Origin: Patescibacteria group bacterium
GTDB taxonomy: Bacteria > Patescibacteriota > Kazan-3B-28 > UBA10110
Direction of reading: 5' to 3'
Assembly: GCA_018817805.1 (NCBI GenBank)
Contig: JAHITC010000041.1
Span: forward strand, 1-34,388
Length of the DNA: 34,388 nt
The notes beneath the pieces are model-generated. The model saw only the letters and a program-made list of their open reading frames with translations, ran no database searches and was not told the DNA's origin. The translations under genes were made by a program, and so were the position numbers. This document shows, in pieces, positions 1-34,388 of the stretch (position 1 is the stretch's first letter; every line of letters begins with the position of its first letter).

Positions 1-372
1 GCCAACGGGGATGCTGTCTTTTTGATTAGACCCGGATTTATCTTTAAATTGGGTCATTCTATTAAGCTCACCCATCTTGGAGATGGTAGTTAGAATCCAA
101 GCCAGCTCGCTATGAGCTGGTACTTGTGACTGAATAAAAATAATCGATTTTCTGGGGTCGATGCCAGCCGCTAAGTAGGTGGCGGCAGTTAGGTAAACGT
201 TTTTCTTTAGCTCTTTAGGGGGTTGCGGCAGGGTGATAGCATGCAAGTCGACTATACAAAAGAGATTAGTATATTTTTCTTGGCTCTCAACCCATTGCGT
301 AATAGCACCAAGGTAGTTACCTATGTGTAAGGTGCCGCTAGGTTGAATACCGCTAAATGATACTTTTTTCAT
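1..372 (-). CDS. trpS: Tryptophanyl-tRNA synthetase, N-terminal part (truncated by window edge)
   Basis: Reverse complement from the ATG at 372 reads MKKVSFSGIQPSGTLHIGNYLGAITQWVESQEKYTNLFCIVDLHAI...; the SGIQPSGxLHIGNYLGA signature is typical of TrpS. Confidence 0.95.
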   Translation of the reverse strand, partial: MKKVSFSGIQPSGTLHIGNYLGAITQWVESQEKYTNLFCIVDLHAITLPQPPKELKKNVYLTAATYLAAGIDPRKSIIFIQSQVPAHSELAWILTTISKMGELNRMTQFKDKSGSNQKDSIPVG

Positions 373-446
373 ACAACTTAAAACTAGCACAAATTGGTGG
401 TCTTAGTAAGAGAGAGGTACTATATAATGTAAGTGAAATAGCATCT

Positions 447-1358
447 ATGGATAATAATAAAAAGGCCGTACTGGTGCCGATAATCTTCTTCAAGCACTAT
501 GATTGGGCGCTTAGCATTAGAGAGCTACGGAGATATCTATGGCAAGCCGAACTTTCAGAGAGCCAAATTGAGAAGGTAATTGAATCTGTGCCTAGATTAA
601 ACTATCAAGCGGGTAGGGTTTGGTTGGGCAAAGACGGTTCGTTGTTAGAGCGCACCAAGTTAGCCCAAGAGTTTTGGTGTAAAGTAAAAAGATGGAGGTG
701 GATTTTTTCGAATGTCCCATTTCTTTCACAGGTATTTGTGTCTAACACTTTAGCGTTCGGGGCAATAAATAATAGTAGCGATATAGACCTGTTCTTGATT
801 GGAAAGTCCAAACGGCTTTGGACTATGCGAGCGTTTTTATTAGTGTGGTTCAACTTATTTAATCTGAGAGTGCAAAGCACTAATAGGCGAGCTAAATTTA
901 GTCCGGAGTTTTTTGTGAGCGAGACAGCTATCGATTTGCAACCTTTGCTAATAGATAACGATTATTACTTTTCTTTTTGGTTAGCGGACTTAGTCTCGAT
1001 CTGGTCGGACAATGTTGTCGGAAAATTTTGGACAGATAACAATTGGAATAAACATAATCTGCCGATTGCCTGGCGAAGCCCAAACCAGCAACCGTTAGTG
1101 CCTATTAAGAGCTCATTCTTTAAGATGTTATGTGAGAGAGTTTTGGTCGGGAAAATAGGCGATAAATTAGAAGGATGGTTAAAACGCACGCAAGAAAAAA
1201 TTATTCTGCGTACAAATGAACGCTTAGGAGTTAATCCTAGTATTATAATGAGTGATGACATAATTAAATTACATTTTAACGATCGTCGAGCTCAGATTAA
1301 AGAAGAAATTGAACGGATGTTGCATGAATTTGAAGAAGTAAAAACAAAAGTATGGTAG
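447..1358 (+). CDS. Nucleotidyltransferase-fold protein
   Basis: The ORF opens at 357 but the likely ATG is 447 (MDNNKKAV...), downstream of TATAAT at 423-428; contains LAFGAINNSSDIDLFLI, resembling the NTase G-[S]-x-x-x-SDIDL motif. Confidence 0.6.
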   Translation: MDNNKKAVLVPIIFFKHYDWALSIRELRRYLWQAELSESQIEKVIESVPRLNYQAGRVWLGKDGSLLERTKLAQEFWCKVKRWRWIFSNVPFLSQVFVSNTLAFGAINNSSDIDLFLIGKSKRLWTMRAFLLVWFNLFNLRVQSTNRRAKFSPEFFVSETAIDLQPLLIDNDYYFSFWLADLVSIWSDNVVGKFWTDNNWNKHNLPIAWRSPNQQPLVPIKSSFFKMLCERVLVGKIGDKLEGWLKRTQEKIILRTNERLGVNPSIIMSDDIIKLHFNDRRAQIKEEIERMLHEFEEVKTKVW

Positions 1359-2674
1359 ATTGGTGGGGAAAAATTGAGAGAGCGTTGTTGTGGTTAGTGT
1401 TAATAGTGTTGCCTTGGCAAATGCGGGTGGTGTTAATGCCAATTTTCCGATCTGATATTTTTATTGAATATTTGTCGATCTCTCTTTACCTAACGGATAT
1501 TTTAGTTGCGAGCTTGTTGATCGTTTGGATTGTGTTGATGCTTCTCAGGCGTCAAAAATTAATTCTAGGACAGAGGTTAATCTTTTGGTCTGTAGTAAGT
1601 TTCATTGGATGGATATGGGTAACATTATGTTTAACAAAATTAACAGGTGTTTTAATTAATCCAATAATAGGGGTGTGGGCGGCGAGTAAAATTACCCTGT
1701 TTGGTTTATTTTATTTTTACCTAATAAATCGAGTGAGAAGCGTAACAGATATAGTTATGCCTCTATCGATTGGAATTTTTTTACAAGGGGGCATCGCCAT
1801 AGGGCAATATTTTTCAAACCATTCTTTGGGGCTTAAACTGCTAGATGAGTCGGTGTTAGACCCTATTGATAGAGGGATCCCAGTGGTGATAAAAAATGGC
1901 ATTAGACAGCTGAGGGCCCACGGGTTAACACCTCACGCCAATGTATTAGGGGGATATTTAGCAGTTGGTCTACTGCTATTAAAAACAGAATTATTACGTA
2001 AAAACAATTATTGGTTATGGGTAAGTTTTTTGTTGGGAATGACTGGTTTATTTTTAAGCTTTTCTCGTACTGCTTGGCTAGTGTTTGTAATAGGGAGCAT
2101 TATTATCAGTTGGTATAGTTTGCGTTATAAGCTAGTTAATCCTGGTCGTTTATTAAAGGGATGGGCAATTAGCTTGGTTCTGATTGCTGTATTGGTAGTT
2201 AGTCAGTATCAAGCGGTTCTGCCACGAATAACTGCTAATCAGGCGATTGAGCAAAATTCATTAACCGAGCGCGAACAACAATTTGAAGAATTCAAAGACA
2301 TTTATTCTGGCAACGAAGCTTTTGGGGTGGGTATTGGCCAATATTTAGCAAATAATATGGAATTAGTTGATGTTATTTCTACTAACAATGATTACCCTCA
2401 ACCAGTGCATAATATGTTTTTGTTAGTGTTAGCAGAGTTAGGCATAATGGGGTTAATATTCTTTGGAATTGTTCTAATAAGAGGGCTAATTGAGCTCTGG
2501 AGAACAAAACCATCCCTTACTAAGATAGCTGTAATCTCGGCTTTGATGGGTGTCATAATCCTAGGTCTGACTGATCATTACATTTGGGATCTACAGCAGG
2601 GGAAATTAGTGTTTTGGTTAGTTTTAGCTTTAACTACCATTACTGGATATAATAAAGAGTATGGAAGAAGATAA
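1352..2674 (+). CDS. O-antigen ligase/polymerase family multi-pass membrane protein
   Basis: Many hydrophobic helices; HGLTPHANVLGGYLAVGLLL, FLSFSRTAWLVF and PVHNMFLLVLAELGIMGLI are typical of Wzy/WaaL family; overlaps the previous stop. Confidence 0.75.
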   Translation: MVDWWGKIERALLWLVLIVLPWQMRVVLMPIFRSDIFIEYLSISLYLTDILVASLLIVWIVLMLLRRQKLILGQRLIFWSVVSFIGWIWVTLCLTKLTGVLINPIIGVWAASKITLFGLFYFYLINRVRSVTDIVMPLSIGIFLQGGIAIGQYFSNHSLGLKLLDESVLDPIDRGIPVVIKNGIRQLRAHGLTPHANVLGGYLAVGLLLLKTELLRKNNYWLWVSFLLGMTGLFLSFSRTAWLVFVIGSIIISWYSLRYKLVNPGRLLKGWAISLVLIAVLVVSQYQAVLPRITANQAIEQNSLTEREQQFEEFKDIYSGNEAFGVGIGQYLANNMELVDVISTNNDYPQPVHNMFLLVLAELGIMGLIFFGIVLIRGLIELWRTKPSLTKIAVISALMGVIILGLTDHYIWDLQQGKLVFWLVLALTTITGYNKEYGRR

Positions 2675-3044
2675 TAAGGAAATTAGCCATCATAAGGTTG
2701 AATTAGAGTTAGACGCCAAGATCTTCGCGGCGCTTAGTTATATTTCAGTTTTGTTTTTAGTTCCCTGGGTGGTTAAAAAGGATGATCGATATGTTAATTT
2801 TCATATTCGCCAAGGAGCTGCTTTATTTATATCCGAAGTGGTGGTTTGGTTTATCTTATGGACAATCGGATCATTTTTAACAGCCGTTATTGATATGAAA
2901 GCTATTATTATGATGATTTGGTTATATAAACTAATGTGGATAGGATTCGCTGCTATTAGTGTCTACGGAGTGTATTACGCCATTAAAGGTAAGAAAAAAG
3001 CCATTCCCTGGCTTTGGATTGTTTCTCGCAATCTAAAGATGTAG
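2661..3044 (+). CDS. Small membrane protein, DUF4870/Tic20-like
   Basis: KIFAALSYISVLFLVPWVVKKDDRYVNFHIRQGAALF pattern followed by TM helices. Confidence 0.55.
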   Translation: MEEDNKEISHHKVELELDAKIFAALSYISVLFLVPWVVKKDDRYVNFHIRQGAALFISEVVVWFILWTIGSFLTAVIDMKAIIMMIWLYKLMWIGFAAISVYGVYYAIKGKKKAIPWLWIVSRNLKM

Positions 3045-3105
3045 TTGCTTGCCAAGGGGTGAGATTTAGCTTATTTTTAAGTAACTGTCGTAGAGTTGAT
3101 TAAAT

Positions 3106-3181
3106 GGGCCGTTAGCTCACTTGGTAGAGCGCATGCATGGCATGCATGAGGTAACCGGTTCGATCCCGGTACGGTCCACCA
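3106..3181 (+). tRNA. tRNA-Ala (anticodon GGC), CCA encoded
   Basis: Complete cloverleaf: GGGCCGT/ACGGTCC acceptor, GCTC/GAGC D-stem, CATGC-ATGGCAT-GCATG anticodon arm, ACCGG-TTCGATC-CCGGT T-arm, ACCA end. Confidence 0.97.
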
Positions 3182-3235
3182 CGAATCATTTATGGGGCTC
3201 TGGTTTATAACTGTGTTAATTATTTAAAAAATATT

Positions 3236-3781
3236 ATGAAGAAAATAAACAACTTTCTGAAGTACATAACTGCTCTGGGGGTATGTGTGTTAATTAGGCT
3301 GTTACCTTGGAGGGTGCCAAACGTGGAGCCAATTATGGGCACATTGTTGCCAATTAGTAAGGGCTTTGGTTATGCAAGTGGTTTTTTGTTTGGGTTCATT
3401 AGTATTATCATTTTCGATTCATTCACTATGTTTGGAGTTTGGACTTGGGTCACAGCTATTGCTTATGGGCTAGTCGGTTTAGGCGGAGCATGGTGGCTAA
3501 AGAACAGAAAACCGAGTGCCAAAAATTTCGTAGCATATTCTATTGTTGCTACTTTAGCTTACGATTTTATGACAGGTCCAATTATGAGTAGTGTTGTTTT
3601 CAAAATGTCATTTATGCAGACGTTAATTGGACAAATTCCATTTACACTTTGGCATTTAGGCGGAAACATTATTCTCGCAGGAGTGCTTAGCCCTATATTA
3701 TATAAATGGGTCATTAGTAATCCAGAATTTAGTATTCAGGGGGCGAAGAATCTATTAGTTTCTCGCTCGCATGCTAAATAA
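3236..3781 (+). CDS. Multi-pass membrane protein, possibly ECF-transporter S-component-like
   Basis: About 5-6 hydrophobic segments; overall pattern (GFGYASGFLFGFISIIIFDSF...) resembles substrate-specific components of ECF transporters. Confidence 0.45.
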   Translation: MKKINNFLKYITALGVCVLIRLLPWRVPNVEPIMGTLLPISKGFGYASGFLFGFISIIIFDSFTMFGVWTWVTAIAYGLVGLGGAWWLKNRKPSAKNFVAYSIVATLAYDFMTGPIMSSVVFKMSFMQTLIGQIPFTLWHLGGNIILAGVLSPILYKWVISNPEFSIQGAKNLLVSRSHAK

Positions 3782-3858
3782 TTGAGCGTTACCCTTCATT
3801 AAGGGTGTGTTAAAATTAAGCTGCCCTTCGAGCAGTTTAATTGTAGGTATAAATAGAG

Positions 3859-6231
3859 ATGAAAAGTCTGGGTGGAAAATTAGATCATCAAAAGAACGAC
3901 ATTAAATGGCAAAGATATTGGTTGAAACACAAGCTCTTTGCAACCAGGCCGCGCAAAGGTAAGAAAAAATATATTTTAGATATGTTCCCATACCCATCGG
4001 GAGATGGTTTGCATGTTGGGCATCCTAGGGGATACACCGCCAGTGATATATTAGCGCATTATTATCGTTACAAAGGATACAATGTGTTACACCCAATAGG
4101 TTTCGATGCTTTTGGGCTTCCTGCTGAAAATGCTGCCATTAAAAAGGGGGTTCATCCGGAAGTTAATATTAAGAAAAACACTAAGCGATTCATGGAGCAA
4201 CTTAAAATGCTCGGCTTTTCTTACGATTGGGAAAGGGTAATTAATACTTCAGAGCCGTCGTATTATCGATGGACGCAATGGCTATTTTTGTTGCTATATA
4301 AAAACGGATTGGCTTATCGCAAGGAATCATATGTTAACTGGTGTCCTAAAGACAAAACTGTTTTAGCTAACGAACAAGTGGTTCATGGTTGTTGTGAGAG
4401 ATGTGGCTCGCAAGTAAGCCAAGAGAAACGTCGACAATGGTTTTTCAAAATCACCGAGTTGGCAGATCAATTACTTTCCGGGTTAGATGATTTAGATTGG
4501 CCGAATGGTACGAAAGAATTACAGCGCAACTGGATCGGTAGATCTAAAGGGGCAGACATTGAATTCAAAATTAATAATTCCAAGTTAAAAATTAAGGTAT
4601 TTACTACAAGGCCAGATACATTGTTCGGGGCTACCTATTTAGTTTTAGCACCAGAATATAAGGATGTGCTTAAAATTGTTGCACCAGAATGTCTGCAGAA
4701 AGTTGAAGATTATATTAAAACAGCCAACAAAAAAACCGAACTAGAAAGAGTGGCTAATAATAAAGATAAGACAGGAGTATTTAGTGGTAGTTATGCTGTT
4801 AATCCAGCCACCAACCAAGAGATCCCAATTTGGATAGCTGATTATGTTTTAGGAGGTTATGGCTATGGGGCAATTATGGCGGTGCCAGCACATGATGAGA
4901 GAGATTGGGATTTTGCTCGGAAATATAAGTTGCCGATAGTGGAGGTGATCGACGCTCAAAAAAATTCTTTACCTTTTGTTGGTGACGGAAAGTTAATTAA
5001 TTCCGGAAAATTTAGCGGTATGGTGGCTACGGCTGGCGGATCAGCTATTACTAAATTGGTGGGAGGGAAGCTAACTACTAAATATAAATTACGAGATTGG
5101 TTGGTTTCACGTCAGCGGTATTGGGGAGCACCTATTCCTGTTTTTTACGATAAGGATGACAAGATAATTTTAGTTGATGAAAAAGATCTTCCTCTATTGC
5201 TACCTAAAGATGTAGAGTTTAATCCTACTGGTGAATCGCCATTGATGGGCTCTAAAAAATTTAAGCAGATTCCGCTTAAATATAAAAAACTGGGAGCAGT
5301 GCGTAGAGAATATGATACGCTAGATACTTTCGTCTGTTCATCGTGGTATTTTATGCGCTATGTTGATAACGAAAATAACAAGAGCTTGGCTGACCTTAAG
5401 AAGCTAGATTACTGGTTGCCGGTAGATGTTTATATAGGTGGCACTGAGTTTGCTAACAGTCATCTACTGTTTGCTAGATTTATTACTAAAGTTTTATATA
5501 AACTCGGTTTAATTAATTTTGATGAGCCCTTTAAAAAACTCCAGCATCAAGGCTTGGTGCTAGGTGATGGTGGAGAGAAGATGAGCAAATCGAAGGGTAA
5601 CGTTGTTAACCCTGATGAAATAGTAGAAGGATATGGAGCAGATGCTCTTCGTGTTTATGAGATGTTTATGGGCCCATTCGATCAATATATTCCGTGGAGT
5701 ATGGCGGGAGTCGAGGGAGCAAAAAGATTTATTAATCGGTTATGGGGGTTAAATATTGTAAGCAAGGCACTAGAGACGGATCGTGCTATTCACAAGCTAA
5801 TTTCGAAGGTAACATCCGATATCGAGAGTCTCCATTTTAATACTGCTGTTAGCTCGTTTATGGAGTTCGTTAATTTAGCAACTGATAAAGGCATTACGCT
5901 TAAAACTTTTAAAACTTTAGCGATTTTAGTTTCACCTTTTGCTCCGCATTTAGCCGAAGAAATTAATCATAAGCTTGGAAGCCGGAAAAGCGTGTTTGTT
6001 TCTAAGTGGCCGGAATTTGATGCCAAGCTGATTGAAGACCCAGTAGTAACTATAGCTGTTCAGGTCGATGGCAAGTTGCGAGCCACATTGGACGTGGGTA
6101 GAGATATTAGCGAAAATAAGGTAAAGAGCATGGCGCTTGCAATAGAATCTGTTAGTAAATATCTAATCAACAAAGATAATTCAAAATATCATTATGTGCC
6201 TAGAAAGATAATTAATTTTATTTCGAAGTAA
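3859..6231 (+). CDS. leuS: Leucyl-tRNA synthetase
   Basis: PYPSGDGLHVGHPRGYT (HIGH-type), editing domain TTRPDTLFGATYLVLAPE, KMSKSKGNVVNPDEIV. Confidence 0.98.
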   Translation: MKSLGGKLDHQKNDIKWQRYWLKHKLFATRPRKGKKKYILDMFPYPSGDGLHVGHPRGYTASDILAHYYRYKGYNVLHPIGFDAFGLPAENAAIKKGVHPEVNIKKNTKRFMEQLKMLGFSYDWERVINTSEPSYYRWTQWLFLLLYKNGLAYRKESYVNWCPKDKTVLANEQVVHGCCERCGSQVSQEKRRQWFFKITELADQLLSGLDDLDWPNGTKELQRNWIGRSKGADIEFKINNSKLKIKVFTTRPDTLFGATYLVLAPEYKDVLKIVAPECLQKVEDYIKTANKKTELERVANNKDKTGVFSGSYAVNPATNQEIPIWIADYVLGGYGYGAIMAVPAHDERDWDFARKYKLPIVEVIDAQKNSLPFVGDGKLINSGKFSGMVATAGGSAITKLVGGKLTTKYKLRDWLVSRQRYWGAPIPVFYDKDDKIILVDEKDLPLLLPKDVEFNPTGESPLMGSKKFKQIPLKYKKLGAVRREYDTLDTFVCSSWYFMRYVDNENNKSLADLKKLDYWLPVDVYIGGTEFANSHLLFARFITKVLYKLGLINFDEPFKKLQHQGLVLGDGGEKMSKSKGNVVNPDEIVEGYGADALRVYEMFMGPFDQYIPWSMAGVEGAKRFINRLWGLNIVSKALETDRAIHKLISKVTSDIESLHFNTAVSSFMEFVNLATDKGITLKTFKTLAILVSPFAPHLAEEINHKLGSRKSVFVSKWPEFDAKLIEDPVVTIAVQVDGKLRATLDVGRDISENKVKSMALAIESVSKYLINKDNSKYHYVPRKIINFISK

Positions 6232-6234
6232 ATT

Positions 6235-6873
6235 ATGGAAGATCAAGACGAAGCTAATCTACAAGTTGAGAAAGAGGAAATAATTGTCGAGAAAGAATGG
6301 GTGCGCATCGAGCGTCTTTTAGCTAAGAAAAACAACGCAGCATGTAGTATGGCGATTGTTGAAGTAGACAAACTTTTTCGCGAAGTTTTGGGTATAGTGA
6401 GTTTTGGTGAAACAGTTCATGAGGCAATAGCTAATGCATCGGGGATGTTTTCAGATATGAAGGGTTTGATGGAAGGGCGAAAAGTATATGAAGACATCGT
6501 AGAAGTGCCAGGTTTCTTGGTGGATAAAAATGTAGCTAAACATATAACGGCTATTTATTTGCAAGCTATTCTAGATATGTTAGGTAAAGACTATGAAGAC
6601 AAGGGCTATGGTAAAAAATTTGTAAACGAGCTGGTCTATTTTAGTGAACTGCATCCAAAGTTATTGCGTAATCTATTGGTGAGTGTTCTGGTGTTTCTGG
6701 TTGGTGTATGGTTTTTAGCTGACACTGCGCCTGGGCAATGGATGGTGGGGCTTGCTGTTGGGTTTACCAGATTTGTACTGCAATGGGTGTGGGGTTTGGT
6801 TCTAATTGTTTTAGTGGTGCTAGGTATCGCAATTATTAGTTGGTTATTCTTCGAAAAACGAAAAAATCGGTAG
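6235..6873 (+). CDS. Hypothetical protein with C-terminal transmembrane helices
   Basis: ORF 3 bp after leuS; two hydrophobic segments (LLVSVLVFLVGVWFLA, VWGLVLIVLVVLGIAIISWLF). Confidence 0.6.
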   Translation: MEDQDEANLQVEKEEIIVEKEWVRIERLLAKKNNAACSMAIVEVDKLFREVLGIVSFGETVHEAIANASGMFSDMKGLMEGRKVYEDIVEVPGFLVDKNVAKHITAIYLQAILDMLGKDYEDKGYGKKFVNELVYFSELHPKLLRNLLVSVLVFLVGVWFLADTAPGQWMVGLAVGFTRFVLQWVWGLVLIVLVVLGIAIISWLFFEKRKNR

Positions 6874-6921
6874 AGCGAAAGTTTGTTACAATAAAGTGTG
6901 CTTATTCTAAATCATTAAGGG

Positions 6922-9900
6922 ATGAAGTTTGTTCATCTACATGTTCACAGCCATTACAGTTTGTTAGACGGGTTAAGTAAAATCCCAGATCTAGTGGCAA
7001 AAGCTAAGGAGCAAGGCGCCGAAGCTTTAGCATTAACTGATCATGGAGTAATGTATGGCATCATCGAGTTCTACGAAACCTGTAAAAAGGTCGGCATTAA
7101 GCCGATCTTGGGAACCGAAGTTTATATTGTTGAAGGTAAGTTAGAGCAAAAAGAGAATATTCCAGGGAAGCATAGATATTTTCATTTAACTTTGTTAGCA
7201 AAAAATTATGCTGGATATCTTAACTTGATGAAAATTACCACCAAAGCGCATATTGATGGATATTACTACAAACCCAGAATTGATCACGAGTTTTTGGAGC
7301 AGCATAGTGAGGGAATTATTGCCTTGTCTGGTTGTCTGAAAGGAGAGCTACCTACAGCTATTGTGGAGGGTAATTTGACTAAAGCCAAAGAAGTTATTCA
7401 GTGGCACCAGAAAGTTTTTAAAGATGATTATTATATAGAAGTTCAGTATCATCCAAATATACCAGACCAAATTAAAGCCAATATAGGTTTGAAGGCAATA
7501 GCGAAAGAGTTTAGTGTGCCACTAATAGCATCGACCGATTCCCATTATATTAGGCCAGAAGATGCTGAGGCTCACGAAGTGTTGCTTTGTGTGCAAACTG
7601 GGGCAAAGCTTGCAGATGAAAAACGTTTTAGCATGAAAGGAGAGATCTTTGATCTAACTGACCCGTCTGTTATTGCAGAAGCTTTTGCGGATACCCCAGA
7701 GGTTATTGCTAATACTCAAAAAGTTGCAGACAAATGTAACGTTGAACTAGAGCTCGATAAAATTATTTTACCTAGCTTTGATCTGCCGGATGGTGAGACG
7801 GGGCATAAAGATTATTTAAGGAAGCTAGTTGATAGCGGCGTTAAAGAGTATTTTGGTGATCAACCATCTAAAGAAGTGTTAGAGAGGATCGAGTACGAGC
7901 TGGGTGTTATTCACCAAATGCAATATGAAACATATTTTTTGGTGGTGGCTGATTTAGTTGGGTGGGCTAAGGCTCACGGAGTTTTGGTAGGTCCTGGTCG
8001 AGGTAGCGGGGCGGCTAGTTTAGTGTCATATGTGTTAAAGATCACGGATATTAATCCGTTGGACTACGATTTAATTTTTGAGAGATTTTTAAATCCATCG
8101 CGTATCTCGATGCCAGATTTTGATATAGATTTTGCAGACGATCGTAGGGGAGAAGTTATTAATTATGTAGTTGAAAAATATGGCAAGGATAGAGTCTCAC
8201 AAATTGTAACATTTGGGACTATGGCAGCCAGAGCATCGTTGCGTGATACGGCCAGAACGATGGGAATGTCATATACAGAAGTCGACAGAATTGCTAAATT
8301 AATTCCATTTGGCTTATCTCTAAGCGAAGCTATTAGCGCCGTAGATGAGTTGAAAGATCTTTATGCGCAAAACGAACAGGTACGTTCTCTCATTGATTTA
8401 GCAAAAAGATTGGAAGGGGTGGTGCGGCACACATCAGTACATGCCGCAGGAGTTGTAATAGCGGATAAACCATTAGTTAATTACACGCCTCTACAAGTTG
8501 CGAGCAAAGGAGATATCTCGTATGTTACTCAGTATTCGATGTTTCCAATAGAAAAGTTGGGACTACTAAAGATAGATTTTTTGGGGCTTAAAAATCTAAC
8601 TATTATTAAAAATACGTTACGCATAATTAGAAAAACGAAAGAAAAAGAAATCGATATTTCCAAGATTCCTTTAACTGACCCTAAAGTGTTTGAACTATTT
8701 GCTAGAGGTGAGACTACAGGAGTATTTCAGTTTGAGAGTGAGGGGATGAAGCGAAATTTACAGGAATTACGACCAACTGTTTTTACCGACATTATTGCCA
8801 TGGTTGCTCTTTATCGTCCTGGGCCAATGGCGCTAATCCCAGATTTCATTGAGCGTAAGCATGGAACTAAAAGAACCGAGTATTTACATCCCAGGCTCGA
8901 ACCTATTTTAAAAGAAACATACGGCATTGCTGTATATCAGGAGCAAGTGCTTAGAATTGCCCGAGATTTGTGTGGTTTTTCTTTAGGGGAGGCAGATATT
9001 TTGCGCAAAGCTATTGGTAAGAAAATTGCCACTCTTTTAATGGAGCAGAAGAAAAAATTCATTGAAGGAGGGGTGGCCAATGGAATAAGCAAGGGGATCG
9101 CCGAGGAACTGTTTGAGTTTGTCGAGCCATTTGCAGAGTATGGATTTAACAAAGCTCATGCTACTTCGTATGCATTAATTGCGTATCAAACCGCATATTT
9201 AAAACGTCATTTCCCTAGTGAGTTTTTAGCGGCGCTTATGACCTCGGACCAAAATGATTTGGATAAAGTGGCTAAAGATATTGCCGAATCAGAGCGATTC
9301 GGTAGCAAGGTTTTGCCACCATCAGTTAATGAGAGTTTTACTGATTTTGCAGTAGTAAAAGAAACTGGCAATATTCGGTTCGGGCTTAATGTGATTAAAA
9401 ATGTAGGTCGCAAAGTATCTGATTTAATTGTTGAAGAAAGAGGTGAGCGCGGGCCATACAAAGACATTGCTGATTTTCTAAAAAGAGTGCCCAAGGAAGC
9501 ATTAAACAAGAAAGTACTAGAGTCTCTCTCTAAGGCGGGGGCTTTAGAAGAATTTGGTGATCGTAAGGAATTTTTAGAAAACGTAGACACGATGCTGGAG
9601 TTTGTGGGTACGCGAGATAAGCAAGGGGATATTAATCAAATTGGTATTTTTGGGGAAGGAGTAATAGCAGCTTCAATTTTTCAGCTTAAACCAGCTACTT
9701 GTTCAACTGAGAAGGAGCGCTTAAGTTGGGAGAAAGAATTACTTGGTACTTTTGTGTCAAAACATCCGCTTAAGGAAATTCTGCCAAGATTAAAAAAGAC
9801 CAATGTTAATACTACTGATATATCGTCTTTGCATGAGGATTCTGATGGGAAAGTCATTAAGTTAGGCGGCATGGTTTCAGTAGTTCAGAAAGTAAATACT

Positions 9901-10449
9901 AAAAACGGTGAGCCAATGGCTTTTCTTAAGTTTGAAGATTTAACAGGTAGTTTGGAGGTAATCGTTTTCCCTAAAATCTTACAAGCTCATAGCTCTCTTT
10001 TTACTTTGGATAAGATTTTAATCATCGATGGTAAGGTAAATGTTAAAGATAAGACACATGAGGAAGGCACCGAAACTATTGTGCGGAGTGAGGCAAAGGT
10101 TATTGCTGAATCGGTGATTGAGGTAACAGACGAATATTTAGCTAAAGCTGAGACAATTACTAATTTGCAAAACAATAACTCAAATAGTTATTCGACCGAC
10201 AAGGCGAACAATAGTCAGGTGCCAACCAATACTCTGCGAGAAGAGAATGGGAGTTTAATTATTCGTTTGCCAATGGTTTTTGATAAAGCAAGACTTTTGC
10301 TAATCAAGCAGATACTAGAAAAAAACTCCGGTGACCTAGCAGTGCAATTAGAAGCATTTGATAAAGGCAGGTGGCGGAAGATAAAAACTATTACTAGGGC
10401 AAAATATAGCCCAGAGCTTGAAAAAGAGCTAGATCTGGCGTTATCATAG
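6922..10449 (+). CDS. dnaE: DNA polymerase III alpha subunit with PHP domain
   Basis: N-term FVHLHVHSHYSLLDG PHP motif; GPGRGSGAASLVSYVL; SMPDFDIDFADDRRGEVINYV catalytic Asp motif; C-terminal OB fold. Confidence 0.98.
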   Translation: MKFVHLHVHSHYSLLDGLSKIPDLVAKAKEQGAEALALTDHGVMYGIIEFYETCKKVGIKPILGTEVYIVEGKLEQKENIPGKHRYFHLTLLAKNYAGYLNLMKITTKAHIDGYYYKPRIDHEFLEQHSEGIIALSGCLKGELPTAIVEGNLTKAKEVIQWHQKVFKDDYYIEVQYHPNIPDQIKANIGLKAIAKEFSVPLIASTDSHYIRPEDAEAHEVLLCVQTGAKLADEKRFSMKGEIFDLTDPSVIAEAFADTPEVIANTQKVADKCNVELELDKIILPSFDLPDGETGHKDYLRKLVDSGVKEYFGDQPSKEVLERIEYELGVIHQMQYETYFLVVADLVGWAKAHGVLVGPGRGSGAASLVSYVLKITDINPLDYDLIFERFLNPSRISMPDFDIDFADDRRGEVINYVVEKYGKDRVSQIVTFGTMAARASLRDTARTMGMSYTEVDRIAKLIPFGLSLSEAISAVDELKDLYAQNEQVRSLIDLAKRLEGVVRHTSVHAAGVVIADKPLVNYTPLQVASKGDISYVTQYSMFPIEKLGLLKIDFLGLKNLTIIKNTLRIIRKTKEKEIDISKIPLTDPKVFELFARGETTGVFQFESEGMKRNLQELRPTVFTDIIAMVALYRPGPMALIPDFIERKHGTKRTEYLHPRLEPILKETYGIAVYQEQVLRIARDLCGFSLGEADILRKAIGKKIATLLMEQKKKFIEGGVANGISKGIAEELFEFVEPFAEYGFNKAHATSYALIAYQTAYLKRHFPSEFLAALMTSDQNDLDKVAKDIAESERFGSKVLPPSVNESFTDFAVVKETGNIRFGLNVIKNVGRKVSDLIVEERGERGPYKDIADFLKRVPKEALNKKVLESLSKAGALEEFGDRKEFLENVDTMLEFVGTRDKQGDINQIGIFGEGVIAASIFQLKPATCSTEKERLSWEKELLGTFVSKHPLKEILPRLKKTNVNTTDISSLHEDSDGKVIKLGGMVSVVQKVNTKNGEPMAFLKFEDLTGSLEVIVFPKILQAHSSLFTLDKILIIDGKVNVKDKTHEEGTETIVRSEAKVIAESVIEVTDEYLAKAETITNLQNNNSNSYSTDKANNSQVPTNTLREENGSLIIRLPMVFDKARLLLIKQILEKNSGDLAVQLEAFDKGRWRKIKTITRAKYSPELEKELDLALS

Positions 10450-10494
10450 TAGGTTAAAACAAGTTCTTTGAAATATAAAGGTAGGTGATGACAT

Positions 10495-12519
10495 TTGCCG
10501 TTAAGATTTGTCTGTAACGTAATTTTGGTGCTACTTATCTTAGGTAGTCCAAGCGTAGTTTTGTCTGCTGATTTGCCACCGACAGATGGAGGCAGGTTGG
10601 TAAAGTGGTCTCAGCAAAAAGATATAACCAGTAAAAAGGTAATTATCTTTGTTCATGGTTTGTATTTTGCAGATTCTTCCATGGGCAATATAGAGTATAC
10701 ATCTGCTGAAACTAAGTTTGCTTTAAAAATGGATAACTTGGATTATCTGGGAAAAGAAAAATTCAAGAATCCTACTTCACATCTGGCAAAGTTCTATTTG
10801 TATGAATATGATCCTCGTCAGAACGTTCCTAAGATTGCCGAAGATTTAGCACAGGCGATTAGAAATAATCCATCTTTCAACAACAACGAGATCGCCATTA
10901 TTGGCCACAGTGAAGGTGGGCTAGTGTTGTGGGAGCTAACTCAAAAATATCCCAACTTAATTAAGGGAGGAATTTGTTTGGGCGCCCCCATAATGTCTAC
11001 TCCATTGGTGCACAAGGAAGTGCGTGATGGAGCTGTTAAAAAAGTTTTTCAGCACAGTGGAGAATTACTTATTCCAAAATTTGATGCCTTAGGTAAAGGT
11101 AGCGAACATTTGGAATTCCATCGTAAGATGCCATTTCAGACGCAAGGAAATCTATATTTCTTTGCTGGGTCCATTAAGATTTCGCGCCTTCCTTTGCCAC
11201 AATGGGTAACGGGTAGAATCAAACATTATGTTGATATTCTGGATGTAATGTTTGCGGCCGGAAAGAACTTTTTTACTGGCATGGAAGACAATCGTCAATT
11301 TTGCGAATTGCTGGCTGATATTATCCAAAAGTCCGATTGGTCGGCGAATGGAAAGTGGGATCATGCTAGTGATGGTTTAGTCCCAATTTCATCGGCATTG
11401 GCAGGAGCTATAAAGGAAGATGAACACCACAGGGTTTTCTTAGACTATGATCATTCTGAATTAATGTCTGGCAAAGACGACTTTAATCTAGACAGAGTAA
11501 CTTTAGATATTCTGGATCAAATTATAAGTCTTATGCCACAAGCAGAAGTGGGTGATCTGGATATTCCACAGCTTCCAGATTTATCTAGGATTATTATGTC
11601 GGAGAGTCCTCTGAAGAGGACAAGGTTTGCGTATGTTTCAATGGGCAAGATCCATTTAACAGATGCTAACTGGCAAAGAGATTATGTAGTGCCAGTAGAA
11701 GGGGTATGTAGTGCGCCGGAATTTAATTCTAAGAAACTGGGTATGACATTTACACTTGATTATAAAGACAACAGTAATATTTTTCTTTTCGATGAAAAAA
11801 GATTCTGCACTATTACCAATGACAACCAGAGTAGAAGCTCTAGTTTTTCACCTAATGGTGGGTGGCTTACTTATCAAAGCGGAAACGGGCTGGTGGTGCA
11901 TAATCTAAAATCGGATAAATCACGCGTGATTGTGAAAGGAGTTAATCTTGCATCTCCGCCGATTTGGGTAGCAGAGTGGTTAACTGGTAAAGTTTATTTT
12001 ACTCACCGTAATCAGGAAGGCAAAATAGATATTTATTGTGTTAGTCCGAGATGGAGAAAGGCAAGAGATATTACAAAACTTCAGCCAATAATTCGTGATA
12101 GTGGTGTGCCACATATCGTGAGAGGTTATCTAGGGGGGATTATATCCACTCAAAGCGAGTGGGACAGTAGCAATAACCTGGTTGGCCAACGTGCACATTT
12201 CATTTCAGGTGCACTTAAAGGGCGCTATTCTATCGAGACAAGAGTTACTGATCAGAGTGGGGGCATAACTATCGATGGGAATATGTTTAACAAACAGATC
12301 CTTATTGAAACCAACCAAGCGCTTAGATTTGAGTCGGTGTTGTTAGACAAAGATTATCTTCAAATTTATCTAGTAGATAGGGAAATTGGCCAGTCTCCAA
12401 GCATTTACCGATTTGATTATTTCTTGATGAATTCTGGGGAGAGTGCAACTTTTGAGACAGTTTTAAGCGAAGTTGTCTCAAATGCTTCAGAGTTAGATAT
12501 AAACGTGCTCGCCGATTAA
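10495..12519 (+). CDS. Secreted alpha/beta hydrolase (PGAP1/lipase-like) with C-terminal beta-propeller-like region
   Basis: TTG start; signal peptide MPLRFVCNVILVLLILGSPSVVLSA; VIIFVHGLYF and IAIIGHSEGGLV (GxSxG); C-terminal half has TolB/PD40-like strands (SSSFSPNGGWLTYQSGNGLVVHNL). Confidence 0.6.
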   Translation: MPLRFVCNVILVLLILGSPSVVLSADLPPTDGGRLVKWSQQKDITSKKVIIFVHGLYFADSSMGNIEYTSAETKFALKMDNLDYLGKEKFKNPTSHLAKFYLYEYDPRQNVPKIAEDLAQAIRNNPSFNNNEIAIIGHSEGGLVLWELTQKYPNLIKGGICLGAPIMSTPLVHKEVRDGAVKKVFQHSGELLIPKFDALGKGSEHLEFHRKMPFQTQGNLYFFAGSIKISRLPLPQWVTGRIKHYVDILDVMFAAGKNFFTGMEDNRQFCELLADIIQKSDWSANGKWDHASDGLVPISSALAGAIKEDEHHRVFLDYDHSELMSGKDDFNLDRVTLDILDQIISLMPQAEVGDLDIPQLPDLSRIIMSESPLKRTRFAYVSMGKIHLTDANWQRDYVVPVEGVCSAPEFNSKKLGMTFTLDYKDNSNIFLFDEKRFCTITNDNQSRSSSFSPNGGWLTYQSGNGLVVHNLKSDKSRVIVKGVNLASPPIWVAEWLTGKVYFTHRNQEGKIDIYCVSPRWRKARDITKLQPIIRDSGVPHIVRGYLGGIISTQSEWDSSNNLVGQRAHFISGALKGRYSIETRVTDQSGGITIDGNMFNKQILIETNQALRFESVLLDKDYLQIYLVDREIGQSPSIYRFDYFLMNSGESATFETVLSEVVSNASELDINVLAD

Positions 12520-12536
12520 TCGGCCAGTTTTTCTTT
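12511..12536 (+). terminator. Intrinsic terminator overlapping the end of the hydrolase gene
   Basis: GCCGA-TTAA-TCGGC perfect stem, then cagTTTTTCTTT; the loop contains the TAA stop codon (12517-12519). Confidence 0.7.
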
Positions 12537-12551
12537 ACTAATAGCAGCTTT

Positions 12552-12579
12552 TTGCTTTATGATGATTGTGCTGTACATT
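12552..12579 (+). promoter_or_regulatory. Putative promoter for the 119-aa orphan ORF
   Basis: TTGCTT (12552-12557) - N16 - TACATT (12574-12579). Confidence 0.4.
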
Positions 12580-12611
12580 ACTAAACCAATTTTTTCTGCA
12601 AGGAGAGAGAA

Positions 12612-12971
12612 GTGAGTAAAAATTCTCATAAGGTCCATCGTCTGATTCATAAGGCAATTAAAGCGTGCAATAGTAATGGGGCTGAACAAGACCATTTGTT
12701 TACTGGTCGTTTTACTCTATCAAGCGAGGAGACAGGGAAGTTGTTGGCGAAGTATTCGGAACTATGTAATGGTTCTGAATATCCCGAGGAAGTTACAACA
12801 TTTCTGAAGGAAAAACTGCCACGCTTAGTAGAGGTGCAAAAGTCGGGATCAAAGGTGAGGTTTGTACCTGTAAAAGGTTTTAGGGGTAAAATTCTGGAGT
12901 TTTTGGAAGAACTACCAGAGAAGCAACCACCTCCTGTTTTGTCGGAGAACACACGACCTTTATTTGGATAA
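12612..12971 (+). CDS. Hypothetical protein (119 aa)
   Basis: GTG start preceded by strong SD AAGGAGAGAG; terminator follows. Confidence 0.6.
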   Translation: MSKNSHKVHRLIHKAIKACNSNGAEQDHLFTGRFTLSSEETGKLLAKYSELCNGSEYPEEVTTFLKEKLPRLVEVQKSGSKVRFVPVKGFRGKILEFLEELPEKQPPPVLSENTRPLFG

Positions 12972-12990
12972 AATCTAGCAGCAGACTACC

Positions 12991-13018
12991 AGCGGCCCTT
13001 TTAGGGTCGCTTTCTTTT
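12991..13018 (+). terminator. Intrinsic terminator
   Basis: AGCGGCCCT-TTT-AGGGTCGCT stem, then TTTCTTTT. Confidence 0.8.
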
Positions 13019-13032
13019 GAAATATAAGATTC

Positions 13033-13061
13033 TTGCTTCTAGGGCAGGTTTTTGTTATCAT
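13033..13061 (+). promoter_or_regulatory. Promoter of rplS
   Basis: TTGCTT - N17 - TATCAT, 25 nt upstream of the rplS ATG. Confidence 0.65.
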
Positions 13062-13086
13062 ATCAAGGTAAGATTTCAGAGGAATT

Positions 13087-13665
13087 ATGATAGACACTTT
13101 AGCTAAAACTAAGAAGAGCAATTTACCAGAGGTACATCCAGGAGATGTGGTTCGTGTTCACCAAAAAATTAAAGAAGGTGTTAAGGAAAGAATCCAGGTA
13201 TTCGAAGGCATCATTATTAAAACTCATGGTAAAGTTGGTCCTAATGCTACTTTTACGGTGCGTAAGATTGCCTCTGGAGTAGGGGTAGAACGGACATATC
13301 AGTTGCAGTCGCCGTTAATTACTAAAATTGAATTTAAGAAGGGTTCGAAGGTTAATCGAGCCAAGCTTTATTATCTGCGTAATTTGTCTGGAAAAGCCCT
13401 TAAGATGAAAGAAAAGAAGATAGATAAGACGCTTTGGGAGTTGGTGGCTAAAACTGACTCAGAAGAAGCTACTGAAGAACATATAGAAGAGGCAATTCAA
13501 GCTGCTGCTCAGAAAGAAGACGAGCAGGTGACTGGAGCTAGTGAAGAAGCAGAACAAGATAAGGTAGATGAAGTAAAAGCAGAAGTTGTGAATCAATCAG
13601 ATGATGATACAGTGAAGGAGGGTGATCAAGAAAGTGAAAAAGACGATTCCAAAGCCCAATCTTAA
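13087..13665 (+). CDS. rplS: 50S ribosomal protein L19 with long acidic C-terminal extension
   Basis: HPGDVVRVHQKIKEG...RIQVFEGIIIKTHG...FTVRKIASGVGVERTYQLQSPLITKIEF; C-term EEATEEHIEEAIQAAAQKEDEQ...; SD AGAGGA. Confidence 0.97.
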   Translation: MIDTLAKTKKSNLPEVHPGDVVRVHQKIKEGVKERIQVFEGIIIKTHGKVGPNATFTVRKIASGVGVERTYQLQSPLITKIEFKKGSKVNRAKLYYLRNLSGKALKMKEKKIDKTLWELVAKTDSEEATEEHIEEAIQAAAQKEDEQVTGASEEAEQDKVDEVKAEVVNQSDDDTVKEGDQESEKDDSKAQS

Positions 13666-14320
13666 GTTAGAAAAAGAACTCCGCCGAGAGGGATATTTGT
13701 TGGTGGCTGGAGTTGATGAGGCGGGCAGAGGGGCATGGGCGGGACCTGTAGTAGCGGCTGCGGTAATTTTGCCATTGATTAGTCGTTATTATGGGATTAA
13801 CGATTCTAAGCTTTTAACTTCCAACCAAAGAGAAGAAATTCTCCTTAAGATTTATGAGGTAGCTTTAGATATTGGAGTTGGCATTGTCGAAAACGAAGAG
13901 CTGGATATGATGGGAGTTGGCCAGGCAAGCTATTTGGCGATGCGCAGAGCTGTTGATAATCTAACTATTAAGCCAAACTTTGTTTTAGTTGATGGGTTTA
14001 AAGTAGGTTTTTCAGGAGTTTCATCTTGGGGGATCATTGACGGGGACAGAAAGTCGGTTTCTATTGCGGCAGCTTCAATTGTAGCCAAGGTAGCCAGAGA
14101 TAGAATGATGGAAGATATTGATAAACGAGATCCGCGTTATGGTTTTTGTACAAATAAAGGATATGGCACTGCTTTTCATCAAGGAAGAATTGTTGAGCAA
14201 GGTGTTTGTGAGTGGCATCGCAGAAGTTTTAAGCCCATCCAGGCACACTGTGCGAAGCAGGCTAATTTAGAAATATCCTCTAAAATGGCAATTGACGCAG
14301 TAACCCACATTGGCGTATAA
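13622..14320 (+). CDS. rnhB: Ribonuclease HII
   Basis: VAGVDEAGRGAWAGPVVAAAVIL; DGDRKSVSIAAASIVAKVARDRMM. Overlaps the rplS 3' end; SD AAGGAGG abuts the GTG at 13622, so the alternative GTG at 13634 is possible. Confidence 0.96.
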   Translation: MIKKVKKTIPKPNLKLEKELRREGYLLVAGVDEAGRGAWAGPVVAAAVILPLISRYYGINDSKLLTSNQREEILLKIYEVALDIGVGIVENEELDMMGVGQASYLAMRRAVDNLTIKPNFVLVDGFKVGFSGVSSWGIIDGDRKSVSIAAASIVAKVARDRMMEDIDKRDPRYGFCTNKGYGTAFHQGRIVEQGVCEWHRRSFKPIQAHCAKQANLEISSKMAIDAVTHIGV

Positions 14321-14321
14321 T
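14292..14321 (+). promoter_or_regulatory. Promoter of nusA
   Basis: TTGACG (14292-14297) - N18 - TATAAT (14316-14321), overlapping the rnhB stop codon. Confidence 0.75.
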
Positions 14322-14329
14322 CTAATTAG

Positions 14330-14353
14330 AAAAGTGGGTTTACCCACTTTTTT
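14330..14353 (+). terminator. Terminator-like hairpin in the nusA leader / after rnhB
   Basis: AAAAGTGGG-TTTA-CCCACTTTT followed by TT (run of six T), immediately downstream of the predicted nusA transcription start. Confidence 0.75.
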
Positions 14354-14369
14354 AAAAAGGTAAGGAAAT

Positions 14370-15641
14370 ATGGATACATCACAATTTATGTCAGCAATCT
14401 CACAGATTGCAGAAGAAAAAGGCATTTCTAAGGAAGTAATCCTAGAGGTGGTAGAAGCGGCTTTAGCAGCAGCTTATCGGAAGGATTTTGGCCAAAAAGA
14501 GCAGATTATTGTGGCTAAAATTGATCCAGAAACCGAGAAAACTCGTGTTTTTGTGGTACATCAAGTAGTTGAAACAGTTGAAGACCCGATTAAAGAGATT
14601 TCTCTTAAAGATGCCAAGAAAATTGATAAAAAAGCCAAGATTGACGGTGAAATTATGGAAGAAGTTTTTCCGCCTGCTGAATATGGCAGAGTGGCAGCCC
14701 AAACAGCTAAACAGGTGATTTTACAACGTTTACGGGAGGCTGAGAGAGACATTGTATTTAAGGAATATAAAGAGAAGGAGGGCCAGTTAATCCCAGGGAC
14801 TGTTCAACGGATAGAAGGTGAGGTGGTAATGATAGATATTGGTAAAACCTCTGGTATCTTGTTTCCCTCTGAACAATCTAAGTCCGATAGATATTATTCG
14901 GGTCAAAGGTTTAAAGTTTTTGTATTAGAAGCTCAGTCGAGTGGCAAAGACCCGCAGGTAATTGTATCGCGAGCTCATCCAGAGATGATTCGTAAATTGT
15001 TTGAAATGGAAGTGCCAGAGATTACATCTGGGAGTGTAGAGATTAAAGCTATTGCTAGGGAAGCCGGTGTTCGCTCGAAAGTAGCGGTAATCTCTAATCA
15101 GAAATCGATTGATCCGGTAGGTTCTTTGGTTGGTCGGCGCGGGGTAAGAGTGCAAGCAGTAATGGCAGAAATTGGCGAAGAAAAAATTGATATTGTGCTT
15201 TGGGATGAAGATCCTCAACAGTTTATTATTAATGCGCTAGCTCCAGCCAAGGTCGATGAAGTCGAGCTAGATAGTGGAAATCGGGTTGCTAAAATTAAAG
15301 TTGCCAACGATCAACTTTCACTAGCTATCGGTAGGGCTGGTCAAAATGTTCGCTTAGCTAGCAAATTGACTGGTTGGCAGATTGAAGTAGACAAAGAAGG
15401 TATGCCACCTGTCGAAGCCAATCCTAATGAAGAGTCTGTTGATGTCGTCGAAGCAGAGACAGCTGAAACTAGCCCAGAAGAGAATAAGAAAACTAATAGA
15501 GCTGAACCAACTGATAAAGAGGTAGTCACACCTGAGGTGGAGCCAACTAAAACCAGTGCGGATCCGAGCATAGAAACTAAGTCGGAATCGGGGGATAATG
15601 TAGTAGAGGAAGATAAGCCCGAGACGCCGCCAGAAAATTAA
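14370..15641 (+). CDS. nusA: Transcription termination/antitermination factor NusA with acidic C-terminal tail
   Basis: N-terminal NusA domain (ALAAAYRKDFG), S1 domain (IPGTVQRIEGEVVMIDIG), KH domains (DPVGSLVGRRGVRVQAVMAEIGEEKIDIVLWDEDP; AIGRAGQNVRLASKLTGWQIEV). Confidence 0.97.
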   Translation: MDTSQFMSAISQIAEEKGISKEVILEVVEAALAAAYRKDFGQKEQIIVAKIDPETEKTRVFVVHQVVETVEDPIKEISLKDAKKIDKKAKIDGEIMEEVFPPAEYGRVAAQTAKQVILQRLREAERDIVFKEYKEKEGQLIPGTVQRIEGEVVMIDIGKTSGILFPSEQSKSDRYYSGQRFKVFVLEAQSSGKDPQVIVSRAHPEMIRKLFEMEVPEITSGSVEIKAIAREAGVRSKVAVISNQKSIDPVGSLVGRRGVRVQAVMAEIGEEKIDIVLWDEDPQQFIINALAPAKVDEVELDSGNRVAKIKVANDQLSLAIGRAGQNVRLASKLTGWQIEVDKEGMPPVEANPNEESVDVVEAETAETSPEENKKTNRAEPTDKEVVTPEVEPTKTSADPSIETKSESGDNVVEEDKPETPPEN

Positions 15642-15650
15642 ATTAATTTC

Positions 15651-18131
15651 ATGAACGGCTACAATTATTTAGACAAATTTACTACCAACGCTAAAAAAGT
15701 ACTGACTAACGCGCAAAAGGTTGCTCGTGAATTAAGTGCAGCTCATTTGGGCACCGAGCATTTGCTACTAGCGATGTTAAACGTTAAAAGCGGATCGGCT
15801 TACGAGATCTTAGGCAGTCTAGGGGTAAGCTCTGAAAAAGCTGATATTATTGTTAGCCTGTCGCGGAAGAAAGATGGCGGAGGAAAAATTGGGTTAACTG
15901 TTGGCGCTAGAAGATTAGTCGAAACAGCAGTTTTAATTGCCGCCCAATATGGTAGTTATTATATTGGTACGGAGCATCTTTTGATGGCAATGGTGCAAGA
16001 TCAAGCAGGTGATGCTGCGCGCATTATTAGAGAGCTGGGCATCGACACTAGTGAGATTGCCAAAATAACTTTAGATATTATCAAAGCTAGCACCGATGAA
16101 GGTGCAGGAACTGCAGGAGGACAGACGGGTCGAGCCAAGGCGGCCAATAAATCAACCACTCCTATTTTAGACAGTTACAGTATAGATTTAACTGCTTTGG
16201 CTAAAGAAGGGAAGATTGACCCAATCGTTGGTCGTGATAAAGAAATTCAGAGAATGATACAAATTCTTAATCGTAGAACCAAGAATAATCCTGTATTAAT
16301 TGGCGAGCCAGGCATAGGTAAAACAGCTATCGTTGAAGGGTTAGCTATGAAGGTGGTAGCAAAAGATGTGCCACCCAACTTAATGGATAAGAGGATTATG
16401 GTTTTAAGTCCTTCGGTTATGGTGGCTGGTACTAAATATCGTGGAGAGTTTGAAGAACGTATTAACCAAGTAGTAGCAGAGGTAACAAAAGCAAAAGACG
16501 TAGTATTATTTATCGATGAACTACATACTCTCGTTGGGGCTGGTAGTGCCGAAGGTAGTTTAGATGCTGCTAATATTTTAAAACCAGCTTTAGCCAGGGG
16601 AGATCTGCAATTAATTGGAGCGACTACTACTGATGAGTATCGCAAGCATATCGAAAAAGATGCGGCGCTCGAAAGACGCTTTCAATCTATTACAGTGAAA
16701 GAACCCACTGCAGAAGAAACTGTCGGAATCCTAATGGGTATTAAAAAGAAATACGAAGAATATCATAAGGTTGTTATTCTAACAGAAGCTATCGAAGCAG
16801 CAGTTAATTTATCAGTACGATATATTAATGATCGTTTCTTGCCTGACAAAGCGATTGACCTTATTGATGAGGCAGCATCAGCAGTACGGATTATGGCAGG
16901 GTTAGCTCAGCCTAAAGTTGCTGATGAGCGTGGACAGTTGGAGAAACTAGTTCGCAAAAAAGAGCTAGCTGTTGAGAAACAGAATTATGAAGAGGCTGCA
17001 AAAATTAGAGCTCAAGAATTGAAGCTAAAGAAAAAAATAGAAGCTGTTCAAAAAGAAGATAGCAGTGGGGATAGAGCTACTTGGCCAAAAGTAACAGTGC
17101 CAGAAATTGCAAAGATTGTTTCGCTCTGGACGAATATCCCTGTCGGAGAGTTGGCTAGCGAAGAAATTAAGAATTTAAATAATCTTAAAAAGGCGTTACA
17201 GACAAGAATTATTGGTCAGAACGAAGCTATTGAAGCGATTACATCTTCAATTCAAAGATCAAGAGTTCAAATTGGAAATCCTGATCGACCAATGGGTTCG
17301 TTTATGTTCTTGGGACCTACTGGCGTTGGCAAAACTGAGTTAGCTAAGGTTTTAGCTGAAGAAGTTTTCCAAGACAGAGATGCTTTGGTGCGAATTGATA
17401 TGAGTGAGTTTATGGAGAAGCACAATGTTTCTCGATTAGTGGGTGCTCCTGCTGGATACGTTGGGTATGAAGAAGGTGGCAAACTTACCGAATCGATTCG
17501 TAGAAAACCATATGCTGTGGTGTTGCTTGATGAAGTCGAAAAAGCACATCCAGATGTAATGAATATCTTGCTCCAAATATTAGAGGATGGTTTTTTAACT
17601 GACGCTAAAGGTAAAAAAGTTTCATTCAAGAATACAGTAGTAATTCTAACTTCTAATATTGGTACTGGTTTAATGAACAAGCAGGCTAAGCTAGGTTTTT
17701 CCGCTAGTGATAAAAAAGACGAGGATGCCTACGAAGCTTCGAAAGAAAAAGTATTGGATGGTTTGAAAAAGAGTTTTCGGCCAGAGTTTATTAATCGGAT
17801 CGATAAGATTATTGTCTTTAGACCTCTTATTAAAGAAGACATTCGCCAAATTGTAGATTTACAACTAAAGCAACTATCGCAAAGATTAGCTAAGCAAAAA
17901 ATTAATTTAGAAATTAGTTCTGGGGCTAGAGATTTAATAGCTGAACAGGGATTTGACCCAGAAAGTGGAGCTAGACCAGTAAGAAGAGTAATTCAGAATG
18001 CCATAGAAGACTCTCTTGCAGAAGGAATTCTAAAGGGTAGATTTAGTAAGAATTCAATAGTCAAAATTGAGAAACAGGGAAGCAAGATATTTTTGCACAG
18101 TGCTGACGAGGCAAAACCAGCTCGAAAATAG
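15651..18131 (+). CDS. clpC: ATP-dependent Clp protease ATP-binding subunit ClpC
   Basis: Clp_N repeats, two Walker A motifs ([18 protein letters not shown]), UVR-like middle domain ([22 protein letters not shown]). Confidence 0.96.
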
Positions 18132-18185
18132 TGCTACTTAACAAATTAGCATAGGGATTTATCTTATTATTTATTTTTTATCACA

Positions 18186-19163
18186 ATGTCATTTTGGCAA
18201 ATTTTTGGTGTAATTTTAGTTGCCTTATTACTGGCGTATTTTTTCTTAGCACGCAAGTCGCTAGAAATCAAAACGTCAGATTTTGTAGTAACTATTCTAG
18301 GTGTTGTAGTAGGGCTTTCGATTGGGGCTCTGCTTTCTTTACCGCTAGCGAGATTAAGCTATCCATTCGGCCAATGGCTTCCGCTGGCTGTAAACATTTT
18401 TACCGTGGCAGTTATTACCACTTATTTCTATAACAAACGAGATGCTGCTACTAAATCGGTTACAACCTTTTTTACCTCTTTGTTAAATACAGCGCTAAAA
18501 AAAGATTGGCGAGAAGTTATTCCGACAGTTGGTTCAAGCGGTGCTAATGAAATTATTATCGACACATCTTCCATTATCGATGGTCGAATTTTAGAAATCG
18601 TGCGACTTGGGTTTATAAACGAGCAACTGGTAGTTCCCAAGTTTATATTAAAAGAATTACAGGGCATTGCTGATAGTGCCAATGACTTACGTCGTAGCCG
18701 TGGCAGAAGGGGGCTCGATGTTTTGAGTGAGCTAAAGAAAGAACGAGGCGTGACAGTAAAAATCTTAGATAGTGATTTTCCATCTGAAGTTGATGTAGAT
18801 GCTAAGATAATTAAATTAGCTAAAAAGCTTAAAGCTAAGTTAATGACGGTTGATTACAATCTTAATCGGGTAGCTCAGATTCAGAATATAGTTGTTTTAA
18901 ATGTTAATGAGCTTAATAATGCTCTGCGGCCTGTGGTTTTACCTGGTGAGACTTTAAACATTAAATTAGTACAGGGCGGTAAAGATAGAGACCAAGGAGT
19001 AGGGTATCTAGACGACGGCACGATGGTAGTGGTGGAGGGAGGACATCGCTTAATTGGCAAAGAAGTTGAAGTATCTGTTACGCGTATCTTCCAAACAATT
19101 GCTGGCAAGATGATCTTTGCTGTACCTCAAGAGAATAAGGTCCTTGAGCATCAAGAGAGCTAA
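18186..19163 (+). CDS. PIN/TRAM domain membrane protein (YacL-like)
   Basis: N-terminal TM helices, PIN domain (IIIDTSSIIDGRILEIVRLGF...LMTVDYNLNRVA), C-terminal TRAM (EVSVTRIFQTIAGKMIFA). Confidence 0.85.
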   Translation: MSFWQIFGVILVALLLAYFFLARKSLEIKTSDFVVTILGVVVGLSIGALLSLPLARLSYPFGQWLPLAVNIFTVAVITTYFYNKRDAATKSVTTFFTSLLNTALKKDWREVIPTVGSSGANEIIIDTSSIIDGRILEIVRLGFINEQLVVPKFILKELQGIADSANDLRRSRGRRGLDVLSELKKERGVTVKILDSDFPSEVDVDAKIIKLAKKLKAKLMTVDYNLNRVAQIQNIVVLNVNELNNALRPVVLPGETLNIKLVQGGKDRDQGVGYLDDGTMVVVEGGHRLIGKEVEVSVTRIFQTIAGKMIFAVPQENKVLEHQES

Positions 19164-19189
19164 CTATTAGGGAAGGTAGCAGCTATGCC

Positions 19190-19218
19190 TTGACGAAAGG
19201 GCTGGTTTGTGGTATAAT
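19190..19218 (+). promoter_or_regulatory. Strong sigma70-type promoter
   Basis: TTGACG (19190-19195) - N17 - TATAAT (19213-19218). Confidence 0.8.
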
Positions 19219-19238
19219 TAAGAGATTGCTATCTTATT

Positions 19239-20546
19239 ATGATAAAACCAATACAAAAATTAAAACGAGCAACGTTACGGTTATTTGAAGAAGAGCTCAT
19301 GGCACTGTTAGCGCTTTCAATTGTGGCGATAAGTATGTTTTTTGTTCAAGCTCAAACTAGCGCTCAAACCAACCTATCTTTTACCATCTGCCCAGCTGAT
19401 GATAATATTACTGTTATTATCCCAAATGGTGGCGAGAGATGGAAAGTTGGTGAAGGCCAAAATATTACTTGGACCACCTGTGATCCAGATAGTTCTATTA
19501 TTAACGTCAAAATCGAACTACAGCGGTCTACTGGTGGGGCTTGGGAAACAATTGTCGCGTCTACTTCTAATGATGGTGTCTATGGTTGGCCGGTAACTGA
19601 GCCGGTTACCACTACTGCCCTAGTTCGTGTTAGTAACGCCGACGACTTGGCAGTAGATGATTCTAGTAATGCGGTGTTTGAGATTTATAAAGGTGGAGGG
19701 GGGCGTCCTAATTGTCCTGTAGTAACGATAGACAACGTAACGCCTAATATTTTTTCTAGCGACGAAGATGTAACCCTTATTATTACAGGGTATTTTTCAT
19801 TTGGTGACGTACAAGTTTATTTAGACGATGAATTGCTGTTCTCAGAGTATATTTCAGATGAAGAGGTTAATGCTATTGTGCCAGCTGGTTTTCCAGTGGG
19901 AGATTATGTCCTAAGAGTTATGAACTATTGTGGTAATTATGATGAATACGAGGTTAAGGTTATAACCCATGAGGTAGAATGTAACAACCCAGTTATTAAT
20001 GAGGTAACACCACAAACTTTTGCCAATACACAAGAAGTATTGCTAACTATTAAGGGTTTCTTTGAGTATGGTGACGAAAAGGTCTTTTTAGGTGGTGAGC
20101 TACTTGACCACGATTACATTTCGAATAAAGAAATGGAAGCTATAGTGCCGGCTGGTTTTCCGCCAGGTAGCTATAATTTAACGATCACTAATGGTTGTGG
20201 TGGTTATGCGAAATATAATGTTAAAATTATTGTTTACGAAGAGGAGGAAGACGAGGAGGAAGAAGAAATTGAGCCAATAATAGATATTATTGTTAAGCCT
20301 ATTCTCGATTTAATGAAACCATTTATTAGGCCACCATCCACCGGTGGAATCGCCAAGCCTAAACCATCTCATATTTTTGTTCCTGAAAGCAAATTTTATA
20401 CAGATAAATTTGAACAGAATTGGATCTGTTATTTAATTTGGCTAATAATCATCTTGTTATTTGGACTACTCCTTAAAGAATATTTTAGCGAAGATGATCC
20501 CAAAAAGAAGAAAAGAAAAGTGTCTATAAACCCAATGTTGCGTTAA
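19239..20546 (+). CDS. Secreted/surface protein with tandem IPT/TIG-like Ig domains and C-terminal membrane anchor
   Basis: N-terminal hydrophobic segment; PNGGERWKVGEGQNITW Ig-like module; two ~88-aa repeats; C-terminal TM WICYLIWLIIILLFGLLL and basic tail. Confidence 0.65.
   Translation: MIKPIQKLKRATLRLFEEELMALLALSIVAISMFFVQAQTSAQTNLSFTICPADDNITVIIPNGGERWKVGEGQNITWTTCDPDSSIINVKIELQRSTGGAWETIVASTSNDGVYGWPVTEPVTTTALVRVSNADDLAVDDSSNAVFEIYKGGGGRPNCPVVTIDNVTPNIFSSDEDVTLIITGYFSFGDVQVYLDDELLFSEYISDEEVNAIVPAGFPVGDYVLRVMNYCGNYDEYEVKVITHEVECNNPVINEVTPQTFANTQEVLLTIKGFFEYGDEKVFLGGELLDHDYISNKEMEAIVPAGFPPGSYNLTITNGCGGYAKYNVKIIVYEEEEDEEEEEIEPIIDIIVKPILDLMKPFIRPPSTGGIAKPKPSHIFVPESKFYTDKFEQNWICYLIWLIIILLFGLLLKEYFSEDDPKKKKRKVSINPMLR
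19713..20240 (+). repeat. Two tandem protein-level repeats (about 88 aa each)
   Basis: CPVVTIDNVTPNIFSSDEDVTLIITGYFSFGDVQVYLDDELLFSEYISDEEVNAIVPAGFPVGDYVLRVMNYCGNY vs CNNPVINEVTPQTFANTQEVLLTIKGFFEYGDEKVFLGGELLDHDYISNKEMEAIVPAGFPPGSYNLTITNGCGGY. Confidence 0.9.
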
Positions 20547-21634
20547 ACGTTGAACTTAAAATAGACAACATCACCATCTTGCATGACATATTCTTTGCCT
20601 TCTTGGCGCACTTTGCCTAGTTCGGTAGCTTTTTTAGTTGAGCCGGCAGATACAAAATCTTCATATCTAACTATTTCAGCCTTAATAAATCCTCTTTCAA
20701 AGTCAGTATGAATAACTCCCGCAGCCTGTGGGGCTTTAGTGCCGACAGAGATTGTCCACGCTCTAGTTTCGATTGGGCCCGCTGTTAAGAAGGTGATTAA
20801 GTTAAGCAGTTTATATCCTGCTTTAATAACCTTATTAAGCCCTGGCTCATTAAGCCCTAGCTCTGTTAAGTATTCTATTTGTTCAGACGGCGGAAGGTCT
20901 ATTAACTCTGCTTCAGCTTTAGCGTTGACCATAATAATGTTAGCTTCGTCTGTTTGTAACACATCTTTTAATGGAGCTAGAATCGTTGGGTCATTTAATT
21001 GCTGGTAATCGACATTAGCGATGTATAAAATTGGTTTGGCAGAGAGGAGTTGAGACTCTTTAAGCCATATTTTCTCTTCGTTTTCTGTATGAAGGGCGCG
21101 TGCGCTGAGTCCTTGATCGAGGTGTTGTTGCAAGCGACGATAGAAATCAATTTTTGGTTTAAGTTTAGGGTTGGTCTTGGCTTCTTTTTCTTCTCGGCTA
21201 ATCCTTTTCTCAATAGTTTGCAGGTCTGCCAGAACTAGTTCAGTGTTAATAGTTTCGCTATCTGACTTGGGGTTGATATCGCCAGCTACATGAATTACAT
21301 TTTTATCTACAAAAAAACGTACTACTTCAATAATGGCATCGACTTCTCGAATGTGGGCTAAAAATTTGTTACCCAACCCTTCGCCTTCATTCGCACCTTT
21401 TACAAGTCCAGCAATATCTACAAATTCAATAGTAGTTGGTACAATCTTAGCGGAGTTTTCCAGTTTGGCTAAAACTGCTAGGCGATCGTCTGGCACTGGG
21501 ACAATTCCGACATTAGGGTCGATGGTGCAAAAGGGAAAATTGCTGGCGGTCGCTTGAGCTTTACCAAGCAGGGCATTAAATAAGGTGGATTTACCAACAT
21601 TTGGTAGTCCAACAATTCCAATAGATAAAGACAT
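20543..21634 (-). CDS. ychF: Ribosome-binding ATPase YchF (Obg family)
   Basis: MSLSIGIVGLPNVGKSTLFNALLGKAQATASNFPFCTIDPNVGIVPVPDDRL. Confidence 0.97.
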   Translation of the reverse strand: MSLSIGIVGLPNVGKSTLFNALLGKAQATASNFPFCTIDPNVGIVPVPDDRLAVLAKLENSAKIVPTTIEFVDIAGLVKGANEGEGLGNKFLAHIREVDAIIEVVRFFVDKNVIHVAGDINPKSDSETINTELVLADLQTIEKRISREEKEAKTNPKLKPKIDFYRRLQQHLDQGLSARALHTENEEKIWLKESQLLSAKPILYIANVDYQQLNDPTILAPLKDVLQTDEANIIMVNAKAEAELIDLPPSEQIEYLTELGLNEPGLNKVIKAGYKLLNLITFLTAGPIETRAWTISVGTKAPQAAGVIHTDFERGFIKAEIVRYEDFVSAGSTKKATELGKVRQEGKEYVMQDGDVVYFKFNV

Positions 21635-21641
21635 GTCTTTG

Positions 21642-22205
21642 TTATTTATTGACGCGTTCGATGTAGGTACCGTCGCGGGTATCTACTAGAATAAAGTCAT
21701 TGTTATTAATAAACATAGGTACTTTTATGGCCATACCGGTTTCGATTTTGGCATTTTTTGACGGGTTAGTGATTGTATCGCCTTTTACTGCCGGTTCGGC
21801 GTCGACGACCTTAAACTTCATTTTCATCGGCAGGTTAATATTAATAGGTAGGTCTCGGAAGTAAACCACTTCTACTTCCAGTCCCTCGGTTAGGAAGTTG
21901 GTTTGTCCGCCTAGTATTTCTTTTCCAATAGGGAATTGGTCGAAAGTAGCGCTATCCATGAATAAAAAGTTGTTACCTTCACGATAGAGAAACTGGACTT
22001 TGCCACGACGAATATCAGCCAATTCGAATTTGGCGTCCCCACGAAAAGTTTTTTCGATATTGGCACCTGTTAGAAGGTTTTTTAATGTGGTGCGCAAAAT
22101 TGCACCACCACGTCCAAGTTTAGCGTGCTGGTATTTAACTACTTCAAAAGGGGCCCCATCCAAGTCTAGAATTGTCCCAGTTTTAACTTGGTTAAGATCG
22201 AGCAT
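21642..22205 (-). CDS. efp: Elongation factor P
   Basis: GAPFEVVKYQHAKLGRGGAILRTTLKNLLTGANIEKTFRGDAKFE; C-term KVPMFINNNDFILVDTRDGTYIERV. Confidence 0.96.
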   Translation of the reverse strand: MLDLNQVKTGTILDLDGAPFEVVKYQHAKLGRGGAILRTTLKNLLTGANIEKTFRGDAKFELADIRRGKVQFLYREGNNFLFMDSATFDQFPIGKEILGGQTNFLTEGLEVEVVYFRDLPININLPMKMKFKVVDAEPAVKGDTITNPSKNAKIETGMAIKVPMFINNNDFILVDTRDGTYIERVNK

Positions 22206-22206
22206 T

Positions 22207-22476
22207 TTATCTAATAGTGAAGGGGAGTAACGCCATGTGACGAGCTCGCTTTAAAGCGTTGGCTACCGATCGTTGATGTTTTGCGCAAGTACCACTACGA
22301 CGTCTTGGCTCTATTTTCATATATCGTGAAAGATACTTTTGCATCAGCTTAGAGTTCTTGTAGTCGATGTAATCAACTTGTTCCATGCAAAAATAGCAAA
22401 GCTTTTGTACTGGAATAGCATAGCGAGGGAAGTTTTTCTTAGCGGCTGATTTTTTCTTGAAAGTTCTTGGATTCAT
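22207..22476 (-). CDS. rpsR: 30S ribosomal protein S18
   Basis: [60 protein letters not shown]. Confidence 0.96.
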
Positions 22477-22481
22477 AATAT

Positions 22482-22985
22482 TTAAAATGGAATATCTTCT
22501 ATATCTATTTCACTATCGGTACTTGGGGCAGAAGATGCGGGGGCAGCGGCTCCCACGCCAACCTCTTGCTTAACGGCCTGATTCTCGCTAGACATTGGTG
22601 CCGATGCATAATTTTGGTTAGGTGTTTCGGACGACTCGAAGCCTACACTAGCAGGTCTGCTGTCTAAGGCGATTATGTCGCTAGCGATAACTTCTGTCTT
22701 GTATCTCTTAATTCCATCTTGGCCTTCCCAGTTGCGGGTTTGCAAACGACCTTCGATGTAAGTACGACGACCTTTCTTTAAAATTTGACCTGCAATTTCG
22801 GCTAATTTACCCCAAGCTACTATATCGGTAAATTCGACAGCTTTTTGAACTTGCCCAGCGTTGTCATTCCAACTACGGTTTGTAGCAATAGCAAACGAAG
22901 CTACACTTTGACCAGAAGGAATAGTACGGACTTCTGGGTCGCGGGTTAAATTACCGATAAGCATTGTTTTGTTGAGATCACGCAT
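22482..22985 (-). CDS. ssb: Single-stranded DNA-binding protein
   Basis: [39 protein letters not shown]...; C-terminal [11 protein letters not shown] acidic tip; ATG at 22985 preferred over the longer ORF start. Confidence 0.96.
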
Positions 22986-23001
22986 GGTTAGATTAGTTAA
23001 A

Positions 23002-23514
23002 TTATTTGATTTCTTTAGTGAGTAATTCTTCAATCTTCTCGTCCAACTCTTCTTTGGCAACCTTAGTGGCTGGTTTTGCTTTTGGCTTGGTTGCAGTTAC
23101 GGCTGCAACTGCTTTTGGCTTAGACTTAGGTGCCATTTTCTCTGCCATAACAACTGAAGCGTAGGCATCTTCTTTGGCTGGAGTAAATAACTGATCGATG
23201 GTCACGCCTTCTTTCTCTAAAGAAATGATCATATATCGCATAAGGTCTGGAGAAAGGTGCAGTTCTCTCATTAAGGTCTCGATAGAATCTCCTGGTACAG
23301 TTGAAATAATTGTATGGTAAAAGCCAAACCCTTCTTTTTTGATGGGGTAAGCTAGTTGTTTCTTGCCCCAAGAGCTTTCTCTCATAATTTCACCCTTTTT
23401 GCTAATAAGCGAAGCCTTCAGCTTATCAATAGCTTTTTGCAAATCGAGTTCCGACAAATCTGGACGGAACAAGAGAGTCATTTCGTAAGTATGGTTTGTG
23501 ATTTCTGGAGACAT
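23002..23514 (-). CDS. rpsF: 30S ribosomal protein S6 with Lys/Ala/Pro-rich C-terminal extension
   Basis: YEMTLLFRPDLSELDLQKAIDKLKASL...GKKQLAYPIKKEGFGFYHTIIS; SD AAGGAAG. Confidence 0.95.
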   Translation of the reverse strand: MSPEITNHTYEMTLLFRPDLSELDLQKAIDKLKASLISKKGEIMRESSWGKKQLAYPIKKEGFGFYHTIISTVPGDSIETLMRELHLSPDLMRYMIISLEKEGVTIDQLFTPAKEDAYASVVMAEKMAPKSKPKAVAAVTATKPKAKPATKVAKEELDEKIEELLTKEIK

Positions 23515-23540
23515 AATCCAAATCTTCCTTCCCTATGGAG

Positions 23541-23564
23541 TTTCCCCGGGTTGTCCGGGAGAAA
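23541..23564 (-). ncRNA. Candidate structured leader hairpin upstream of rpsF
   Basis: RNA UUUCUCCCGGACAACCCGGGGAAA can form a 9-bp stem with one bulge; located in the 5' UTR of the rpsF operon. Confidence 0.4.
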
Positions 23565-23588
23565 AGGGGTTAGCAATAAAGTAATGTA

Positions 23589-23617
23589 AGTATAGGTTAT
23601 TTCGCCCTTCTGGTCAA
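23589..23617 (-). promoter_or_regulatory. Promoter of the rpsF-ssb-rpsR-efp-ychF cluster
   Basis: On the minus strand TTGACC - N17 - TATACT. Confidence 0.75.
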
Positions 23618-23649
23618 GGATCCCTGGCTAAGGCTGGGGCGTTTATAAA

Positions 23650-23675
23650 GAAAAAAGACCTCATACGTGGGGTCT
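23650..23675 (-). terminator. Intrinsic terminator of the small minus-strand ORF
   Basis: On minus: AGACCcCACGTATGaGGTCT followed by TTTTTCTTT. Confidence 0.7.
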
Positions 23676-23695
23676 ATCGTTAATGTCTACGGGGG

Positions 23696-24013
23696 TTAGG
23701 CTACTTTTGTGGCCTTGGCCTTAGCCATCTGTTTGTTAATATGGTTCATCGACTCCTCGATGTGGCACATTTTGTAATCTGTGCCACCAATGGCTAAATT
23801 AGCCGTGCCAATATCCAGATGGAACAAGGCTGCGTGCGCAGCTAAATAGGCAAGTCTAATCTCAGCGTGTTCGTCTGGAATACGTGTCTTTAGTAGTTGG
23901 CTTTCTACCTCGACAAACATGTCGAGATCTCTTGGTTGAAGGTCTTTTTCAGCAAGCGCTTTCAGTCTCCTTAGTATGTGAATGTGCGGCTTTGCAAAAA
24001 GATTCTGAAGCAT
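23696..24013 (-). CDS. Hypothetical small protein (105 aa)
   Basis: ATG at 24013 preceded by SD AAGGAAGG; own promoter and terminator; MLQNLFAKPHIHILRRLKALAEKDLQPRDLDMF... Confidence 0.65.
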   Translation of the reverse strand: MLQNLFAKPHIHILRRLKALAEKDLQPRDLDMFVEVESQLLKTRIPDEHAEIRLAYLAAHAALFHLDIGTANLAIGGTDYKMCHIEESMNHINKQMAKAKATKVA

Positions 24014-24055
24014 AATTTCACCTTCCTTCTTTGAAATGTCCATAAACTTCTAACT

Positions 24056-24085
24056 AGTCTACCGTAACAACCCTTTATCAGTCAA
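24056..24085 (-). promoter_or_regulatory. Promoter of the 105-aa ORF
   Basis: On minus: TTGACT - N18 - TAGACT. Confidence 0.55.
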
Positions 24086-24108
24086 GAATATTCTTCTAAC
24101 ATAAAGAA

Positions 24109-24131
24109 AGCCCCCGACAATCGGGGGCAAA
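24109..24131 (-). terminator. Intrinsic terminator of the disrupted minus-strand gene
   Basis: On minus: GCCCCCGA-TTG-TCGGGGGC followed by TTTCTTT. Confidence 0.8.
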
Positions 24132-24160
24132 AGAGTTTCTGACAAAAAACAGCACTCTTG

Positions 24161-24473
24161 TTAACAAACACCCAAGAGTTGGGCGACCTGTGGAGTTTTT
24201 AGATCCTCAACTGCTTGTACAATCTGACGTTCTTTTTTGAGAGCTCTGTTGGCTCTTAAAATTAGATCATCATGAGTTTCAGTGTATGCGTCTCAGATCT
24301 TTTTATGGTGTTCTTCTCCGATAGGTGTGTTAGCAATTAACCTCTCTATTTGCTGTAGTTTGTTAAGTTCAGCGACACACTTTGGAGCATTCTTTGCTTT
24401 TCGCAGATCGAAAAGGATTTTTTTTGTGGAATGGTTTTATCCTCTTCTTACTGTTGTTGTTTGGCTTGGACAT
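24161..24473 (-). pseudogene. Disrupted small gene (A8 frameshift plus in-frame TGA)
   Basis: SD AGGAGG + ATG at 24473 (MSKPNNNSKKRIKPFHKK), frame change at A8 (24418-24425), then ILFDLRKAKNAPKCVAELNKLQQIERLIANTPIGEEHHKKI*DAYTETHDDLILRANRALKKERQIVQAVEDLKTPQVAQLLGVC*; TGA at 24293-24295. Confidence 0.6.
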
Positions 24474-24525
24474 GTTTCAATGCCCTCCTTAGTTTGTTAA
24501 AGATCAGAAAATCGGACAGATCTAC

Positions 24526-24554
24526 AAAATATATGATAATCGCTTGTAGGTCAA
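24526..24554 (-). promoter_or_regulatory. Promoter of the disrupted minus-strand gene
   Basis: On minus: TTGACC - N17 - TATTTT. Confidence 0.5.
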
Positions 24555-24572
24555 GAACTTTCTTCGCTCTGT

Positions 24573-24578
24573 TATAAT
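24573..24578 (+). promoter_or_regulatory. -10 element for the DUF1653 gene
   Basis: TATAAT with 6 nt to the ATG; -35 region weak. Confidence 0.55.
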
Positions 24579-24584
24579 TTGAGT

Positions 24585-24812
24585 ATGTTACAAACAGATG
24601 AGAAGACACAACTCAAAGCAGGAAAGTTTCGACATTTTAAGGGCGTGTCTTATAAGGTTATCGGAACGGCCAGACACAGCGAGAATTTGGAGGAACTAGT
24701 CATTTATTGTTCATTATCTGACGGGGAAATGTGGGCAAGACCAAAAACTATGTTTTACGATAAAGTAAGCGTTGATGGCAAAGAGATCCCCCGATTTGAA
24801 TTCATTGAGTAA
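24585..24812 (+). CDS. DUF1653 family protein
   Basis: KAGKFRHFKGVSYKVIGTARHSENLEELVIYCSLSDGEMWARPKTMFYDKVSVDGKEIPRFEFIE matches the family pattern (YRHFKG...ARHSETLEELVVY...WVRP..MF.E.V..DG..VPRF). Confidence 0.85.
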   Translation: MLQTDEKTQLKAGKFRHFKGVSYKVIGTARHSENLEELVIYCSLSDGEMWARPKTMFYDKVSVDGKEIPRFEFIE

Positions 24813-24822
24813 ACATTAAAGC

Positions 24823-25560
24823 ATGGATTATTCATTATTGAAATATCCCGAGAAGAGTCACAGAAAAATTGTTCACTTTCCTGAGGATTCAAAAGAATCA
24901 GCAGAGTTATTAGGTATCGTGTTTGGTGATGGGGGAATAAATAACGATTGGCAACTTGTAATTACTCTCAATTCAGATGCTGATATAAAATACTCTAGAT
25001 ATGTTGATGAACTTTTAAGAAAACTATTTAAGATCGATGTATATATTAGGAAAAGACCTAACATGAATGCTCTAGTGCTTGTTTGCTCTGGAAGTAATCT
25101 GGTAGACTTCTTAGTCGATAAAGGTGCAGTTAGAGGTAATAAAGTTATTCAGCAAATCGATATTCCCGACTGGATCAATAGTAACCAAGAGTATCAAAAG
25201 TCATTCGTGCGAGGACTAGTCGACACTGATGGCTGTCTGTTTATCCATAAACATGTTGTAAATGGCATATTTCATGCTAATATTGGTTTTTGTTTTACAA
25301 ATAGTTCCAAGAAACTCATTCTTTCTGTGGCTAGAATTTTGAAAGAATTTGGGATTGAACCACATATTACTGATGAGGGCAGAAGAATATATTTATATAG
25401 TGTCAAGAGTGTGACGTCTTATCTAGACATTTTTGGTTCATCTAACCCCCGGATTTCTGAAAAGTATCTAGAATGGCTTACTATAAGAGGGAACCAAAGC
25501 GACAAAACTGATCGTTTATATTTAGAAAGTAAGGCATGGAGAGATGCAAGAGTGGTTTAA
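24823..25560 (+). CDS. LAGLIDADG homing endonuclease-like protein (two-motif, free-standing)
   Basis: Two LAGLIDADG-type helices: AELLGIVFGDGGI and FVRGLVDTDGCLFI; 3' end overlaps tRNA-Ser. Confidence 0.8.
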   Translation: MDYSLLKYPEKSHRKIVHFPEDSKESAELLGIVFGDGGINNDWQLVITLNSDADIKYSRYVDELLRKLFKIDVYIRKRPNMNALVLVCSGSNLVDFLVDKGAVRGNKVIQQIDIPDWINSNQEYQKSFVRGLVDTDGCLFIHKHVVNGIFHANIGFCFTNSSKKLILSVARILKEFGIEPHITDEGRRIYLYSVKSVTSYLDIFGSSNPRISEKYLEWLTIRGNQSDKTDRLYLESKAWRDARVV

Positions 25561-25627
25561 TTGGCGGACCTGGAAAGTCCGTGTGCTCGAAAGGGCACCA
25601 AGGGTTCGAATCCCTTTCTCTCCGCCA
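25538..25627 (+). tRNA. tRNA-Ser (anticodon GGA), CCA encoded
   Basis: GGAGAGA/TCTCTCC acceptor, CGGAC-CTGGAAA-GTCCG anticodon arm, long variable arm TGTGCTCGAAAGGGCACC, T-arm AAGGG-TTCGAAT-CCCTT, GCCA. Confidence 0.97.
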
Positions 25628-25640
25628 GTTAGGATTAAGC

Positions 25641-25668
25641 TTGGGGCTATATCAACCCAAGGTATAAT
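25641..25668 (+). promoter_or_regulatory. Promoter of the DUF2779 gene
   Basis: TTGGGG - N16 - TATAAT, 6 nt to the ATG. Confidence 0.55.
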
Positions 25669-25674
25669 TGGGGT

Positions 25675-27162
25675 ATGAAATTTGGCATTTCGAAGACGGA
25701 CTACATGGTTTATCGTGAGTGTCATAAAGACGCTTGGTTTAAGGTGCATAAACCGGAGTTATATTTTAGTAATGAAATATCAGAATTTGCCAAAGCTCTT
25801 ATTGAAACCGGTAATGAGGTAGAGCTAGAAGCACGTAAGCTTTTTCCAGATGGCGTATTGTTGAAGGATAGAGGAGAGGCAGGTTTGCAAGAAACAAAGG
25901 ACTGGCTGAAAGAAGGTGACTTCACGCTATTTCAGGCGGTTTTTTCGAAAGATGGTTTTTTTGCTGCAGTGGATGTGCTGCAAAAAGATAGTATTACTGG
26001 GACATATGTCATTAGTGAAATTAAAGCTACTAATGCAACTAAAATTAAAGATCATTTGCCAGATCTTGCCTTTCAGGTAAATCTACTCCAAGGCTACGGG
26101 CTTACAGTATCAAGAATTAATGTTATTCACCTTAATGACAAATATATTCGCGCAGGTGAGCTGGTGTTACCTCAATTATTTGTTATTGAAGATGTTACCG
26201 AGCAGGTATTGGAGATACTACCGATAGTAAAACTAGAGATGGAACAAGCGCTAGCATATCTTTCGACAGAAGCAGAGCCATATGGTACTTGCGACTGTGT
26301 TTATAAAGGTCGCTCTAATCACTGCAGTATGTTTAGGCATATCAATACTCAAATTCCGGAATATAGCGTGCATGATATTTCACGGATTGGGGCAAGTAAA
26401 AAGAAGCTCATCGAGCTAATCGATTCGGGTGTATATACGTTAACAGATATTCCAGTGGATTTTAGTTTAACCGATGTTCAGAGAAACCAGGTAGATGTAT
26501 ATAACATTGGTCGCCCCATGATTAATACAAGCAGTATTATAGATGAGCTATCTAATCTAGTTTATCCGATTTATTTTCTGGATTATGAAACTTATCCTTG
26601 TGCTGTGCCTAGGTTTGATGGTTACTCGCCGTACAAACAAATTCCTTTCCAATATTCTCTTCACATTTTGGAGTCGCCTGATAGTGAGCCAGTTCATAAA
26701 GATTTTTTGTATGAAGGCATAGGCGACCCTAGCCCTAAATTGTTTGCTGCTTTAAGACGAGACATTGGGCCGAAGGGTAGTATTTTGGTTTGGAATAAAG
26801 TGTTTGAGCAGGGCATTAACAAGCAACTGGCTAAACGTTTGCCAATTGCGTCTGATTTTATGGCAGATGTTAACAGTCGCATTTATGACTTGATGGATAT
26901 TTTCAAAGCTCAATTGTATGTGCATCCTGGGTTTAAAGGTAAAACTTCAATTAAAAATGTTTTACCCACGTTGGTGCCAGAGCTTAGTTATGTAGAGTTG
27001 GATATTAAAGAAGGGGGTACGGCTTCTCAGCGATGGAATAGAATTGCTACTAACAAGGCAGACGAAGAAGAGAAACAAAAAATTGTATCTGACCTAAAGA
27101 AGTATTGTAGTTTAGATACTTATGCAATGTATGCCATTTGGAAGCATTTGCGAGATTTATAA
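25675..27162 (+). CDS. DUF2779 protein: Cas4/RecB-like PD-(D/E)XK region plus DnaQ-like exonuclease region
   Basis: GISKTDYMVYRECHKDAW..., FAAVDVL...YVISEIKAT (D..ExK), CDCVYKGRSNHC cysteine cluster, then YFLDYETYPCAVPRFDGYSPYKQIPFQYSLH. Confidence 0.8.
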   Translation: MKFGISKTDYMVYRECHKDAWFKVHKPELYFSNEISEFAKALIETGNEVELEARKLFPDGVLLKDRGEAGLQETKDWLKEGDFTLFQAVFSKDGFFAAVDVLQKDSITGTYVISEIKATNATKIKDHLPDLAFQVNLLQGYGLTVSRINVIHLNDKYIRAGELVLPQLFVIEDVTEQVLEILPIVKLEMEQALAYLSTEAEPYGTCDCVYKGRSNHCSMFRHINTQIPEYSVHDISRIGASKKKLIELIDSGVYTLTDIPVDFSLTDVQRNQVDVYNIGRPMINTSSIIDELSNLVYPIYFLDYETYPCAVPRFDGYSPYKQIPFQYSLHILESPDSEPVHKDFLYEGIGDPSPKLFAALRRDIGPKGSILVWNKVFEQGINKQLAKRLPIASDFMADVNSRIYDLMDIFKAQLYVHPGFKGKTSIKNVLPTLVPELSYVELDIKEGGTASQRWNRIATNKADEEEKQKIVSDLKKYCSLDTYAMYAIWKHLRDL

Positions 27163-27186
27163 AAAATAGACAGCAAAGAAGAAGCT

Positions 27187-27378
27187 ATGAAGAAACAACG
27201 TACACAAAATTATTTGCTACTAATATTCATATTTTTGGCCGTTGTTATCTTGGGTGGCATTAGTCTAGGTGTTTTCTATTCATCTTTGCCACAACATCAT
27301 CCACAGGATAGCCAGAAGAATTGCGAAAGTGTGAATGGACGGTGGCTGAATGAACAGTGTGTTTTTGAAGAGATGTAA
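27187..27378 (+). CDS. Small secreted or membrane-anchored protein (63 aa)
   Basis: N-terminal TM (YLLLIFIFLAVVILGGISLGVFY) and short extracellular part with two Cys; terminator follows. Confidence 0.55.
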   Translation: MKKQRTQNYLLLIFIFLAVVILGGISLGVFYSSLPQHHPQDSQKNCESVNGRWLNEQCVFEEM

Positions 27379-27391
27379 ATAGGGGTAAAAG

Positions 27392-27415
27392 AAAACTCTC
27401 CTGTGGGAGAGTTTT
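27392..27415. terminator. Bidirectional intrinsic terminator
   Basis: AAAACTCTCC-TGTG-GGAGAGTTTT between convergent genes. Confidence 0.85.
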
Positions 27416-27432
27416 AGCTATGGACAATAGGT

Positions 27433-28404
27433 CTAGTATTGAAGAAATAGAGGGCTTAATCTTCCCCCTGTATGTATTAGTTTGATGCAGTCAGCAATAA
27501 ATGGAGCGGGGTCAATAACCGTGATCTTCGATGGCCACTCGGCTTGATTTGTATGAGGTATAGTGTCTACCACGATTACTTCGTCAACCGGAGAATCAGC
27601 AATTAGCTCTAACGCGCCGGGTGTGAAATCTGGATGAACTGCTGCGACAGTAATTTTATTGGCACCAGCTTGCTTGATGATTCTAACAGCTGCCATTATT
27701 GTTCTACCTGATTGAATCATGTCGTCCCATATCCATATATTTTTGCCCGAGATGCCTTTACTGTTGCTGGACATTAGGCTTTTAGAAAAATCCACTTCTT
27801 TAGTTTCTGGATCATGAGCTTTTGAGACAATGCATATTTCTGATTGATTAGTTAAGAGGGCAATGGTGCGGGCTCTTTTGGTAGAGCCTTCATCTGGGCT
27901 GCCAATTACTACATTGGTTAGCTTGCGTCGATTAAACTCTTCGATTAGCAGTCTCATAAAATAAATATGGAAATTGCGCACATCAAACATACCTGCAGAT
28001 GTCAGATTATGAAGATCGAAGAAGACGATTTGATCAAAACCATAGGTATTAATAATTTTAGCAAGTACGCGGAAAGAGAGAGCTTCGCGTGGTTTAGCGC
28101 GGTCTTGTTTCGCATAGCCAATCCAAGTGAACATACCTGTAATTCTTTCTGCAGAGTTACTTATACAATCAAGCAGCAGTCCCGTTTCTAATATAGAGTT
28201 AGCCCCATGATGAGCATGAAGGCTACCTATAAAAAATAGATCGCTTTCACGTACATTGCCATTTACTCTAGCAAAAAGTTCTCCGTCGTCAAAAAATCCG
28301 ATGTCGGTTTTTACAAGTCGGACGCCCAGTTCTTTGGCTACTCTCTTAGCTAGCTCAGGATGGGTGGTACCAGTGATGAGTTTAATTCTTCCGTGCTTAC
28401 TCAT
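27433..28404 (-). CDS. prs: Ribose-phosphate pyrophosphokinase
   Basis: IGFFDDGELFARVNGNVRESDLFFIGS, GYAKQDRAKPREALSFRVLAKII, PRPP loop IWIWDDMIQSGRTIMAA; SD GGAGG. Confidence 0.93.
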   Translation of the reverse strand: MSKHGRIKLITGTTHPELAKRVAKELGVRLVKTDIGFFDDGELFARVNGNVRESDLFFIGSLHAHHGANSILETGLLLDCISNSAERITGMFTWIGYAKQDRAKPREALSFRVLAKIINTYGFDQIVFFDLHNLTSAGMFDVRNFHIYFMRLLIEEFNRRKLTNVVIGSPDEGSTKRARTIALLTNQSEICIVSKAHDPETKEVDFSKSLMSSNSKGISGKNIWIWDDMIQSGRTIMAAVRIIKQAGANKITVAAVHPDFTPGALELIADSPVDEVIVVDTIPHTNQAEWPSKITVIDPAPFIADCIKLIHTGGRLSPLFLQY

Positions 28405-28450
28405 TAGTTTGGCCTCCGGTGTTTTTAGTTTTTTTAAAGGACAGTTAGTT

Positions 28451-28480
28451 ATTATACTGCTAAATCGTTTGAAGTATAAT
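28451..28480. promoter_or_regulatory. Divergent palindromic promoter region (prs / NUDIX)
   Basis: ATTATACT-N14-AGTATAAT; outward-facing TATAAT on both strands. Confidence 0.6.
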
Positions 28481-28487
28481 AGGTGAT

Positions 28488-28901
28488 ATGAAAGAGAGGG
28501 TACGGGGGATAGTAATTGATGGAGACAAAATCACCCTGCTCAAGCGAGTAAAGGGTGATCATGTTTTTTATGTTTTCCCAGGTGGTGGGGTGGAAGAGGG
28601 TGAAGACATAGAAGTTGCCCTTAAAAGAGAGATGATGGAGGAGTTAGGTGTGGATGTATTGGTCGATAAAATACTGACACAAAGAATTAATGCCAGATAC
28701 CGGCCTAAACAGCTAGAACACTTTGTTGTTTGTACGACTAAATCCGGGGTTTTGGGTACAGGCCATGGGCCAGAGTTTCAATCAGATAGCCATTACGAAG
28801 GCACACATGAGCCTATACAAGTGTTAATATCAGAGATGAGGGATATGCCGATTCTGCCTTTAGATATCAAGAACTTAGTAATACAAGAGCTTAACGAATG
28901 A
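28488..28901 (+). CDS. NUDIX hydrolase
   Basis: GGGVEEGEDIEVALKREMMEELGV = Nudix box Gx5Ex7REUxEExGU. Confidence 0.93.
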   Translation: MKERVRGIVIDGDKITLLKRVKGDHVFYVFPGGGVEEGEDIEVALKREMMEELGVDVLVDKILTQRINARYRPKQLEHFVVCTTKSGVLGTGHGPEFQSDSHYEGTHEPIQVLISEMRDMPILPLDIKNLVIQELNE

Positions 28902-30205
28902 AAAGACTAATTAAAAAGTTAGTGCCTGAGGGAGCAGTGCTGGCCTATCATTATATAGTGGCAGTTTTAGCATCCTTGGTTTACAGGCTTCCTTCTAGGA
29001 AGATGATTGTCATTGGAGTAACTGGCACTAAAGGCAAAACCTCAGCTATTAATTTTATTTGGTCAGTTTTAACTAACGGTGGATATAAAACTGGGATTAT
29101 TAGCACAGCAAATATTCGGATTGGAGAAAGGGAAGTGCTTAATAAATATCACATGACAATGCCTGGCAGATTTACAATTCAAAAATTACTTTCCGAAATG
29201 GTGAAAGCCGGATGTAAATATTGTTTAGTTGAAACAACTTCGGAAGGTCTTAAACAATATCGACACATTGGAGTGTACTACGATTTTGCAGTTTTTATGA
29301 ATTTATCGCCAGAACATTTGGAATCACACGGTGGTAGTTTTGCGAGATATAAGGAAGCAAAGGGGAAAATGTTTAAAGCTCTAACTTCACATCGAAAAAT
29401 TTTAGATGGTAAAAAAGTTGAAAAGGTGATTATTGCCAACAAAGACAATGAGTATGCCGATTATTTTTTACAATTTCCAGCCGATAAGAAAATTATATTC
29501 GGCCTTAAGTCAGGCGGAGATTATAGGGCGACAGATATTGTGAAAGAGAAAAACGAGATTGAATTCAAAGCCGGGGGACATGAGTTTGAACTAAACATTC
29601 CTGGTCGATTTAATATATACAACGCTTTGCCAGCTATCATTGTGGGACATTTAGCTGGGATAAATAATGAGTTAATCGCTGATGGTTTAGAGCAATTACG
29701 AGTAATTCCTGGCAGAATGGAAAGAATCGATGCTGGTCAGGATTTTATGGTAATCGTAGATTATGCGCATGAGAAAGAAAGCATTACCAATGTTTTAGAA
29801 ACTGCCAACAAAATAAAAGACGAGGATAATAAAGTAGTTATTCTTCTAGGGGCCGAAGGTGGTGGTAGAGACAGAGCTAAGCGACCAGTGATGGGAGAGC
29901 TAACAGGTAAAAGGGCAGATTACGTGGTGGTGAGTAATGTAGATCCATACGATGATGATCCGAATGAGATTTTAGAGGATATTGCATTAGCGGCAGAGCA
30001 AGCAGGAAAAGTACGAAATGAAAATTTATTTGTAATTGAAGATAGACGAGAAGGTATTAGCAAAGCACTAACACTTGCAAGTTCAGGTGATGTAGTGTTA
30101 ATCACTGGCAAGGGGGCAGAGCAGTCGATGATTGTTGGGAAACAAAGAATCGCTTGGGATGATAGAATGGTAGTGAAAGAAGAGTTATTAAAGCTTAAAG
30201 TATGA
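28898..30205 (+). CDS. MurE-like Mur ligase
   Basis: VIGVTGTKGKTSAINFIWSVL P-loop, VETTSEGLKQYRH, MNLSPEHLESHGGSFARYKEAKGKMF, VIVDYAHEKESI. Confidence 0.9.
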   Translation: MKRLIKKLVPEGAVLAYHYIVAVLASLVYRLPSRKMIVIGVTGTKGKTSAINFIWSVLTNGGYKTGIISTANIRIGEREVLNKYHMTMPGRFTIQKLLSEMVKAGCKYCLVETTSEGLKQYRHIGVYYDFAVFMNLSPEHLESHGGSFARYKEAKGKMFKALTSHRKILDGKKVEKVIIANKDNEYADYFLQFPADKKIIFGLKSGGDYRATDIVKEKNEIEFKAGGHEFELNIPGRFNIYNALPAIIVGHLAGINNELIADGLEQLRVIPGRMERIDAGQDFMVIVDYAHEKESITNVLETANKIKDEDNKVVILLGAEGGGRDRAKRPVMGELTGKRADYVVVSNVDPYDDDPNEILEDIALAAEQAGKVRNENLFVIEDRREGISKALTLASSGDVVLITGKGAEQSMIVGKQRIAWDDRMVVKEELLKLKV

Positions 30206-30513
30206 AGAAGGGCGAATTAGTTAAAATCAGCTTGTTGCGTTCAGTCTTAACCACTATCTATATTGTGGTGGTGGCATATGTAATGCAAAATGGCGGCAGA
30301 TTCTTTGGCAAAATGGATACCTTTTGGGGTCCAGTGGCGTTTTTGTTGTTGTTTGTGTTGTCGGCCGCAGTTGTAGGGGGGCTTATTCTAGGAAAACCAC
30401 TAATGTGGTATTTAAATGGTAAAAAAACTGAAGCGTACAACCTGTTTGTTTATACAGTTGGATGGTTGTTTGTTATTACAGTAGCAACATTAGTGATACA
30501 AGCTTTAATGTAG
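30202..30513 (+). CDS. Hypothetical membrane protein (103 aa)
   Basis: Three hydrophobic segments; start codon overlaps the upstream stop (ATGA). Confidence 0.55.
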   Translation: MKKGELVKISLLRSVLTTIYIVVVAYVMQNGGRFFGKMDTFWGPVAFLLLFVLSAAVVGGLILGKPLMWYLNGKKTEAYNLFVYTVGWLFVITVATLVIQALM

Positions 30514-30627
30514 TTAAATGTTGCGTGCCCAATTTGGGCAACCAACAAATAATTTTATATTAAAGCGAAATATTAGGATTGAGTGTTCATTAAAATTTAA
30601 ACTATTTAGTCACGGAGGTAGTGTAGT

Positions 30628-30900
30628 ATGGATAGTATTATTACTGATTCGCACGACATAGCTCGTATCAGGACAGAGGAGCTCGAAAAGCTTTTTATTA
30701 ACGGAAGAGGGGGCGCTTCTAGGGTTAGGGAGCTTACCAGACGGTGTTATGGCGATAGTTCTTTGCGAGGAATGCCAGAGAGCACTAGGAGGGAAATTCG
30801 AGCAAGAACTAAAGCGGCTTTTGGGATTGCTCAGGAAATAGGCGATTTTGTTATTGAGTGTGGACTGTATGATGAAGATTATCATCAAGGCCCTTATTAG
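30628..30900 (+). CDS. Hypothetical small protein (90 aa)
   Basis: SD GGAGG upstream of the ATG, own terminator. Confidence 0.55.
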   Translation: MDSIITDSHDIARIRTEELEKLFINGRGGASRVRELTRRCYGDSSLRGMPESTRREIRARTKAAFGIAQEIGDFVIECGLYDEDYHQGPY

Positions 30901-30929
30901 GAAGAATCACGGCAGAGATTTGTGAATAC

Positions 30930-30956
30930 AAAGCAGCTTGAGAATAGCTGCTTTTT
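30930..30956 (+). terminator. Intrinsic terminator
   Basis: AAAGCAGCT-TGAGAAT-AGCTGCTTT + TT. Confidence 0.8.
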
Positions 30957-31044
30957 ACATAAATCAATGGTTTTAGTATTATGGTCGTTGTCCCTGGTAA
31001 GAGGTGGTAGAATGGAGGGGATTTAGGAGTAGGGTGGAAAATAG

Positions 31045-32778
31045 ATGAATGAGTTAGATGAGATCAAAAACAAGCTAGATATTGTCGATTTTATCGGCCA
31101 ATATCAACAGCTTAAGAAAGCAGGCCGTAATTATAGGGGTCTGTGTCCATTTCACAGTGAAAAAACTCCCTCAATGATGGTTAGCCCAGATAAGCAGATT
31201 TGGCATTGTTTTGGTTGTGGCGCTGGTGGAGATGTTTTTGGGTTTTTAATGAAGAAAGAAGGTTTTTCTTTCAGCGAGGCCTTAAACCAGTTGGCAGAGC
31301 AGGCTGGGGTGGAACTAAAGAACAGGCCAACAAACTTTGGAGAAAAGAATCGCCTGTTAGCTGTTAATGAACTCGCAGCTAAATTTTATGAGCGAGCTTT
31401 AGTGGATAGCAAAGCAGGACGTCAAGCAACGAACTATCTAATTGATAGAGGGATAAGCAAGGAAATAATAAAAACATTTAGATTAGGATACGCTCCAGCT
31501 GGCTGGGAGTATGCAATTAAGTTTTTGCAAAGGAAAAGTTACACTTTATCTGAAATTGAGAAAGCGGGGATAGCGGTGGGTAGAAACGGAAGGTTTAGCG
31601 ACAAGTTTCGTCATCGTTTAATGTTTCCCATTACTAACACTATCGGTAAAGTGGTGGGGTTTACGGGCAGGGTATTAAGGGCTGGAGATCAGCCAAAATA
31701 TTTAAACTCGCCAGAAACATTGGTGTTTAACAAGGGCAGTATTTTATACGGTCTTTCTATAACCAAAGAAGAAATTCAAACAAAGAATACTGCAATATTA
31801 GTTGAAGGCCAAACAGATTTAATATCTTCATATCAAGCAGGTGTAAAAAATGTAGTGGCATCTTCCGGCACGGCTTTAACTTCCGATCAGCTTAGATTAA
31901 TTCGCAGATATGCCGAGGTTTTAGTTTTGGCGTTAGATGCAGATAGTGCTGGGAGGGAAGCAGTGAAGCGGGCAACGGCGCTAGCTTCGGCAGAAGATTT
32001 AGAAATTAAAGTGGCCATCTTGGGCGAATATAAAGATCCAGACGAATGCATAAAAAAGGCGGGGGATGATAAATGGAAAGAGGTTATCACGAACGCCATT
32101 CCAATCATCGATTTTTATATCAATACCGCTATTAGTAAATATGGTAAAGGCTCTATTACTGCCAAGAAAAAAATTGCAATGGAGGTTCTGCCAATAATCT
32201 CTGGTTTAGAGAATCCTGTAGAAAAAGACCAATATATTAGCAAATTGGCTGGTGCAGCTGGAATTAGCCAGAGTAGTTTATATGAGGTGCTTAATAAGCC
32301 AAAGTCTAAATATACCAAGACAAAATCGGCTGCTCCAGATGAAGTAGCACTGGTTAAGGATAGTAGTTGGTTAGAACGACGTATCTTGGGGCTGTTAATC
32401 TATTTGCCTAAGCATTTTGCTGATCACCAAGTGGATTTAGAGGGGGTAAATTGGCCAACTGACTTTCTGGCTCAAGTTTACGCTAATCTTAAAATTTGCT
32501 ATACTGATGAGGATTTTTTGCTAGATAAGTTAACGGCAAGCTTAGAATATCAGCACAAGGTAGATCTCCTGGAAACGATGATGGTAATTGAAGAACATTA
32601 TGCCAATATGCAAGAAGAAGAGATTGGCAAAGAACTTAATTTTTACATTACTTTATTAAGACAGCGGGCGACTAAATTGCAGCTACTGCGGCTAAGCCGC
32701 GAGATTGCCGAAGCCGAGAAGGCGGGTGATAACACAAAGCTACAAAGTCTGCTCGAACGGTTTCAAAAGTTTAAATAA
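31045..32778 (+). CDS. dnaG: DNA primase
   Basis: CHC2 zinc finger (GLCPFHSEKTPSMMVSPDKQIWHCFGCGAGGDVFGFLM), Toprim (AILVEGQTDLISSYQAG, LALDADSAGREA). Confidence 0.97.
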   Translation: MNELDEIKNKLDIVDFIGQYQQLKKAGRNYRGLCPFHSEKTPSMMVSPDKQIWHCFGCGAGGDVFGFLMKKEGFSFSEALNQLAEQAGVELKNRPTNFGEKNRLLAVNELAAKFYERALVDSKAGRQATNYLIDRGISKEIIKTFRLGYAPAGWEYAIKFLQRKSYTLSEIEKAGIAVGRNGRFSDKFRHRLMFPITNTIGKVVGFTGRVLRAGDQPKYLNSPETLVFNKGSILYGLSITKEEIQTKNTAILVEGQTDLISSYQAGVKNVVASSGTALTSDQLRLIRRYAEVLVLALDADSAGREAVKRATALASAEDLEIKVAILGEYKDPDECIKKAGDDKWKEVITNAIPIIDFYINTAISKYGKGSITAKKKIAMEVLPIISGLENPVEKDQYISKLAGAAGISQSSLYEVLNKPKSKYTKTKSAAPDEVALVKDSSWLERRILGLLIYLPKHFADHQVDLEGVNWPTDFLAQVYANLKICYTDEDFLLDKLTASLEYQHKVDLLETMMVIEEHYANMQEEEIGKELNFYITLLRQRATKLQLLRLSREIAEAEKAGDNTKLQSLLERFQKFK

Positions 32779-32790
32779 TTTTTGTATTTT

Positions 32791-34287
32791 ATGGCATCCA
32801 AGAAGAAAGTCGCAAAGAAAGTAGTGAAGAAAGCTACAAAGAAAATAGTTAAAAAGAAAAAGATACAACCTAAGAAGAAGGTTGTTAAAAAAGTTAAACG
32901 GAAAGTGGTTAAATTAAAGAAAACTGCTAAGCCAAAACGTAAATCAGTTAAGAAAGTTGTCAAGAAAACAACCAAGAAGAAGATTAAAAAAGTTAAAAAG
33001 GTTGTTAAAAAACCTAAGAAGCAAACCAGAAAAACTAAAGCCAAGAAGGTTAAAGCCAAGAAAGCTAAGACAGTAGTTATCGATGAATCCGTAGTTGAGG
33101 AAGTACTTGATCTAGATATCTTAGGAGAAGAGGATATTGAAGCCATTAAAAAGAAATATAAGAAATATGGTTTTCCTCCTGAAGTTGAATATTTGATGAT
33201 GAAGGGGCAAGATCAAGGGTTTGTAACTCAACAAGAGATTATACAAACATTACCTCATGCCGAGAATGATATCGAGCTTTTAGATAAGCTTTACGAAGCA
33301 TTCTTTGATATGGGCACTGAAGTAGTAGATATGCGTGATGACCTTATTTGGCAAATGGGAGCTTCCGGCGACAAAAGTAAAGAAAGTTCTATGGGAGCAG
33401 CGCCTAAGACAACTAAAGCAAAAAAGCCTGCTAAAAAATCGGCGAGTGACTTAGGGACGGTGGGTGAAGATTCTGTCCGAATGTATTTAAAAGAAATTGG
33501 TAAAATCGCATTACTTAAAAAACCAGAAGAAGTGGCTTTGGCTAAGAGGGTGGCAGCAGGAGATAAAATTGCTTCGAAACAATTAGCTGAAGCTAACCTA
33601 CGACTTGTGGTAAGCATAGCTAAGAAATATATCGGACGAGGGCTTTCTCTGCTCGATTTAATTCAAGAAGGTAATATTGGGTTAATGAAGGCTGTAGAGA
33701 AGTTCGATTATACACGTGGATTTAAATTTTCAACCTATGCTACATGGTGGATCCGACAAGCTATTACTCGCGCTATTGCCGACCAGGCTAGAACTATTCG
33801 TATTCCAGTTCACATGGTTGAAACCATGAATCGTTTAGCCCGCACTCAACGGCAGTTGGTTCAAGAATTAGGACGACCACCATCTCCAGAAGAAATTGCT
33901 AATGAGATGGGATTAGAAGTAGAAAAAGTAAATCATATTCTCAAGATCTCGCAGGAAACTGTGTCGCTTGAAAAACCAGTAGGCGATGAAGACGATAGTT
34001 TGCTGGGAGACTTTATCCAAGATGAAGATAGTTTAACTCCAGAAGACCACTCTACTTATGAACTTTTACGTGGTGATGTAGATTCAGTCTTGCATTTACT
34101 AACTCCCAGAGAGCAAAAGATTTTAAAGATGCGCTTTGGTTTGTCTGGAGATTGGGCTCATACCTTAGAAGAGGTAGGTAAAGAATTTGGTGTTACTCGT
34201 GAACGTATTAGACAAATTGAAGCCAAAGCATTAATGAAATTGCGTAAGAGTAAAGATAGTAAGAAGTTGAAGGATTACCTAAAGTAA
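32791..34287 (+). CDS. rpoD: Primary sigma factor (sigma70) with lysine-rich N-terminal tail
   Basis: Region 2 ([54 protein letters not shown]), region 4 ([15 protein letters not shown]...[28 protein letters not shown]); ATG at 32791 preferred to TTG at 32782. Confidence 0.97.
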
Positions 34288-34313
34288 AATAAGCTTATTA
34301 AGTATTTTGATGA

Positions 34314-34388
34314 TCCCGGGTAGCTCAATGGCAGAGCAACTGACTGTTAATCAGTAGGTTGTCGGTTCGAGTCCGACCCCGGGAGCCA
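34314..34388 (+). tRNA. tRNA-Asn (anticodon GTT), CCA encoded
   Basis: TCCCGGG/CCCGGGA acceptor, GCTC/GAGC D-stem, ACTGA-CTGTTAA-TCAGT anticodon arm, GTCGG-TTCGAGT-CCGAC T-arm, GCCA. Confidence 0.97.

Follow-up and report, generated by a model that had tools for sequence, protein, structure and literature searches.

Free-standing homing endonucleases beside tRNA genes are known from the phages T4 and T6, in which the GIY-YIG nuclease SegB cuts within tRNA genes and, through recombination, drives the inheritance of its own tRNA region, reportedly with no preference for particular tRNA isotypes (PMC2988022, PMC13096335). Mobile ORF elements have been described from fungal mitochondria, at atp6 in Allomyces and at atp6, atp9, cox2 and nad3 in Glomus (PMC3630166). 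In the CPR, LAGLIDADG enzymes are encoded by insertions inside rRNA genes, some of these insertions being group I or II introns, and the LAGLIDADG_3 class among them is described as having a variable N-terminal region; tRNA is not mentioned in the main text of that study (PMC11270868). We found no description of tRNA-anchored LAGLIDADG genes in bacteria in the open-licence literature.

The window analysed here is a stretch of 34,388 nucleotides from a Patescibacteria group bacterium (contig JAHITC010000041.1). A sequence-only reading had proposed that a two-motif LAGLIDADG ORF takes in the first 23 nt of an intact tRNA-Ser(GGA) gene, and ORF analysis, ARAGORN and Rfam (RF00005, 53.1 bits) bear this out: the homing endonuclease gene (HEG) occupies 24823..25560 on the forward strand and encodes 245 aa, the tRNA gene occupies 25538..25627 on the same strand, and the two share 25538..25560. 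As claimed, the 5′ end of the tRNA gene encodes the HEG tail WRDARVV, whose tryptophan codon TGG straddles the tRNA boundary, and the D-arm gives the stop codon TAA (25558-25560). The nearest relative, from genome G397, has an identical 23-nt overlap and stop, also with tRNA-Ser(GGA), and backs the start of the window HEG (MDASLLKYPKKSHRK in G397 vs. MDYSLLKYPEKSHRK in the window). The chance that a random ORF would end within -40 to +20 of the 5′ end of a same-strand tRNA is ~0.002 per ORF. The tRNA gene lies at its native locus, between rpsF-ssb-rpsR-efp and dnaG-rpoD, as it does in the HEG-free genomes G001 and G002. A repeat search, an Rfam scan and a tRNA-Ser model detected no tRNA remnant upstream of the HEG, and the window itself thus shows no displaced tRNA copy. 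A DUF1653 gene (24585-24812) lies 10 nt upstream of the HEG; the two are not a conserved unit, and DUF1653 was ruled out as part of the element, since it is found at no other HEG locus.

The window protein has two LAGLIDADG motifs, LLGIVFGDG (24907..24933, forward strand; catalytic D36) and VRGLVDTDG (25207..25233, forward strand; catalytic D136), and both catalytic aspartates are conserved without exception in the alignment (16 of 16 relatives). The protein matches Pfam LAGLIDADG_3 (E=2e-12), the sole Pfam family above its own cut-off, and so has no GIY-YIG nuclease domain by this measure; LAGLIDADG_WhiA scores 17.6 bits, below its cut-off of 23.2. The AF2 model (mean pLDDT 87.5) has I-Tsp061I as its best PDB match (2dch, E=2.6e-12), and WhiA stands at rank 8 among its fold matches. 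The fold might have belonged to a WhiA-like or other non-endonuclease protein, a possibility that the earlier reading had itself raised; it is closest to I-Tsp061I, and the protein is not WhiA because both catalytic aspartates are invariant. Two motifs with their catalytic acids, together with the fold, point to a LAGLIDADG homing endonuclease that would cleave DNA. Its final 16 residues (25510..25557, forward strand), encoded in part by the tRNA gene, are predicted to be disordered, with pLDDT mostly < 50, so that the overlap would have no evident structural role for the protein. Many relatives possess an additional N-terminal region of ~100 aa, helix-turn-helix-like by eye and with no Pfam match above cut-off, which neither the window protein nor the members of its GGA sister clade possess.

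Association with tRNA genes extends across the family. When 97 related genomes were searched with the single sequence, the four best relatives (34-44% identity) came from four different families, and each lay directly 5′ of a tRNA-Ser gene, with anticodons GCT, GCT, GGA and TGA. When the search was widened with a profile to 380 genomes of the phylum, it yielded 27 loci in 24 genomes, and a second draw from the phylum, centred on G379, recovered the same HEG genomes. Every one of the 18 strongest relatives, the window included, touches a tRNA-Ser or tRNA-Tyr gene, and none occupies an unrelated site without a tRNA; 17 end at the tRNA 5′ end, 14 of them at tRNA-Ser (GGA, GCT, TGA, CGA) and three at tRNA-Tyr, and one is convergent at the 3′ end of tRNA-Ser(GGA). 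Stop codons of the tRNA-Ser-linked HEGs range from 39 nt inside the tRNA to 20 nt before it, and of the 18 Ser or Tyr loci at which the HEG precedes the tRNA, counting G397, 14 have the stop inside the tRNA. In three of the 18 strongest relatives (L016, L024, L027) the HEG match contains an in-frame stop, and these copies may be in decay. In an independent named collection, a patescibacterial locus (L010) has an inverted tRNA-Ser(TGA) and a tRNA-Ser(GCT) on either side of a decayed HEG; this copy (L010:304-640), directly before the tRNA-Ser(GCT), has lost its N-terminal part and is apparently frameshifted. Judged by this relative and by gene content, the window too would come from the Patescibacteria (CPR).

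Among the weaker profile matches, two lie just 5′ of tRNA-Gln, five just 3′ of tRNA-Leu(CAA) and two have no tRNA, one of these being cut by a contig end. A related LAGLIDADG subfamily (L030, L032, L034, L036, L037) sits directly 3′ of tRNA-Leu(CAA), which likewise has a long variable arm, and the HEG start codon in L034 follows within a few bases of the CCA of that tRNA; another subfamily (L028, L033) ends 1-8 nt before tRNA-Gln(CTG). None of 15 distant viral homologues adjoins a tRNA.

The HEG tree groups its members according to the linked tRNA. Mapping tRNA labels onto it requires 8 changes, when the least possible is 7 and the mean for shuffled labels is 19. GCT-linked (support 98/96) and CGA-linked (100/100) HEGs form clades; GGA-linked HEGs make up two starred clades whose union is weakly supported, Tyr-linked HEGs form one group with weak support, and TGA-linked HEGs are scattered. 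Individual HEG clades span different host families, and the clades track the isoacceptor (GGA, GCT, CGA, Tyr) and not the host family. The HEG and tRNA trees match imperfectly: the closest tRNA to that of the window is found in G004, yet the G004 HEG falls in another GGA clade. A family-wide and isoacceptor-specific association supports the proposal that the window HEG is a tRNA-anchored selfish element, which is the part of the sequence-only interpretation that stands, its intron relic being unsupported and its DUF1653-HEG unit not conserved.

Among the genes found, no tRNA-Ser anticodon is represented more than once in a genome, some genomes being incomplete, and hence a HEG-linked tRNA is the sole gene for its anticodon; the exception is G079, with an extra and unusual tRNA-Ser(ACT). 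The window gene is the only tRNA-Ser(GGA) found in its genome. Across families, whole-tRNA identity for GGA is 77.5% between linked genes vs. 74.1% between linked and unlinked genes, and because this signal is weak the tRNAs were compared arm by arm. The D-arms of linked GGA genes are 65% identical to native D-arms of the same family, against 89% among native genes (P ~0.001, permutation within families). Other arms are not notably different, the linked-native and native-native values being 82 and 84% for the anticodon arm and 73 and 72% for the variable arm. A native-type D-arm (TCNNNTAG), seen in unlinked tRNA-Ser(GGA) genes of 14 of 15 families, occurs in 0/6 linked vs. 30/33 unlinked GGA genes (Fisher p=2.6e-5, which is not a clean probability as the rows are related), and all six GGA-linked genes differ in the D-arm from HEG-free relatives of their own family. 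In the window, the D-arm region (tRNA nt 8-27; 25545..25564, forward strand) reads TGCAAGAGTGGTTTAATTGG and departs from the native TCGCATAGTGGCCTAGTGCG type; we regard it as a putative HEG target or resistance segment. The idea that the D-arm changed just to keep the HEG frame open was rejected, since the TAG of the native type (nt 13-15) does not fall in the reading frame that the window uses.

The strength of the D-arm signal depends on the isoacceptor: GGA shows it clearly and CGA and Tyr show it fairly, but it is weak or reversed for TGA and GCT, for which the D-arms of HEG-free genes are heterogeneous anyway. Two CGA-linked tRNAs from different families have 100% identical D-arms, against 71% identity in the acceptor and 50% in the variable arm. 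As a later independent test, linked tRNA-Tyr genes of three genera were found to share the acceptor (100%) and the D-arm (93%), whereas the values against five HEG-free congeners are 66% and 64%; no such difference exists in the anticodon arm. Since the D-arms of these five congeners differ among themselves (67%), Tyr backs a shared linked type and not a single native type.

We consider it probable, at roughly two in three, that the window HEG is a free-standing, isoacceptor-specific endonuclease gene abutting the 5′ end of a tRNA gene present in one copy, and that it spreads by intronless homing, with the D-arm as its probable target. In favour of this are the tRNA association throughout the family, the isoacceptor-specific clades, the intact catalytic residues and the D-arm change of the GGA class, together with the ruined native tRNA of G004, the HEG-type tRNAs of the HEG-free G209 (both described below) and the decayed HEG of L010. 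On this account, for which we infer DNA cleavage, its site, recombinational homing and resistance from comparative sequence patterns, the enzyme of each clade would recognise the gene of a single tRNA isoacceptor, which in the window is tRNA-Ser(GGA); its likeliest site is the conserved D-arm (~nt 8-27), a partly palindromic stretch of 20 bp. When the break is repaired from an allele that bears the HEG, the HEG would be placed just upstream and the 5′ part of the tRNA co-converted, leaving the carrier with one working tRNA whose D-arm would no longer be cut. Insertion before the mature tRNA would spare tRNA function, and the HEG would need no stop codon of its own. With that stop inside the tRNA, processing by RNase P would strip the HEG mRNA of its stop codon, a possible brake on HEG expression; the sequence-only reading had also suggested that HEG mRNA decay might be coupled to RNase P processing. 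A bolder extension, which we hold quite tentatively, is a cleave-and-rescue element: the enzyme would destroy the sole gene for an essential isoacceptor and carry a resistant replacement, loss of the element's tRNA would be lethal, and recurrent invasion would drive the turnover of tRNA-Ser and tRNA-Tyr across the phylum.

How much of the tRNA moves bears on a competing account, possible though on balance doubtful, in which the HEG travels with a complete foreign tRNA, the native tRNA is displaced and then decays, and the D-arm difference reflects foreign origin. It would fit traces in G004, where the new tRNA and HEG adjoin an inverted remnant of the native tRNA-Ser(GGA) that lacks the D-arm and the 5′ anticodon strand, and in G079, where an inverted tRNA-Ser(ACT) (L013:2576-2666), possibly the old GCT gene with a changed base 34, lies upstream of the HEG and its tRNA-Ser(GCT). 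Both acceptor strands and a T-loop base are common to the linked tRNA-Tyr genes, which also fits movement of a complete tRNA, as does genus g152, where the HEG and tRNA-Ser(CGA) of G379 are inverted relative to HEG-free congeners. However, the tRNA-Ser(GGA) of G287 is flipped with no HEG, so that inversion is weak evidence of insertion, and the anticodon and variable arms of the linked tRNAs in G397 and G303 resemble those of HEG-free relatives, with mainly the D-arm (in G303 also the acceptor) differing. Within the homing account, G397 and G303 thus favour the 5′ part alone as the moving unit, and G004, G079 and Tyr favour the whole tRNA. In g152, the HEG-free G209 has nearly the same tRNA-Ser(CGA) as G379 (94.5%), in the same place and orientation, and also a HEG-type tRNA-Tyr, with no HEG remains beside either. 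A gene that by eye resembles PaaX/Cas2 (L148, ~6440-7200) directly precedes this tRNA-Ser(CGA) of G209, at the place of the HEG in G379. The tRNA-Ser(TGA) genes of G000, G005, G169 and G209 show 69-82% identity between congeners and have no adjacent HEG; perhaps this fast turnover stems from past HEG invasions.

Such turnover in HEG-free genomes could equally be expected if the HEG merely inserts at a harmless position upstream of conserved tRNAs and the tRNA differences are older or accidental, but neither a D-arm-specific change in six families nor isoacceptor-faithful clades would be expected, and we think this explanation unlikely. Constant position at tRNA 5′ ends, the helix-turn-helix-like N-terminus of many relatives and the place of WhiA among the fold matches would suit a domesticated DNA-binding regulator of tRNA transcription that uses the LAGLIDADG fold as WhiA does; this is most improbable given that both metal-binding aspartates are invariant, that the family is sparse (24 of 380 genomes) with decayed copies, and that the window protein has no such N-terminal region. 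The sequence-only reading had further suggested that the HEG is left over from an intron or intervening element, which on this view would once have split the tRNA, and in the CPR many rRNA insertions and introns do encode LAGLIDADG enzymes (PMC11270868). We give this next to no credence: no intron family reaches the Rfam threshold at the window, its tRNA-Ser(GGA) and all other linked tRNAs are uninterrupted, and the HEG always lies outside the mature tRNA.

Intronless homing predicts a cut in the native D-arm and none in the linked D-arm. If the reading is true, these are mobile nucleases that distinguish between the isoacceptor tRNA genes for a given amino acid and, at each move, remodel an essential tRNA present in one copy, which would be a concrete candidate for what makes tRNA-Ser genes turn over so fast in these reduced genomes. 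They would also be naturally related to cleave-and-rescue drives, and would supply meganucleases whose targets are defined and similar to one another.

Each of the known systems shares part of this arrangement. WhiA has a LAGLIDADG-type fold, but it is a transcription factor that has lost the catalytic acids, both of which are kept in the window protein. I-Tsp061I, I-DmoI and the TliVMA intein have the same fold and two catalytic motifs, yet they are encoded by introns or inteins, whereas the window HEG has neither. Enzymes of the CPR rRNA insertions come from the same bacterial radiation and have LAGLIDADG folds, but they sit within rRNA genes and the window HEG is free-standing at an intact tRNA. 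SegB resembles the window family in being a free-standing homing endonuclease next to tRNA genes; it differs in being a GIY-YIG enzyme of phage genomes with tRNA arrays, in contrast to LAGLIDADG enzymes at single-copy tRNA genes of bacterial chromosomes, and isoacceptor-specific clades, an ORF ending inside the tRNA and the D-arm change set the window family apart from it. Furthermore, free-standing enzymes of T4 cut at sites hundreds or thousands of bp away from the genes that encode them, whereas the putative target in the window lies within ~30 nt of the insertion point. The fungal mitochondrial elements are alike in that an endonuclease element carries a foreign end of its target gene, replaces the native part and leaves a silent remnant in place; there the targets are the 3′ ends of protein genes in mitochondria, and here the target would be the 5′ part of a tRNA gene in bacteria.
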